Assembly (NCBI GenBank): GCA_021324115.1
Contig: JAJPJS010000025.1
Location: forward strand, 147,661 to 200,342
Source: Nitrososphaerota archaeon
GTDB lineage: Archaea; Thermoproteota; Nitrososphaeria; Conexivisphaerales; DTJL01
DNA length: 52,682 nt
Direction of reading: 5' to 3'
Part shown: positions 1 through 52,682 of the stretch, one piece after another
Position numbering within the stretch: position 1 is the first letter of the stretch
Layout: each line of letters starts with the position of its first letter
Translations under genes and position numbers: made by a program
Notes under the pieces: model-generated
The model's database searches: none
The model's input: only the letters and a program-made list of their open reading frames with translations
Told to the model about the DNA's origin: nothing

Positions 1-1314
1 ATGTCCGCCCAGCCTCATCGTGGCTCCCAATTCACGGACACCTTTCTGCTCTGGCAACAGATCAACCACAGGGTGATTGGTATTTGGGTCTATTTCGGTG
101 GAGTTGGCATCTTCCCATCCAAGTACCGAACGCGCGAAAGCGACCGTGGCCATCTGGAAGCCGAAGCATAGTCCCAGAAACGGGATATTTTTTTCCCTCG
201 CAAAATCAGCCGCTCTAATCTTACCTTCTGCTCCCCTTTTTCCAAACCCCTGGGGGATTACTATGCCGTCAAAATCTGACAGCCTTCCAACACCTCCATC
301 CTCAAACTCCTCCGCCTCGATCCAGGTCACTTGGGGGGTTGCATGATGCTGTACGGCTGCGTGCAGGAGAGCCTGATTGACACTGATGTAGCTGTCTGCC
401 AGTGAAGCATATTTGCCCACCATGGCTATCCTGACCGGTCGTCCATTTCTTCTGAACGAATCGACCGTTCTTTTCCACTGTCCCCAGTTAACCTTCCTCT
501 TCAACTTCATCCTGGCGGCGATCGTGTCAAGTATCCCTTCATCGTGCAGCACTTGAGGAACTTCGTACACGACCTGCACATCCGGATTGGATACGACCGC
601 ATTTTCTGGTATGCTCGTGAAAAGAGCGATCTTCCTTTTCAGTGCTTGGGACAACTTCCCCCGGCTTCTCACTACAACGCAGTCAGGCTGAACGCCGATT
701 CTTCTCAGCTCCTGCACCGAGTGCTGCGTAGGTTTGGTTTTGAGCTCCCCGACAGGCTCAAGCATCGGAGCCAGGGTGACATGAATGAAGAAGACATCCT
801 CCCTCTTCTCTTCCATAGCCATCTGCCTGAACGCTTCAATGAAAGGAAGACTTTCAATGTCACCAACCGTGCCGCCACATTCTATCAGGAGGACGTCAAG
901 CTTCTCCTGGAGTCCAACTTCCCGAATCAATCGTTTTATTTCATCTGTGATGTGTGGAATTATTTGCACGCAGCTGCCCAGGTATTTCCCTTTTCTTTCT
1001 TCTGTAATAACCTTGAGATAGACCTGGCCTGTTGTAAGATTCTCCCGTTTGGACATGTTGTGGTCCAGGAATCTTTCATACGTCCCAAGGTCCATGTCAC
1101 ATTCACCACCATCATCCGTCACGAACACCTCGCCATGCTGGATTGGATTCATGGTTCCTGCGTCTACGTTGAGATACGGATCTATCTTCATGCAGGATAC
1201 CCGGTACCCGGCAAGTGAGAGCAGCTTGGCGGTTGAGGCGACGGTGACTCCCTTTCCGAGACCGGACATCACACCGCCCGTCACAAAAATATACTTTGTT
1301 TGGCTTGATTGCAT
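1..1314 (-). CDS. pyrG: CTP synthase, C-terminally truncated by the window edge
   Basis: Glutamine-dependent CTP synthase makes CTP from UTP, ATP and glutamine in the cytoplasm. The 438 visible residues read in one frame from ATG 1314 to base 1. The N-terminal amidoligase domain opens with the nucleotide-binding motif VTGGVMSGLGKG (about residues 10-21), followed by the MKIDPYLNVDAGTM and ECGGTVGDIES blocks. The glutamine amidotransferase domain begins in the last third and contains GLCFGFQ, whose cysteine (about residue 383) is the expected nucleophile. The rest of the glutaminase domain, with its His-Glu pair, lies outside the window. The family is usually about 530-550 residues, so roughly 100 are missing. 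A TATA-like TTTAAG at 1338-1343 sits about 27 nt before the ATG, indicating a leaderless start. The family assignment is certain. Confidence 0.97.
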   Translation of the reverse strand, partial: MQSSQTKYIFVTGGVMSGLGKGVTVASTAKLLSLAGYRVSCMKIDPYLNVDAGTMNPIQHGEVFVTDDGGECDMDLGTYERFLDHNMSKRENLTTGQVYLKVITEERKGKYLGSCVQIIPHITDEIKRLIREVGLQEKLDVLLIECGGTVGDIESLPFIEAFRQMAMEEKREDVFFIHVTLAPMLEPVGELKTKPTQHSVQELRRIGVQPDCVVVRSRGKLSQALKRKIALFTSIPENAVVSNPDVQVVYEVPQVLHDEGILDTIAARMKLKRKVNWGQWKRTVDSFRRNGRPVRIAMVGKYASLADSYISVNQALLHAAVQHHATPQVTWIEAEEFEDGGVGRLSDFDGIVIPQGFGKRGAEGKIRAADFAREKNIPFLGLCFGFQMATVAFARSVLGWEDANSTEIDPNTNHPVVDLLPEQKGVRELGATMRLGGH

Positions 1315-1410
1315 ACAAAGACCATGCAGTCAGAGCACTTAAACCGTTCTCCTGCGTTCTTTCCTGCCATACGGATCATGAATTTTTGTGAAATCTCCTT
1401 CCAGTCTTTC

Positions 1411-2415
1411 TCATCGTTTTGATCCTCCTCCCATTAAGCGGGTCCGCGACCTCAGGCGAACCGAGCATTCAGCTATCTCGGTGATTTCTCTTTCGATTTC
1501 ATGCAACAGGCAGGCTTCAAGGGAGGAGGCTGCCTGCCATATGGAAACTTCGGTCGACATCATTTGTGACCTGCATCTGTTCAAAAGACCATATGCATCC
1601 TTCCCAAGAGTAAGAAATGTCTGAACAACGGAGTCCTGTAATATTTTCAAGTTTTCCACGCTCACGTTCGGCAGGCCTCCGCTTCCCGCTATCATCTTTG
1701 AGCCGACGACCCTGCATAATTCCGCTCCGATCTCTCCGATCTTTTTGAGACTACCAAGTACAACCATGTACTCGGCTGCGGATGCGGGGGGAATCCCGAG
1801 TTCTGCTGAGAGAGCAGCGTTCTCCTCACATCCGGAGAGAACTCTGGAAGCGAGTGCATTGAGCCTGTTCATGTCTGACATCTTCTGTTCGATTCCCACA
1901 GTAGAGAGCCCCCTTCCAGAATCACGTGTTTCGAATGCGCCAGTATACAATGCCGACGATATTGAGGAAATTCTTCTGATCAGATGGTCAGGCTTCATGG
2001 CGGAAATATCCAGCATGAACCTGAACGTCATCGTAGTTTGCCCTTCGTCAGCAAGCTCGAGTCCTGGCAATCTTTTCGCCGCCTCCCGGACCTTCGTCCT
2101 GAGGCTATCACTGGCGGCACCAAATACTCTTACGTTTACGATGTCTGCCCCTGAAAGGTATACTCCGTAAAATCTGGCCCAGAAGTCATCCGAAGCAACC
2201 TGTTCAGCATCTATTTCCTGGGCGTAGATTGTTGAACCAGGCGAGGGAGTTCCTCCCCTGATTATCAAACTGCCGTCCGGGGCCTCGTCGATTGAGACGA
2301 GTGACCCCTTCTTCAGGCCATTCGACAACACCCATACGTGCGGAACGGAAAGAAATAATGAGCCTCCACCCAGTCTTTGAAGCCTTCTGAACGCGGTCTT
2401 GCCAACTGATTTCAT
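1411..2415 (-). CDS. AbrB/SpoVT-PhoU domain regulator
   Basis: This archaeal protein combines an N-terminal swapped-hairpin AbrB-like DNA-binding domain (RRLQRLGGGSLFLSVPHVWV, then KKGSLVSIDE) with a C-terminal helical region resembling PhoU. Such proteins are usually annotated as PhoU-family transcriptional regulators and are thought to link phosphate status to gene expression; the target genes are not evident here. An in-frame GTG at 2472 gives 353 residues, but it lies only about 18 nt from the shared TATA box (2487-2495), so it would fall upstream of the expected transcription start. The ATG at 2415 places the AbrB motif close to the N terminus, as is usual, so I prefer it (334 residues). 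The gene is divergent from smc. Family assignment is good; function is inferred. Confidence 0.8.
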   Translation of the reverse strand: MKSVGKTAFRRLQRLGGGSLFLSVPHVWVLSNGLKKGSLVSIDEAPDGSLIIRGGTPSPGSTIYAQEIDAEQVASDDFWARFYGVYLSGADIVNVRVFGAASDSLRTKVREAAKRLPGLELADEGQTTMTFRFMLDISAMKPDHLIRRISSISSALYTGAFETRDSGRGLSTVGIEQKMSDMNRLNALASRVLSGCEENAALSAELGIPPASAAEYMVVLGSLKKIGEIGAELCRVVGSKMIAGSGGLPNVSVENLKILQDSVVQTFLTLGKDAYGLLNRCRSQMMSTEVSIWQAASSLEACLLHEIEREITEIAECSVRLRSRTRLMGGGSKR

Positions 2416-2486
2416 AGGTGGCTGAAGTGTGGCGAGGAGGTTAAAATTGTTTGGTGTTGTGGTAGCTGCCACGCCAATACCTACAG

Positions 2487-2495
2487 CTTAAATAC
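2487..2495. promoter_or_regulatory. Symmetric TATA box shared by the PhoU-like gene and smc
   Basis: The sequence GCTTAAATAC reads as a TATA element on both strands (CTTAAATA and TATTTAAG). It is the only such element between the divergent PhoU-like gene and smc. With a 26-28 nt offset, transcription would start near 2518 on plus and near 2464 on minus. This argues against TTG 2508 for smc and against GTG 2472 for the regulator. Confidence 0.55.
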
Positions 2496-2528
2496 CATGT
2501 AGAACCATTGGATAAAGAGCGTCCGCAA

Positions 2529-5500
2529 TTGGTCTACATAACTAAACTCACGTTGAAGGGGTTCAAGTCCTTCCCACAGCACCCAGTTAGCGTCCCCTTC
2601 GAGCCTACCATCAACGTGATCACCGGCCCCAACGGGTCGGGTAAATCCAACATAATGGACGCTCTGAGATTTGTTCTCGGCGAAAATAGCCCCAAGGCAC
2701 TTCGACATAACAAAATGTCCGACCTTGTACACGACCAGTCCGCCGATGAGAACTCCTTCGCCCGGGTGTCTGCAACCCTCGACAACACGGACAGGGGAAT
2801 ACCGGTAGATGAAGACAGGATTCTCATTACGAGGGAGCTCAAACGAAACGGGGACAGTCAGTACTTTATGAATAGCAGAAGGCTTTCTCGCAACCAGTAT
2901 CTGGAGATACTCAGTGCTGCCCACATTTCATACGATGGTCTGAACATAATCGCACAGGGCACTATCCAGCGTCTTGCTGAGCTTACCCCCGACGAAAAGA
3001 GGGGGGCAGTGGAACAGTACCTTGGCTTGAAGCATTTCGATGAAAAGAAAGCTGAAGCGATGGCCAGACTCAGGGAGGCAGACAGCGAGCTTGCAATATC
3101 ATTTGCCAAGCTTGATGAACGCCGTGAGGCTATCGAGCGCCTTCAGGCAGAAAGGAATGATGCGCTGAGGTACAGGCATCTTCAGTATGAGATGTCCAGG
3201 ATAAGGAAGGCGATTCTGCGCCGGGATGTTGACCTGCTTGAAGAACAGATAGAGGAGGATAGGAGGAAGCTTCAGGAACTCACCGCACTTCGTCAGGAGT
3301 ACGAAAGGAACATAGAAAGGATGCAGGCAGAAAAGGTAGTTCTGGAACAGAGCAGGGACAGATACTATGCGGAGAAAATAGCTGGACCCAACAAGAAGCT
3401 TACTGAAATTGGGCTCTCCCTCGCGCAGCTCAATTCAGACATAATCTCCCTCAAAAACAAGAAGGAGGAGTTACAGTCGCGTAAAACCACACTTGACGAA
3501 GTCATACCGAGGCTTGGCAGTATGCTTTCCGGTGCAGAACAAGAGCGCGAGTCACTGCTGAGGCACATCCAGGACCTCCGACAGAGGATAGACGAGAAAA
3601 ACGCACTCATCAGGGAGGCATCTGAACAAGCATCAAAACTGCAGGCGGAAAGGGAAAATATCCGTACCAAGCTTGTAGACCTGACCAGAAAGGATGACCT
3701 TCTCAAAGGCCGTGTACAGATCCTTGAGGAGCGCGTAAACAAGAACAGGGAAGGCCAAAGGACGGCTTCGGAAAGGCTTCAACAAAGAAAATCTGAACTG
3801 GAGGAGGCGGTCGGTAAGGAAGCCGACCTGCTGAACATGACAAATACATTTCTCGAGAAGGTAAGCGAACTTGGAAAGAGCCTACCACAACTCAATGATG
3901 ATGCGAAAAAGCTGGAAGCGCAGGTTTCAACAATTAAGGAAACGAGGAAACGGCTCGCGAAGGAGATTTCTCAGGCAGAAACCATACTGAACGAATCCTT
4001 CCAAACTGTTGCAAAGTATGCATCGGGAAGAGAGCTTGCCGAGAGGTTTCTGGGTGAGGAGCTCAACGTGACCAAAATAGAGGAGCTGGCTCAATCCGGT
4101 GCCCTGGATGGATTCAACGGTACACTCTCCTCTGTTATAAAATATGAGAAAAGGTATTCCTCTGCCATAAGAGCAGCAGCACAGGACTGGCTGTATGCCT
4201 TTGTGGTGGACAACATCTCCAACCTCCTCCAGCTTGCCTCGTTGGCGAAGAAGCTTCACACCGGCAGGGTAAGGATACTCCCCCTGTCCGAGCTCGAAGA
4301 GCTTCAGCCTGAAGCTGCACCAGCTGAGCATGGCGTTCTAGGTTTAGTTAGTGATTTTGTTCGCTGTGAAGAGAAATTTAGGCCGGCGGTAGATTTCGTT
4401 TTTGGCAACATCATACTCGTATCCAGTGCAAAAACCGCCTACGTGCTCTCCCAGCGCGGTTACAGGTGCATTACGACTTTGGGAGACCTTTTTGAACCAA
4501 AGACGGCCGCGCTGGAAACAGGAAGGGTGAGCGAGCTTACGCTCAAAGAAGTGGGACTGAGCGACGCCGAATCAATAAAGCTCGCCGAGGATTCATTGGC
4601 CGCGCTACGTGAGTCACTTTCAAGGAGAAAGCAGAGCCTTGAAAGGCTTGAGAGATCGCAAGCCGAGATCGAGGAAAGGAGATTCGCTTTGATGGTGGAG
4701 ATCAGAAAGGAGGAATCCAATCTCAAAACCTACAGTTCATTCGTCAGCAGGTACAATACGCTTGCAGCCAGAGCGACCCGTCGGGTTCAGCGAATCAGAA
4801 AACTCATATCAGATCTCGAGAAGACGATTGGAAGATATGAACTCCGCATATCAAAGTTAGACTCCATAATCACCATGCTTCAGGGCAGGCGCTCTTCCTT
4901 GGGAATCGATGCTATGAAAGAAAGTGATGCAAAGCTGGATTCTGCGCTGGCTGGCATATCGGCCTCGATCGAATCATTCTCCAGAGAAATATCCACAATG
5001 AATGCGGATATTTCGGGATTTGAAGCCAACCTAAACGGCCAAGTTCTTCCAAGGATAGCCCAAATCAAGCAGTCTTTGGAACAGTCCCAGAGGGACTTGG
5101 GTGAAGCGATGGGACAATTGCCAGCCATCGAGGCGAGGCTCTCTGAACTTGAATCCGAATATGCCAGGTTGATTCAGGAGGAGAGGGTGGTGAGGGAGGA
5201 AGATGAAAGGGCACTTCCCAAACTCAGAGAGATGGAAGAGAGCATAAAGTCCAAAGAGACGGAAATCCTGTCTGAGAGGCAGAGGATTCTCAGGGTCGAA
5301 AGGGATTCACTCAAGATAGAATCGATGGTGGATTCGAAGCTCAACCAGAAAGCTACACTTGAAAATGAAATGGCTTCCATCCCAGTAAGAGAGGACGTTT
5401 ACTATTCTCAGGGACTGGAACAGCTTCTTGAAGACGTACGGACTGAAGAGCAGGAACTCAAGGATAGCGTTAACCTTCTGGCCCCCCAGAATTATGCGGA

Positions 5501-6077
5501 GGCTTTCATAAACTACAGGAGCGCCTCCGAGCGAAGGAATGAACTCGAAAGAGACAGGAACGCAATCGTCAGTTTCGTCGAAAAGGTGGAGGCTGAAAAG
5601 AAGGCTGCATTCATGAAAGCATATGAGCAACTCGACAGGGAAATAAGAAACGTGTTTACAGTCCTCACAGGAGGAGAAGCATGGCTGGAGCTGGAGAGCC
5701 CGGACGACCCATTCTCAGGTGGAATTTTCCTGATGGCCAAGTTCCCGAAGGGCGCTCCCAGAGAATCATCGAGCCTGAGCGGCGGGGAGAAGGCGATAGT
5801 TGCTGTCTCATTTCTGCTGGCGTTCCAGACGATATATCCTTCTGGCTTCTACCTGCTTGATGAAGTGGACGCTGCACTTGACCCCATGTACGCGCAGGGG
5901 CTGGGGAAGATGCTCTCAGATTGGTCCAGCAGGGCCCAGATAATCGTCATATCCTTGAAGGAGTCTGTAGTCAGCAAGTCCCCCAACGTGCTAGGTGTCT
6001 ACATGACGGCAGGGTCGAGTAACGTGATAAGACTGAAGAAGGAGGTTCAGGTGGATGTCAGAACCCAGCAGAGCTGA
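2529..6077 (+). CDS. smc: Chromosome partition/condensation ATPase SMC
   Basis: SMC is the ATPase arm of the condensin-like SMC-ScpAB complex, which organises and segregates the chromosome. The N-terminal ABC half has Walker A GPNGSGKSN. Long coiled coils (about residues 170-500 and 660-1020) flank a hinge, and the C-terminal half has signature LSGGEKA (about residue 1083) and Walker B FYLLDEVD. Length (1182 residues) is typical. TTG 2529 gives a start VYITKLTLKGFKSF, which matches the usual SMC N terminus and leaves a leader of about 11 nt after the predicted transcription start. TTG 2508 would add seven residues but lies too close to the TATA box. The 3' end overlaps scpA by 23 nt, so smc-scpA-scpB form one operon. 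Confidence 0.96.
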   Translation: MVYITKLTLKGFKSFPQHPVSVPFEPTINVITGPNGSGKSNIMDALRFVLGENSPKALRHNKMSDLVHDQSADENSFARVSATLDNTDRGIPVDEDRILITRELKRNGDSQYFMNSRRLSRNQYLEILSAAHISYDGLNIIAQGTIQRLAELTPDEKRGAVEQYLGLKHFDEKKAEAMARLREADSELAISFAKLDERREAIERLQAERNDALRYRHLQYEMSRIRKAILRRDVDLLEEQIEEDRRKLQELTALRQEYERNIERMQAEKVVLEQSRDRYYAEKIAGPNKKLTEIGLSLAQLNSDIISLKNKKEELQSRKTTLDEVIPRLGSMLSGAEQERESLLRHIQDLRQRIDEKNALIREASEQASKLQAERENIRTKLVDLTRKDDLLKGRVQILEERVNKNREGQRTASERLQQRKSELEEAVGKEADLLNMTNTFLEKVSELGKSLPQLNDDAKKLEAQVSTIKETRKRLAKEISQAETILNESFQTVAKYASGRELAERFLGEELNVTKIEELAQSGALDGFNGTLSSVIKYEKRYSSAIRAAAQDWLYAFVVDNISNLLQLASLAKKLHTGRVRILPLSELEELQPEAAPAEHGVLGLVSDFVRCEEKFRPAVDFVFGNIILVSSAKTAYVLSQRGYRCITTLGDLFEPKTAALETGRVSELTLKEVGLSDAESIKLAEDSLAALRESLSRRKQSLERLERSQAEIEERRFALMVEIRKEESNLKTYSSFVSRYNTLAARATRRVQRIRKLISDLEKTIGRYELRISKLDSIITMLQGRRSSLGIDAMKESDAKLDSALAGISASIESFSREISTMNADISGFEANLNGQVLPRIAQIKQSLEQSQRDLGEAMGQLPAIEARLSELESEYARLIQEERVVREEDERALPKLREMEESIKSKETEILSERQRILRVERDSLKIESMVDSKLNQKATLENEMASIPVREDVYYSQGLEQLLEDVRTEEQELKDSVNLLAPQNYAEAFINYRSASERRNELERDRNAIVSFVEKVEAEKKAAFMKAYEQLDREIRNVFTVLTGGEAWLELESPDDPFSGGIFLMAKFPKGAPRESSSLSGGEKAIVAVSFLLAFQTIYPSGFYLLDEVDAALDPMYAQGLGKMLSDWSSRAQIIVISLKESVVSKSPNVLGVYMTAGSSNVIRLKKEVQVDVRTQQS

Positions 6078-6696
6078 TGCCGTAAGACTGCTGCTTAACC
6101 CAAACCTGGCCCTGAGACAGAAACCATGGGATCTCAACATACAGAAGCTACTTGAGGAGTTTCTTGAATTTTTGGAGCAGAAGCCTGTCACCGACCTCAG
6201 GCTGAGCGGCCTGGCCCTGATCACTTCGAGCCTGATATACAAGCTGAAGGTGGAGAACATATTCTACGAGGAGGTCAGGTACGCTCACAGGCACATTTCC
6301 GAGTTGACGGAGCCAGTCGAGGTGCTGAAGATGCCGTTCAGGCTCCAACCACCGGTGTCAGATATTGCCGACCTTATAGGCGCGCTGCAGTCGCTCCTGC
6401 TTGAGATAGAAAGGAACCCAGCTCAGGAACACGAAAGGAATCCGTTCACGCCCGGCCTTGAAGCCGAGGTGGTGGAGATTGACAACATCTCAGAACTTCT
6501 CGCCGAATATTCACAATCAGTTCTCGAACGCCTGGCGCATGTAAAGCAATTCAGGTTTTCTGAGTTGATTTCTGGAAAGGAATGGGAGGAGGTGGTGAGA
6601 GTGTTCATCACGGTCCTCTTCCTTGCCCACCAGCAGAAGCTGGTGATCACGCAGGACGAGACAACGGAAGAGATCATGCTGGTGAGTGTTGGTTGA
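6055..6696 (+). CDS. scpA: Segregation and condensation protein A (kleisin)
   Basis: ScpA is the kleisin that bridges the SMC heads and recruits ScpB. The 213-residue protein has the typical N-terminal helical segment (DLNIQKLLEEFLEFLEQ, then DLRLSGLALITSSLIYKLKVENI) and a C-terminal winged-helix region (EEVVRVFITVLFLAHQQKLV and following). It has the composition and length expected for archaeal ScpA. The ATG at 6055 lies inside the end of smc, preceded by a GGAGG Shine-Dalgarno at 6041-6045, so translation is probably coupled to smc. The downstream partner scpB starts within its stop codon. Identification rests on sequence pattern and strict operon context. Confidence 0.93.
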   Translation: MSEPSRADAVRLLLNPNLALRQKPWDLNIQKLLEEFLEFLEQKPVTDLRLSGLALITSSLIYKLKVENIFYEEVRYAHRHISELTEPVEVLKMPFRLQPPVSDIADLIGALQSLLLEIERNPAQEHERNPFTPGLEAEVVEIDNISELLAEYSQSVLERLAHVKQFRFSELISGKEWEEVVRVFITVLFLAHQQKLVITQDETTEEIMLVSVG

Positions 6697-7241
6697 GTTC
6701 CGATCTAGATGAAGACTCGATCGAGACAAGAATAGAAGCAGCGCTTTACGCGGCAGGCAGACCACTCACAGTGGATGAACTTGGGAAGGCGGCAAAGACG
6801 ATGTCAAGAAGGAAGGTTCTGGCCGCTATTGGCAGAATCTCCGAACGGGTCAGGCAGAACCTGAAGTCGATAGAAGTGGTCAAGGTCAAGGAAGGAAGCT
6901 ACGCCATGCAGCTGAGACCTGAATTTAACTCTATGGCGAAGAAATTCTCTGTTCAGCCGCTTCTTACGAAATCTGTCCTCAAAACCCTTACGATGGTCGC
7001 CTATTTTCAGCCCGTCTCTGCTAAAACGATGGCCGAAAAGAGGGGAAGCTCCGTTTACAACCATCTCAAGCAGCTTGAGGAGATAGGCCTCGTGGCATCA
7101 ACCCAGGACGGCAAGAATAGCATATACACCACCACCCCGTACTTCGCTGAATACTTTGGTCTGCCCGAAGAACCGGCACAGGTCAAGGAGAAGCTCCGGA
7201 AGATGTTTCCTCAGGCTGCGAAAGCCGTCGTCAAAGCTTAA
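6693..7241 (+). CDS. scpB: Segregation and condensation protein B
   Basis: ScpB is the tandem winged-helix (kite) subunit that dimerises on ScpA in SMC-ScpAB. The protein (182 residues) contains the N-terminal block IEAALYAAGRPLTVDELGKA and the second winged-helix block TLTMVAYFQPVSAKTMAEKRG followed by a β-wing (IYTTTPYFAEYFGL), as in other ScpB proteins. A longer open frame begins at 6582, but those extra residues run through scpA in another frame and do not resemble the family. The TTG at 6693-6695 overlaps the scpA stop as TTGA, and GGTGAG at 6681 can act as Shine-Dalgarno. I therefore choose TTG 6693. Confidence 0.93.
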   Translation: MSSDLDEDSIETRIEAALYAAGRPLTVDELGKAAKTMSRRKVLAAIGRISERVRQNLKSIEVVKVKEGSYAMQLRPEFNSMAKKFSVQPLLTKSVLKTLTMVAYFQPVSAKTMAEKRGSSVYNHLKQLEEIGLVASTQDGKNSIYTTTPYFAEYFGLPEEPAQVKEKLRKMFPQAAKAVVKA

Positions 7242-7280
7242 AAGTGGTGTGCGAGTGGGTTCGAATCGGGTGCTCTCGGT

Positions 7281-7667
7281 ATGACTCGATCTGTCGAGAA
7301 TCTTTCAAAAAGAAAGACCACGGGTGGTATAACAGTCCCGGGCAGGGGAAGACGAAAACATGAAAGGGATGGTTTTGCGCTTGAAACTGTGCTCGGTAAG
7401 CAGACCGGCATAAAAAGAAGGATCAGAGGCGGAGCTATTCGTGTCGGTCTCACGTTGGCAGAATATGCAAACGTCGTTGATCCGCAGTCAAACTCCTCAA
7501 AGAAGGTGAAGATCTCCCGCGTGCTATCAAATCAGGCCAACAGAGATTACGAACGGAGGGGAGTGATCACGCGCGGCTCTATTATCGAGACGGAGCTGGG
7601 CACGGCCAGGGTCACTTCAAGACCTTCTCAGGACGGCGTCGTTAATGCTGTTCTTCAGAAGAAGTGA
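7281..7667 (+). CDS. rps8e: 30S ribosomal protein S8e
   Basis: Ribosomal protein eS8 is a small-subunit rRNA-binding protein. The 128-residue protein has the hallmark basic N terminus (SKRKTTGG, then GRGRRKHERDG), the central KRRIRGGAIRVGLTLAEYANVVDP stretch (given here for its R/K-rich core), and the C-terminal RGVITRGSIIETELGTARVTSRP block that defines archaeal S8e. Its length is the archaeal norm (about 125-130). A TATA-like CTTAAAAG near 7239-7246 lies about 38 nt upstream, consistent with a short leader of about 11 nt. The gene follows scpB by 39 nt and is followed by srp19. Confidence 0.97.
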   Translation: MTRSVENLSKRKTTGGITVPGRGRRKHERDGFALETVLGKQTGIKRRIRGGAIRVGLTLAEYANVVDPQSNSSKKVKISRVLSNQANRDYERRGVITRGSIIETELGTARVTSRPSQDGVVNAVLQKK

Positions 7668-7703
7668 CCTGACGCAACCCTATTGAGATGAGGTGGGACT
7701 GGG

Positions 7704-8021
7704 TTGAAGGACTATCAAAAGCAGATAGTCTGGGTGGATTACTTCGACTCCTCTATATCAAGGTCGGCCGGCCGTAGGGTTCCCAGTCATTCTGCTACAA
7801 GATCCCCTACACTTGAAGAACTCAGCCTCGCCGCCTCGAAGCTCGGTTTGGAGCCAGCAGTGCAGCGGGCTAGGCGTCCGGCTTCGCGCTATGTCACCGG
7901 CTATGTGCAGATCAGGAAGACAATGAAGAAATCTGAACTGCTCAAGAAGATGATGCTCGAACTGACCAAAGTTCGGAGCGAATCGCGCAAGCGGATGGAC
8001 GCAAAATCAAAGGGCACTTGA
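7704..8021 (+). CDS. srp19: Signal recognition particle 19 kDa protein
   Basis: SRP19 binds the tips of helices 6 and 8 of 7S RNA and helps load SRP54 in the archaeal signal recognition particle. The 105-residue protein contains the typical N-terminal VWVDYFDSSISRSAGRRVP block, then PTLEELSLAASKLGL and the GYVQIRK segment before a lysine-rich tail. The start is TTG 7704, with a GAGGTG Shine-Dalgarno at about 7689-7694, 9 nt upstream. The only upstream ATG (7687) is out of frame. It follows rps8e by 36 nt in the same orientation and is probably co-transcribed. Confidence 0.92.
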   Translation: MKDYQKQIVWVDYFDSSISRSAGRRVPSHSATRSPTLEELSLAASKLGLEPAVQRARRPASRYVTGYVQIRKTMKKSELLKKMMLELTKVRSESRKRMDAKSKGT

Positions 8022-8147
8022 ACAGTTAGAGTGTCGTGGGCTGCGAGTCGCAGGAAGGATCGCCTGCACCGGAATGTGTTCTTACGCGCAGGTTGCAGCT
8101 GTAAGGAACTCTTGTCATTTCTATCTACGGTCAAGTCGCACTCAATT

Positions 8148-9371
8148 TCACGGCTGGTTCTTTCTCCGCAGCAAAAGAGGTATCACGACGGAGGTCACGG
8201 TGGTGCCGAATATAACCAGTGAATAGGAGGTATTGCCTATCAGTCCTATTGAAAGAGCCACAGTTACCACAACTATTCCTACCGCTCCCCTTCCACCAAG
8301 TATAACTGCTACGGTTCTAGGGTCCACGTTGGTCTTCTCGTGCATCACCTTCTTCGTGAAAAAGTATGTCAGTATAACAGATGTAATTAGAGAAGCGGAT
8401 ATTGCAAGCATCATGTAGCCAACGAGCGGATAGTCGGGAGGGCTGAGAGCCGCCTCAACTCCTGCGAAGCCGAAGAATATGGGTATGAAGAAACCCTGGT
8501 TCATGCTCTCAAGCACATGACGGAAGTTTTCAAATGATTCCTTTCCGATCAGCTCATCGTGCAGGATTAGACCAGCGAAGAATGCGCCAACAATGAAGCT
8601 GAGCCCTATCAGCTGAAACACATATGATACGAAAAGTCCGAATACGATCAGGACCGTATAGGAAAGGTATTCCCTCTTCAATATGGAGGAGGCATAATTC
8701 AGGAATCGTCTCAAGGCAACCACCCTTCTGTTCAGCATCCTGTCGATGATCGCGTATGCGATGAGAATAACAGAAAGATAGACAAGAAGAAGGAGCGTAT
8801 CGTGTGTGTTCTCAGAAACCGTTGCGAGAATTACGAAGGCCACAACATCAGTGACTATGACAGAAGAAATGATCAACTGTCCGGTCCGCTGCTCTACCAG
8901 GTCGTACTGCATCACCATCACAGATATTATGGAAATCGAAGGAACCGCGAGTGCCAACGCCAAGATAAAATCTTCGAGCGTCCCGAATGGGAACAGAGAA
9001 ATGGCAAAGAGGGTCGCGATGATGAGCGGAATGACGAAAGAGGTCATGGTCACAAGTATCGACTCTGCAAAGTGCGTGCGAAGTGTCTCGGTTTTCATCT
9101 GGTAGCCTATCAGGAAGATAATGAAGAAAAGGGCTATCGAAGACAGACCCTGAATCTGAGAATTGACGGTCACGACTCCCAGAAGACTCGGGCCAAGTAT
9201 CAACCCCGCCGCGAGCTCCCCAGCTACCGAGGGCAGCCTCAGCTGGGAGAAAAGCTCTCCCAGGATCAAGGCGCTAGCAAGCACAATGAGTACCTGAAGT
9301 ATGATTTCGTAAAGCATCCATATTCGGCACGTAATGATTGGTACTTGAGCGTTTCTGGTTGAAACCGGCAT
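8148..9371 (-). CDS. Cation:proton antiporter, CPA2/Kef type
   Basis: This is a polytopic membrane protein of 407 residues with about 11-12 hydrophobic segments and the fold signature of the CPA2 sodium/hydrogen exchanger family. The N-terminal motif LRLPSVAGELAAGLILGP and the later GLSFIVGAFFAGLIL and GFAGVEAAL segments are typical. It lacks a C-terminal RCK/TrkA-N domain. It probably exchanges Na+ or K+ for H+ at the cytoplasmic membrane; the ion cannot be decided from sequence. The usual family N terminus would be the internal ATG at 9317 (MLYEIILQ). However, an AAATAAAT element at 9396-9405 lies 27-29 nt before ATG 9371, which supports a leaderless start there. Confidence 0.9.
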   Translation of the reverse strand: MPVSTRNAQVPIITCRIWMLYEIILQVLIVLASALILGELFSQLRLPSVAGELAAGLILGPSLLGVVTVNSQIQGLSSIALFFIIFLIGYQMKTETLRTHFAESILVTMTSFVIPLIIATLFAISLFPFGTLEDFILALALAVPSISIISVMVMQYDLVEQRTGQLIISSVIVTDVVAFVILATVSENTHDTLLLLVYLSVILIAYAIIDRMLNRRVVALRRFLNYASSILKREYLSYTVLIVFGLFVSYVFQLIGLSFIVGAFFAGLILHDELIGKESFENFRHVLESMNQGFFIPIFFGFAGVEAALSPPDYPLVGYMMLAISASLITSVILTYFFTKKVMHEKTNVDPRTVAVILGGRGAVGIVVVTVALSIGLIGNTSYSLVIFGTTVTSVVIPLLLRRKNQP

Positions 9372-9393
9372 TGATCAGCCTGGGCCAAGGATA

Positions 9394-9406
9394 CAGTATT
9401 TATTTC
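9394..9406 (-). promoter_or_regulatory. TATA box of the antiporter gene
   Basis: On the minus strand the sequence reads GAAATAAATACT, centred about 28 nt before ATG 9371. This fits a leaderless transcript. Confidence 0.6.
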
Positions 9407-9467
9407 AGACTGTTCACGGAAATTTCGTTAGCCTCTTTCTCCGCGAGCGCAGAGAGGATAAGGAACA

Positions 9468-9476
9468 AACTTATTT
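9468..9476 (+). promoter_or_regulatory. TATA box of the gar1-tfb operon
   Basis: AACTTATTT is centred about 28-29 nt before ATG 9502 of gar1. No Shine-Dalgarno is visible before that ATG, so gar1 appears to be translated from a leaderless mRNA. Confidence 0.6.
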
Positions 9477-9501
9477 ACACCTGTGAGGAAGCTACAGAAT
9501 A

Positions 9502-9738
9502 ATGCGCGAGGTCGGGGTCGCCTTCAGGTTGGCCAGGAGCGGCATGCTGATTATCAAGGTGCAGAACGAACCCATGCCGGGCCAGATGCTGTTCGATTCC
9601 AGAAAAAGACCCGTGGGCAGGGTGACAGAAGTGTTCGGCCCCGTCAAATCTCCATATGCCTCGGCCCGGCCGGTGTCCGATCTGGTGAAGCAGGTACTGG
9701 GGGAGAAGGTGTATTCAAGAGATGAAGGCCGCAAGTAA
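9502..9738 (+). CDS. gar1: H/ACA ribonucleoprotein subunit Gar1
   Basis: Gar1 is the small subunit of the H/ACA guide-RNA pseudouridine synthase, where it contacts Cbf5 and aids substrate release. The 78-residue protein has the Gar1 β-barrel core, ending in the diagnostic segment GRVTEVFGPVKSPYASARP. Its length matches the minimal archaeal form without GAR repeats. ATG 9502 lies about 28 nt after a TATA box (leaderless). Its 3' end overlaps the TFB gene by 17 nt; gar1-tfb adjacency is common in archaea. Cbf5 and Nop10 are not in the window. Confidence 0.93.
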   Translation: MREVGVAFRLARSGMLIIKVQNEPMPGQMLFDSRKRPVGRVTEVFGPVKSPYASARPVSDLVKQVLGEKVYSRDEGRK

Positions 9739-10684
9739 CCCCGCGATGCCAGGCAGGTGCAGATTCTGCTCAGCACCGCTGATAGGCGATAAAGTAGCGG
9801 GGGAGATCGTGTGTGCAAAATGCGGGGCGGTGCAGGCCGAAGCGATGGTGTTTGAAGGTCCTGACTGGAAGGCACTCGATGCTGAGGATAAGCTGAGAAA
9901 GAGCAGAGTTGGTGCACCCTTGACGCTCACACAACATGATTTCGGTTTGACAACTTCGATCGACCCGAGCGGGACTGACTTTCAGGGTAACCGGATCGGG
10001 GGGGATGGTAGGGCCACAATGTCCAGGATGAGCAGGTGGCAGAACAGGCTTCGAACGATGGACAGTAAGCAGAGGTCTATGGCAAACGTCTTGCAGAGAA
10101 TAACAGACATATCGGAATCGCTTAATCTTCCTCCTAACGTTGCAGAAACTGCGGCTTACAATTTCAGGCAGTACTCCAAAAAAGGATTCGCGAGGGGACG
10201 TTCTTCGATAGGCATGGCTGCGGCGTCCCTCTATCTCGCATGCAGGCAGTGCGACGTGAACAGGTCTCTGGCAGAGATAGCACAGAAGGTGGGTGTCCAG
10301 AAGAAATATGTAGCAAAGTACTACCGCCAGGTGGTCACGGAGATGGGCATAGAGAAGGTGCCGTTGGCATCAATAACTAATCATGTTTCGAAGCTCTCGA
10401 ACAATCTGGGGGTTCCGCCAAGGGTTCAGAGGTTGGCCACGGACCTGGGCAGGAAGGTCTCCGCCGCTTCTATAAGCGGGGGTCGTGCACCATCCGGTCT
10501 CGCCGCCGCCTACGTATACATCGCAGCGACACTTCTTAACGAGCATCTTCCACAGAGGGAGATAGCCGATAAGGCAAACATCACAGAGGTCACGATTCGC
10601 AAAAGGTGCCGGGAGCTATTCGACAGCTACGATGTGGTTGTGAAGCTCGCAGAAGCGAGACCGAAACTCGAGAAAGAGTTTTAG
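9722..10684 (+). CDS. tfb: Transcription initiation factor TFB (canonical copy)
   Basis: TFB is the archaeal TFIIB homologue that recruits RNA polymerase to TBP-bound promoters. The 320-residue protein has an N-terminal zinc ribbon (CRFC ... CAKC, about residues 13-36). The B-reader/linker follows with the conserved GAPLTLTQHDFGLTT and then KQRSMANVLQRI. Two cyclin-like repeats complete it (about 115-205 and 215-310), each with an SIGMAAASLYLACR or PSGLAAAYVYIAA type segment. This copy retains all canonical features, in contrast to the paralogue at 34814. Translation probably starts at ATG 9722 inside gar1; a second in-frame ATG at 9746 is possible. Confidence 0.95.
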   Translation: MKAASNPAMPGRCRFCSAPLIGDKVAGEIVCAKCGAVQAEAMVFEGPDWKALDAEDKLRKSRVGAPLTLTQHDFGLTTSIDPSGTDFQGNRIGGDGRATMSRMSRWQNRLRTMDSKQRSMANVLQRITDISESLNLPPNVAETAAYNFRQYSKKGFARGRSSIGMAAASLYLACRQCDVNRSLAEIAQKVGVQKKYVAKYYRQVVTEMGIEKVPLASITNHVSKLSNNLGVPPRVQRLATDLGRKVSAASISGGRAPSGLAAAYVYIAATLLNEHLPQREIADKANITEVTIRKRCRELFDSYDVVVKLAEARPKLEKEF

Positions 10685-10697
10685 CTAACCAGTTCAG

Positions 10698-10707
10698 TTT
10701 ATATATA
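10698..10707 (+). promoter_or_regulatory. TATA box of the tfeB-rlmE operon
   Basis: TTTATATATA lies immediately after the tfb stop codon. Its centre is 27-28 nt before TTG 10730 but only 12-13 nt before ATG 10715. It therefore decides the start of tfeB and shows that tfeB has its own promoter separate from gar1-tfb. Confidence 0.65.
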
Positions 10708-10729
10708 CTACATTATGACAGATTCAACC

Positions 10730-11110
10730 TTGCAGCAGCAGACCGACGAAGACCTGATAAGCAAAGTGTACAGCTTGGTTATAGGAAGCGGTGGACAGGG
10801 TATCCTTCAGAGCGAACTCTGGAAGATACTGGGTCTGACTAGCCGTGACGGATCGAGGATAGCTTCTAGACTCGAAAAGCGCAAGCTGATAAAGAGGGAC
10901 CGGGTGCTGGAAAATGGACGTTGGACATACAACCTCTTGCCACTGGTGATTCCGATAGATACCAGCAGCATAGAGGATGCTCCCTGCATCCGGTGTTCGG
11001 ACGAGGAGAGGTGCCATGTTGACGGTACCGTCAGCCCTCTGACCTGCAGGCTTCTCGAGGACTGGGTCGTTAACGAATACAGAGAGGCTCGTACCGGTGC
11101 GCCTCAGTGA
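10730..11110 (+). CDS. tfeB: Transcription factor TFE beta subunit (RPC39/RPC34-like)
   Basis: The protein has an N-terminal winged helix (ILQSELWKILGLTSRDGSRI, then RLEKRKLIKRDR and a β-wing) and a C-terminal cysteine cluster, CxxC-x5-C-x10-C (residues 91, 94, 100 and 111 counted from the upstream ATG). This ends in SPLTC and LLEDWV. The arrangement is that of the archaeal TFE-beta subunit and eukaryotic hRPC39, in which the four cysteines hold a 4Fe-4S cluster and the protein pairs with TFE-alpha to promote DNA melting. A strong TTTATATATA box at 10698-10707 puts transcription start near 10729. TTG 10730 is then a leaderless start, whereas ATG 10715 would lie upstream of it. The gene overlaps rlmE by 14 nt. 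Confidence 0.82.
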   Translation: MQQQTDEDLISKVYSLVIGSGGQGILQSELWKILGLTSRDGSRIASRLEKRKLIKRDRVLENGRWTYNLLPLVIPIDTSSIEDAPCIRCSDEERCHVDGTVSPLTCRLLEDWVVNEYREARTGAPQ

Positions 11111-11717
11111 AGCCCGAAGGGAATACTTCCGCAGGAGGGCCAGGGAAGAGGGGTACCTGAGCAGGGCTGCGTACAAGCTGATTCAGATCGACGATAAGTA
11201 CAGGTTTCTCTCAAAGGGGGCCAAAGTTCTGGACCTAGGTTGCGCGCCAGGAGGCTGGTCTCAGGTAGCTTCGGCGAGGGTCACCGACAAAGGTCTCGTT
11301 GTGGGTGTGGACCTTTCTCCAGTTTCGTTTAAGGCAAGGAACTATCTCTTTGTGAAGGGCGATATATCCTCTCCGCAGACCTTACAGTTAATAAGGGAAA
11401 GCTCTTCCTCATTCGACTGTGTACTTTCGGACCTTTCGCCCAAACTCATGGGTGTGTGGGATGCAGATTCTTCGAGGCAGGTGGCACTCGCTTCAGAAGC
11501 CCTTGATATAACGAAGTTATTTTTACGCGGTGGAGGGACGGCCGTGTTCAAGCTTTTCCAGGGCGAGACCACCAATGAATTTATCGGCGAGGCGAAGAAG
11601 CTTTTCCAAAGGGTGGTTATATCCAAGCCGCCCGCCAGCCGCAAGCAGGCGAGCGAGATCTACCTGGTTTGTCTTGGGCTGCTCGCCGATAAGTTTGCAG
11701 CCGATAAAGAATTGTAG
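11097..11717 (+). CDS. rlmE: FtsJ/RlmE-type rRNA 2'-O-methyltransferase
   Basis: This is an S-adenosylmethionine-dependent RNA methyltransferase of the FtsJ/RrmJ family, expected to methylate the 2'-OH of a uridine in 23S rRNA. The N terminus has the family pattern REYFRRRAREEGYLSRAAYKL. The SAM-binding motif is VLDLGCAPGGWSQVA, and the KDKE catalytic tetrad positions can be read in SRAAYK, LSDLSP, AVFKLFQG and the C-terminal SEIYLV. Its 206 residues match the family. The start is GTG 11097 inside the end of tfeB, so the two genes are translationally coupled. An archaeal TRAM extension is absent. Confidence 0.93.
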   Translation: MRLSEARREYFRRRAREEGYLSRAAYKLIQIDDKYRFLSKGAKVLDLGCAPGGWSQVASARVTDKGLVVGVDLSPVSFKARNYLFVKGDISSPQTLQLIRESSSSFDCVLSDLSPKLMGVWDADSSRQVALASEALDITKLFLRGGGTAVFKLFQGETTNEFIGEAKKLFQRVVISKPPASRKQASEIYLVCLGLLADKFAADKEL

Positions 11718-11723
11718 CGCAGA

Positions 11724-12875
11724 TCATTCCTTTCTGATCAGCGATATTACTGCACTCAGGGGTGCGTCTGTTCTCACCCCCTGAGGGTCGATTATTGTCA
11801 GGGTTGCGTGCCACCCCTGCTTCACTAGTGACTCGATCACACTTGTGGGGCTGGGGGCCGGTGCATCGAGCCTGTCCGCGATGCGAGGTATGTTGTAGTA
11901 GAAAGGAGGGTGGTCGATTTCTTCCGCCGCTTTTATGAGCAGTTTCTCATAGCGGGAAAGATGGTTGCCTCGGGCTTCCTCACCCATTTGACGTACGAAC
12001 TTCCGGTCAAAGATGGGCCCTGTCCAGGCAGGTCCGCAGTAACGAACCGAGCTTCCACATTCTTCGCAGCTTCCAGTGGGTTCCTTATGAACCGTCACTG
12101 CACCACACCTGTTACATTCGATTATGAAGTTAAGCTCATCGATTGCGCGATTTGCGGCCTCTGCCCCCGTCTCAAGAAAGAAGTAGGCTCTCATGTAGTG
12201 CTGATCCGAATGGACGAACACCGGTCTGGGAAACATATCCAGGGCTATACCTCTTCTTACCACCATGGCGCAGAGAAGCCGCAGTCCGAGTTCTCGCGAA
12301 AAATCTGTCCTGAGTGAATACCCAAAATACTTCCTGAAGGCAACCTTTCTGTACACGCCACTGAGCGGAGCAGTGTCAGTCGCGGTCAGGGAAAGCATGC
12401 CACCGTATTGCAGCGCCCTTATTGCGGAATCCACGAATTCTGTGGGTGAACCGAAGGGATCAAGGTCAATTATGGAAAATCTTCTACCGGGCCTCGCATG
12501 AAGCTCAAGGAACTGGTTTGCGGATTTGACCGTGAATGAGGCCCTGTTCAAAACCAAATTCGCAGCGGCTGACCGCCTCGCCAGCTTTATTGCCTTGGAG
12601 TTCAGGTCATTGATATATGCGTGTGCGATTCCTTCCGACTCTACCAAAACCCTAAGAGATTTTGCACCCACTCCGGCGAGCGGATCCCCAAAATCCGCTT
12701 CTCCGTAGAGTTTTGTGTATGCTCTGCAGGCAAGGACAGCAAGGTCTCTTACTTTCCTTCCCCGCGGATTGAAAAATGCTGGTGAGGTTGGAGGAAGGGG
12801 AGATGTAATGCTAACGGCCGGAACATAAATTTTGGTCCTTCCCTCGGTTGTGAGCCTATAACTTTCCACGGCCAT
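11724..12875 (-). CDS. trm1: tRNA (guanine26-N2)-dimethyltransferase Trm1
   Basis: Trm1 makes m2,2G at position 26 of tRNA. The protein (383 residues from ATG 12875) begins with EGRTKIYVP and contains FFNPRGRKVRDLAVLAC, the SAM-binding DPLAGVGAKSLRV, the catalytic-region motif IDLDPFGSPTEFVDSAIRA, and a zinc-binding cluster CNRCGAVTVHKEPTGSCEEC in the C-terminal domain. All are diagnostic. A TTG at 12905 would add ten residues. ATG 12875 is preferred because MAVESYRLTTEG is the normal family start and the AT-rich AATTATAATT at 12904-12913 gives a short leader. It converges on rlmE with a 6-nt gap. Confidence 0.94.
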   Translation of the reverse strand: MAVESYRLTTEGRTKIYVPAVSITSPLPPTSPAFFNPRGRKVRDLAVLACRAYTKLYGEADFGDPLAGVGAKSLRVLVESEGIAHAYINDLNSKAIKLARRSAAANLVLNRASFTVKSANQFLELHARPGRRFSIIDLDPFGSPTEFVDSAIRALQYGGMLSLTATDTAPLSGVYRKVAFRKYFGYSLRTDFSRELGLRLLCAMVVRRGIALDMFPRPVFVHSDQHYMRAYFFLETGAEAANRAIDELNFIIECNRCGAVTVHKEPTGSCEECGSSVRYCGPAWTGPIFDRKFVRQMGEEARGNHLSRYEKLLIKAAEEIDHPPFYYNIPRIADRLDAPAPSPTSVIESLVKQGWHATLTIIDPQGVRTDAPLSAVISLIRKE

Positions 12876-13053
12876 ACTACAAATGACACGCTTAAAACCA
12901 CACAATTATAATTGAATGCATTTGGATGCAAGCTGTACATTCTGTGTGATGAAGGCAGGTTCTGGTCAGTCACCGAACCAGTCAGCCAACATCTTAGCCC
13001 CGTACCCGGCTTCAATTGGTATTATTTTAACATCTGGAACACCTCCTCCCTTG

Positions 13054-13062
13054 TTTTATATC
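13054..13062 (+). promoter_or_regulatory. TATA box of the THEP1-rnhB operon
   Basis: TTTTATATC is centred 27 nt before TTG 13085. This is a textbook spacing for a leaderless archaeal transcript starting at a TTG codon. Confidence 0.65.
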
Positions 13063-13084
13063 ACTACTTCCGCTGCTGAGCCGC

Positions 13085-13633
13085 TTGGAAAGAAACGGCA
13101 CTCTCGTAATTTTGACGGGGCCCCCCGGAGTGGGTAAGACCACGGTTGTAACCAGGATCGTGTACGAATTGAGAAAGTCCGGTCTGTCCGTTGGGGGCGT
13201 CTACTCAAAGGAGAGAAGGTCAGGAAGAGTAAGAACAGGGTTCGACATGACTGACCTGCTTACCGGCGAGCGAAAGGTGCTTGCCGACCTCAAGGGAGAA
13301 GGACCTAGGCTGGGAAGGTACCGGGTGAACCTTTCCACGCTGGCTAACTTTGCTTCAACGGCAATCAATGAGGCGTGCGCACGGGCGGATGTAGTGGTCG
13401 TGGATGAAGTTGGGCCAATGGAACTTCTAAGCCCGGAATTCAGAAGGAGCCTCAAGTCGGTGCTCGATAGCAGGAAGCCGTGCATCATCGTTGTCCACAG
13501 AAGCATTAACGACCCTCTTGTGGACGAAATAAGAGAAACGCCTGCGGTGGTATCATTTGAAGTATCATTACAGAACAGGGACGCACTGGTCAAGGAAATA
13601 GAAGGCATCATAAGGGGAATGATGGGCCGATGA
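13085..13633 (+). CDS. Nucleoside-triphosphatase THEP1 family
   Basis: This P-loop protein (182 residues) belongs to the THEP1/NTPase family, which hydrolyses nucleoside 5'-triphosphates to diphosphates; the biological role in archaea is poorly defined. Visible motifs are Walker A GPPGVGKTT (about residues 12-20), the family segment GGVYSKERRSGRVRTGF, and Walker B VVVVDEVGPMELLS. The start codon is TTG 13085. It lies 27 nt downstream of a TTTTATATC box at 13054-13062, a clean leaderless arrangement, and there is no competing ATG. Its stop overlaps the start of rnhB as ATGA. Confidence 0.9.
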   Translation: MERNGTLVILTGPPGVGKTTVVTRIVYELRKSGLSVGGVYSKERRSGRVRTGFDMTDLLTGERKVLADLKGEGPRLGRYRVNLSTLANFASTAINEACARADVVVVDEVGPMELLSPEFRRSLKSVLDSRKPCIIVVHRSINDPLVDEIRETPAVVSFEVSLQNRDALVKEIEGIIRGMMGR

Positions 13634-14316
13634 ACATTGATAGGCTGATCGTCGGGGTGGATGACGCCGGCAGAGGTTGTATTATAGGTCCCCTCTTCAT
13701 TGGGGGGGTGTCGATAGAGGAACGGACAAGCGAAAAGCTGAGGTCCCTTGGCGTCAAGGATTCGAAACTTCTGACTCCGGCAAGCCGGGAGAGATTGTTT
13801 AGTCTTATCATCGAGTTGTCCGAATCACACGTCGTTCTTTCAATCCCCCCGACCGAGATAGATGAATTTGTACGCCACAGGAAGAAGCATACAAAATTGA
13901 ATTACCTTGAGGCGATATACATGGCAAGAGTAATAGACAGACTCGAAGGCGAGGTAGCCTACGTCGATGCGTCTGACACGGATGTCAGAATCTACTCAGA
14001 ACAAATAAAGGAAAACCTGCACAAAAGCATCAGTATTGTGGCAACACATCATGCTGATAGAATATTTCCGGTTGTATCCGCCGCAAGCATACTTGCGAAG
14101 GTGAGCAGAGACAGGGAGATCGAGCGAATAAAACTCGAGCTGGGGGATTTCGGGTCAGGATATCCTTCCGACCCGAGAACTATCGAATTCCTCAAGCAAT
14201 GGATCGAAAAGCATGGTAAACCACCGCCTTACACAAGGCAGAGCTGGAAAACATGGAAGAGGGTAGGAAACCAGACTTCGGCCGAGCACGTCGGTGACCA
14301 AGGAAGCTTGCTGTAA
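13630..14316 (+). CDS. rnhB: Ribonuclease HII
   Basis: RNase HII cleaves RNA in RNA-DNA hybrids and at single embedded ribonucleotides. The 228-residue protein shows the family blocks GVDDAGRGCIIGP (about residues 9-21), VKDSKLL, YVDASDTD and SAASILAKVSRDREIE, and ends with the usual RQSWKTWKR. The first active-site pair reads Asp-Asp rather than the common Asp-Glu of DEAGRG; the other acidic residues appear present. ATG 13630 overlaps the THEP1 stop as ATGA. The C-terminal tail after SWKTWKR is about 19 residues, with no PCNA-interacting motif that I can recognise with confidence. Confidence 0.93.
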   Translation: MNIDRLIVGVDDAGRGCIIGPLFIGGVSIEERTSEKLRSLGVKDSKLLTPASRERLFSLIIELSESHVVLSIPPTEIDEFVRHRKKHTKLNYLEAIYMARVIDRLEGEVAYVDASDTDVRIYSEQIKENLHKSISIVATHHADRIFPVVSAASILAKVSRDREIERIKLELGDFGSGYPSDPRTIEFLKQWIEKHGKPPPYTRQSWKTWKRVGNQTSAEHVGDQGSLL

Positions 14317-14504
14317 CGCAAATCCAAACATGTAAATTGACTTTTGGGATACTTCGCAAGACGTAGCGTCTTTGATGCATGCCTGCATGCCATGGCTCAT
14401 CAACCTTCAATTCGCATTATCAGGAGTTGCACTGTTGGTAGTTTTACCGGGTGCGAGCGGTGCGCTCGGGAGGAGATTACTCAGGGGAGTATGAGAATTA
14501 GTAC
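14317..14504. other. Convergent spacer with two short hairpins
   Basis: This 188-nt gap lies between rnhB and the inositol-phosphate synthase gene, which converge. It holds a perfect 6-bp stem with a 3-nt loop (CGAGCG-GTG-CGCTCG, 14454-14468) and a 5-bp stem (TACTC-AGGG-GAGTA, about 14480-14493). A tandem GCATGC pair lies near 14380. No reading frame or tRNA is visible. The hairpins could assist transcription termination, but archaeal terminators are usually U-tracts, so this is only a guess. Confidence 0.35.
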
Positions 14505-15569
14505 CTACCTTTCTCTCCTGCCCTCTACGAATTCGAGAAACCGTTCCTTCGCTTCATCATATGGAAGCTGTTGCGGTGGATGTTTGAAGCAGTACGATGA
14601 AAGACTGACGAGCTCGCCGGCTACACCTCTCTGTAATGCGATCTTGGTACCCCTTATCGCGTCTATCATGACCCCCCCAGAGTCCGGAGCATCCACCACA
14701 TGCAGCTTCGCTTCTATTGTCACCGGTGTATTCCCGAAATACCTGCCTTTGATCCAGATGTAGCACACCTTATCATTCTTGAGAAAACCGACGTAATCGC
14801 TCGGCCCGATGCGGGTGGGTACCGGGTAGGGTGTCATCGCTCGCACGGCACTCGTCTTGCTTTCTCTCTTATCGGCCAGTCTGCTTTCTTCAAGCATGTT
14901 AAGAAAGTCGGTGTCGCCTCCTATGTTCAGCTGATATGTTTCCTCCACCTTTGCACCCCTGTCATGAAGTAGCTTGACCAGAGTCTTGTGAAGTACCGTT
15001 GCTCCTATTTGACTCATCACATCATCCCCAGCCACCGGAAGTCCCTTGTCTTTGAATTTTTCAGCCCATGAAGGGTCACTCGCAATAAAAACTGGCATTG
15101 CATTTATGAAAGCCACTCCTGCATTCAGCGCAGATGTAGCGTAGGCCTGAACGGCCCTGGTGCTTCCAACGGGCAGATAGTTCACCAGCATGTCGGCGCC
15201 GGAGTCCTTAAGTTCCTTCACCACATCTGCTTCCGGGTCCCCTGATAGTGGAATTACCTCCTTCAGGTACTTGCCAACGCCGTCCAGAAGTGGTCCCCTC
15301 TTAACCTTCACCCCCATAGATGGTACTTCCTGGAATCTCGGTGTATTGTTCATTCCCGAGAATATGGCTTCCGAAAGGTCCCTGCCAACCTTCCTGCTGT
15401 CTACGTCAAATGCGGAAACGAATTCGATATCTTTTGGTGTTATTCCCCCAAGGGAATAAGAAAGCAGGCCGACTGTGTCCGAGCTTGATTCCGAATACTT
15501 TACTGTCCCCTGAATCAGCGCGGATGCGCAATTTCCCACTCCTGCCAGAGCCACTCTCACTTTAGGCAT
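14505..15569 (-). CDS. ino1: Inositol-3-phosphate (myo-inositol-1-phosphate) synthase
   Basis: The enzyme converts glucose 6-phosphate to inositol phosphate with NAD, the first step toward archaeal phosphatidylinositol-type (archaetidylinositol) lipids or inositol phosphate solutes. The 354-residue protein is the short prokaryotic form. It has the NAD-binding VALAGVGNCASALIQG at the N terminus, NYLPVGS, the GDDVMSQIGATVLHKTL block and NIGGDTDFLNM. Near the C terminus are LHVVDAPDSGGVMIDAIR and KHPPQQLPYDEA. ATG 15569 follows a TTTATAG element at 15594-15600 by 28 nt, so the transcript is leaderless. Confidence 0.95.
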   Translation of the reverse strand: MPKVRVALAGVGNCASALIQGTVKYSESSSDTVGLLSYSLGGITPKDIEFVSAFDVDSRKVGRDLSEAIFSGMNNTPRFQEVPSMGVKVKRGPLLDGVGKYLKEVIPLSGDPEADVVKELKDSGADMLVNYLPVGSTRAVQAYATSALNAGVAFINAMPVFIASDPSWAEKFKDKGLPVAGDDVMSQIGATVLHKTLVKLLHDRGAKVEETYQLNIGGDTDFLNMLEESRLADKRESKTSAVRAMTPYPVPTRIGPSDYVGFLKNDKVCYIWIKGRYFGNTPVTIEAKLHVVDAPDSGGVMIDAIRGTKIALQRGVAGELVSLSSYCFKHPPQQLPYDEAKERFLEFVEGRRER

Positions 15570-15650
15570 GTGTTTTATGGCGATAAAACTGGTCTATAAA
15601 AGCATTCCATCATGCGTGGCAGCCTTTCATTTCAAATTTCACTGCAAAAT

Positions 15651-16349
15651 TCATTCTCGGTCGCCAGAGCCTTCGGGCTCCTCGTCCGAAGAGTCTGCGA
15701 GCCTTACAATCTTCGCATAATATGTTCCATGTTCACCTGTTCTGTTGGTGTAGGACCATTCGGATGGCCGCTGAGGGTCATAACGGACGAAATCCTTCCT
15801 GGGATCCGCCTCTATCTTGGCAAAGAACAGAATATCACTGCCGTCAGAGTCTCCAATGTGAACATACGCACCAAGCTTGTACCCATCTCTATCTTTCATA
15901 AGATAAAGGGGGGCAGGTGACTCATCCACCAGCACCCTGTATGAGCTCAGCTTGAGAAGACTCACGACGTCCGACAGTTCCATGGAGATATTCTGGAGAA
16001 GACTTGAACCGCCTCTCATCAGTGATTTCATGTACCCTTCTGGTACTGATTTTATTGAAAGTATGGGCGAATAGAGATATCTTGCATCCGTGGCCTCAGA
16101 CGAGAGAGTCACCTCCTCAACCTCATCCTCCAGCTTGTATTTCAGAAACTGGTCAATCTTTTCGCTTATCGCATAGAAGAATACGGGCGATTCTCCGAGT
16201 TGCTCTGAATGAACGGACAAAGCATACTTTCCATCAACAAGGATCCCGAAAGTTGGCCTGGGCACCCTTTCAAATGCGCACGCAAGCCTGGCCAGCTCCT
16301 TGACCGATTGAAGCTTTCTGAATATTGGTTCACCCTTGCCCCGGGGCAT
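15651..16349 (-). CDS. Conserved-looking protein of unknown function, 232 aa
   Basis: I do not recognise a family. The protein is soluble and mixed alpha/beta, with no signal peptide or membrane segment and an acidic C-terminal tail (SSDEEPEGSGDRE). A basic N terminus (MPRGKGEPIFRKL) precedes a domain with alternating strands and helices. It appears a genuine gene: its codon use resembles that of its neighbours, and ATG 16349 lies 26-27 nt from a CTTAAATA box (16372-16379), giving a leaderless start. It lies downstream in orientation from a divergently transcribed helical protein with which it shares the promoter region. No function is proposed. Confidence 0.7.
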   Translation of the reverse strand: MPRGKGEPIFRKLQSVKELARLACAFERVPRPTFGILVDGKYALSVHSEQLGESPVFFYAISEKIDQFLKYKLEDEVEEVTLSSEATDARYLYSPILSIKSVPEGYMKSLMRGGSSLLQNISMELSDVVSLLKLSSYRVLVDESPAPLYLMKDRDGYKLGAYVHIGDSDGSDILFFAKIEADPRKDFVRYDPQRPSEWSYTNRTGEHGTYYAKIVRLADSSDEEPEGSGDRE

Positions 16350-16370
16350 GGCTCATTTCAAAAAACATAT

Positions 16371-16379
16371 GTATTTAAG
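16371..16379. promoter_or_regulatory. Shared TATA element between two divergent unknown genes
   Basis: TATTTAAG is symmetric enough to be read on both strands. On minus it lies 26-27 nt before ATG 16349. On plus it predicts a start near 16402, 11 nt before GTG 16413. Confidence 0.5.
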
Positions 16380-16412
16380 CAGTGACCAAAGATTGGGGTA
16401 AAGCGATCCTTT

Positions 16413-16802
16413 GTGGTCAGCATATCGGGAAAAGACTTACAGCGTGTGAAAAATGAGATACGCTCGGCTATTGATTCGCTGAGCCAAGCAAAATTCGGTA
16501 CAGGAGGCAAAGACCTTCGAACGTGGAGTGCATATTCACACATAGAGATGGCCGTGCTTATAGTCAAGCTTGCCGTGGGCGAGGATATGCTCCTGAGCGA
16601 ATGGAAGCCTGAGGATTCGCCCACCGTGAATGACCCGGCGCAACTTCTGAGGGAGGCGGAAAGGCTTCTGGAAACTGATGATATTGCTGGCTCTCTTGCA
16701 ACACTTAGGGCTGCCAGAGACCTATTGATGGAAAGAGTGAAGCAAGAAAGAAGAGAAGCCTCGGGGGGGAGACCTGGAGGAGCAAGGAAAAAGGAGGTAT
16801 GA
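16413..16802 (+). CDS. Small helical protein of unknown function, 129 aa
   Basis: No family is recognised. The protein is predicted to be almost entirely helical and soluble, with a hydrophobic centre (IEMAVLIVKLAVGED) and a strongly basic, Gly-rich tail (GGRPGGARKKEV) that could bind nucleic acid. The start is GTG 16413, about 11 nt after the transcription start predicted from the shared TATA element. It stops 44 nt before the 3' end of the convergent cis-prenyltransferase gene. Base composition and codon use resemble those of its neighbours. Confidence 0.6.
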   Translation: MVSISGKDLQRVKNEIRSAIDSLSQAKFGTGGKDLRTWSAYSHIEMAVLIVKLAVGEDMLLSEWKPEDSPTVNDPAQLLREAERLLETDDIAGSLATLRAARDLLMERVKQERREASGGRPGGARKKEV

Positions 16803-16846
16803 TAACACTGTCCTGTTTGCCTTTCGTATTTCATACTATCGCTGTT

Positions 16847-17647
16847 CTATCTTCCGAACCTTCTTTGCCTGCTCTGATACGTCCTTATGGCTCTGAGAAA
16901 GTCTAGCTTTCGAAAGCCGGGCCAGTAAACATCCATGAACACCAGTTCACTATAGGCTGACTGCCATAGAAGAAATCCACTGAGCCTAACCTCTCCTGAA
17001 GTTCGAATTATGAGATCAGGGTCGGGTTCAGGAAGAAAAGAAGTGAATAGGTATTCTGAAAACTTCTTCTCATCTATACTCAGAGGGTCCAGCGTACCCT
17101 TGGACACTTCGGAAGCTATTTTCCTGACCGCTTGAACTATCTCCATCCTGCCACCGTAGGCTATTGCAAAGTTGAGGTACAGGTCGGAGTAGTTCTCCGA
17201 TTCTTTTTCTAGAATCTCCAGTCTGGACCTCACACCTGGAGTAAGAATGTCCGGATTTCCAAGTCCCTTCACATGAACCCTGTGCTTGTGCACGTAATGG
17301 CCATCGATAAGCTTTTGCAGTTTGTTCTCAATAATCTGGAATATGCTTTTCAGTTCTTCCGGGTCTCTTGAAAGATTCTCAGTCGAAAGAGCAAAAAGTG
17401 TCAGCGAGTGTATCTTATACTCAAGGCACCATTCCAGCAGACTTTCGACCTTGTCCGCTCCGAATACGTGTCCCATCCACTCCGGGTAGTCCCGCTCCTG
17501 TGCCCATCTTCTGTTTCCATCCAGGATCACCCCTATGTGCTTTGGCATCGGCCCCCCCTTTATCTCGGATTCCAGAACCCTCGTGTACAGCCTGTATACC
17601 CCAAGGTACCTGAGGGCGGTGCTGAAAAGGTCGTCAGTCTTTGTCAT
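16847..17647 (-). CDS. uppS: Cis-prenyltransferase (undecaprenyl/polyprenyl diphosphate synthase)
   Basis: The enzyme elongates prenyl diphosphates in cis to make the long-chain lipid carrier used for N-glycosylation and other envelope glycan transfer. Diagnostic motifs are VILDGNRRWAQ with the catalytic Asp, GHVFGADKVESLLEWC, TLFALSTENLSR, the IAYGGRMEIVQAV segment, and PDLIIRTSGEVRLSGFLLWQ and YSELVFMDVYWPGF at the C terminus. From ATG 17647 the protein has 266 residues. A longer frame from 17689 adds an unrelated N-terminal extension lying within the upstream gene. The gene overlaps the DUF373 gene by 14 nt, so they form an operon. Confidence 0.93.
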   Translation of the reverse strand: MTKTDDLFSTALRYLGVYRLYTRVLESEIKGGPMPKHIGVILDGNRRWAQERDYPEWMGHVFGADKVESLLEWCLEYKIHSLTLFALSTENLSRDPEELKSIFQIIENKLQKLIDGHYVHKHRVHVKGLGNPDILTPGVRSRLEILEKESENYSDLYLNFAIAYGGRMEIVQAVRKIASEVSKGTLDPLSIDEKKFSEYLFTSFLPEPDPDLIIRTSGEVRLSGFLLWQSAYSELVFMDVYWPGFRKLDFLRAIRTYQSRQRRFGR

Positions 17648-18749
17648 GAGCCGACACCCGTCGGCTGAAAACGAAGCCGTATGCAACATATATCAGGACA
17701 AGCAGCACCGCCAGTCCTGCAAGCAACAGTGAGACTATTGGGACAGCCGAACTCGTGGGTCTTTCAAAAAGGCTGGCAAGAACCAGCACGGGCGAGTACA
17801 TCAGCACAAGGGCGGCCAGGGCTATCAGGTCTCTTACCACCTTCGTGGATTTACGAAGCACGTGGTATACCGCATCCACCCCGATATTTGTAGCGATCGC
17901 CACCCATACCAAAAGCACTGAATTTGTCATGAAGCTGCCTACCACCAACCCCAGATGCTGGTAGAGGATGCTAGCGGATTGGGGCGGCCAGAAGTAAAGC
18001 TGAGTTACTGCGTTGTATCCTTGAATGCCAGCCACGATTACGATGATGAGAGAAGCCAGAAACGCAAAGAATCTTGCCAGAAAGAAGGTTCTCTTTCTTG
18101 CGTTGCTTAACATGCTGTCGAAGCCGAACCCCCTGAAGACGAATATCGCACCCACCATAAGGGCGAGGATGTATCCAAAATCCACGTAGAGGTTAAAGTA
18201 GCTGAATATCCCGTACAGAACCAGGAGTATGCCAGGTATTCCCAGGAAGTACTTTGAATACCTTGAATCATAAACGAGCATCTTAAGATATCTTCCAAGA
18301 ATGATGTAACTCTCTTCGACGCTTGCGCTGTGTTTTATCACCACCCTTCTGGTGCTTATCACTGGTGCAATGTTCGTTAGCAGGGGCAGCACCATTTCGT
18401 CGTCGAGCCCATCGGAAACCAGCACTATTCCACCAGGTCTGATCGCATCAACCACAGCACGGACCTGCTTCAGCATCTTCTGGTCTGCTTCAAAGCCGCC
18501 ATGTTCTGTACCGGAAACCAGGGCTACTTCACATTCGTACCCCTTCGCCTTCAGCTCATCATATTCGGCCACAGCCGCGCATATGGCATTTGCATCTGCT
18601 TCTTCTGGGTCGGTAAGCATCAGCTTTACTCCCGCGTCTAGGCATTGCTGCCTTCCGACCACGGGGGTTGAGATACCCGCCTTGCGGCCCAGGTCGTCGT
18701 CTCTATCGACGTTCACGACCAGTACCTTCTGCTGATGCTGAGCTTCCAA
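17634..18749 (-). CDS. DUF373 family membrane protein
   Basis: The protein has a soluble N-terminal domain of about 170 residues (VLVVNVDRDDDLGRKAGI, then GDP-like DADANAICAAVAEYDEL and IVLVSDGLDDE), followed by about six transmembrane helices. This is the layout of archaeal DUF373, whose function is unknown. Fused or coupled operon position with the polyprenyl diphosphate synthase suggests a role in lipid or envelope metabolism (inference). The longest frame starts at TTG 18767, but the CTTATATTA box at 18774-18782 predicts transcription start near 18750, which makes TTG 18749 (MEAQHQQKVLVVN) the leaderless start. Confidence 0.85.
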   Translation of the reverse strand: MEAQHQQKVLVVNVDRDDDLGRKAGISTPVVGRQQCLDAGVKLMLTDPEEADANAICAAVAEYDELKAKGYECEVALVSGTEHGGFEADQKMLKQVRAVVDAIRPGGIVLVSDGLDDEMVLPLLTNIAPVISTRRVVIKHSASVEESYIILGRYLKMLVYDSRYSKYFLGIPGILLVLYGIFSYFNLYVDFGYILALMVGAIFVFRGFGFDSMLSNARKRTFFLARFFAFLASLIIVIVAGIQGYNAVTQLYFWPPQSASILYQHLGLVVGSFMTNSVLLVWVAIATNIGVDAVYHVLRKSTKVVRDLIALAALVLMYSPVLVLASLFERPTSSAVPIVSLLLAGLAVLLVLIYVAYGFVFSRRVSAHDKD

Positions 18750-18802
18750 CGGTCCTTTTGTGAGCAATTCGCATAATATAAGCAGTTCGTGATGCTCGTT
18801 TC

Positions 18803-19657
18803 TTATTTGACGTTGTCTTCATCGTAAAGGAGTTTCAGGTCGTAAAATGATATCGATTCTCCTCTACGCATCCTTTCAAGTGCCTCCTGCTTCGCCCTCT
18901 GGATAGCCTCCTGGCTGGCGGCTACGCGGGCCGCAAGTCTCTGTCCATGTGCCTTTCGCTCCTCAACCTCCAACTTGGTCTTGAGTTCATCGAGGGCGGA
19001 GGTGATCTCCCTGTACTTCTTTTCAAGCTCTTCTATATCCTGGTTTGTGCTTTCCACTTCGCCATAAACCTGTCTGCCTGCCTTCGTGTATTCTTCCATC
19101 TTTCCTCGGTGCTCCTCCATCTGCTTGAGGGCCTCCTGTCTATCGGCCTTCACATCAAAGAGTGACGCAGACTTCTCGTCTAGCTCCCTGTCGAGCCTAG
19201 ATGCCTGGTCCTTCAGTTCGTACGCCTTCCTCCAAACGGAGATGGTTGAAGCCATTTCCTTCATTCTAGCAAGAAGACTCTTTTCCTCCTCCCTCGAGAG
19301 GTGCTGGGTCTGCATTCTCCACTCGATCTGCTTGAGCTCCTTTTCAAGGTCTTCTCCGTGGGTCCTGAGTGCGGGTTTCATATGATTAAGCTGCGAAGAT
19401 GCGTCCCTGAATTTTTTCTTTGAATCTCTAATCTCATCAACCAGCTTTCTTCTACTTTCATTCAGAGACCTCAATCTTTCCCTGAGACCGCTGTATTCCT
19501 CACGCTCGGCCTCCAGTTTTTCTGCGAGCTGGTCAAGCTCCGCCACAAGTTCGCTTTTCCTCGAGCGAAGCTTCTTCAGCTGCTCGACCAGACCCCGGCG
19601 CTGTTCATACAACTGCGCCAGCTTTTTCTTCTCGTCCGTCTCCTCCATCTCTGCCAC
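18803..19657 (-). CDS. Archaeal coiled-coil protein, COG1340-like
   Basis: Nearly the whole protein is one long coiled coil rich in Glu, Lys, Arg and Leu. It ends in a short conserved non-coiled module (ALERMRRGESISFYDLKLLYDED), typical of the archaeal COG1340 group. That group is sometimes mis-annotated as phosphoserine phosphatase. Its function is unknown. No signal peptide is present, so it is cytoplasmic. Three starts are possible: ATG 19678, GTG 19657 and ATG 19648. The CTTAAGTT element at 19681-19688 lies about 27 nt from GTG 19657, hence this choice (284 residues). It is an independent transcription unit. Confidence 0.8.
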   Translation of the reverse strand: MAEMEETDEKKKLAQLYEQRRGLVEQLKKLRSRKSELVAELDQLAEKLEAEREEYSGLRERLRSLNESRRKLVDEIRDSKKKFRDASSQLNHMKPALRTHGEDLEKELKQIEWRMQTQHLSREEEKSLLARMKEMASTISVWRKAYELKDQASRLDRELDEKSASLFDVKADRQEALKQMEEHRGKMEEYTKAGRQVYGEVESTNQDIEELEKKYREITSALDELKTKLEVEERKAHGQRLAARVAASQEAIQRAKQEALERMRRGESISFYDLKLLYDEDNVK

Positions 19658-19792
19658 ACCCGGCTCAACAGCATACATTTAACTTAAGCTATGTTTTGAT
19701 GTGAAGTAACAGGATGGCAACGATTTCCGACCGATATTCGTAATATATGCACCGGTGGTATCCTATTCAAAATCCGTATGTTCGATATCGTT

Positions 19793-20713
19793 TTAGGGGG
19801 TGCAGGTTGGTTGATACTGCGTATTCATCCCGCAGAACGTCCATGCATATGATGTCCCGTTTGTTACTTGTATGTCGTCAGCCCCGACCTGAGTTGTGTT
19901 CCACCCGCTGCTGGAGTAGGACCAAAGGAACCAGAAATCACTTTGCGTGTTCTCAACCCCGAATATGCCGTAGATGTAATGTTCACCGTACTGGGGATAC
20001 CAAGTCGAATCCATCCTCCCTCCAGTCAATACAAGCGTAGCCTGATACAGATTCCAACCAGGCTGAAATGATGTCCCATTATACCATATCTTTGTGCCGT
20101 TACCGAAGTCCACCAGCATGTTGAAGCTGAGCAGGGGAGGGTAGGTGGGCTGCTTTATTTGTACCAAAGGGTAAGAAGAATTTAGGTTTTGTTTGTAGAA
20201 TGTGCTTGCGAGCAGCTGGTACTGATGAGTTAAGTTCTGATACTCTGCAACACTCGTTCTGAATTGGAGGTTAGCCTGCTGATACTGATTCCAAAGGCTC
20301 TGTAAGGCCAGAGTTGCCGACGTGTAGGCCGGCTCCGTTGTATTGAGCACGGAAACAGCCTGAACTAGGTAAGCAAGGGTGCTGTTGTATCCTTTGGCCA
20401 GATTTTCGTAGGTGGTAGTGAGGCTGGAGAACGCCTCCATGCTTTGATTATACGCGCTGGAAAGTTGCACGAATGAAGAAACAGAGCCGTTGTACCTTTC
20501 CACCACACCGTTATACGCTGAAACGAGCTGATTATATCTACCCGTTTCCGAGTTGTATGCCGAAGTCGCGGTAGAAAGCTCAGAAATGAGACTTGCATTT
20601 TCGTTCGATATGGTTGAATACTCATAGTAGTAATATGCCGCGCCTAGTGAAGTCAGGATAAGCAAGACAACGAGGATCGCGCTCAGCTTGTTCCAGTATT
20701 TGACGCCAGACAA
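19793..20713 (-). CDS. Membrane-anchored extracellular protein with DUF4430-like C-terminal domain
   Basis: The protein has one N-terminal membrane anchor (about residues 11-29), then a long extracellular helical stalk with YN repeats spaced about seven to eight residues apart (about 45-125) and many N-glycosylation sequons. The C-terminal domain (about 190-306) has the pattern FGNGTKIWYN, PGWNLYQATLVLTGG, YPQYGEHYIYGIFGVEN, WFLWSYSSSGW, VGADDIQVTNG and YAWTFCG. It resembles DUF4430/transcobalamin-C-like domains that bind corrinoid or similar ligands; two cysteines near the end could pair. It starts at TTG 20713, 2 nt after the stop of the ECF S-like gene, with a GGAGG upstream. Likely role: cell-surface capture of the transported vitamin. 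Confidence 0.65.
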   Translation of the reverse strand: MSGVKYWNKLSAILVVLLILTSLGAAYYYYEYSTISNENASLISELSTATSAYNSETGRYNQLVSAYNGVVERYNGSVSSFVQLSSAYNQSMEAFSSLTTTYENLAKGYNSTLAYLVQAVSVLNTTEPAYTSATLALQSLWNQYQQANLQFRTSVAEYQNLTHQYQLLASTFYKQNLNSSYPLVQIKQPTYPPLLSFNMLVDFGNGTKIWYNGTSFQPGWNLYQATLVLTGGRMDSTWYPQYGEHYIYGIFGVENTQSDFWFLWSYSSSGWNTTQVGADDIQVTNGTSYAWTFCGMNTQYQPTCTP

Positions 20714-20715
20714 AT

Positions 20716-21300
20716 TCAGATTCCAGCCTCCACTCTTTTGCCAAGATGGTAGACCTCCTTTCTGGCGCCAAGTCTTCTGGCGTAGTAAATTATTGGGGAA
20801 GCTACCAGAGAACCCAGCACGAAGTCTGATAACTCATGCGGTATCATGAAAGGGATCCCCAAGAATTCGTAATCAAGCAACGTCCTTAAGGTCGTGCCTC
20901 CGCCGAATACAAGAAATGCAGTTGCCGCGTTTGTCTCAACGTCGAATATGAATGCACAGGCCGCCAGCAGTGATCCCATCAAGACGTTCGTCGAAGAAAA
21001 TGGTTCTATCCTTTCCTTCAGGATGTGCGAAAGACCGCTTCCTGCTACGGCGTAAAGCAGCTCTCCAATCACCAAGAAAGGTATTATCGCACCGCCGAAA
21101 CCGTAGGGGCTCATTATCCCCCACAGGGTTTCTGATAACACCGCGACTGTGATTCCTATTCTCAGGCCGAACACAAACGCGGCGACAAAGACGAGCAGAT
21201 CTTCAAGCTTTACATTGGCCAGCGGAGTCAGGCCATAATTCGTTGCTATGATGATCGAAACGAAGGCAGCGACGACGGTGACTCCCTGCACCCGCATCAT
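20716..21300 (-). CDS. ECF transporter S component-like membrane protein
   Basis: This hydrophobic protein of about 194 residues has five to six membrane spans. Its pattern NVKLEDLLVFVAAFVFGLRIGITVAVLSE, given here in part, then LWGIMSPYGFGG and IIPFLVIGELLYAVAGSG, resembles substrate-binding S components of energy-coupling factor transporters. The companion ATPases and T protein are not in the window, as expected for group II ECF systems with a shared energising module. The substrate is unknown; the DUF4430-like partner suggests a cobalamin-like vitamin (inference). The longest frame begins at 21378, but a TTTATAT box at 21322-21328 lies 25-28 nt before ATG 21300, which is therefore the leaderless start. 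Confidence 0.72.
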   Translation of the reverse strand: MMRVQGVTVVAAFVSIIIATNYGLTPLANVKLEDLLVFVAAFVFGLRIGITVAVLSETLWGIMSPYGFGGAIIPFLVIGELLYAVAGSGLSHILKERIEPFSSTNVLMGSLLAACAFIFDVETNAATAFLVFGGGTTLRTLLDYEFLGIPFMIPHELSDFVLGSLVASPIIYYARRLGARKEVYHLGKRVEAGI

Positions 21301-21320
21301 GATGGATGGATAAACCATCC

Positions 21321-21330
21321 AATATAAATA
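21321..21330 (-). promoter_or_regulatory. TATA box of the ECF/DUF4430 operon
   Basis: TATTTATATT on the minus strand is centred about 26 nt before ATG 21300. A GGATGG inverted repeat (GGATGG-TTTAT-CCATCC, 21303-21319) lies between this box and the start codon and could be an operator over the transcription start. Confidence 0.55.
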
Positions 21331-21380
21331 CATGACTCTCGCCCAGGTCTCAAACGTTCTTTGACATGTTTCCTTCAACC

Positions 21381-21388
21381 TTATATAA
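21381..21388 (+). promoter_or_regulatory. TATA box of the winged-helix regulator gene
   Basis: The palindrome TTATATAA is centred 26-27 nt before GTG 21411, which indicates a leaderless GTG start for the regulator gene. Confidence 0.6.
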
Positions 21389-21410
21389 CCTGAAAAGCGT
21401 TTTTAGGCAT

Positions 21411-22034
21411 GTGTGGGCAGAACAGCTTCTCACCCTTCAGAACCACCAGCCAAAGGGACCTACTCCATCCTTCTCGGTCTGTCACCTTATACTCACAGTT
21501 CTGTACATCGGCAACAACTTCGTTGGTAGGAAGAAACTCGCAGAGGACGTGGGGGTGGGGGAAGGTACTATCAGAACAATTATAGGAAGGCTGAGGTCTG
21601 CGCACCTGGTGTCCACTCAGGCGGCCGGATGCTTCCTAACCGAAAAGGGGTTAGAACTCTTCAATCAAATAAAGGAAGATATCGAGTTCTTCACACCCCC
21701 CGCCCAGCTGCCTATATATGGCAAATCTGCGGGCCTTTTGGTCCACGGCATGTCTCGAGCCATATTGAATGGCTTGAAGGAAAGGGACGAAGCAGTTAGG
21801 TCAGGCGCGATAGGTGCGATGATAATGACGTATGAAAGGGGGAGACTCGTTATGCCCGGGTTGACAGATGTCACAAGGGAGCATCCCGAAGAGGCTTCGT
21901 TACTCGAATCTCAGCTAGGGCTCAAGGACGGTGACGTTGTCATAATAACATGGGCTCATGACTTCGAAAGAGCCCGATGCTCAGCTTTGGAAGCGGGGAT
22001 TGCAGCAATCACCGCCAAAGCCACAGTGAACTGA
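21411..22034 (+). CDS. Winged-helix regulator with DUF4443-like C-terminal domain
   Basis: The N-terminal half contains a winged helix (NNFVGRKKLAEDVGVGEGTIRTIIGRLRSAHLV in part, then a β-wing TQAAGCFLTEKG). The C-terminal half is an alpha/beta domain (AGLLVHGMSRAI, KERDEAVRSGAIGAMIMTYERG, LVMPGLTDV, LKDGDVVIITWAHDFERA) resembling archaeal DUF4443. The protein is probably a ligand-sensing transcription factor; the small-molecule ligand is unknown. It is divergent from the ECF-like operon and is the natural candidate regulator of it. The longest frame starts at ATG 21366, upstream of the TATA box; GTG 21411 fits a leaderless transcript and gives 207 residues. Confidence 0.7.
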   Translation: MWAEQLLTLQNHQPKGPTPSFSVCHLILTVLYIGNNFVGRKKLAEDVGVGEGTIRTIIGRLRSAHLVSTQAAGCFLTEKGLELFNQIKEDIEFFTPPAQLPIYGKSAGLLVHGMSRAILNGLKERDEAVRSGAIGAMIMTYERGRLVMPGLTDVTREHPEEASLLESQLGLKDGDVVIITWAHDFERARCSALEAGIAAITAKATVN

Positions 22035-22319
22035 AGTTCTGTGTAAACGAGTCAATGGGGCGAAGTCCGTAACCACCATGAATACAGTAATTTCAATAAA
22101 TTATGTGGGAAAACGGGCTTTTATTGACGATTCACATGTAGAAGTAGTCAATGAATTCTCAGGCCATCCTTCTCACCCTTCCTCAGCTGATAGTCGAGCC
22201 TGACTTGGTAGTCATGGATGTCGTCCACCATATCGGATAATAGCGTAGGACTATATCCTGTGATACTTTGCGCCGGGGGTGGGATTTGAACCCACGAGGC
22301 CCACTAGGGGCCACGGGCT

Positions 22320-22337
22320 CTCCTTCCTTCACGACAA
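22320..22337 (-). other. Canonical tRNA intron at position 37/38
   Basis: The 18 nt between G37 and A38 of tRNA-Ser(UGA) fit a canonical archaeal intron removed by EndA. The boundary can slide by up to three bases because GAG is repeated at both ends. EndA is encoded at 47559-48101. Confidence 0.7.
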
Positions 22338-22367
22338 CTCAAGGCCCGCGCGTTAGTCCACTCTGCC

Positions 22368-22382
22368 TTCGGGCTCTGTAGA
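22368..22382 (-). other. Putative second (non-canonical) intron in the tRNA-Ser D-arm region
   Basis: These 15 nt after U8 have no place in a class II tRNA fold. Their removal joins U8 to GGCAGAGTGG and restores a serine-type D arm, apart from an A12-C23 mismatch. I could not draw a confident bulge-helix-bulge, so this is a proposal. Confidence 0.5.
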
Positions 22383-22383
22383 A

Positions 22384-22403
22384 CCCCGGCATCCCCCGGC
22401 ATC
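22384..22403. repeat. Tandem 10-bp repeat of the tRNA 5' acceptor
   Basis: CCCCGGCATC occurs twice in a row without mismatch. On the tRNA strand this puts an extra copy of GCCGGGG immediately upstream of the real 5' acceptor strand. It may be a local duplication or a decoy for 5'-end processing. Confidence 0.7.
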
Positions 22404-22518
22404 AATGTAGTCCTAAACCTCCTTCATAAGCGATAATAGTGCGCATCGAAGGTAGAATATGGACACCACAATAAATAACCTATCACTAAGAAGGGAAGTA
22501 GCAGGGGGTAGCGTACAG

Positions 22519-22953
22519 GTGCAGGTTTCAGGCCACAGGCAGATTCCACACATGTCAGATGCGTTTATTGAAGTATGGTCTCCCACTCTTGAAGGTGCGT
22601 TTGAAGCCTCCGCCGCGGGGCTCGTGTCCGTAATTACTGATCTTCGGAGGATAAGAAAGACGATCAAAGTAAAGACGCCGCAGTTAAAAGGAAATGATTT
22701 GGAAGAACTCCTCTATGCTTGGCTCGAGTTTATTCTTGTTAATTTTGATACAGAAAAACTTCTGCTGCCCAGGGCCTCGATCGCGATAGAAAAGGAAAGA
22801 ACAAAATTCGTCCTGAACGCGACAGCTTCGGGCGAACGATTCGATCCTGACAGGCACGTTCTAAAACGAGAGGTGAAGGCTGTCACGTATCATGAGATGA
22901 AGATAGCAAGAAGAGCACAAGGGTATCGGTTAAGGTTTCTGCTCGATCTCTGA
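22519..22953 (+). CDS. Archease, RtcB ligase cofactor
   Basis: Archease activates the RNA ligase RtcB in tRNA splicing and repair. The protein has the family core HRQIPHMSDAFIEVWSPTLEGAFEASAAGL in two parts, an internal LEELLYAWLEFILVNFD segment and the C-terminal HVLKREVKAVTYHEMKI with the metal-binding Asp region before it. From GTG 22519 it has 144 residues, the usual archease length, and GGGGGT at 22503-22508 can serve as Shine-Dalgarno. The longer frame from ATG 22459 adds 20 non-conserved residues. A TATA-like ATAAATAA lies at about 22471-22478. It is divergent from the intron-containing tRNA-Ser, a functionally fitting neighbour; RtcB is not in the window. Confidence 0.85.
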   Translation: MQVSGHRQIPHMSDAFIEVWSPTLEGAFEASAAGLVSVITDLRRIRKTIKVKTPQLKGNDLEELLYAWLEFILVNFDTEKLLLPRASIAIEKERTKFVLNATASGERFDPDRHVLKREVKAVTYHEMKIARRAQGYRLRFLLDL

Positions 22954-23019
22954 ACATCGAGGTTACTTTTACTCGGCCAAATGTAACACTTAATTCCTTC
23001 CCTTTCTGGACACCGGCTC

Positions 23020-23382
23020 ATGTCCGATGACCTCCTTTCTATGGATACTATCAGAAAATATGCCAAGCAGATCGAGGACCTAAGGTCTGGACTGGATTTC
23101 GAAGTCTTGGCTCACTGGTCAAAGGTTATAGAGTCCGATGCTGTGGAGCTGGCTCCAGACGATTTAAAGGGGACCATCCAGATCATCCAGGACGAGCTCC
23201 TTCCGATGAAGTTCAACTTCAAAGCATCAAAGAGAGCAGTGCCTTTTCTTGTTCAAGCAATCGAGAAAAATCTATCGGAGATGCCCATGGCCACCAGACT
23301 TTACTTTCAGAAGGTGGAGGACGTCATATGGGAGGAGTATCAGAGGTATTCAAAGACGCACGGAAAGAATCCTTCAACCTGA
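23020..23382 (+). CDS. Small helical protein of unknown function, 120 aa
   Basis: No family is recognised. The protein is soluble, all-helical by appearance and somewhat acidic, with segments such as DTIRKYAKQIEDLRSGLDFEV and FLVQAIEKNLSEMPMATRLYFQ (quoted in part) and no Cys. The start is well supported: CACTTAATT at 22987-22995 is centred 28 nt before ATG 23020, a leaderless arrangement. It lies between archease and the M1 aminopeptidase gene, which has its own TATA box, so it is probably monocistronic. Confidence 0.7.
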   Translation: MSDDLLSMDTIRKYAKQIEDLRSGLDFEVLAHWSKVIESDAVELAPDDLKGTIQIIQDELLPMKFNFKASKRAVPFLVQAIEKNLSEMPMATRLYFQKVEDVIWEEYQRYSKTHGKNPST

Positions 23383-23419
23383 ACACCATTTAAATAAGTC
23401 ACAAATCCGGAGATGAAAC

Positions 23420-25984
23420 ATGCACGAGAGGGAGATTACGGGCCTGGTCTGTGCAGCATCTTCTGTCAAGCCGTTCATACTTCCTGAATCTTTTCCCCAT
23501 TATGTGCCTGACAGACCGTTTGAGTTGCAACATATTCGGATACAGATTACGCCAGACTTCGAAAGGGCAGAAATTACTGGAAACGCGAAGTTGCGTTTAA
23601 TATCGAAGAGAAAAGACATCAGGAAGCTCACCCTCGATGCAGCAGAACTGGAAGTGCATTGGGTGAAGCAGGGTGATGCACAGCTTGAGTTCGAACAATC
23701 AGGTGGCAAGCTTGTCATCAACCTCACTTCTCCCTCAGAAATCGGAAGCCAATATGAAATATCAATCGGCTACCAGGGTCATCCAGAGAGAGGTCTCTAC
23801 TTTAGAAAGCCGTCCCCCGAAAGACCCGACCGCCCAGTCCAGCTGTGGACACAGGGTGAAGATGAGCTTTCACACTTTTGGTTCCCCTGCATCGATACTC
23901 CTGCGCAGAAAGTGACGAGTGAAGTGATAGCGGAGGTCCCTGAAAAAATGGTGGCTGTCTCGAACGGCAGGCTCGTATCAGCAGAACCTGGCCCTTCCGG
24001 AAGAACCAAAATCTATCACTGGTCTCAGGACAAGCCCCACAGCATCTACCTGATCAGCTTGGTAGTAGGAGAATATGTGAAGCTTGAGGACACGTCAGAC
24101 GGAGTTCCTATCGAATACTATGTTTACAAAGGGAGGGAGGAGGATGCGAAGCGGAGCTTCTCCGAAACTCCGAGAATGATGAAGTTTTTTGAGGAAAAAA
24201 CAGGCATGAAGTACCCCTGGGATAAGTATGCACAGGTCGTTGTCAGTGATTTCATATTTGGCGGCATGGAAAATACGACGGCGACCACGCTGACAGACAC
24301 GACACTGCATGACGAGCGGGCTCACATCGACTTCAGCAGTGTTCCGCTTGTGGCGCACGAACTTGCGCACATGTGGTTCGGTGACTTGCTCACATGCAGG
24401 CACTGGTCCCACGCCTGGCTGAACGAATCCTTCGCCACATTCTTTGAAGCCCTCTATCAGGAATTCAGCAAGGGCAGGGAAGAATACATCTATGATCTTA
24501 TGGAAAATCTTTCGACCTACCTCGAGGAGTACGAAAAACATTACGCTCGTCCGATCGTGACCAACATTTACGAGAACCCAAGCGAGGTTTTTGACAGGCA
24601 TCTCTACGAAAAAGGAAGTCTGGTCCTGAATATGTTGCGTAACAAGCTGGGTGACTCCGATTTCTTCAGATCGATTCAAAGATACGTTAAGGATAATGCA
24701 TTCGGAATCGTGGAATCCTCTGACCTGGCTCGCGCAGTCGAGCGAACAACAGGGATCAACCTTGATGAATTCTTCGACCAGTGGCTCCACAGGCCTGGTC
24801 ATCCAGAAGTATCTGTAAGCCTTGGGCGCCTTGATGGTTCCGGTGCCATATTACGGGTGAGACAGAAGCAAGAAGAAGATGCATTCAAGTTTGACCTGAA
24901 GGTGGTCGTTGATTACGGAGATACCAGGGATGAACATCAGTTTGTTGTTCTATCCAAAGACCAGTCGTTTTATCTCCCATTGAAGCGAGACCCGGAATAT
25001 CTGTCCATCGACCCTGATTTCACAATCCTGGGAACCGTAGAGTTTGAGAGACCGCTTGAGATGATGCTCCATCAGATTGAAAAAGACGGAGTTACGGGGA
25101 GGATAAGCGCCGCGAAGGGACTTGCAAGAGAAGGAGGTTTGTCTGCCATCAAGGCGCTAAAGAGAGCACTCCTTTCGGACCCGTTCTGGGGGGTACGAGC
25201 CGAGTGCGCAAGGGCTCTTGGTGAGATCGGTAGCGAAGCCGCACAGTCAGCACTCCTGGAAAGCCTGAGCGTGGAGCATCCAAAGGCCAGGCGAGCGGTA
25301 GTCCAGGCACTTGGCAAATTCAGAAAGGAATCCGTTGCCCGGGCCCTTGCTGAAAGGCTGGAAAAGGGGGACCCAAGCTACTTTGTGGAAGCCGAACTGG
25401 CTCGAAGCCTGGGCAAGACAAAGCAAAAAGGGTACGACCAGCTGCTTAGGAACGCCCTCTCAAGACCCTCACATAATGGGGTGATACAGGTTGGCGCACT
25501 TGAAGGACTCTCGAATCATGATAATGATGAGGTGATCGAGCTTCTGAAGGAAAGCACTTCGCAGAAGTACATACCCGCCGTCAGGTATGCCGCCACCATG
25601 GCACTTGGCAAGGTCGGATCGTCAAGAAAAGATATTCACGACCTGCTGGTCTCGCTGCTGAAGGATGAATGGTTCAGGGTAAGGTCCGCCGCCGCGCAGG
25701 CACTCGTGGAGAGAAAGGACCTTGACTCCATCGGTGACCTCGAGGCCGCCGTGAGGTCGGAAGGTGACGGCAGGGTCAGGAGGTCGTTTTATGAAGCAAT
25801 ATCAAGCCTCAGGTCTCTTGGCCCAGCCAATGAAATAAAGCAGTTCAGAGAAGACCTCGAAAAATTGAGAGAGGAGAACAGGCTCATCAAGGAAAGGTTG
25901 GAGAGGCTGGAGGGAAGATTTGAGAGAAAACCTTCAAGACGCCGAAGTAAGGCAAGGAGAACCGGAACGAACGAAACTGTATAA
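23420..25984 (+). CDS. M1 family zinc aminopeptidase with C-terminal HEAT-repeat domain
   Basis: This M1 metallopeptidase removes N-terminal amino acids from peptides, probably in the cytoplasm as there is no signal peptide. The N-terminal β-domain is followed by the exopeptidase motif GGMEN (about residue 288) and the zinc site HELAHMWFGD (about 313), with the third ligand Glu in WLNESFATFFE. The catalytic Tyr is likely in the HLYEKGSLVL segment. After the family C-terminal region, residues from about 550 to 820 form a row of HEAT-like repeats (for example RAECARALGEIG, KARRAVVQALGKF, RYAATMALGKVG, RSAAAQALVERK). A basic coiled tail ends the 854-residue chain. TTTAAATA at 23389-23396 lies 27 nt before ATG 23420 (leaderless). 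Confidence 0.93.
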   Translation: MHEREITGLVCAASSVKPFILPESFPHYVPDRPFELQHIRIQITPDFERAEITGNAKLRLISKRKDIRKLTLDAAELEVHWVKQGDAQLEFEQSGGKLVINLTSPSEIGSQYEISIGYQGHPERGLYFRKPSPERPDRPVQLWTQGEDELSHFWFPCIDTPAQKVTSEVIAEVPEKMVAVSNGRLVSAEPGPSGRTKIYHWSQDKPHSIYLISLVVGEYVKLEDTSDGVPIEYYVYKGREEDAKRSFSETPRMMKFFEEKTGMKYPWDKYAQVVVSDFIFGGMENTTATTLTDTTLHDERAHIDFSSVPLVAHELAHMWFGDLLTCRHWSHAWLNESFATFFEALYQEFSKGREEYIYDLMENLSTYLEEYEKHYARPIVTNIYENPSEVFDRHLYEKGSLVLNMLRNKLGDSDFFRSIQRYVKDNAFGIVESSDLARAVERTTGINLDEFFDQWLHRPGHPEVSVSLGRLDGSGAILRVRQKQEEDAFKFDLKVVVDYGDTRDEHQFVVLSKDQSFYLPLKRDPEYLSIDPDFTILGTVEFERPLEMMLHQIEKDGVTGRISAAKGLAREGGLSAIKALKRALLSDPFWGVRAECARALGEIGSEAAQSALLESLSVEHPKARRAVVQALGKFRKESVARALAERLEKGDPSYFVEAELARSLGKTKQKGYDQLLRNALSRPSHNGVIQVGALEGLSNHDNDEVIELLKESTSQKYIPAVRYAATMALGKVGSSRKDIHDLLVSLLKDEWFRVRSAAAQALVERKDLDSIGDLEAAVRSEGDGRVRRSFYEAISSLRSLGPANEIKQFREDLEKLREENRLIKERLERLEGRFERKPSRRRSKARRTGTNETV

Positions 25985-26038
25985 GTTGGTGATTTGCATC
26001 ATGTTTATAATCAAACTTGCCCTTACAGTGAGACGTCA

Positions 26039-26875
26039 ATGAGCCAGATGCTCTACCGCGTCGCTAAGAGGTGGATAGCGGGGCAAGATGCAGACGAAGC
26101 CCTGCAGATAGCCAGAAGCCTGAATGCTCGCGGGCAGGGTGTGATGCTGAACTATCTTGGTGAGGATATCCTTGACCAGGGGGTCATATCAGCCCACAAC
26201 GAGGAGTACACCAGACTTCAGGAATCCATCAATACCATGAAGCTCGACGCTTCCATATCCGTGAAACTGACCCAGCTGGGGCTCGGCCTGGACGCGGACC
26301 TGGCAAGAAAGAATCTGTTGGGCCTCGCCGAGAAGGCGTCCGGTTTCAGGCAGTTCCTTTGGGTCGACATGGAAGGCTCGAAATATACGGAAAGGACGCT
26401 GGAGCTGTACCATGAACTGTTGGGTTCATTCAGAGGGGTGGGTGTGGCTATTCAGGCCTATCTTAGGCGAAGCGAAAAGGATGTGGAGGCCATACTGGAG
26501 AAAGGAGGCAAGATCCGACTGTGCAAGGGAGCGTACAGGGAAACCCCCGACATCGTATACACCGGAAGACCAGAAATAACCCAGAATTATGTCACGATCA
26601 TGAAAAGGGTATTCCAAAGTGGAGGAAGAGTGGGGATAGCAACTCATGACTCATACCTTATCAGCACGGCGAAGGACCTAGCAAAGGACACCAAATCAGA
26701 ATTCGAGTTTCAGATGCTCAAGGGAATAAGAGACGAGCTCAAGGATAAGCTGGTATCGGACGGCTACCGGATGGTGACGTACCTCCCTTATGGGACAAGC
26801 TGGTATTCCTATTCCAAAAGAAGAATTATGGAGCATCCAAGCAACATTTGGTTGATTCTGCGTTCTCTACTCTAA
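26039..26875 (+). CDS. Proline dehydrogenase, monofunctional
   Basis: This FAD-dependent proline dehydrogenase oxidises proline to 1-pyrroline-5-carboxylate. The protein (278 residues) forms the expected β/α barrel with motifs VMLNYLGED, SVKLTQLGLGLD, FLWVDMEGS, the diagnostic KIRLCKGAYRE, GIATHD and the C-terminal MVTYLPYGTSWYSYSKRRI with substrate-binding Tyr and Arg pair. The longer frame begins at ATG 25994, but GTTTATAA at 26003-26010 predicts transcription start near 26033, so ATG 26039 (MSQMLYRVAKRW) is used. No P5C dehydrogenase gene lies next to it, so the second step must be encoded elsewhere. Confidence 0.9.
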   Translation: MSQMLYRVAKRWIAGQDADEALQIARSLNARGQGVMLNYLGEDILDQGVISAHNEEYTRLQESINTMKLDASISVKLTQLGLGLDADLARKNLLGLAEKASGFRQFLWVDMEGSKYTERTLELYHELLGSFRGVGVAIQAYLRRSEKDVEAILEKGGKIRLCKGAYRETPDIVYTGRPEITQNYVTIMKRVFQSGGRVGIATHDSYLISTAKDLAKDTKSEFEFQMLKGIRDELKDKLVSDGYRMVTYLPYGTSWYSYSKRRIMEHPSNIWLILRSLL

Positions 26876-27023
26876 ATATCGTCGCGTAGTCTTGTTCATT
26901 GACTTGACTTCGACAACTTCCATGCACGCCTGTGGCTCCCTTATGCTCGGATTTTGCATGAATTGTTTCTTCGTATTCAGAAATCGGGATTGACTTAAAG
27001 CACCCCGACGCGAAACCTTCATC

Positions 27024-27947
27024 ATGGTAGGAATAACTCCTCTGAAATATCTGTGGATGGACGGAAAGTTTGTCGCTTGGGAGGATGCAAAAGTCCACGT
27101 TCTTACCCATGCGCTACACTATGGCTATGCGGTGTTCGAAGGTATACGATGTCACAGCACCCCAAAGGGACCGGCCATATTCAGGCTGGACGAACATCTC
27201 GAAAGGTTTCTCAACAGCGCGAAAATATACAGAATGAACATCGGGTACACAGTAAAACAACTGCATGATGAGTGCGTGGAACTCGTAAGACGAAATGGAA
27301 TCCAGGATGCATACATAAGACCGATCGCGTTTTCTGGTTATGGACAGATGGGACTGGACCCAACCAAATGCCCGGTGCAGGTCGCCCTCACTCTATGGAA
27401 CTGGGGAGCCTACCTGGGCGAAGAAGGACTGGAAAAGGGTGTGAGAGCAACAGTATCAAGCTGGATCAGAGTGGATTCAAGGGCGCTTCCACCGCAGGCA
27501 AAGTGTGCTGCCAACTATGCCAATTCAGCGCTGGCTAAAATGGAGGCTACATCGGCAGGTTATGATGAAGCCATAATGCTGAATTCAAACGGAATGGTGG
27601 CGGAGGGGCCGGGCGAAAACATATTCAGGGTCAAGGATGGTGTGGTAAGCACTCCGCCGGCGAGTTCAGGTATCCTAAGGGGGATAACGAGAGACACTGT
27701 GATAAAATTCGTAGAGGACCTTGGATATGTTTTCCGCAGGAATGACTTCACAAGAGAGGAAATATTCACGGCAGATGAGCTTTTCTACACAGGAACCGCC
27801 GCTGGCATAACCCCCATCAGAGAGGTGGATGGGAGATTGATAGGAAACGGTGGCTATCCCATTACAAAGCGCTTTCAGACGCTCTACGATAACGTTATTC
27901 ATGGCCGCGAACCCAAATATGAGGCCTGGTTATCGTACGTCCAGTGA
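27024..27947 (+). CDS. ilvE: Branched-chain amino acid aminotransferase
   Basis: This PLP-dependent fold type IV aminotransferase performs the last step in valine, leucine and isoleucine synthesis. Motifs include KYLWMDGKFVAWEDAKVHV, HALHYGYAVFEGIR, the segment AKCAANYANSALAKMEA around the PLP lysine region, and NGMVAEGPGENIF, SSGILRGITRD and ELFYTGTAAGITPI. The 307 residues match IlvE. ACTTAAAG at 26993-27000 is centred 27-28 nt before ATG 27024, so the mRNA is leaderless and the gene is transcribed separately from proline dehydrogenase. Confidence 0.95.
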   Translation: MVGITPLKYLWMDGKFVAWEDAKVHVLTHALHYGYAVFEGIRCHSTPKGPAIFRLDEHLERFLNSAKIYRMNIGYTVKQLHDECVELVRRNGIQDAYIRPIAFSGYGQMGLDPTKCPVQVALTLWNWGAYLGEEGLEKGVRATVSSWIRVDSRALPPQAKCAANYANSALAKMEATSAGYDEAIMLNSNGMVAEGPGENIFRVKDGVVSTPPASSGILRGITRDTVIKFVEDLGYVFRRNDFTREEIFTADELFYTGTAAGITPIREVDGRLIGNGGYPITKRFQTLYDNVIHGREPKYEAWLSYVQ

Positions 27948-28035
27948 TATACTGGCAGTGACTGTTCAGGACTCTGCCGATGTAGATTCGAAGACAAATG
28001 AAAGCCCGGGCTGGTCCACGGTTAGTCGAAACTTG

Positions 28036-29109
28036 TTACCTGTTCTCCGCCCTCATTTTTTCATAAACTTGCCAGTAGCGGTCAGTGAAATCTTTAATTC
28101 TCTCGGCTCTGCCTCCTGTAACCAGAGTATCAACTTCAGTTCCCCCCACCACCTCGCCGATGCGTGCCGCGGAGATGCCTCTCTCCCTTAAATTACGAAG
28201 AAGATTCTCTTCATGTCCTTCTTTACAGGTCACAAGGAGGGAACCCTGACCAAGCGTCATTGCGGGGTCCAGTCCGAACAGCTGGCACACAGCTGACGTG
28301 GGTTTTGAAATTGGAATGAGCTCCCTTTCTAATCTCAGCCCCATCCGACAACTTCTGACAAGCTCAATGGCACCCTTCACCACACCGCCTTCTGCGACAT
28401 CATGTACTCCCGTGACTTCGACTCCGGAGCCTACAGAGTACGATACAGCCCTTGCATCATTCATGACAGATAGAAGCGCAATGTGGTCCCTTGCCTGTCC
28501 CAGTATCTTCCGGCCAAGCCTGTCGGTTATGTATTTAGGAAATAACCTTGCAAGCACCGCTGTTGCTTCTATGGCCGCAGTTTTTGTCATGATTATCTTG
28601 TCTCCTTCCCCGACTCGTCTTCTGAACACAGAGTCAAAACCACCTGTGCCGATAGCCATACCGGCGCCTATCACGGTGTAATTCCCACCCGGATATTTTC
28701 CTGTGTGCCCTCCTAAAATCGCAACCCCCTCACGCCTGCACTCGTCACTCACAGCCTTCCAGTACCTCAGGAACTGTCTCTGGCTCATCGATCGCGGAAG
28801 GTTGAAGCTGAACAGGGCGTACTGCGGCCATACACCCGACGCAGCAAGGTCAGCAAACAAGGACCTCACAGAAAGCGCGGCCGAATCCACTGGTCCCAGC
28901 TCGCTGATGTAACTCATGGGGTCTGTGGATGCACAGAGCACCTTCCCCTCTCCCAGGTCAACTATCCCCGCATCAATGCCCACCCCGGGGCCCACCATGA
29001 CCTCCTTGCGCCTTGTTCCGACCCTTTTCAAAATCTCACCAAGGAGACCTTCGGTACTCTTACCTTCATCATCCCTTATACCTGTATCCGGTGTGGGCAA
29101 AATGATCAA
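28036..29109 (-). CDS. AIR synthase (PurM/HypE/ThiL-like) family protein
   Basis: The protein belongs to the PurM-like ATP-binding superfamily. It has the N-terminal VGPGVGIDAGIVDLG region, ASTDPMSYI, then SVRSLFADLAASGVWPQYALFSF, GGHTGKYPGGNYTVIG and the C-terminal GVHDVAEGGVVKGAIELV and LGQGSLLVTC motifs. It is nearer to HypE-like archaeal proteins of uncertain role than to purine PurM or ThiL, and no hydrogenase genes are nearby, so substrate is unknown. The longest frame starts at 29160, but the AAATTTATCC box at 29131-29140 predicts TTG 29109 (MIILPTPDTGIRDDEG) as leaderless start, giving 357 residues. Confidence 0.8.
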   Translation of the reverse strand: MIILPTPDTGIRDDEGKSTEGLLGEILKRVGTRRKEVMVGPGVGIDAGIVDLGEGKVLCASTDPMSYISELGPVDSAALSVRSLFADLAASGVWPQYALFSFNLPRSMSQRQFLRYWKAVSDECRREGVAILGGHTGKYPGGNYTVIGAGMAIGTGGFDSVFRRRVGEGDKIIMTKTAAIEATAVLARLFPKYITDRLGRKILGQARDHIALLSVMNDARAVSYSVGSGVEVTGVHDVAEGGVVKGAIELVRSCRMGLRLERELIPISKPTSAVCQLFGLDPAMTLGQGSLLVTCKEGHEENLLRNLRERGISAARIGEVVGGTEVDTLVTGGRAERIKDFTDRYWQVYEKMRAENR

Positions 29110-29296
29110 CCAGCGTTCAGGTATCCGATGGGATAAATTTATTTCTGAAGGATGACACAAGCAAAGCAGCCCGCTATCAGGTACAACCTTCCCGTCCGTT
29201 AAGATTTACAGACGTCTAGAAAATGCAATCAGTACTCCGTTTTCGTGACAATCGGTACATAAAGATTAAAAACCATCCACGTATGTTCGAATACTT

Positions 29297-29560
29297 ATGC
29301 CTCACTTCATCGTTATTACATCCAACGCCAAAGATGAACTGAGAACAAAAGAACTCAGTGATGCTCATATGTCGTATCTGAAGATGCTGCAAGATGAAGG
29401 CAAACTCGAATTTGCCGGTAGATTCGTGGATGGTGAGGGCGGATTATATGCTCTTAACGTTAGTGATCGAGTGGAAGCAGAGAAACTCGCCGCACGTGAT
29501 CCCTATCACTCGAGCGGCTACAGAAAGTACATGATACGGGGCTGGGAGAGGCGTCTTTGA
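29297..29560 (+). CDS. YciI-like protein
   Basis: This is a small (87 residues) ferredoxin-like α+β protein of the YciI family. It has a conserved His in the first half (DAHMSYLKMLQDEGKLEFAGRF in part), an EAEKLAARDPYHSSGYRKYM core with the Asp-Pro-Tyr motif, and terminal GWERRL. Members are proposed to be small catalytic or stress-related proteins, but the function is not settled. ATG 29297 lies about 28 nt after GATTAAAAA (29264-29272) and appears leaderless. The gene stands alone. Confidence 0.8.
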   Translation: MPHFIVITSNAKDELRTKELSDAHMSYLKMLQDEGKLEFAGRFVDGEGGLYALNVSDRVEAEKLAARDPYHSSGYRKYMIRGWERRL

Positions 29561-29619
29561 CCGGGCTGAGAGGTAGTTGCAGTCCTTCTCGATATGCTTG
29601 AAAGTTTGTGATCTTAATC

Positions 29620-30444
29620 TCATTCGGCAGATTCCGCAGAAGCTACGGTTCTTTCAACATGCATGACTTTGCGTGACTCTGAATACAGCTTAAATGCAGC
29701 GTCAACACTGGCTTCCTCGTGTACGATTGCTCTAACGGCCTTTATCATGCCCACCGGGGAGTCAGACTGGAATATGTTGCGTCCCATGTCGACACCCACA
29801 GCGCCTTCTGATATGGCATTGTAGGCAAGTCTGAGAGCATCTTCCTCAGGAATCTTCTTTCCTCCAGCTATCACAAGGGGGACCGGACAACCGTCGACGA
29901 CTTTGGAAAAGCCCTCACAATAGTAGGTCTTCACGATGTGCGCCCCCAGCTCTGCCGCAATTCGGGTGGCCAGGCCCAGGTATCTCGCATCTCTGTTCAT
30001 TTCCCTTCCTACAGCGGTCACAGCGAGCACCGGCATGCCATACCTTTCGCCTTCATCAACCAACCGGGAGAGGTTGAGCAGAGTCTGTCTCTCGAACTCG
30101 CCTCCAACAAATATCGAGACAGCAACAGCGGAGGCGTTGAGTCTTATCGCCTCTTCGACGGACGTTGTAACACCTTCGTTCGACAGCTCTTTGAGTATAC
30201 TTGTCCCACCCGAAACTCGAAGCACAATTGGCACCCTGATATCATCAGAAACAGATGTTCTCAATACACCCCGCGTCAACATCAGGCTGTCTGCATAAGG
30301 GATCAGAGGCTCAAGCGTCCTTCTTGGATTTTCGAGACCCGTGGTCGGGCCCTGGAAGTAGCCATGGTCGACCGCGAGCATTACCGTTCGTCCTGTCTGC
30401 GAATTGAGAATTCTTGCGAGCCTGTTTTTCAAACCCCAACTCAT
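29620..30444 (-). CDS. LsrF-like DhnA-type aldolase/thiolase
   Basis: The protein is a TIM-barrel Schiff-base enzyme. It resembles bacterial LsrF, the thiolase that cleaves the phosphorylated AI-2 derivative, over its full length: WGLKNRLARI, TVMLAVDHGYFQGPTTGLE, ELSNEGVTTSVEEAIRLN, GMPVLAVTAVGREM, LATRIAAELGAHIVKTYY (with the Schiff-base Lys), CPVPLVIAGGKKIPEEDAL and GVDMGRNIFQSDSPVGMIKAV. The wider family includes archaeal class I aldolases and ADTH synthase, but DHGYFQGPTTGLE and GRNIFQS are the LsrF pattern. The other Lsr genes are absent. The gene follows the Zn alcohol dehydrogenase on the same strand, with its own weak TATA (AACTATAT, near 30486-30493). The real substrate is unknown. 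Confidence 0.82.
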   Translation of the reverse strand: MSWGLKNRLARILNSQTGRTVMLAVDHGYFQGPTTGLENPRRTLEPLIPYADSLMLTRGVLRTSVSDDIRVPIVLRVSGGTSILKELSNEGVTTSVEEAIRLNASAVAVSIFVGGEFERQTLLNLSRLVDEGERYGMPVLAVTAVGREMNRDARYLGLATRIAAELGAHIVKTYYCEGFSKVVDGCPVPLVIAGGKKIPEEDALRLAYNAISEGAVGVDMGRNIFQSDSPVGMIKAVRAIVHEEASVDAAFKLYSESRKVMHVERTVASAESAE

Positions 30445-30513
30445 ATTCTATGTCCTACCTGCCTTCATCAAATGACGGCATGGCACATATAGTTAAAGGT
30501 TATCGGATTTAGT

Positions 30514-31539
30514 TCAGTCACTGAACATCACGGTTTTCAATGATTCGCCTTTCATGCTCAATTCCACCGCCTTCTCAAATTCTTCGAGCCGGAACCTGTG
30601 AGTTATCATTTTGCGGAGCCCCAGGTCGTCATCTTTCATCATCTGAAGCGCCAGATTGGTCTCTATTTCGCTAGCACCATAACTCGTTTCTATCGACTGC
30701 TCGGAATTGAAAAGATCTGAAAGGTCATACTCAAGTCGAGAACCCTTTATCGGCACGCCGAACAGGCAGATTTTCCCTCCCTTTCTGATCGACCTGACCG
30801 CCTGCGTCACTGCCGCCGGACTTCCCGCTGCCACGATGGCCAGGTCTGCACCCAACCCCGAGGTCTTTCTTCGGATGCTGTCAGGAACATCTGTTTGACT
30901 TGCGTCGTAAGCTTCCTCCGCCCCCATATCATACGCTATTGCAAGTCTCTTCTTGTTGACGTCGGAAACAAACACCCTTGTGCCCGACCTTGACAGCAGC
31001 CTAACGTGGGTCAGTCCGACTGGACCGGAGCCAACCACTACGGCCGTTTTCGCATTTTTTGCACCTGCTCTCTGTAAACCTCGGATGCAGCAGGCTGTTG
31101 GCTCAATAAGCGCTCCATCCTCAAAATCGAGTTTGTCGGGAAGTTTCAGCACCCCTCCCCTTTCGACGTTCCATGCAGGGGCGATGAAATATTCTGAAAA
31201 TCCTCCTGGTACGATGTTGCTACTCCTGTATCTATTGCACATCGTCGGATTTCCGGCGATACAGAGCTCGCATTCACCACATGGAACATGGTGGTGGACA
31301 AAAACTCTGTCGCCCGGAGAGAATCCCTTTACTCCCTGTCCCGTTTCTTCCACAACTCCAGCAGGTTCGTGTCCAACCACGGGCATGGCCGCTGTGTACG
31401 TACCGTGGATCTTTTCCAGGTCCGTGCCGCAAAGACCGCACACCTTCATTTTCACAAGGAGTTCTCCCGGTGCGGGGTGTGGAGCCTCGATGGTTCTTAC
31501 CTTGAACCCTCCAGCTGGGTCGTAAATGACAGCCTTCAT
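30514..31539 (-). CDS. Zinc-dependent medium-chain alcohol/sorbitol/threonine-type dehydrogenase
   Basis: This MDR-superfamily NAD(P)-dependent dehydrogenase of 341 residues has catalytic zinc motif CGLCGTD and GHEPAGVVEETG, structural zinc cysteines CGECELCIAGNPTMC, and the nucleotide-binding VVVGSGPVGLTHVRLL, with D(VN) after the second strand suggesting NAD preference. Closest subgroups are threonine 3-dehydrogenase and polyol dehydrogenases. The longest frame begins at 31560, but CTTAAATT at 31564-31571 lies 28 nt before ATG 31539 (MKAVIYDP, the usual MDR start). Together with the downstream LsrF-like aldolase it could act in sugar or polyol catabolism (inference). Confidence 0.9.
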   Translation of the reverse strand: MKAVIYDPAGGFKVRTIEAPHPAPGELLVKMKVCGLCGTDLEKIHGTYTAAMPVVGHEPAGVVEETGQGVKGFSPGDRVFVHHHVPCGECELCIAGNPTMCNRYRSSNIVPGGFSEYFIAPAWNVERGGVLKLPDKLDFEDGALIEPTACCIRGLQRAGAKNAKTAVVVGSGPVGLTHVRLLSRSGTRVFVSDVNKKRLAIAYDMGAEEAYDASQTDVPDSIRRKTSGLGADLAIVAAGSPAAVTQAVRSIRKGGKICLFGVPIKGSRLEYDLSDLFNSEQSIETSYGASEIETNLALQMMKDDDLGLRKMITHRFRLEEFEKAVELSMKGESLKTVMFSD

Positions 31540-31575
31540 AGCTCGTCGACAACCACTCATCCCAATTTAAGCGAA

Positions 31576-32199
31576 TCATTCATTTTTGAATTCGTCTAGG
31601 GAAATTATTTCTAGAGTTTGTCTGTCGACAATATTTCGTATTTCTGCTCGAAGCCCTTTCATATCGATATCATTACATGAGCTGACAGGCACGGATTCGA
31701 GCTTTCTCAGTACCCGAGGCATCATGTTGAGAGCTACCTCCAGCTCCCCCCTTTGATAATGAACGTACACAGCACACAAAAGTATGAGCCCCTGAAGTGT
31801 CTCCTTACCACCGCCGGGCGGTGTCCTTCTCCAGATCGACTCAAGCACCTCATGAGCCTCCCAAAAACGCTCTGCGCGATAGAGCGAAATCGCCGCCGCG
31901 AAAGCTTGATCATCGGATTGGAACCTCCTTTCCCTGCGCAGGTCTTCGATCGTTTCCACTGGACCCAGTACCTGTTCCAGCTTGGATGCTGACATTGCCA
32001 CCTTGACCGGGTCTTCAGAAAATACATCAAACTCGATAGCCCTGCTCGACACCCTGACGTTCACAGCTTGAAGAGAACTCGCTTCGGATACGATTCGCTT
32101 CACCCAATTTATCGTAGATTCATTAGGTGAAAGATCGTTCTTCAGGAGCCTGATCAGCAACCTGTGTTTGCCACCATCACCAAGAACTTCAGATGGCAT
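31576..32199 (-). CDS. DUF309 domain protein
   Basis: The C-terminal two thirds hold the DUF309 helical motif RAERFWEAHEVLESIWR, then ETLQGLILLCAVYVHYQRGELEVALNMM (quoted in two parts), in which His and Glu/Trp residues are conserved. The N-terminal part (about 90 residues, HRLLIRLLKND and INWVKRIVSEASSLQAVNV) is a separate α/β segment. Function is unknown. ATG 32235 gives 219 residues, but it sits inside the TATA-like TGTAAATG; ATG 32199 (MPSEVLGDGGKHR) is preferred, giving 207 residues. A small putative gene precedes it on the same strand. Confidence 0.75.
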   Translation of the reverse strand: MPSEVLGDGGKHRLLIRLLKNDLSPNESTINWVKRIVSEASSLQAVNVRVSSRAIEFDVFSEDPVKVAMSASKLEQVLGPVETIEDLRRERRFQSDDQAFAAAISLYRAERFWEAHEVLESIWRRTPPGGGKETLQGLILLCAVYVHYQRGELEVALNMMPRVLRKLESVPVSSCNDIDMKGLRAEIRNIVDRQTLEIISLDEFKNE

Positions 32200-32267
32200 C
32201 TGCTGAGCAAAGCGGGAGAAGACCCACAAAAACATTTACATCAAATCTATCTCTTTGACCCACCTGC

Positions 32268-32438
32268 TTAGCTTGACTCAACATCATCAGGAAGAAGTCG
32301 AACGAGGGCGATAGCAGCATCGAATTTCGAAATTATGGCCTTCCTCACCTGATCATCATACGCTGAATCTCCACTCCATCTCTGGCCTGTAGCTGCGCTC
32401 TGGGTTCTCTCTTCTTTCTGGGCGAATTTCATCCTCAT
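32268..32438 (-). CDS. Putative small protein, 56 aa
   Basis: A short open frame starts at ATG 32438 (MRMKFAQKEERTQS) and ends at TAA 32268-32270. It encodes 56 residues: a polar N-terminal half, then an amphipathic helix (VRKAIISKFDAAIALVRLL) and an acidic end (DDVESS). A GGAGG on the minus strand at 32450-32454 lies 11 nt upstream of the ATG. It is 68 nt upstream of the DUF309 start on the same strand and fills an otherwise unexplained 430-nt gap. I recognise no family. Support is the Shine-Dalgarno, position and protein-like composition only. Confidence 0.4.
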   Translation of the reverse strand: MRMKFAQKEERTQSAATGQRWSGDSAYDDQVRKAIISKFDAAIALVRLLPDDVESS

Positions 32439-32631
32439 GCACTAACCAACCTCCCAGAACTTTCTGAACGTTGCTTCTCATAACAGGTCAGCACAATGGG
32501 CTTAGGCCAAATGGTCAAATATCAATCACCAAGACCGGATGGTCCCAGATTCTTTCCGAGCCCGCTGCAACGTCAGACGTGTCAGATTTTTAGAGTGAAG
32601 GTTTAATTTGTCCTTTATTATGATCGGGATT
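32439..32631. other. Intergenic stretch upstream of the aspartase gene
   Basis: No reading frame or RNA gene is visible here. GTTTAATTT at 32601-32609 is the TATA box of the downstream lyase gene, centred 27 nt before ATG 32632. The remainder, between the small minus-strand frame and this box, is unexplained. Confidence 0.5.
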
Positions 32632-34086
32632 ATGAGATGGAGAATCGAAAGCGATTATCTGGGGAAGGTGAAGGTGCCTGAAGGGTCATACTGGGGGGTA
32701 CAGACCCAGCGAGCGGCGGAAAACTTTCCAATTTCGGGATTGCATGCGAGACCCGAATTCATTGTAGCAACAGCGATCGTGAAGAGAGCAGCGGCCGAAG
32801 CCAACATGAAAGCGGGCCTACTGAAGCCCGAGAAAGCCAGGGCAATCATGAAGGCTGCGGACGAGATAATAAATGGAAAATTGCACGACCAGTTCGTTGT
32901 CGACATATTTCAGGCTGGTGCCGGTACTTCTCATAACATGAATGCAAATGAGGTTATCGCAAACAGGGCGATTGAAATTCTCGGAGGAAAGAAGGGCGAT
33001 TACTCGATTGTGCATCCAAACGATGATGTAAACATGGGGCAGTCGACGAATGATGTCATACCCACTGCGATAAGGATCGTTTCTCTCATGCTATCCAGGA
33101 CTCTCCTTGAAAACATGAATGCTCTTGCTGAGGAACTACATACGAAGGCGTTGGAGTTTGATGATATCATAAAGAGCGGTAGGACCCACCTGATGGATGC
33201 AGCACCGATAAGACTTGGTCAGGAATTCGAAGCATGGGCCAGAATGCTACGTCGGGATTCTGATAGGCTACGGGCCTGTCTTCCGAGGATAAGGGAACTG
33301 AATATAGGAGCCACCGCGGTTGGTACCGGCCTTAATGCGGATCCCGATTACGTCCAGGGTGTCGTATCGGGGATTGGTCGCTTGATCGATGAGAAAGTCA
33401 GACCTGCAGAACATCTACCCGAAGCCACACAATCTCTCACCGACTTCTCCGAGGTCTCCGCCTGCCAGCGCTCTTTCGCCCTGGACCTGATCAAGATAGC
33501 GAATGACTTACGTCTGATGAATTCAGGTCCCATGACAGGACTGGCCGAGATAGTACTTCCCGCCGTTCAACCAGGGTCATCCATAATGCCTGGCAAAGTG
33601 AATCCAAGCATACCAGAAATGGTAGACATGGTTGGTTTTCAGGTGGTTGGTAATGATCTAGCCATATCGATGGCTACCCAAGCTGGTCAGCTGGAGCTCA
33701 ACGTGATGATGCCACTTGTGGCATATTCACTGGTGGAAAATTTCAAAATCCTGAGCTCCGCAGCCAAAGTGCTCGCTGAAAAGTGTATCAAGGGCATAAG
33801 CGCTAACCGCGAACGGATGGAAAAGATGCTTCACAAGTCACCAGGTGTGGCGCTGGCCCTGAATCCGTACATAGGATATCAGAAGGCAGCCGAGGTGGTC
33901 AAAAGGGCTCTCGCTGAAGAAAAAACAATCAAGGAAGTTGTACTTGAGATGGGACTTCTTGCGCCGGAGACGGTAGAAAAGATATTTGACCCGCATTCGT
34001 TGACTCAAATGGGGATCGCAGGCAAGAATCAGTCCAGACTTCCGAAAAGAAACCTAAAGACACCTGCCAAACAGGTCTCGCGTTGA
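32632..34086 (+). CDS. aspA: Aspartate ammonia-lyase (class II fumarase/aspartase family)
   Basis: This member of the fumarase/aspartase superfamily has 484 residues and reversibly forms fumarate and ammonia from aspartate. Signature motifs are GAGTSHNMNANEVIANRA, GQSTNDVIPTA, SGRTHLMDAAPIRLGQE and GSSIMPGKVNPSIPEMV. The end of the last motif (PEMV rather than the TQCEA of fumarase), and the following VGNDLAISMA, AGQLELNVM, EKCIKGISAN and LNPYIGYQKAAEV, match aspartases better. Fumarase activity cannot be excluded. ATG 32608 would lie on the TATA box; ATG 32632 (MRWRIESDYLGKVKVP) is leaderless at 27 nt from it. Confidence 0.85.
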   Translation: MRWRIESDYLGKVKVPEGSYWGVQTQRAAENFPISGLHARPEFIVATAIVKRAAAEANMKAGLLKPEKARAIMKAADEIINGKLHDQFVVDIFQAGAGTSHNMNANEVIANRAIEILGGKKGDYSIVHPNDDVNMGQSTNDVIPTAIRIVSLMLSRTLLENMNALAEELHTKALEFDDIIKSGRTHLMDAAPIRLGQEFEAWARMLRRDSDRLRACLPRIRELNIGATAVGTGLNADPDYVQGVVSGIGRLIDEKVRPAEHLPEATQSLTDFSEVSACQRSFALDLIKIANDLRLMNSGPMTGLAEIVLPAVQPGSSIMPGKVNPSIPEMVDMVGFQVVGNDLAISMATQAGQLELNVMMPLVAYSLVENFKILSSAAKVLAEKCIKGISANRERMEKMLHKSPGVALALNPYIGYQKAAEVVKRALAEEKTIKEVVLEMGLLAPETVEKIFDPHSLTQMGIAGKNQSRLPKRNLKTPAKQVSR

Positions 34087-34125
34087 ACTTACTTTTTTTG
34101 AAGGAATTTGATTCGAATCAACATG

Positions 34126-34557
34126 TCAACTGGGTTGCTGAGTGGAACTCTTTCTCAGGTTTCTCAGATACTCATCGTAAATCTGCCTGACCTTTTCCCC
34201 GCTCGGCCCGGTTCCTTCCACAACTCCGCTTTCAGTCACCTTTATCTTATCCATCACTATTATGGCTCCAATATCATCCCTTACCCTGACAAGGCCCGGA
34301 AACGCTCTGTTGATAGCATCAGCCAGCGCCTTGAGGTCGAAAGGTCTTTCCATCAGTTTGATTTCACGCACGCTGTGTCCCCCGATAGCCAGTTTGAAAG
34401 ACCTCTCCTCCCCCTCGATGCCGCTTAGAATAAGTGACAGGTTCTCCTGTATCCCCAGCAAAGTCCCATCATACTTCTTTCCATCTACCGTTTCTACAGA
34501 TACCTTACGACCCACAAAGGTGGATAGCTCCTCCGCAAATCTTCTTGATGCTGACAT
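34126..34557 (-). CDS. Sm-like protein with C-terminal domain (SmAP3 type)
   Basis: The N-terminal 70 residues form an Sm fold (ELSTFVGRKVSVETVDGKKYDGTLLGIQENLSLILSG, quoted here as the Sm1 part, then FKLAIGGHSVREIKLMERPFD as Sm2). A further α/β domain of about 70 residues follows (LKALADAINRAFPGLVRVRDDIGAIIVMDKIKVTESG region). This two-domain layout is known for the archaeal SmAP3 group, which forms ring oligomers. RNA binding is expected for the Sm part; the role of the extra domain is unknown. TTTAATA at 34580-34586 lies 26 nt before ATG 34557 (leaderless). It converges on the aspartase gene. Confidence 0.85.
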   Translation of the reverse strand: MSASRRFAEELSTFVGRKVSVETVDGKKYDGTLLGIQENLSLILSGIEGEERSFKLAIGGHSVREIKLMERPFDLKALADAINRAFPGLVRVRDDIGAIIVMDKIKVTESGVVEGTGPSGEKVRQIYDEYLRNLRKSSTQQPS

Positions 34558-34813
34558 GGCAGACGAATCACAGGTAAACTATTAAACTGTTGGGGTAGTG
34601 CATTTCAAAAAGGATTTCATTTCGAGGATCTGTGTGCTTCAGATTCATGACCCTACAAGTATTACTTTAACCGTGATGTAATTTTTTCTTCAATCACTTT
34701 CAAACTCCTCCCTCCACTATCAAAGCATCTGTCTGAGGGGATAAACTGTAGCTTGAACCGGACAATTTGATTCCGTACAGCAAATATTTGGAACTTATTG
34801 CTAATAAGATACT
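34558..34813. other. Divergent promoter region between SmAP3 and the TFB paralogue
   Basis: A 256-nt gap contains the TATA box of the Sm-like gene (34580-34586) and a possible box for the TFB paralogue (AAATATTT, about 34783-34790). I see no convincing RNA gene or small frame in the rest. Confidence 0.45.
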
Positions 34814-35782
34814 TTGGAGCACACGAATGAGGGTACAGTTTGTGCGTCGTGCGGCGGCAGATTACTTTCAGCGGGTGATGAGCTTGTTTGCAATATGTGT
34901 GGGGCTACAAGTAGTATCCACCAGGATACAAATTACAAGATGTCGGTTGGCAGGGTAAGCGAAACTCCGTACGAACTTGGTAGCTATCTTGGCCCCTATG
35001 AAGGAATCCGGGCCAAGGATTATCCTGGCTTCAATTTCTCCGGGTCCACAGCCTCATACATCAAGGTTATCTCTGACCATGGGGTTGTTGAGCCCGGAAT
35101 CAAAAAGTACGAGTATGTTTCAAATATTATCGAGAGATGCGCAGAGGCCCTCCATCTTTCCAGCCATATCATTCTTGATGCAAAGAGAATCTCGAAGAAG
35201 ATATTGAAAAGTCCAGACCTAAAACGTGGAATGTTGCCTTCCGTGGCTGCAACTGCCGTAATACTGGCATGCAGGTTCGATGGTAAGCGCCCGGTCAGCT
35301 GGAGGAGGTTGAAAACCATAATGTCTAATCTGGGCTACTCCGTAAGATTCAGGTATGTGATCGATGTCGAAACCCGATCCGAGGAAAGACCCCGACTGGA
35401 TGTGAAAGCTTATGTCAGATATTTCGTGAAAAAAACCTTGGCTGACCCTAACCTTTTGCGCAGACTGGCCAACAGTCATGTCCCTCCGATAGTTTATGAG
35501 TCCAAGCTCGAGAGCACGGCCATCGAGGTGCTTCATCGGATAGGTAAAGTAAGATTCTACGGTTATAGTCCTTTTGCCATATCGGCAACTTCGATTTATA
35601 TTGCAGAATCTTTGCTTAGCGAAAGGGAAGGCAGAAGGAGGCTATTCAATCTTGCAGAAATCACACGCAATTTGGGGATGTCAAGGTCCACGCTTAGAGA
35701 GCAGATAACTAAATTCAGAAAGCTGGTCTTTGGACATCAATCGGTTACAGAAACTGATGATGATCTGGAGGATAACCACTGA
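34814..35782 (+). CDS. Divergent TFB paralogue
   Basis: The 322-residue protein has the TFB architecture: an N-terminal zinc ribbon with four cysteines (CASC ... CNMC, about residues 10-29), a linker, and two cyclin-like repeats (about 105-195 with PSVAATAVILACRFDGKRPVSW, and 215-310 with FAISATSIYIAESLL and a final helix-turn-helix NLGMSRSTLREQI). The B-reader/linker is altered: the canonical GAPLTLTQHDFGLTT is replaced by a SETPYELGSYLGPYEG-like stretch. It is thus an alternative initiation factor or a degenerate regulator. The start is TTG 34814, with AAATATTT about 27 nt upstream. Its 3' end overlaps the convergent minor-pilin operon by 38 nt. Confidence 0.85.
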   Translation: MEHTNEGTVCASCGGRLLSAGDELVCNMCGATSSIHQDTNYKMSVGRVSETPYELGSYLGPYEGIRAKDYPGFNFSGSTASYIKVISDHGVVEPGIKKYEYVSNIIERCAEALHLSSHIILDAKRISKKILKSPDLKRGMLPSVAATAVILACRFDGKRPVSWRRLKTIMSNLGYSVRFRYVIDVETRSEERPRLDVKAYVRYFVKKTLADPNLLRRLANSHVPPIVYESKLESTAIEVLHRIGKVRFYGYSPFAISATSIYIAESLLSEREGRRRLFNLAEITRNLGMSRSTLREQITKFRKLVFGHQSVTETDDDLEDNH

Positions 35783-36560
35783 AGTGGTACAGGCCATCTG
35801 GCAAACTACCAGAAGATTCAGTCTGGTCGTGTTCTTGCTGTGTACTTACGGGACTGACGTGTCCGGATTCCCTCAGCGACACTTCCCAAGAGCCTTGCCG
35901 CGTGCAGTATGCTCCTTTTACCTGAGCTGTAATCTGGTAATATACAATCGAAGGCTTCACGAAAACCATGGTCGTCAGGATACCGCCGGATGGTAAACCG
36001 ACAGATTGATTCATAGAGGCTGATTGTGTCAGGGTCGAATTGGTCGAAGAAATCTCTGTTCTCAGAACAGAAGCTGTGCGGTTAATTACAGCGTAAGTCT
36101 GAAGCAGTGGAAAGGGACACACTGAGGTCACTGTAACATTCCGGATGGCAATGTCATTACTCTGATCCGTAGCATTGACGACAACAGAAAAAATTACTCC
36201 CGTACTCTCGGCACCAGCTGGGTAAACCTCAAATTGGGATGGAAAACCTATTACAACGACGGATGTCATCTCAAACTTCATCGATTCGACCCCCTGCCTG
36301 CACGAATTTACCAAAATCGTAGAAAGTGATGCCACATCTATGGAGGGTGCATGCTCAAGCGTATCGTCCAGAGAAGCGGCGCATGCCACCAACGCGCTCT
36401 GTCCGTATGCATTTATTCCTGTGAAGAGCCTATCTTCATTCAGGTTCGATCCTGCAATAGAGGTCGCCACCTCCCACTCCTGCGAGAGAGCAAACGAACT
36501 CGCCAATATTACCAACCCCGTAGCGAGTGCAAAAAGGGTGAGGGTTACCCCGCGTCGCAA
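35745..36560 (-). CDS. Pilin-like secreted/membrane protein (last gene of minor operon)
   Basis: The protein (271 residues) starts MRRGVTLTLFALATGLVILA: a short basic leader ending in RRG, then one hydrophobic helix. That is like archaeal class III prepilins, although it lacks Glu at position 5. A large extracellular β-rich domain follows, rich in Ser/Thr and N-glycosylation sequons, with several Cys (CAASLDD, CRQG, VCPFPL, YCTRQG) that could form disulfides. The final 40 residues are polar and His/Gln-rich and overlap the TFB paralogue gene on the opposite strand. TTG 36560 overlaps the preceding gene by 16 nt and has a strong GGAGGTG-type Shine-Dalgarno just upstream. It is a candidate minor pilin or tip protein. 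Confidence 0.7.
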   Translation of the reverse strand: MRRGVTLTLFALATGLVILASSFALSQEWEVATSIAGSNLNEDRLFTGINAYGQSALVACAASLDDTLEHAPSIDVASLSTILVNSCRQGVESMKFEMTSVVVIGFPSQFEVYPAGAESTGVIFSVVVNATDQSNDIAIRNVTVTSVCPFPLLQTYAVINRTASVLRTEISSTNSTLTQSASMNQSVGLPSGGILTTMVFVKPSIVYYQITAQVKGAYCTRQGSWEVSLRESGHVSPVSTQQEHDQTESSGSLPDGLYHFSGYPPDHHQFL

Positions 36561-36868
36561 AACACATCCACCTCCATCACTTTACCGTGGATCATGAAAG
36601 AAAAATTGAATAATGGTTGAGCAAGGATTGTCTGTCCAACCTCAAATGTGACACAGGATTGGTTTTCCTCCCCTCCGAGATATGCTTGGTTTCGAATCAA
36701 CGGAAGCAGGTGTAGCATCGCCGAAGCCTGGAGAGCCTTCTGTAAGGCAAACTGTGTATCTTGGGCCTGCTTCCAGTTGGTTGCACTTTCCTTGGCTACG
36801 GATAATGCCCCAGTTACAAGCAGTGCAAGCAGCCCCACGGAAATCAGCGCATCAACCTGTCTTATCAA
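36545..36868 (-). CDS. Small pilin-like protein, single N-terminal membrane helix
   Basis: From TTG 36868 the protein has 107 residues: a short N terminus (MIRQVDA), one membrane helix (LISVGLLALLVTGALSVA), and an extracellular domain with a helical start (ESATNWKQAQDTQFALQKAL, in part) and two Cys (SCVTF, DVFCDAG) that may pair. A longer frame begins at TTG 36916 but runs through the preceding small gene. TTG 36868 overlaps the stop codon of that gene as TTGA, the same coupling seen for scpA-scpB. The protein resembles TadE/TadF or pseudopilin topology, but no specific family is recognised. Confidence 0.65.
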   Translation of the reverse strand: MIRQVDALISVGLLALLVTGALSVAKESATNWKQAQDTQFALQKALQASAMLHLLPLIRNQAYLGGEENQSCVTFEVGQTILAQPLFNFSFMIHGKVMEVDVFCDAG

Positions 36869-36969
36869 CCGCCCCAAACACCCACCAAGGCTCCTGCGCT
36901 GGCCCAGAGAATCCAAAGGTCCAGCAAAAGGCAGAGTAGTGACGCGCCCAGCTCAACGTACTCATCCAT
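36865..36969 (-). CDS. 34-residue membrane protein in the minor-pilin operon
   Basis: A short frame from ATG 36969 to TGA 36865-36867 encodes 34 residues: MDEYVELGAS, then an almost unbroken hydrophobic stretch (LLCLLLDLWILWASAGALVG) and VWGG. It has one of the best Shine-Dalgarno sites in the window (GGAGGTG on the minus strand, 36977-36983, 7 nt before the ATG). It overlaps the stop of the upstream gene (36962-36964) and the start of the downstream gene as TTGA. Such tight coupling argues that it is translated. It is predicted to be a single-span membrane peptide of the pilus complex; no homologue is recognised. Confidence 0.62.
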   Translation of the reverse strand: MDEYVELGASLLCLLLDLWILWASAGALVGVWGG

Positions 36970-37348
36970 ACTTCTGCACCTCCAGATTTCCCTGATGTAG
37001 CCCGACTTGCCAGAGGCCTGAAGAATCAATTACAAAATATCCTTCCATACCGTTCACGATGAAGGTCGCAATAGTTCCATCTAAATTCACGAACCCCCGC
37101 CCGTTGAAAAATGAAATATTGGAGTGTGGAGGAAGACTTACTGCAACTGTAATTGTCGAATCTTGCTTTAGATTTCCAAGCAACAGTGTGATCTCATTGG
37201 CAGTCGCAACAGCCGCACCACTTTCAGGACTCTCTGTGAGTCGTATGACATAGCCCGAGGCGCCTATCGCCAGGATCGCCGTAAGGACGGCCACGAACGA
37301 AGTACTTGACATCGACTCTAGTAGCTTGGAACTCAAACGGTCAGGCAA
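36962..37348 (-). CDS. Small pilin-like protein, single N-terminal membrane helix
   Basis: The protein has a cytoplasmic leader, a membrane helix (SFVAVLTAILAIGASGYVI) and a compact extracellular β-rich domain (TITVAVSLPPHSNISFFNG, FVNLDGTIATFIVNGMEGYFVID, in part), with no Cys. TTG 37348 overlaps the stop of the preceding gene; ATG 37312 (MSSTSFVAVL) is an alternative and would give a shorter leader more like its neighbours. It is the second gene of the minus-strand operon. No family is recognised; topology and position suggest a minor pilin or assembly protein. Confidence 0.62.
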   Translation of the reverse strand: MPDRLSSKLLESMSSTSFVAVLTAILAIGASGYVIRLTESPESGAAVATANEITLLLGNLKQDSTITVAVSLPPHSNISFFNGRGFVNLDGTIATFIVNGMEGYFVIDSSGLWQVGLHQGNLEVQKYG

Positions 37349-37706
37349 CTCCGATGTCCACGATTCCGTCTTTCACCTGAACATTCAACGTACCGCTGGA
37401 ACGAAGACAGAGTAGAACATGCACGCAGGGGATTCCCAGGTCGAGTGTGTGGTATCCCGCCTTGTTGTTGACAACAAGCACGCCACCTCCGCATGTCAAA
37501 TTTGTCGGGTACGCTACAACGTATTGGATGGTAACAATTTGTCCGTTCGATGAAGCATTTCGAACCGCCGAATAAATCTCCGCAGTCAAACCAGCTGCCG
37601 ACTCCTGGGCATTCACTTCCTCGATCTGAGAGTTTACAGCAATGACGGAGAATGAAATAAGGATGGTCAGTGGCACGGCCGCAAGAAGCTTCCCAACTAA
37701 CTGCAT
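37341..37706 (-). CDS. Small pilin-like protein, first gene of minor operon
   Basis: From ATG 37706 (MQLVGKLLAAVPLTILISFS) the 121-residue protein has one N-terminal membrane helix. A helical linker (NSQIEEVNAQESAAGLTAEI) and an extracellular β-domain with three Cys (LTCGGG, IPCVHVLLC) follow. TTG 37715 would add three residues but lies too close to the TATA box. The TATATTA element at 37727-37733 gives a transcription start near 37703-37706. It heads a five-gene minus-strand operon divergent from the ATPase/platform operon. No specific family is recognised. Confidence 0.65.
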   Translation of the reverse strand: MQLVGKLLAAVPLTILISFSVIAVNSQIEEVNAQESAAGLTAEIYSAVRNASSNGQIVTIQYVVAYPTNLTCGGGVLVVNNKAGYHTLDLGIPCVHVLLCLRSSGTLNVQVKDGIVDIGVA

Positions 37707-37724
37707 ACCAAACAAAGTATGTTG

Positions 37725-37734
37725 CCTATATTAG
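37725..37734. promoter_or_regulatory. Single TATA box driving both pilus-like operons
   Basis: CCTATATTAG lies between the divergent operons. On minus its centre is about 25 nt before ATG 37706; on plus it is 26-27 nt before TTG 37756. It is the only TATA element in the gap, so one symmetric box appears to start both transcripts. Confidence 0.62.
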
Positions 37735-37755
37735 CACATGCATCCTTTCCCATCG

Positions 37756-39204
37756 TTGCATGAAATTGCTTCGGCTGAAGGGACAGCTGTATGCTTGTTT
37801 GAAAGCATGCTGACGAAGTCCCAATATGTTCCAGAAACAAGCTACAGGGTAGGCCCGTTTACTGTCGATATACTGAGGCACAAAACACGAACCATCTACA
37901 GCCCGAGGTTGACTCTGGGATCGACGAAAGACATCGATATACTCAGAGCGGCACTCGAGGCAATCGAAGCATCACATTTCGTGCCTCGCAAGTTTCCGAG
38001 GTCTCTTGGCGACTTCATCGAGATGGTGCAGAAAGAGGTAGCTCCCCTCCTTTGTGGATGTTACCTAGACCCCCTCCTGGCATCAAGAGTCGTTGCGTAT
38101 GAGTACATAGGACTAACACGATTGATGCCCGTTTTTGAGGATCATCTTGTGGACGAACTTTTCGTGGACGACCCTCTGTTGCCTCCATACCTTGAGCATC
38201 GTACCCATGGCAGGTGTGATCTTGGATACAGCCTTACCGAAAGAGAGCTCGAATCCGTAAGGACCCATGCGGAAATCTACGGAGGGGTATCACCGTCTTA
38301 CAGGACGCCATCGATTAAGACCGAACTTCACCTAGGAGGGGTGAAGCTGAGGGTGGGTTTGGACACATATCCTGTTGCATACACCGGTTTTTCCCTGCAC
38401 ATCAGGAAGGTTGGCGGGAACGCCCTGACTCTCACTGCACTTGCAAGGGGTGGGGACGTGCCCATCGAAGCCTCTTCGCTTCTGCTTGCTTGTCTGCAAA
38501 ACAGGTTGAATGTAACTATAATAGGTCCTTCCGGTTCGGGGAAGACCACACTTCTTAACGCGCTCGATATGTCCATCGACCCAAGGCTGCGCCGAGTCTA
38601 TGTTGAAGATGCGGTCGAATCCATAGACCTGGCTGCCTGGGGTTTCAGGCAGCTCAAGCTGAGAGTTCCGTCCATTGAAACTGGATACGATGAAGGACAA
38701 AACAAACTCAAGGAGGTACTGAAGACCCTCCACCGATCTCCCGACATCCTGATACTTGGGGAAGTCCAGGATGCGTCCCACAGTTCTGCCATGTTTCAGG
38801 CCGCCGAGGCCGGGATAACAGGGATTCAGACGTTTCATTCATATTCGCCAGAACAGTCAATAAGAAGGTGGACATCTACGCATGGCATTCAGAGGGAACA
38901 GCTAGCCGACCTAGGGGTACTCGCCACGATGGTGAGGGCGAGCCCATTTTCGCCCCGAAGACAACTTGTACGGATATCTGCTATACTTCCTTCTATACAA
39001 CTTATTGACATTTACAGAAGCGAACAAGGCGTAGTCTTCGAAAACCTGGCAAGGTTAGAACAGGAAAGAAACCTAGCCAACTCTTCGTTACATAGTTCGT
39101 TGGAGGCTTTCAGTAAATGGCTTCATAGGGCTTTTGTCGAAGGTTTCTTCGACCAGAATGATTTTCTAGAGTATGCAGTTTCGGAAAGACCGGTGACCGA
39201 TTAG
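37756..39204 (+). CDS. Type IV pilus/secretion ATPase (VirB11/TadA/FlaI-like)
   Basis: This hexameric secretion ATPase powers pilus assembly or secretion at the cytoplasmic membrane. The family N-terminal domain precedes VDELFVDDP and the GVKLRVGLDTYP block. Then come Walker A GPSGSGKTT (about residues 257-265), the Asp-box region VYVEDAVESIDL, Walker B DILILGEVQD (about 330-339, with the usual GEMRD/GEVRD Arg replaced by Gln) and the His box TFHSYS. The length (482 residues) fits archaeal T4P ATPases. The TATA box puts transcription start near 37756, so TTG 37756 (MHEIASAEG) is used; ATG 37738 would lie upstream. It heads an operon with the platform genes. Confidence 0.9.
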   Translation: MHEIASAEGTAVCLFESMLTKSQYVPETSYRVGPFTVDILRHKTRTIYSPRLTLGSTKDIDILRAALEAIEASHFVPRKFPRSLGDFIEMVQKEVAPLLCGCYLDPLLASRVVAYEYIGLTRLMPVFEDHLVDELFVDDPLLPPYLEHRTHGRCDLGYSLTERELESVRTHAEIYGGVSPSYRTPSIKTELHLGGVKLRVGLDTYPVAYTGFSLHIRKVGGNALTLTALARGGDVPIEASSLLLACLQNRLNVTIIGPSGSGKTTLLNALDMSIDPRLRRVYVEDAVESIDLAAWGFRQLKLRVPSIETGYDEGQNKLKEVLKTLHRSPDILILGEVQDASHSSAMFQAAEAGITGIQTFHSYSPEQSIRRWTSTHGIQREQLADLGVLATMVRASPFSPRRQLVRISAILPSIQLIDIYRSEQGVVFENLARLEQERNLANSSLHSSLEAFSKWLHRAFVEGFFDQNDFLEYAVSERPVTD

Positions 39205-39205
39205 C

Positions 39206-39859
39206 ATGGGCACGAAATTGAAGGCATTTGACCCCACCCGTAGACCGGAAAATCTGATTGCGATACTTGTTGTATTTGTTGCAGCGCTTGGAGTAATATC
39301 ATATATTCTGGTCAAAACTCCGCCTTCCGTCTTTTCAATGATATTTGTTTCTTTATCAACGTGGCTACGTTTCAGAATCTTGAGGGAAGGCAAAACCACC
39401 GATATATTGCTCCCAATCGAGGACGCAATTGCGAGGCGTGCTGTGGCGCTAGCAACCAGGTCAAGGATAACGGTACTTTGGGAGTCGTACTTGGCTGGAT
39501 CCAAGTCCGGCGAGCAGTCGGTTTCGAAGTCTTTCAGAGGTATACCTCCGGATCGGGCAGTTGCAGCTTTGGACTGTCAAAGGGGACATGCCCAGGAGTA
39601 TTCACTTCTGTCGCCAGAGCCACCCACGGTCAAAGAGGTTGCGAGCCTCGCCGCCCTGGACGCACGACGTCAATATGCGAAGGTTGCTTCGCAGATAGAA
39701 ACATCGTTTACGTTACTTCAGGGGATCGGTTTCTTCCTGCCCCTTATTGTCATCATTTTTTCACCCCAGGTAGGTCAACCACTGATCAACGGGATATACT
39801 TCGCATTTTCGTATTATCTTCTTCTTGACGGATTTAGGAGGCGCATGAAACCTCTATGA
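39206..39859 (+). CDS. Pilus platform protein, first half (T2SSF/TadB-like)
   Basis: The protein of 217 residues has two N-terminal membrane helices (about residues 17-50), a cytoplasmic helical domain (about 60-170) and two C-terminal helices (LLQGIGFFLPLIVIIF, then LINGIYFAFSYYLLLDGF). This is the layout of a single T2SSF/GspF-like module such as TadB or half of archaeal FlaJ. Sequence similarity is weak, so the call rests on topology and on position: ATG 39206 follows the ATPase stop by 1 nt, and the gene overlaps the next platform gene as ATGATG. It is predicted to form the inner-membrane platform with its partner. Confidence 0.65.
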   Translation: MGTKLKAFDPTRRPENLIAILVVFVAALGVISYILVKTPPSVFSMIFVSLSTWLRFRILREGKTTDILLPIEDAIARRAVALATRSRITVLWESYLAGSKSGEQSVSKSFRGIPPDRAVAALDCQRGHAQEYSLLSPEPPTVKEVASLAALDARRQYAKVASQIETSFTLLQGIGFFLPLIVIIFSPQVGQPLINGIYFAFSYYLLLDGFRRRMKPL

Positions 39860-40467
39860 TGGACCTCATCCTTTCGGCTGTATCTGCACTCGCCGGTGCT
39901 CTGCTTATCCTCACAAAAGAGCATGGATCCACTTCTTCCACCTGGATGCATGAATCAGCATCACTCATACAATCGGGAGCGAGTGCTTCGCGTGCGATCG
40001 CGTACTCCAAATCGGCACCACGCGAACTGGTTTCGAAGGTGTTGCGTGGTAGACCCCCTTCAGAACTAAAGATACGCGATCCTTCCGTAAGAATATCTAT
40101 TCGACTGAGCGAGTCCTCCAGGCAGGCCCCAAAGGAAGCATTACCCGTCTTCGGTGAACTCCTTGCGGATTTCGAAACCGAGAAGATGAAGATAGTTCAA
40201 ACAGCCGGAGCGTTACAACAGAGAGGCGCGATCATGTCATTCGTCCTTGGTGCGATATCTCCGATTCTATCAAAGTTGGGCCCCACTCTAATCCCGTTGA
40301 ATTCAGGCAGTTCGGCACATGGCGCCCAGCTCTTTTCCGCACTGATGGTCATTGCCGCTGCTTCAGGAGGTGTGGACTTGTCTCCAAGGATGAAGGCGAG
40401 TTTTCTACTGTTTCTCATTTCTGAGATGCTAATGTCCTTGTATATCGTCGGATTCATAACCCCCTGA
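39856..40467 (+). CDS. Pilus platform protein, second half (T2SSF/TadC-like)
   Basis: This 203-residue protein has an N-terminal membrane helix (MMDLILSAVSALAGALLIL), a cytoplasmic helical region (TWMHESASLIQSGASASRAI, FGELLADFETEKMKIVQTAG, in part) and a C-terminal hydrophobic region with about three spans. It resembles a second T2SSF module. With the preceding gene it probably equals one archaeal FlaJ/TadBC platform split into two chains. ATG 39856 overlaps the upstream stop (39857-39859), so translation is coupled. The pilin gene follows with its own TATA box. Confidence 0.62.
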   Translation: MMDLILSAVSALAGALLILTKEHGSTSSTWMHESASLIQSGASASRAIAYSKSAPRELVSKVLRGRPPSELKIRDPSVRISIRLSESSRQAPKEALPVFGELLADFETEKMKIVQTAGALQQRGAIMSFVLGAISPILSKLGPTLIPLNSGSSAHGAQLFSALMVIAAASGGVDLSPRMKASFLLFLISEMLMSLYIVGFITP

Positions 40468-40472
40468 GGGTC

Positions 40473-40480
40473 CTTATATT
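40473..40480 (+). promoter_or_regulatory. TATA box of the small pilin gene
   Basis: CTTATATT lies just downstream of the platform gene stop and is centred about 26 nt before ATG 40502. It gives the pilin gene its own strong promoter, as expected for a major structural subunit. Confidence 0.6.
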
Positions 40481-40501
40481 CGCCCAGCATTATCTAGGAT
40501 A

Positions 40502-40690
40502 ATGACCAAAAGAAGAGGAGTTCAACTTGTTGAAGAAGCAATTCTTCTTGTTGTTGCGGTTGTGGTACTTTCCCTGATAGTGGCGGGCATACAGGGTGTG
40601 CTGACCAAAGCAGGTGGCCTCACCACGAATGTATGGACAGACATAAGCAATTCGCTGAACAATTTGTTCGGTTTCCTTTGGCACTGGTGA
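40502..40690 (+). CDS. Flp-like class III (type IV) prepilin, 62 aa
   Basis: The protein begins with a short basic leader, MTKRRG, followed by VQLVEEAILLVVAVVVLSL. Cleavage after Gly6 would leave a mature protein with Glu at position 5 and a long hydrophobic helix. That is the hallmark of type IV prepilins processed by PibD/TadV-type peptidases. The short polar tail (TTNVWTDISNSLNNLFGFLWHW, in part) makes it as small as bacterial Flp/TadA-system pilins. It has its own TATA box and leaderless ATG. It is the likely major pilin of the locus. No prepilin peptidase gene lies in the window. Confidence 0.85.
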   Translation: MTKRRGVQLVEEAILLVVAVVVLSLIVAGIQGVLTKAGGLTTNVWTDISNSLNNLFGFLWHW

Positions 40691-40697
40691 GCCATGC

Positions 40698-42359
40698 GTG
40701 AAGCTGTGGCCACTTTCAAATGGGCAGAGATCAATAAACGAACTTCCCGATGGCGTTGTGCTTACCCAGAAAGGGAGCAATTTTACGTTACATTCTTTTT
40801 ACGAGATCCGTTACGTAGCGGATCTTCCTGATAAGAAATACAAAAACTACGTTGATCAAGTTAAACCTGACGGCTCTTCTGTTTTTGAAGGCTTGCAGAG
40901 GACCAATACCCCGTTTTCGTATTTCCTGCTGGCCAGACCGCTCGAGGGAGAGTTCTTTGAGTATGAATCATATCTTGGTACGTGGGTTTCCTGCAACAAA
41001 GGGTCCATGTCAGACGCCCGGACTGCACTCGAGCAGCAGATGAAGGTCATAGCCGCTGCACTTGCGGTGGGTCTGCCAGGATGCTCGTTCAAGCGAATTG
41101 AAGGGTCGCGAGCCGCTCATCTGGTGGACAGGCTTCTTTCCGCTTCACCGGGTTTGAAGAGGCGCATGGTTCCTGCTGCAATGGGCCTGCTGGCCCCTGT
41201 GGAATTCTCGAGGCGCGGTGGGGAGTCACCCACGCCAGAATTCTATGTGCCTACATCAGTTGAAAACTTGGTCGAAGGCGTTCCTGTTGCACGAATAATC
41301 GTGAATGGTCAGGTAAGGCAGCACCTTTACATGGATCGCGAAGATATTGCAAGGCATATCTGCATACTGGGGATGACGGGATCTGGGAAGACAACCACTG
41401 CCATGACAATTGCGAGAGGTCTTGCGGAGAGGGGCATACCTTTCACCGTGCTTGATACTCACAACGAGTATGCAGAGATGGCAAGGTCACTCGGTGGGGT
41501 GATTGTTGCACCAGGGCGGGACGAGTTCATCCTTAATCCACTTGAAAATCTGGGCACTTCAAGTATTTCAGAGCATGCAGCGCTCGTTACAGATATTTTT
41601 GGAGAGATCTACAGGTTTACAAGTCCGCAATCATTTCTCTTCAGAAACTCAATACTGAAACTGTTGAGCGACGGTCACTCCGGCAGCGAACACAGGCAGG
41701 ACCTTTCAGGTTTGACCGAAATCATCGAGGGCTCTGCCATAAAGTCAGCCTACGACAATGAAACCAAACTCGCCCTTCTGAGAAGGCTGCTCCCCTTAAC
41801 TGAAGGGCAGGGAGGGCGCGCCCTCTGTGGTGTCGGGACAGTCAACATGTCAGAACTTCTTTCAAAACCAACTGTGATCGAGCTTGGTCATTTCAGAGAC
41901 TTTGAAACCAGGACCCTTTTCGCAAGCTTCTTCCTGAAGGCCGTTCACGATTACCGTGTTGGTAGTAGCAAGTCCTCTCTGCAACATGCCATGATCATAG
42001 AAGAAGCTAGATACCTGGTTCCTTCAAGGCGGCCGGAAGATCCTCCTCACGTGACTGAAAGACTGTCATCTGAGCTAAGAAAATTTGGTGAGGCCGTTGT
42101 GTATGTTGCACAATTCCCTTCACAGATATCAGCAGAAGCTATCAAGAACACCGGCGTTCGAATCGCGCACAGAATCGCGTGGACTAGTGATCTCAATGTT
42201 CTGGCTGATGCCATGAACCTGAATCAGGATCAGGCCAAATATCTCAACCAGCTTTCTGTGGGGCAGGCGATAATCAATATAGCACGCCTGCGCAGCTCGG
42301 TTCTTGCGAGCATAATAGCAAGCGATTCGCGCGAGGACCTAAGACAGGTACTTCAGTAA
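40698..42359 (+). CDS. HerA/VirB4-type P-loop ATPase in the pilus locus
   Basis: This 553-residue ATPase belongs to the HerA-FtsK/VirB4 class that pumps DNA or protein through a ring. An N-terminal domain of about 200 residues precedes Walker A GMTGSGKTT (about residues 225-233) and the HerA-like VLDTHNEYAEMAR. Walker B lies in HAMIIEEARYLVPS, and the conserved GEAVVYVAQFPSQISAEAI and NTGVRIAHRIAW give the sensor Gln and Arg finger region. There is no NurA gene nearby, so a resection role is unlikely. GTG 40698 lies 7 nt after the pilin stop. Position suggests a second motor of the pilus machine, like CedB or VirB4 (inference). Confidence 0.85.
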   Translation: MKLWPLSNGQRSINELPDGVVLTQKGSNFTLHSFYEIRYVADLPDKKYKNYVDQVKPDGSSVFEGLQRTNTPFSYFLLARPLEGEFFEYESYLGTWVSCNKGSMSDARTALEQQMKVIAAALAVGLPGCSFKRIEGSRAAHLVDRLLSASPGLKRRMVPAAMGLLAPVEFSRRGGESPTPEFYVPTSVENLVEGVPVARIIVNGQVRQHLYMDREDIARHICILGMTGSGKTTTAMTIARGLAERGIPFTVLDTHNEYAEMARSLGGVIVAPGRDEFILNPLENLGTSSISEHAALVTDIFGEIYRFTSPQSFLFRNSILKLLSDGHSGSEHRQDLSGLTEIIEGSAIKSAYDNETKLALLRRLLPLTEGQGGRALCGVGTVNMSELLSKPTVIELGHFRDFETRTLFASFFLKAVHDYRVGSSKSSLQHAMIIEEARYLVPSRRPEDPPHVTERLSSELRKFGEAVVYVAQFPSQISAEAIKNTGVRIAHRIAWTSDLNVLADAMNLNQDQAKYLNQLSVGQAIINIARLRSSVLASIIASDSREDLRQVLQ

Positions 42360-42944
42360 CCTTTTCTTCGAAGAAGCAGATGCCAGCCAGTCAACGACTT
42401 CACCTCTTTTCGATTCGATCGCGTACAGTATCTTCTCTACGGCGTTTGAAACATCTTTGCCACTGATATCGATTTCAACGCACTTCTCTCCGTACACCTC
42501 GAAGCATTTTGCTGAAACATATCCGATTAACTCCCCGACCACGTTATCTGCAATCCGTTGCTGTGAATACCCGGTTCGTCGGTACCTTTTCTCAAGGATA
42601 AGAGGGTCGCACCTAAGAACCACCACAAGGTCGAGCATAGACTTCGGAACCAGATCCCATAGGAAGCTGCCCTCCACTACATACCCTCTAACACGATCCT
42701 TCAGAAGTGTCTCTCTTACAGCATTTCTCGCCTTTCTGATATTAAGTACGAACATTCCTTGATTGTCGAATCCGCCCGCCTTAGCCTCCCTCGCTACCTT
42801 CGAGACATCTAAGTGAGGAAGGCCCAGCCTCTTCGCTACCAAAACCGATAAAGTGGATTTACCGACTGATGGCGAGCCAGCCACTCCCAACCGCGCGTTA
42901 CTTGACCTTCTTCCTCGTCGGGTATATTTCAGTTCATACCCCAC
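42339..42944 (-). CDS. AK6/Fap7-type adenylate kinase
   Basis: This is a small P-loop kinase of the archaeal AK6/Fap7 group, which has adenylate kinase/ATPase activity and is linked to small-subunit ribosome maturation. Visible motifs are Walker A GSPSVGKST, HLDVSKVA, YVVEGSFL, VVVLRCDPLILEKR and the IADNVVGELIGYV segment. The frame opens at GTG 42944, giving 201 residues, but AK6 proteins usually begin just before the P-loop. TTG 42890 is therefore a plausible alternative. AAATAAAT near 42949-42956 is the likely promoter. The 3' end overlaps the HerA-like gene by 21 nt (convergent). Confidence 0.85.
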   Translation of the reverse strand: MGYELKYTRRGRRSSNARLGVAGSPSVGKSTLSVLVAKRLGLPHLDVSKVAREAKAGGFDNQGMFVLNIRKARNAVRETLLKDRVRGYVVEGSFLWDLVPKSMLDLVVVLRCDPLILEKRYRRTGYSQQRIADNVVGELIGYVSAKCFEVYGEKCVEIDISGKDVSNAVEKILYAIESKRGEVVDWLASASSKKRLLKYLS

Positions 42945-43016
42945 CTTCTATTTATTTTTGACATGTGTACCGACGGCTCCCTCGCTTCACTTGAGCCACG
43001 GCTTGGTTTTTCCCTT

Positions 43017-43727
43017 TCAAGTCTTATATGCAACTCCGGTCAAGTCTTTCCCCGGTCTTCTTTTCAAAGCTGCGCTCCTGAAATAATCGATGAGTGCGAG
43101 CGAAACAAGCAACGAGCCAGAAATGATTAGCTCAGCCTCTACTGTTCCGTTCAGAGGTTTTATGGACGCAAAAACAACAAATTCATTGACTACCAGATGG
43201 AAAGAAATGGGTACAAGAATTCGGCCAGAATTGAGAAAGAGAATGGCGAACAATGCACCATACACGAAACGCAATACATAAGCCTCATAGCCAGATGATA
43301 CGGCCACATGAGCCGCATCAAAAACCAAGGCTGAAAGTATCACCGCATTCCATCGTCCATATTTCAAGAAAGCCTTCAAAAGATACCCCCGAAAGAAAAC
43401 CTCCTCGCAAAAGGGTACCACCCCGAAGGCAAAAAGGGCCGCAAGAAAGCTTGATCCAGAAGCGAAATAGGTCGCGGCCCCGGCTGCTGCCGCGATCAAA
43501 ACGATGTATGCTACCTCTGTGGGAAAAGGATACCCCAGCCCAAGCGAATCCCTGATTCCGTCTCGACGATGAAAAAGGTAAATCGGCAATACCAAAAGAA
43601 CCAGGAGGTAAAAGGCATAAATTGTGGGTACATTGTTGAGGTACGGCTGATTTATGGCTATAATGCCTGCTACCACGAAAATGGTGAGTGAGATCACTTC
43701 TGGAGTTGGATACTCTGAATGAGCCAA
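43017..43727 (-). CDS. CPBP family intramembrane metalloprotease
   Basis: This polytopic membrane protein of about 237 residues has about seven or eight helices. It carries the CPBP/CAAX-protease motifs CEEVFFRG (motif 1, EExxxR), LVFDAAHV (motif 2, FxxxH) and SFHLVVNEFV (motif 3, HxxxN). Members are Abi/Rce1-related intramembrane proteases; substrates are unknown. GTG 43730 opens the frame. The CTATATG element at 43750-43756 is centred 26 nt before TTG 43727 (MAHSEYPTPE), which I take as a leaderless start. It stands alone. Confidence 0.87.
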   Translation of the reverse strand: MAHSEYPTPEVISLTIFVVAGIIAINQPYLNNVPTIYAFYLLVLLVLPIYLFHRRDGIRDSLGLGYPFPTEVAYIVLIAAAAGAATYFASGSSFLAALFAFGVVPFCEEVFFRGYLLKAFLKYGRWNAVILSALVFDAAHVAVSSGYEAYVLRFVYGALFAILFLNSGRILVPISFHLVVNEFVVFASIKPLNGTVEAELIISGSLLVSLALIDYFRSAALKRRPGKDLTGVAYKT

Positions 43728-43863
43728 CACTCAAGCTGCCCAGAGGAACTATATGAAACCAGCGGAGCAAGGCGGGTCACGCCGCACGACGATTTTTTGT
43801 CATTGGGGTGAACTTTTTTGCATCACCACATTATATCTTCATATCCTGCGACGGCTGACTTCA

Positions 43864-44157
43864 ATGCGTTCCCAGAAGACAACCGTAATCGGCGAAGTCC
43901 TTCAAGTCAGAATGGGCCGGAGAAGAATAGAACTCGTCCTTGCGCCGCAGGATACGAGACCGGAGCAGAAGTCAAGAAGAGCCGTTAGCGTAATGACTGC
44001 AGAAGAAGGGGCGATTGAACAGGAGGACCCTTTTTCAACCGATGGTGCATTCATAGAGCCTGCATGGTCATTCTATCTCAGCCGGACAACATTCGAAGCT
44101 ATTGGGCGCCCCACCGTTGGATGCGAGATCATGGTCACGTTATCGACCATAAAATGA
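43864..44157 (+). CDS. Small protein of unknown function, 97 aa
   Basis: I do not recognise a family. The protein has a β-rich start (KTTVIGEVLQVRMGRRRIELVLA), a central acidic region (AEEGAIEQEDPFSTDG) and a β-rich end (TVGCEIMVTLSTI). It could be a small β-barrel, but nothing more can be claimed. A longer frame begins at 43753. The TTATATC box at 43831-43837 is centred about 30 nt before ATG 43864 and excludes the upstream starts. The PfkB gene follows with its own TATA box. Confidence 0.6.
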   Translation: MRSQKTTVIGEVLQVRMGRRRIELVLAPQDTRPEQKSRRAVSVMTAEEGAIEQEDPFSTDGAFIEPAWSFYLSRTTFEAIGRPTVGCEIMVTLSTIK

Positions 44158-44211
44158 ACAAACAGATGCTTCGTCATATTATTATATGCTGCTGATGCGC
44201 CATTAAAGCAC

Positions 44212-45123
44212 TTGATACTTGTCCGCATTTTGGGACATCTCACATTCGACCTCATCAAGGTTGATGGCGGTATCGAATATCAAAGCCTAGGAGGGCCTCC
44301 GGCTTATGCAGGCCTCTATCTTGCGAACTGTGGAGCGTCCGTTACCGTAAACACGAAAGTAGGACCAGACTTCGGCGCAAGGCAACTTGGTTTACTCAGA
44401 AAGAGGGGGCTCCATTTTGAACATCCATTCCGAGGCCATAAAGCAACAACGAGATTTGAGATCCAGGTGAATCGCGCAACCGGCGCAAGAGCCCTGAGAC
44501 TCCTAAATGCGTGCGATGGGATCATTGCAGATCTGCCAAAGGGGGTGAAGGCGGATGCAACAATTATCGCACCTGTTATTGGAGAAATAGATCCAAAAGA
44601 TATCCCGAGATTGGGATCGAGTCACTTTGTTTATGTTGACCCACAGGGATTCCTTCGCGTAGTCAGACACCAAAAGGTGACACTTCAGCCGAACCCCGCT
44701 CTTGCATCACACCTTTTGGAAGTCGATGCCATCAAGGTTGACCGTGATGAAGGTTACGTGATGACAGGCAAGAGGGAACCGAAGGAAATAGCAGCATCGC
44801 TTATGAAGCTAGGTGTGAAAGAAGTTCTTGTTACCTTGGGCGGCGATTCCGTACTACTGTTCTATCGCGGCCAGACGTTCAGCGCGCCCGTGCCGGCAGC
44901 CAAACCAATTGACAGCATCGGTGCGGGGGACATACTGGGTGCAGCCTATACACTCCACAGACTTTTCGAAAATCCCGAAAGGTCCGTGCTGGCGGCCGTT
45001 TCTGATGTTTCGCACCTGATTCAAGGAAAGGGGATAAGCAAGGTAATGAACCGCAGGTCTTTTGTCCCAATAATCAAAGGTCTTCCCCAGCTTCGGCGAG
45101 GTCTGAAGAAGCACTCTGGCTAG
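44212..45123 (+). CDS. PfkB family carbohydrate/nucleoside kinase
   Basis: This ribokinase-fold kinase has 303 residues. The N-terminal sugar-binding pattern YQSLGGPPAYAGLYLA and the C-terminal signature DSIGAGDILGAAYTL, containing the catalytic Asp, are clear. LVTLGGDSVLL lies before it. The substrate cannot be read from sequence; known archaeal members phosphorylate nucleosides, ribose 1-phosphate or sugars. A ribose-1,5-bisphosphate isomerase-type gene lies 1.2 kb downstream on the same strand, which makes ribose 1-phosphate or a nucleoside worth testing. The start is TTG 44212, 27-28 nt after ATTATATG at 44181-44188 (leaderless). It overlaps convergent trmI by 50 nt. Confidence 0.87.
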   Translation: MILVRILGHLTFDLIKVDGGIEYQSLGGPPAYAGLYLANCGASVTVNTKVGPDFGARQLGLLRKRGLHFEHPFRGHKATTRFEIQVNRATGARALRLLNACDGIIADLPKGVKADATIIAPVIGEIDPKDIPRLGSSHFVYVDPQGFLRVVRHQKVTLQPNPALASHLLEVDAIKVDRDEGYVMTGKREPKEIAASLMKLGVKEVLVTLGGDSVLLFYRGQTFSAPVPAAKPIDSIGAGDILGAAYTLHRLFENPERSVLAAVSDVSHLIQGKGISKVMNRRSFVPIIKGLPQLRRGLKKHSG

Positions 45124-45895
45124 TTTCAAGGACCTTCGTGGCAAAGATGAGGTACGCGGTGTGCCCCACCATCATCATCGATGGCCTTGTTTTCCCTTCC
45201 CTTGCCTCAATGTTCCGAAGCATGATTTCGATGCACTTCACCCTGCTAAAGCCCGACGCCCTCAGGACTTCCGAAAGCCTTTCAGCCTGATTCATTGTCG
45301 GAGTTACACCCACAAATCTGCCTGATGGTCGAAGCGCCTTCCAGCACTGAGGTACGAGGACCCACGGGTCGCCAACATCTATTACACATGCATCTATATT
45401 CTTCTCTTCGAAGCCCTTCGAAGCGTCCTGAAGTTTGAACGTCACAACGCCCTCCAGTCCAGCCTTCATCACGTTACGTTCAGCCATTCTCTTGAATTCT
45501 TCCCTTAATTCGTAGGTGTACACATGTCCCTTCGGCGCCACTAAACTTGCAAGATACGTGGTCATGGCACCGCTGCCCGAGCCAGCTTCGAGCACACTCG
45601 ACCCGGACCTGATGTCAGCTTCCAAGGAAATCATACCCAGGTCCTTCGGATAAACTATCTGCGTCTGCCTCTCACACTTCATGACGAAATCCTCTATTGT
45701 AGGTCTCAGTGCGAACAGCTTCTCTCCCTTTTCAGAATATATGGGAGACCCGAAAGGCTTGCCCAGTATATCTGAGAACCTCACCTTGCCCAGATGAGTA
45801 TGGAAATCGTATCCTTCCATCGCCCTTACGAGCCAGGTTTTTCCTTTGCCCAGGAGGAGCACATAATCGCCGGGTGAAACGTTATTCTTCTTCAC
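45074..45895 (-). CDS. trmI: tRNA (adenine57/58-N1)-methyltransferase TrmI
   Basis: TrmI makes m1A at positions 57/58 in the T loop of archaeal tRNA. The N-terminal β-domain (VSPGDYVLLLGKGKTWLVR) is followed by LRPTIEDFVMKCERQTQIVYPKDLG, quoted in part, and the SAM-binding VLEAGSGSGAMTTYLAS. The later acidic motif YTYELREEF and the DVGDPW segment complete the family pattern. It has 273 residues. TTTAAA at 45922-45927 lies about 29 nt before GTG 45895 (leaderless GTG). It is divergent from the TRAM gene. Confidence 0.93.
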   Translation of the reverse strand: MKKNNVSPGDYVLLLGKGKTWLVRAMEGYDFHTHLGKVRFSDILGKPFGSPIYSEKGEKLFALRPTIEDFVMKCERQTQIVYPKDLGMISLEADIRSGSSVLEAGSGSGAMTTYLASLVAPKGHVYTYELREEFKRMAERNVMKAGLEGVVTFKLQDASKGFEEKNIDACVIDVGDPWVLVPQCWKALRPSGRFVGVTPTMNQAERLSEVLRASGFSRVKCIEIMLRNIEAREGKTRPSMMMVGHTAYLIFATKVLETSQSASSDLAEAGEDL

Positions 45896-45998
45896 AAGTT
45901 AGGCCCGCAGAGGCATCTGTTTTTAAACGTGATGAAGTGTAGCGCTCAAGCTTATATATGCGTTGAACAGGGGAATGTGAACAGAGGTCTCGAAGCAG

Positions 45999-46256
45999 TT
46001 GGAAGAATCTACACCGAACCCGGAAGGAAGTCAAGAAAGAAGGGGATTGCCTCGTTCGTATTTTAAGCCGAAACCTGTCAAGGTCGGGGACGAACTGGAA
46101 GTGGAAATAATGGAAGTAAGCAAGAGGGGAGATGGCCTGACTCGAGTGCAGGGCTACGTGATCTTTGTCCCGAACACCAAACAGGGGGATAAGGTCAAAA
46201 TCAAGGTATCCCAGATCCGTCCCAGCTTTGCGCTTGCAGAAGTAATACCGCAATAA
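45999..46256 (+). CDS. TRAM domain RNA-binding protein
   Basis: The protein of 85 residues has a Ser/Pro/Arg-rich N terminus (NPEGSQERRGLPRS) and a TRAM β-barrel domain (KVGDELEVEIMEVSKRGDGLTRVQGYVIFVP, quoted in part, then GDKVKIKVSQIRPSFALAEV). Stand-alone TRAM proteins are common in archaea and bind RNA, some as cold-responsive RNA chaperones. The only in-frame start codon after the upstream stop is TTG 45999. CTTATATATG at 45951-45960 predicts a short leader of about 17 nt containing GAGG. It is divergent from trmI. Confidence 0.88.
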   Translation: MEESTPNPEGSQERRGLPRSYFKPKPVKVGDELEVEIMEVSKRGDGLTRVQGYVIFVPNTKQGDKVKIKVSQIRPSFALAEVIPQ

Positions 46257-46330
46257 GCAAGTCTGGTTGGGCAAAATCCGGCAATCTTTTATCAGTAACC
46301 GTTTTCAATGACTTATGCGATGCGACATAC

Positions 46331-47281
46331 ATGACTAGTGAAAGTGTGAAGGAAACTTACGCTCTTATCAAGGGAATGAAGATAAGGGGGGCAGGCCGGA
46401 TTGCAAGGGCCGCAGCCGCAACCCTGGGGTCGTTGGCGGAGAGCTCGAAGGCAAGCTCTGCAAGGGAGCTATATGAAGAGCTGAAAAGCGCGGGGGAGGT
46501 TCTCAAGTCCGCCCGACCAACCGCGGTATCTCTGCCGAATTCGGTTAACTTCGTAATATCTGTAGCCAAAAGGAATTTGGAAAAAGGCGCGGATCTTGCT
46601 GGAATGAGGGATGCGATTTCCGATGCTGCCAACCTCTTCTGCCGGACAAGCGAAAATGCTATCAAAACGATAGGCTCCATCGGGGCGAAGAGGGTTGTTG
46701 ATGGAGATAATGTGCTGACCCACTGCAACAGCGAATCGGCAATTTCCATACTCTCCACCGCCCACAGGCAGGGAAAGACGTTCGATGTCATCGTTACCGA
46801 GACAAGGCCGCTGATGCAGGGTAGAATGACGGCTTCGATCCTGTCCAGGAGGGGATTGAAGGTCACTCTGATACCGGACTCGGCCGCGAGACTCTACATG
46901 CACAAGGTGGACAAGGTTGTGGTGGGGGCCGATGCCGTCGCCTCAAATGGTGCGGTTGTCAACAAGATAGGTACTTCGCAACTGGCGCTCATTGCCCACG
47001 AGAGCCGTGCCAGATTCTACGTAGCCGCCGAGACCTATAAACTCAGTCCAACCACAATGCTTGGGGAACTTGTGGAGATAGAGGAACGCAGTCCACTTGA
47101 AGTCGTTCCGTCTTCCTGGCTGAAACAGAACAAAAAGGTAAAGGTTAGAAACCCAGCCTTTGACATCACCCCGCCTGAATACATTGACATTATAATTACA
47201 GAAAGGGGTGTTTATCCTCCTCAGGGCATCGTGCTCCTGATGAAGGAGCTTTACCCCGAGCCTGATTCAATAACATTGTAG
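46331..47281 (+). CDS. Ribose-1,5-bisphosphate isomerase / eIF2B-alpha-like protein
   Basis: The 316-residue protein belongs to the eIF2B/MtnA superfamily and matches the archaeal ribose-1,5-bisphosphate isomerase branch: MKIRGAGRIARAAA, LTHCNSESAIS, VTETRPLMQGRM, VVVGADAVASNGAVVNKIGTSQ, ALIAHESRARFYVAAETYK and EIEERSPLEVV. In the archaeal AMP pathway this enzyme converts ribose 1,5-bisphosphate to ribulose 1,5-bisphosphate for RuBisCO. Neither AMP phosphorylase nor RuBisCO is in the window, so the pathway is uncertain, and methylthioribose-1-phosphate isomerase-like roles cannot be fully excluded. ATG 46331 follows a TTTTATC element by about 39 nt. Confidence 0.85.
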   Translation: MTSESVKETYALIKGMKIRGAGRIARAAAATLGSLAESSKASSARELYEELKSAGEVLKSARPTAVSLPNSVNFVISVAKRNLEKGADLAGMRDAISDAANLFCRTSENAIKTIGSIGAKRVVDGDNVLTHCNSESAISILSTAHRQGKTFDVIVTETRPLMQGRMTASILSRRGLKVTLIPDSAARLYMHKVDKVVVGADAVASNGAVVNKIGTSQLALIAHESRARFYVAAETYKLSPTTMLGELVEIEERSPLEVVPSSWLKQNKKVKVRNPAFDITPPEYIDIIITERGVYPPQGIVLLMKELYPEPDSITL

Positions 47282-47558
47282 CATCCAAAAGGCACCAATA
47301 ATTTCCAACCCGCCCATTTGAACTGATTACATAGTTAATACAGTGTAGCACTCAATCTCCCAACTGGAAAAGTCATGAAGCTCTTCAAATCAGGATAGGC
47401 CGGTTGTATACCTGAAGCCGATTCCGCTTTCGGTCGACTTGGGTTTTTGAAATACGAAATCGAAAGATGCTTATCGGTAGGTAAATGAAACCGAGTTGTG
47501 GCCGCCTGAACCGATCCGTTTGCGTCTTTTTATTTGGTAGTTCAGACATTTCTGGCTT
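47282..47558. other. Convergent intergenic gap, no gene seen
   Basis: These 277 nt lie between the isomerase gene and endA. Short imperfect stems (for example CCGA...TCGG near 47430, CGGT...ACCG near 47486) and a T-run at about 47527-47531 are present. I find no tRNA fold, no convincing C/D box pair and no supported small frame. Confidence 0.4.
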
Positions 47559-48101
47559 TCAGGCCCGCCACCAGTCAAAGGCCAGGTAGGTAGGCTCGTT
47601 TCCTGAAACAGATGCTATTAGAAACTGTTTCCTGACAGTTGTGGCAAGCCTTCCTGAAAGCACCATGTGGGTCGCCGTAATTTCATCAGAAGGCTTCATC
47701 ACCTGGATCAGGAATGGCGCATGGTCAATGCCCGGCCCATGCCTGTAGACGGCGAAGTCGCATCCAAACTTGATTCCCGGGGTGACCACATAGCCAAGTG
47801 ACCTGAGGTGGTGATAAACTGTGTACTTTTCTCGAAATCCAACATACTCCTTCAAACACTTTGACCTGAGTTGCTCCACTCCAACCCTTCGCCCGGCCCT
47901 TCTAACCCGTAACATCTTTGTGCGGACCAAATAGTAGGCTTCTATCAGGTCGAGTATCAGAGGCGCATCGAAATCCTTCCCCTTCGGCTTTGCGACTCCA
48001 AGGGGTTTTCCGAAATATCCCTCTGAATACAACCTCCTTGAATTCTCAATGTTCCAGACTATTACTCTGTTCTCCACGAGTTCCCCGTAAACAGGCTTCA
48101 T
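47559..48101 (-). CDS. endA: tRNA-splicing endonuclease EndA
   Basis: EndA cuts the bulge-helix-bulge at archaeal tRNA introns. The 180-residue protein is of the short homotetramer/heterotetramer size. The N-terminal domain is followed by the catalytic domain, in which the expected triad reads Tyr119 (KFGCDFAVYRHGP), His127 (GIDHAPFLIQV) and Lys158 (ATTVRKQFLIA). The terminal YLAFDWWRA is typical. ATG 48101 (MKPVYGELVENRV) is the family start. Its biological relevance here is clear, as the window carries an intron-containing tRNA-Ser. Whether a second subunit paralogue exists elsewhere decides its cleavage specificity. Confidence 0.92.
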   Translation of the reverse strand: MKPVYGELVENRVIVWNIENSRRLYSEGYFGKPLGVAKPKGKDFDAPLILDLIEAYYLVRTKMLRVRRAGRRVGVEQLRSKCLKEYVGFREKYTVYHHLRSLGYVVTPGIKFGCDFAVYRHGPGIDHAPFLIQVMKPSDEITATHMVLSGRLATTVRKQFLIASVSGNEPTYLAFDWWRA

Positions 48102-48125
48102 CGGAAGGCCACTGTTTCCCTTTTC

Positions 48126-48779
48126 CTAAATACCCAGGGAGATAATCACAACGAGATCAGCGAGACTGAGGGCCAGGTCGGACACCGTCTCGATCCTTTC
48201 CAGCACGTCTTTGAGCAGAATCAATTCCTTCAGGTCATCCAGCTCCTTCATCGTCTTGATGGTCGAAGAGCGATACTTTTCATCCATAACACGTTCCGCC
48301 TTTTCGACAGACTGGATAAGCTCGTTCAATTTTGCGGGGTTGAAGTGGAGCGCCCTGACCGTCTCGTGAGTCTTTCCCAGGATATCAATAATCTGGTCAA
48401 GAAGTGTGGCAAGATCCTCAGTCATACCCGCCTTCTTCAGAACCTGCATCTTAAGCTGTGAAACGCGGAATGAGATACTCTCAAGATAGCTGGCTATGGT
48501 CTCGATCGTATACGCAGCCCTTAAAAGGTCCTCCCTGTTCATCATCATAGAGCCTATCTCCGCAAGCTGGCGGCTCAGCGACCGTCTGAAAGCCTCCACG
48601 TCGCTGATTGCGAGGTGTAGATTTTCGAGTGCCTTGCTGGCAGCCCCCTCATCCTTCGCCACCAGGGCGGTATTCATGTTTGCAAGCTCCCTTGCAGCAT
48701 CCAGAACACGCCTGCTTTCATCGAGCAGGACTGCAAGGATACGACGTCTGGCTTGGATTTCAGCCTCACCGGTGTACAT
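48126..48779 (-). CDS. PhoU-like DUF47 family protein
   Basis: This all-helical protein of 217 residues has the DUF47/TIGR00153 pattern of PhoU-like four-helix bundles: repeated Glu/Asp-rich helices (SDVEAFRRSLSRQLAEIG, REDLLRAAYTIETIASYLES, LKELILLKDVLERIETVSDL, in part). These are expected to bind metal clusters or partner proteins. Members often sit next to phosphate (Pit) transporters; none is present here. A weak TATA-like CAATATTG at 48800-48807 lies about 25 nt before ATG 48779. It is 24 nt upstream of endA on the same strand and may be co-transcribed with it. Confidence 0.8.
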   Translation of the reverse strand: MYTGEAEIQARRRILAVLLDESRRVLDAARELANMNTALVAKDEGAASKALENLHLAISDVEAFRRSLSRQLAEIGSMMMNREDLLRAAYTIETIASYLESISFRVSQLKMQVLKKAGMTEDLATLLDQIIDILGKTHETVRALHFNPAKLNELIQSVEKAERVMDEKYRSSTIKTMKELDDLKELILLKDVLERIETVSDLALSLADLVVIISLGI

Positions 48780-48937
48780 TAAATAATGCCCTCAACATCA
48801 ATATTGCACGATAATGATATAAGTCTTTTATGATTTTCCCCTGATAAATGAATTTTGTCTCTTTTGTTGGCAGGATAGACTGATCGCATCAGATGGCCCT
48901 GTTCTTTGATCCGAGGCACTTCCCCCAGACACAATTT
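48780..48937. other. AT-rich spacer between ligase and DUF47 genes
   Basis: This 158-nt stretch is unusually AT-rich for the window and contains several ATGA/CTGA motifs (ATGATAT, ATGATTTT, CTGATAAATGAA, CTGATC). It also holds the likely TATA region of the DUF47 gene. No gene is supported. Confidence 0.4.
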
Positions 48938-50731
48938 TCAAGCTGAAGATTCCCGTGTTTCCTCCACCTTTTTCAGCTGCATGCGGTACATCTCCACCAG
49001 TTCCTTCGTAGTTGTGGCCTCTTCCGGCGACTTGTCGTCTCTTACCTTGCCGGTAAATTTTGGAAATCTCAGGGCAAGACCCGAGTTCTTCCTGACCTTA
49101 CCCCATCCCGCAACATGGATCGGACTTAGTGTCACCTCCGACGCGATCACTTCCACAACAAGTTTCGGAACAAACCATACGTCTGCTTTCATCGTTGACT
49201 TCACTCTCGGGCTTCTCTGCGGTAAAACCAAATCCTTCAGCTCCTTGTGGAATCTTTCCAGATCCGCATCGGAAAAACCAGTCCCCACTTTGCTCACAGA
49301 TTCAAAGACATCGTCATCCTCGTTGTAGACAGCGAGCAAAAATGCACCATAGACGCCGGTTCTCCTGCCTCTGCCGTGAAAGCCTCCGACCACCACCAGG
49401 TCTAAAGTATCGGTGAGTTCACTTCTGTACTCCCTCTTGAGCTTTATCCAGAGAAAGCCTCGAGAGCCTGCCTGGTATGTACCTTTCAGGTCCTTCACCA
49501 TCAGACCCTCGCAGCCTGCCTGGATTGCTTCCTCCATGTATCTGTCCATGGTTCGGGGCGAGGTGATCAACTTCGCGGGGGCTACCTTCGTGTGCTCCCC
49601 CACGATGACCACCTTTTGTAATTCTTTCCTTCGCTCAGTGTACCTCACGCGTGTCATATCCTTACCGTTCACCATCAGAAGATCAAAGAAGAAAAGCGAG
49701 ATAGGTATGGTCTGCATGGCCTCCTCTATGCCATACTTCCTTCGTCTGTGCATTAACTGCTGGAACGGAAGAAGGTCACCTGTCTCACTGTCGACGGCTA
49801 CAGCTTCACATTCGAGGATCGCCGTCTCCGCCGATATCGAATCCTCCGCAAGGCGCACCGCATCCGGGTAGTTATTTGTAATTCGCTCGAGTCTTCTCGA
49901 GAATATGACGACCTGCCGCCCGTTCTTGTGTATCTGCATTCTTTCGCCGTCGAATTTGTATTCCGCGCTGCACCTTCCGCCGAGTTTTTTGATGATATCC
50001 GAAGAGCTTGGAAGTCTCTCCGCAAGCATCGGCCTTATCGGCTTGCCCACCTCAACCTTGAATGCGCGAAGACCACCAACGCCGCGAGCCGCAACCGTAG
50101 ATGCGACGAGCCCCAAGTCGCTGCAGAGGTTGTATGCTCTTTCAAGCTCTGCCCTATTTGACTTGTCTCTGGTGAAGGCTATTGCGAGTGCGTCGAGTGC
50201 GGTGTAATCCGCCACTCCAAGTCTCAGCTTGCCAATAGCTGTCCTGATTATGTACTTCGCCTCTTCCGGTTTTGAGTTAACTAAAAGCCCAGAAAGAAGC
50301 GAGAGTCGGGTATCGAGGGAACCTTCCCCGGAAGTTCGTGCAATCTTGTCCAGCGTATCATAAACCTGCACGACTGTGAGCTGTTTCGAAAAGAGAGACG
50401 TTTGAACCCTTTCTCTCAGCACCTCTTCGGCAGCAGATCCAAGGTCCCCCAGCCGCCTGTACAGTTCCTCAACCTTTTTGGAGTCAATTCCGGATGCCTG
50501 GCTTATCGCCCTTATGGCCAGCTTCTCGCCAACCCCAACTTCTATGCCCATATAGTCAGGGTAGAGCTTTCCCTGATTCAGATAGATCACCTTGTCTATG
50601 ATGTCGATCGGGGTTTTCCTGAAAAGAGAAACTAATGCATCTGTCAGCTCACCTCGCTTTGTGGTGGACTCCATAATTCTGTAACATTCCACCATCTCGG
50701 AGTATGGCATATCGGCACCGGACATGGTCAT
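48938..50731 (-). CDS. lig: ATP-dependent DNA ligase
   Basis: This replicative/repair DNA ligase has 597 residues, the usual archaeal length. It has an N-terminal DNA-binding domain, the nucleotidyl-transferase motif I EYKFDGERMQIH with the adenylated Lys (about residue 260), then VIFSRRLERIT, LECEAVAVD and FFFDLLMVNG. Motif IV/V regions follow in EGLMVKDL and GFLWIKLKREY, and an OB domain (FTGKVRDDKSPEEATT) ends the chain. Three in-frame ATGs lie at 50731, 50725 and 50710. GTTAAGG at about 50752-50758 favours the first two (leaderless). Confidence 0.95.
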   Translation of the reverse strand: MTMSGADMPYSEMVECYRIMESTTKRGELTDALVSLFRKTPIDIIDKVIYLNQGKLYPDYMGIEVGVGEKLAIRAISQASGIDSKKVEELYRRLGDLGSAAEEVLRERVQTSLFSKQLTVVQVYDTLDKIARTSGEGSLDTRLSLLSGLLVNSKPEEAKYIIRTAIGKLRLGVADYTALDALAIAFTRDKSNRAELERAYNLCSDLGLVASTVAARGVGGLRAFKVEVGKPIRPMLAERLPSSSDIIKKLGGRCSAEYKFDGERMQIHKNGRQVVIFSRRLERITNNYPDAVRLAEDSISAETAILECEAVAVDSETGDLLPFQQLMHRRRKYGIEEAMQTIPISLFFFDLLMVNGKDMTRVRYTERRKELQKVVIVGEHTKVAPAKLITSPRTMDRYMEEAIQAGCEGLMVKDLKGTYQAGSRGFLWIKLKREYRSELTDTLDLVVVGGFHGRGRRTGVYGAFLLAVYNEDDDVFESVSKVGTGFSDADLERFHKELKDLVLPQRSPRVKSTMKADVWFVPKLVVEVIASEVTLSPIHVAGWGKVRKNSGLALRFPKFTGKVRDDKSPEEATTTKELVEMYRMQLKKVEETRESSA

Positions 50732-50818
50732 CCCCTACGAGGGGTCTATCCCTTAACCGTTGCAGATTTACAAAAGGACTATAATCATAAGCAGGAATAT
50801 GCATGACCGAGTCTACAA

Positions 50819-51427
50819 ATGAAAGTTCTACCGATACTGAGGAAGAGGCGCACGGTGAGGAGATTCAGCGATAGGGGCGTTTCAAGAGATATGGTCCGGA
50901 CACTGATAAGGGCAGGCTGTTTTGCTCCGTCGGCTCACGACCTGAGGCCCTGGCGTGTGGTCGCGATCGACGATATGAAAGTGAAGGAAAGGCTTGCGGA
51001 CCTATCGAGTGCTGCCTATCTCCGTTCCCTAAATTCAAGAAAGGTTGGAGGAGCCGAAGAAAAGGCCGCCCGGGCAAGACTCAGGCTTATCAGGGCGCCG
51101 GTCATACTGGTTGTTTGTCTGGACAGGTCGTCGCTGAGGCAGGAAGACTCATACCGGAGGAAGAGAAACGAGTGGATAATGGCAACCCAGTCGGTCTCCG
51201 CGATGGTGCAGAACATCCTTCTGCAGGCGTCGGCCATGGGGCTGGCAGGCTGCTGGCGAGGCGTCGCACTCTTCCTTGGAGCAACACTCGGCGCCGTCCT
51301 TGACCTCCCCCCCTCTTTTGAGCCACAGGCACTGGTAGAGGTGGGATATCCATCGGAAGTTCCGCGCAAGAGAATGGTCCAGCCGGTCGACGTCGTCCTT
51401 CGGTTCAATACTTGGGCGGGTGAATGA
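50819..51427 (+). CDS. Nitroreductase family protein, FbiB C-terminal-like
   Basis: This is an FMN-dependent nitroreductase-fold protein of 202 residues. Typical motifs are the N-terminal RKRRTVRRFSDRGV, RAGCFAPSAHDLRPWRVV, the AMVQNILLQASAMGLAGCW helix and the C-terminal VEVGYPSE. The gene stands directly upstream of cofD and near cofE. This matches stand-alone versions of the FbiB C-terminal domain, which in other prokaryotes reduces dehydro-F420-0 during F420 synthesis. That role is thus a reasonable inference. Its stop overlaps an ATG as ATGA (51424-51427), but the cofD frame does not use that ATG. Confidence 0.85.
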   Translation: MKVLPILRKRRTVRRFSDRGVSRDMVRTLIRAGCFAPSAHDLRPWRVVAIDDMKVKERLADLSSAAYLRSLNSRKVGGAEEKAARARLRLIRAPVILVVCLDRSSLRQEDSYRRKRNEWIMATQSVSAMVQNILLQASAMGLAGCWRGVALFLGATLGAVLDLPPSFEPQALVEVGYPSEVPRKRMVQPVDVVLRFNTWAGE

Positions 51428-51430
51428 AGT

Positions 51431-52372
51431 CTGAAGGTTACTGTTCTTTGCGGAGGGGTGGGGGCATCAAGGTTTATGCAGGGCCTCTATCCATTGAGGA
51501 TGAACCATCAGATAAAGGCGATTGTAAACGTAGGGGACGATGTAACCATCGCAGGACTCCATATTTCCCCAGACCTGGACACTGTCACCTACGCGCTATC
51601 GGGACTGGTGGATGAAACAAAGGGCTGGGGAATATCCGGAGACACTTTTTCCTTTATGGAGGCTTTGAAGAGGCTAGACGCGGCCCCCTACATGGCACTC
51701 GGGGACATGGACCTTGCCACCCATGTCTACAGGACGAGCAGGATACAGCAGGGTGCAAAGCTGGAGGAAGTCACGACGGAAATTTCGACACGCCTTGGTG
51801 TTCGCATTGATATCATACCCGCTACAAACGACAGACTGACCTCCATGGTGGTTGTTGGAGGAAGGGAAGTCACATTCGAAGAGTATTTTGTCAGATTGAA
51901 GTCCGAACCTTTTCCTGAAAAGGTATACTTCCTTGGTTCAGCCTCATCCAGGCCTCCGAAGAGGGCGGTCGAAGCGATCAGGGAATGTGACCTGCTTGTC
52001 ATCGCACCCAGCAATCCCGTAGCCAGTATATCCCCGATCCTAGCCGTCAGGGGTTTGTATGAAGAGGTGGCAGCTTCACAGGCCTACAGAATCGCCGTAA
52101 GTCCGATAGTATCAGGGAAGACGATCAAGGGCCCGGCTGATAAAATGCTTGTCTCATGTGGCTACGAAGCATCAGTAATCGGGATTGCAAGATACTACTC
52201 CGGGCTCATCGACGGTCTGGTAATAGATTCCGTGGACTCCGGTCTTTCCGATGGCGTACGCAGGCTCGGTATTGACTGCTTCGTAACCAGCACCATCATG
52301 AAAGATATAGAATCAAAGGTCAGGCTCGCAAATGACGTGATGAAGTTCGCAGGCAGCCATCGTCCTACCTGA
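51431..52372 (+). CDS. cofD: 2-phospho-L-lactate transferase CofD, with apparent CTG start
   Basis: CofD transfers the phospholactate moiety to Fo to form F420-0 or its dehydro precursor. The protein has NVGDDVTIAGLHISPDLDTVTYALSG, quoted in part, then GDMDLATHVYRT, FLGSASSRPPKRAVEAI, the LLVIAPSNPVASISPIL block and SPIVSGKTIKGPA. The conserved N-terminal strand and glycine loop, KVTVLCGGVGASRFMQGL, is encoded upstream of the first ordinary start (GTG 51458). It extends back only to CTG 51431, because TGA 51425-51427 closes the frame. GGTGA at 51419-51423 lies 7 nt before the CTG, a good Shine-Dalgarno spacing. CTG start or a sequence indel after ATG 51424 are the options. Confidence 0.85.
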   Translation: MKVTVLCGGVGASRFMQGLYPLRMNHQIKAIVNVGDDVTIAGLHISPDLDTVTYALSGLVDETKGWGISGDTFSFMEALKRLDAAPYMALGDMDLATHVYRTSRIQQGAKLEEVTTEISTRLGVRIDIIPATNDRLTSMVVVGGREVTFEEYFVRLKSEPFPEKVYFLGSASSRPPKRAVEAIRECDLLVIAPSNPVASISPILAVRGLYEEVAASQAYRIAVSPIVSGKTIKGPADKMLVSCGYEASVIGIARYYSGLIDGLVIDSVDSGLSDGVRRLGIDCFVTSTIMKDIESKVRLANDVMKFAGSHRPT

Positions 52373-52682
52373 AGAGGTCTCTTGACACGTGCCTGAGTAG
52401 TTCCTTCGAGCCACTTCCTTCCTCATATCTGTATCCTCTGACAATCACCACGGGAACCCCCTTCGTTTTCCCCATGACAAGCTCTGCTGCCGCGGCAAGC
52501 TCATCTGCCTGAGCTATAGCGGTGACTCTCAGGTTTCTTCCGTTCATGTCGGGGGTTCCCCTGTAATCCCTGATACATTTTATTCCAGATGCGCCTATCG
52601 CAAAATCCACCTGCCCTTCCCTCCAGGGCCTTCCGAAGGTGTCGGAGATCACCACCGCAATTTTCTTGCCTGTGAGGGATTG
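52365..52682 (-). CDS. cofE: Coenzyme F420-0:L-glutamate ligase CofE, C-terminal part
   Basis: Only the last 105 residues are in the window; the gene continues past the right edge. They contain the diagnostic segment VVISDTFGRPWREGQVDFAIG, quoted in full as motif, then GIKCIRDYRGTPDMNGR and AQADELAAAAELVMGKTKGVP. These are the substrate and metal-binding regions of CofE, which adds glutamate to F420-0 with GTP. The stop overlaps the cofD stop region by 8 nt (convergent), so cofE is not in the cofD operon even though it serves the same pathway. Confidence 0.93.
   Translation of the reverse strand, partial: QSLTGKKIAVVISDTFGRPWREGQVDFAIGASGIKCIRDYRGTPDMNGRNLRVTAIAQADELAAAAELVMGKTKGVPVVIVRGYRYEEGSGSKELLRHVSRDLFR

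Follow-up and report, generated by a model that had tools for sequence, protein, structure and literature searches.

The window analysed here is a stretch of 52,682 nucleotides from the genome of an uncultured archaeon and, as read from its sequence, holds a locus for a small type IV pilus that adjoins the gene of a motor protein, the counterpart of the Sulfolobus DNA-import motor CedD. The sequence-only reading had described a pilus locus of ~6.6 kb with gene sets on the plus and minus strands, and every feature claimed for it is confirmed. The genes of the locus and its two flanks are listed below by their positions in the window.

34126..34557, minus strand: LSm gene (Lsm_C E 2e-18); conserved left flank, outside the machine
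34814..35782, plus strand: divergent TFB paralogue (TFIIB repeat E 8e-6)
35745..36560, minus strand: m4, largest protein of the small operon; N-terminus RRG|VTLTLF without Glu5, no Pfam match
36545..36916, minus strand: m3, single-span protein; homologues begin MIRQ[IV]D
36865..36969, minus strand: m5, single-span protein of 34 aa, MDEYVELGASLLCLLLDLWILWASAGALVGVWGG; counterpart ORFs in the same gap of relatives
36962..37348, minus strand: m2, single-span candidate minor pilin (phmmer 4e-12 to L058, 5e-6 to L059)
37341..37715, minus strand: m1, single-span candidate minor pilin (phmmer 4e-4 and 6e-5 to L058/L059)
37738..39204, plus strand: TadA/FlaI-like type IV pilus ATPase (T2SSE PF00437 E 1.7e-19)
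39206..39859, plus strand: PlatN, TadB/TadC-like platform protein (hhalign against the canonical T2SSF platform of this genome, E 3.4e-5)
39856..40467, plus strand: PlatC, second platform-like protein, weakly assigned (segment in common with PlatN; homologue T2SSF 0.009)
40502..40690, plus strand: Flp-like major prepilin, 62 aa; site RRG|VQLVE (Glu5)
40698..42359, plus strand: CedD-like ATPase of the FtsK-HerA superfamily (NCBIfam CedD NF053655 E 1.2e-50)
42339..42944, minus strand: P-loop kinase-like gene (AAA_18 E 8e-12); conserved right flank, outside the machine

The plus-strand genes for TadA, PlatN, PlatC, the prepilin and the CedD-like ATPase form a five-gene operon (37738–42359) whose members nearly touch or overlap, with successive spacings of 1, -4, 34 and 7 bp, and the minus strand encodes five single-span proteins of 34 to 271 aa. 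Other genomes preserve the gene order of the locus, with a CedD-like ATPase 30–57% identical, and since these include the single-contig genomes G095 and G033, the genes are coding and the locus is no MAG chimera.

The pilus machine resembles Tad/Flp pili in its TadA-type ATPase, two platform-like proteins and Flp-like prepilin of 60–70 aa. The assignment of a VirB11/TadA-type ATPase was borne out by the T2SSE match, by a visible Walker A motif (GPSGSGKT) and His box, and by PDB matches to 2oap (E 3e-18), CpaF (8rkd, 7e-14) and FlaI (4ii7, 1e-12), so that the protein at 37738–39204 has the features of a Tad/Flp assembly ATPase. The two proposed T2SSF-like platform proteins fared differently. 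PlatN is assigned with moderate confidence, from its similarity to the canonical platform and from a homologue with a weak T2SSF match (0.02). The assignment of PlatC is weak; it has an LxGxxxxxxL segment in common with PlatN (hhalign E 3e-4), and the T2SSF match is that of its homologue L147, and comparison with the genome's canonical platform gave no significant match. The 62-residue Flp-like prepilin was upheld, with the class III site and Glu5 of Flp prepilins and with homologues at all testable class loci; homologue L089 matches Flp_Fap (E 0.003), and the Pfam search gave no significant match for the window prepilin itself. An A24 prepilin peptidase gene lies inside the locus of some relatives (L148, E 1e-10), and one sub-cut-off A24 match is found elsewhere in the window genome, G000.

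The five small minus-strand proteins proposed earlier are all supported, down to the tiny fifth ORF: m5 begins MDEYVELGASLL, and a single-span counterpart of 24–43 aa occupies the same gap in 18 of the 22 relatives examined. m1 and TadA are divergently oriented, their starts lying 22 bp apart, and counterparts of m1 and m2 lie at the same position in other genomes. The true start of m3, a 123-aa ORF, is probably lower, near 36868 (IRQVDALIS...), because of the way its homologues begin. The position of m4 is conserved among relatives, and it is a candidate minor pilin in a putative GspK-like position; its AlphaFold model (pLDDT 72) has a long N-terminal helix followed by a beta sheet. A GspK-like fold was considered for m4, and structure prediction with a PDB fold search gave no match. 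The Pfam search likewise gave no match, to TadE/TadF or otherwise, for the minus-strand proteins.

The divergent TFB gene at 34814–35782 places the boundary of the module further out than first noted. Its product matches only the TFIIB repeat at E 8e-6, compared with 6e-35 for the canonical TFB encoded at 9722–10684. In class and phylum loci alike the gene borders the pilus genes; where the pilus is absent, so is the gene, which probably encodes a dedicated regulator of the pilus/ATPase set. In Sulfolobus, TFB3 acts in response to DNA damage. TFB3-like proteins score 21–22 bits with the profile of the locus TFB and 15–17 bits with a canonical TFB profile, values too close to tell the two apart, so that the link to TFB3 is purely positional.

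The last gene of the operon had been placed in the HerA/VirB4 class; the superfamily holds, but the HerA identity does not, as the closest family is CedD and canonical HerA forms a clade of its own. The window ATPase scores 172.7 bits against the CedD equivalog profile NF053655, through the ATPase domain only, compared with 49 bits for HerA, and this lies far below the curated equivalog cut-off of 600 bits. In the phylogenetic tree, the canonical HerA proteins with a HAS barrel are separated with an SH-aLRT support of 100, and the window ATPase falls outside them; CedD and CedD-like proteins are not firmly separated from VirB4-like proteins (AU p 0.127). The AlphaFold model of the ATPase (pLDDT 88) has PDB fold matches to both HerA and VirB4. 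A HerA repair helicase, as in the HerA-NurA system, shares superfamily and fold with the window ATPase and differs in its N-terminal domain; this identity was ruled out by score, tree and neighbours, which are LSm, TFB, pilus genes and a kinase rather than a NurA/Mre11/Rad50 operon. A canonical HerA is additionally encoded elsewhere in two relatives (G007 and G008).

Gene order extends these observations across the phylum. The block TgtA-LSm-TFB-(small genes)-TadA-Plat-Plat-Flp-CedD-kinase-thermosome is found in about 20 of the 27 pilus-bearing families, and this recurrence indicates that the gene set is no local accident. At class level, the CedD-like gene directly follows the Flp prepilin gene in all 34 testable loci, and the association recurs across the phylum, contrary to the possibility that the HerA-like gene is adjacent to the pilus only here and otherwise sits beside NurA. 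Across the phylum, the gene immediately downstream of CedD or its CedD-like counterpart is the kinase-like gene. Loci with pilus and CedD-like gene and pilus-free CedD loci are flanked alike, by TgtA and LSm on the left and by kinase, thermosome and S17e on the right; LSm is the left flank in crenarchaeal CedD loci too, and in pilus-free loci the pilus and TFB are missing exactly between LSm and CedD. Intermediate lineages connect the Sulfolobales cedD neighbourhood, with LSm/TgtA and kinase/thermosome/S17e on its two sides, to this arrangement. That Sulfolobales CedD lies beside the thermosome had already been noted, under the name SSO0283 family (PMC2948915).

Saccharolobus islandicus cannot import DNA without CedD (PMC11868833). 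As CedD of Sulfolobales and other Crenarchaeota occupies the same gene block without the pilus, the window ATPase corresponds by synteny to an ATPase with a proven role in DNA import. The two are alike in superfamily, two-sided neighbourhood and closest family match. They differ in that the window ATPase is 20–24% identical to Sulfolobales CedD, lies inside a type IV pilus operon and has no predicted N-terminal transmembrane helices, unlike Sulfolobales CedD; outside the class, many homologues linked to a pilus have 1–3 such helices predicted, and those of families f27 and f29 have 2–3.

The counterpart of a proven import ATPase, tied in an operon to a type IV pilus across many families, makes the locus a tangible candidate for natural transformation, or for exchange between cells, in Nitrososphaeria as well as further uncultured lineages. 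We estimate a probability of about 60% that it encodes a DNA-uptake or DNA-exchange pilus with a CedD-like DNA motor. The Tad-like pilus, built from TadA, the two platform proteins, the Flp-like pilin and the five minor-pilin-like proteins, would be produced jointly with a hexameric CedD-like ATPase. DNA or a partner cell would be captured at the cell surface as the pilus assembles and disassembles, after which the CedD-like ring, possibly in contact with the pilus, would pull DNA inward from the cytoplasmic face through a further channel component. The dedicated TFB paralogue may control the set, perhaps upon DNA damage, in the manner of Sulfolobus TFB3. Micrococcus luteus takes up DNA with Flp/Tad pili (PMC6370729); compared with that competence pilus and other Tad/Flp pili, the window locus adds the CedD-like ATPase, the TFB and the five-gene minus operon, and has no recognisable TadE/TadF and no ComEC. 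The channel is missing from the window genome, since neither CedA (profile NF041796) nor ComEC (PF03772) was found there; CedA was also not found in G095 and G477, and is present in G720 and G542. The missing channel speaks against the DNA-uptake reading, as do the low CedD score, the lack of N-terminal membrane helices in the window ATPase, the AU result for the tree and the lineages in which pilus and ATPase are separate.

The earlier proposal of a pilus coupled to DNA uptake or transfer, or to a second motor, stands as a conserved pilus-ATPase association with a putative role in DNA uptake, and the coupling is not obligatory. The two parts are co-inherited in most lineages, but families f48, f56 and f72 keep the pilus with no ATPase at that place, families f73, f78 and f86 have both apart from each other, and crenarchaeal-type families keep the ATPase without the pilus. 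These exceptions bear on a second-motor role, in which a VirB4-like ATPase would help to extract or recycle pilins or would retract the pilus, without moving DNA. The 7 bp between ATPase and prepilin genes in a tight operon, an equally good match to a VirB4-type fold (TM 0.75 to 4ag6) and the nearness of VirB4-like 900-aa ATPases to the pilus-linked group in the tree are in its favour, and a retraction motor would be useful in archaea, which lack PilT (PMC11178785). Such a role is nonetheless unlikely, as CedD, its syntenic counterpart, works in DNA import and is retained pilus-free in many lineages, and as the pilus is retained without the ATPase in the three families named.

Independent loss of pilus and ATPase would also fit the absence of any functional link, the two merely sharing an ancient informational block (TgtA, LSm, kinase, thermosome, S17e) whose housekeeping flanks are conserved phylum-wide. 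This is slightly less likely again: some 20 families retain the near-touching genes as a same-strand operon, while the flanking housekeeping genes are convergent or divergent, and in G007 the entire set, TFB included, was lost together, leaving two fragments between the LSm and kinase genes. CedD-based exchange in Sulfolobales, moreover, also needs a type IV pilus, Ups (PMC11868833). Ups pili are thus alike in acting with Ced proteins, including CedD, in DNA exchange; they differ in that their genes lie apart from cedD, in having one platform protein, UpsF, and in their demonstrated role in species-specific aggregation.

The direction of transport could be the reverse, in an adhesion or secretion pilus whose ATPase exports DNA as part of a conjugation-like donor machine. 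The VirB4-like fold would suit this, and Ced and Ted pili are related to conjugation machines (PMC9905601), but the block belongs to the chromosome and is vertically inherited, the locus shows neither a relaxase nor a coupling protein, and S. islandicus needs CedD to import DNA but not to export it (PMC11868833), making a donor machine highly improbable.

Few experimental systems of archaeal DNA uptake or exchange are available, namely Ced/Ups in Sulfolobales and Ted in Thermoproteales. The phylum-wide gene set suggests a widespread, undescribed DNA-uptake machine; the combination had been thought to lie outside the described archaeal pili, and no report among the open-access papers searched connects ATPases of this family with a pilus locus. 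The locus would also offer an evolutionary source for CedD together with a testable regulator. More tentatively, the phylum ancestor may have had one chromosomal DNA-uptake machine of Tad-like pilus, CedD translocase and dedicated TFB, of which Sulfolobales CedD, and perhaps TFB3, would be remnants after loss of the pilus or its replacement by Ups and CedA1 pili, and which mobile elements would still fight by integrating into the cedD-like gene. On that view it would count as the first counterpart in archaea of the competence pili of bacteria.

Bacterial Com systems are analogous in combining a pilus with a cytoplasmic DNA-pulling ATPase, ComFA; the ATPases are not homologous, and ComEC is absent from the window genome. 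Bacterial elements target competence genes, and the comFA ATPase gene carries divergent integrases at two sites (PMC4774983). Integrase elements likewise lie inside the CedD-like gene, at two sites in four g35 genomes, which independently suggests that this gene is of consequence to mobile elements. At site 1 the integrases are 66–74% alike; between the two sites the figure is 35%, and two divergent lineages are thus represented.

The genome carrying the window is archaeal and 2.14 Mb in size; AmoA was not found in it, and archaeal AmoA is present in other genomes of the same GTDB class, which identifies that class almost certainly as Nitrososphaeria. The locus comprises a single tight operon on the plus strand and a group of small genes on the minus strand, as follows.

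37738-42359, plus strand: the tight operon, with the genes below in order
First gene, plus strand: TadA/FlaI-like pilus ATPase (TadA; T2SSE E 1.7e-19; closest solved structures 2oap, CpaF and FlaI)
Next, plus strand: two platform-like proteins, PlatN and then PlatC
After PlatC, plus strand: Flp-like prepilin of 62 aa, site RRG|VQLVE
40698-42359, plus strand: P-loop ATPase of 553 aa (CedD-like protein), end of the operon
Minus strand: five single-span proteins, including m1 (37341-37715), m4 (35745-36560) and one of 34 aa

The genes for m1 and TadA are divergent, and their assigned starts lie 22 bp apart (37716-37737), implying either a compact bidirectional promoter common to both operons or that one start lies further inside. 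Elsewhere the genome has another archaeal pilus locus, of the ordinary kind, which encodes a FlaI-type ATPase and a T2SSF platform; the window locus is thus an additional, distinct system. The FlaI-type ATPase of that other pilus (L062:7714-11082) is 1122 aa long, and past ...VLFQAVAS it runs into VTGDTPILIREKGDV, a segment that looks like an intein.

PlatN matches the canonical T2SSF platform of the genome (hhalign E 3.4e-5), and PlatC has a signature segment in common with PlatN, though this match is weak. A homologue of the prepilin in a relative (L089) matches the Flp pilin family (E 0.003), and the locus of another relative (L148) encodes a prepilin peptidase (A24 E 1e-10). The minus-strand proteins resemble pilins only in layout and are regarded here as putative, minor-pilin-like proteins. 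Several such proteins of relatives, including two related to m1 (L072:14009-14368 and L134:2840-2980), have an almost immediate V/S-x-x-x-E at the N-terminus and no leader peptide, a start that, judged from sequence, would resemble that of a mature pilin. The N-terminus of m4 reads RRG|VTLTLF, without Glu5, and its predicted model shows a long helix plus a beta domain, for which a fold search of the PDB returned no match. Of 22 relatives examined, 18 have a single-span counterpart of the 34-aa protein, 24-43 aa long, in the corresponding gap.

CedD is the best family for the window ATPase (E 1.2e-50 over the ATPase domain, versus 2e-13 for HerA), at a score far short of the cut-off set for CedD. 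Canonical HAS-barrel HerA forms its own clade in an ATPase-domain tree (SH-aLRT 100), and CedD, the window family and VirB4-like proteins of 900 aa fall outside it; a clade of CedD and the window family, with VirB4 outside, is neither rejected nor proven by the AU test (p 0.127). The AlphaFold model (pLDDT 88) matches HerA as well as the ATPase domain of VirB4 (TM 0.75). The 900-aa VirB4-like ATPases of genus g35 (L224-L227) probably belong to separate conjugation-like systems.

Within the class, 45 of 400 genomes, from five families, encode the CedD-like protein, and the prepilin gene directly precedes its gene in all 34 class loci on contigs long enough to test. Relatives across the phylum were gathered with the CedD profile and their gene neighbourhoods compared, which shows one ancestral block in the order TgtA(-), LSm(-), TFB(+), small genes(-), TadA, PlatN, PlatC, Flp and CedD-like(+), kinase(-), thermosome(-) and S17e(+). 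At the family level, the ATPase follows Flp in about 20 of 27 pilus-bearing lineages. Three derived states are seen. Crenarchaeal-type genomes retain all or most of TgtA-LSm and CedD-kinase-thermosome-S17e, and the TFB and pilus genes are missing exactly between LSm and CedD (L137, L139, L144, L158-L160). Families f48, f56 and f72 retain TFB, TadA, the platforms and Flp and lack the ATPase, the kinase coming after Flp (L202, L203, L205, L207, L216, L218, L219). Sulfolobaceae genomes with a CedD above the NCBIfam cut-off have S17e-CedD-thermosome, followed in L146 and L167 by a short TFB, HisRS, a proteasome subunit, LSm and TgtA. Sulfolobales CedD, the SSO0283 family, adjoins the thermosome gene (PMC2948915), and the flanking genes identify the window ATPase as its syntenic counterpart. 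In a close relative (G007), the set has been lost between LSm and the kinase, leaving a 69-aa piece of TFB and a 47-aa piece of the ATPase. In families f73, f78 and f86, the pilus locus and the CedD-like gene are both present, apart from each other (L208-L210, L215 with L161-L163).

The TFB paralogue is part of the pilus/CedD-like set and, in the losses described above, goes with the pilus and not with CedD. Sulfolobus TFB3 is strongly induced by UV (PMC2246294). The short TFB of L146 and L167 looks like TFB3, and this TFB3-like gene (L146:4253-4765, L167:9854-10387) belongs, in Sulfolobaceae, to the conserved block that also holds cedD, LSm, TgtA and the thermosome; it may derive from the pilus-linked TFB. 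In a sequence comparison, TFB3-like proteins scored 21-22 bits against a profile of the locus TFB and 15-17 bits against one of a canonical TFB, too small a difference to show orthology.

Coupling of the pilus to a CedD-like ATPase is not described in the open-access surveys examined on archaeal type IV pili (PMC4858521, PMC6668835, PMC4158269), and among the open-access papers searched the CedD-family arCOG is mentioned in one, which deals with another subject. The parts are of known kinds and their conserved union appears to be new within this literature, an earlier report being possible.

CedD of S. islandicus, alongside the type IV pilus Ups, is essential for DNA import, not for export (PMC11868833), and DNA uptake in M. 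luteus is a function of Flp/Tad pili (PMC6370729). In the mechanism we propose as the most likely one, the Tad-like pilus would make contact with DNA or with a partner cell, the DNA would be brought to the membrane either by disassembly of the pilus or by its base, and a CedD-like hexamer would draw it into the cell. ComEC is absent from the genome of the window, and CedA was not detected there or in two other pilus-bearing genomes tested (G095, G477).

The CedD-like gene is split, by integrase-bearing elements inserted at two sites, in four of the 18 g35 genomes that have it. Three (G198, L182/L183; G388, L186/L187; G319, L188) share a break at site 1, with the core TTCTCC inside ...EHIAMVSDIF|S..., and carry at the junction a tyrosine-recombinase gene (PF00589 E 1e-3), the integrases being 66-74% identical. 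The fourth (G331, L184/L185) is broken at site 2, about 50 codons upstream, with the core TGGCAC and an integrase only 35% identical to those of site 1. The gene halves are separated by 91.5 kb in G198 and by 78 kb in G331. The same pattern was described by Croucher and colleagues in bacterial competence genes, where comFA has two sites with divergent integrases, and they argued that such insertion blocks transformation (PMC4774983). By this parallel, the insertions lend indirect support, independent of the other evidence, to a role of the ATPase in DNA import. A further genome, G348 (L189), is probably a fifth case, its contig ending exactly at the site 1 core.
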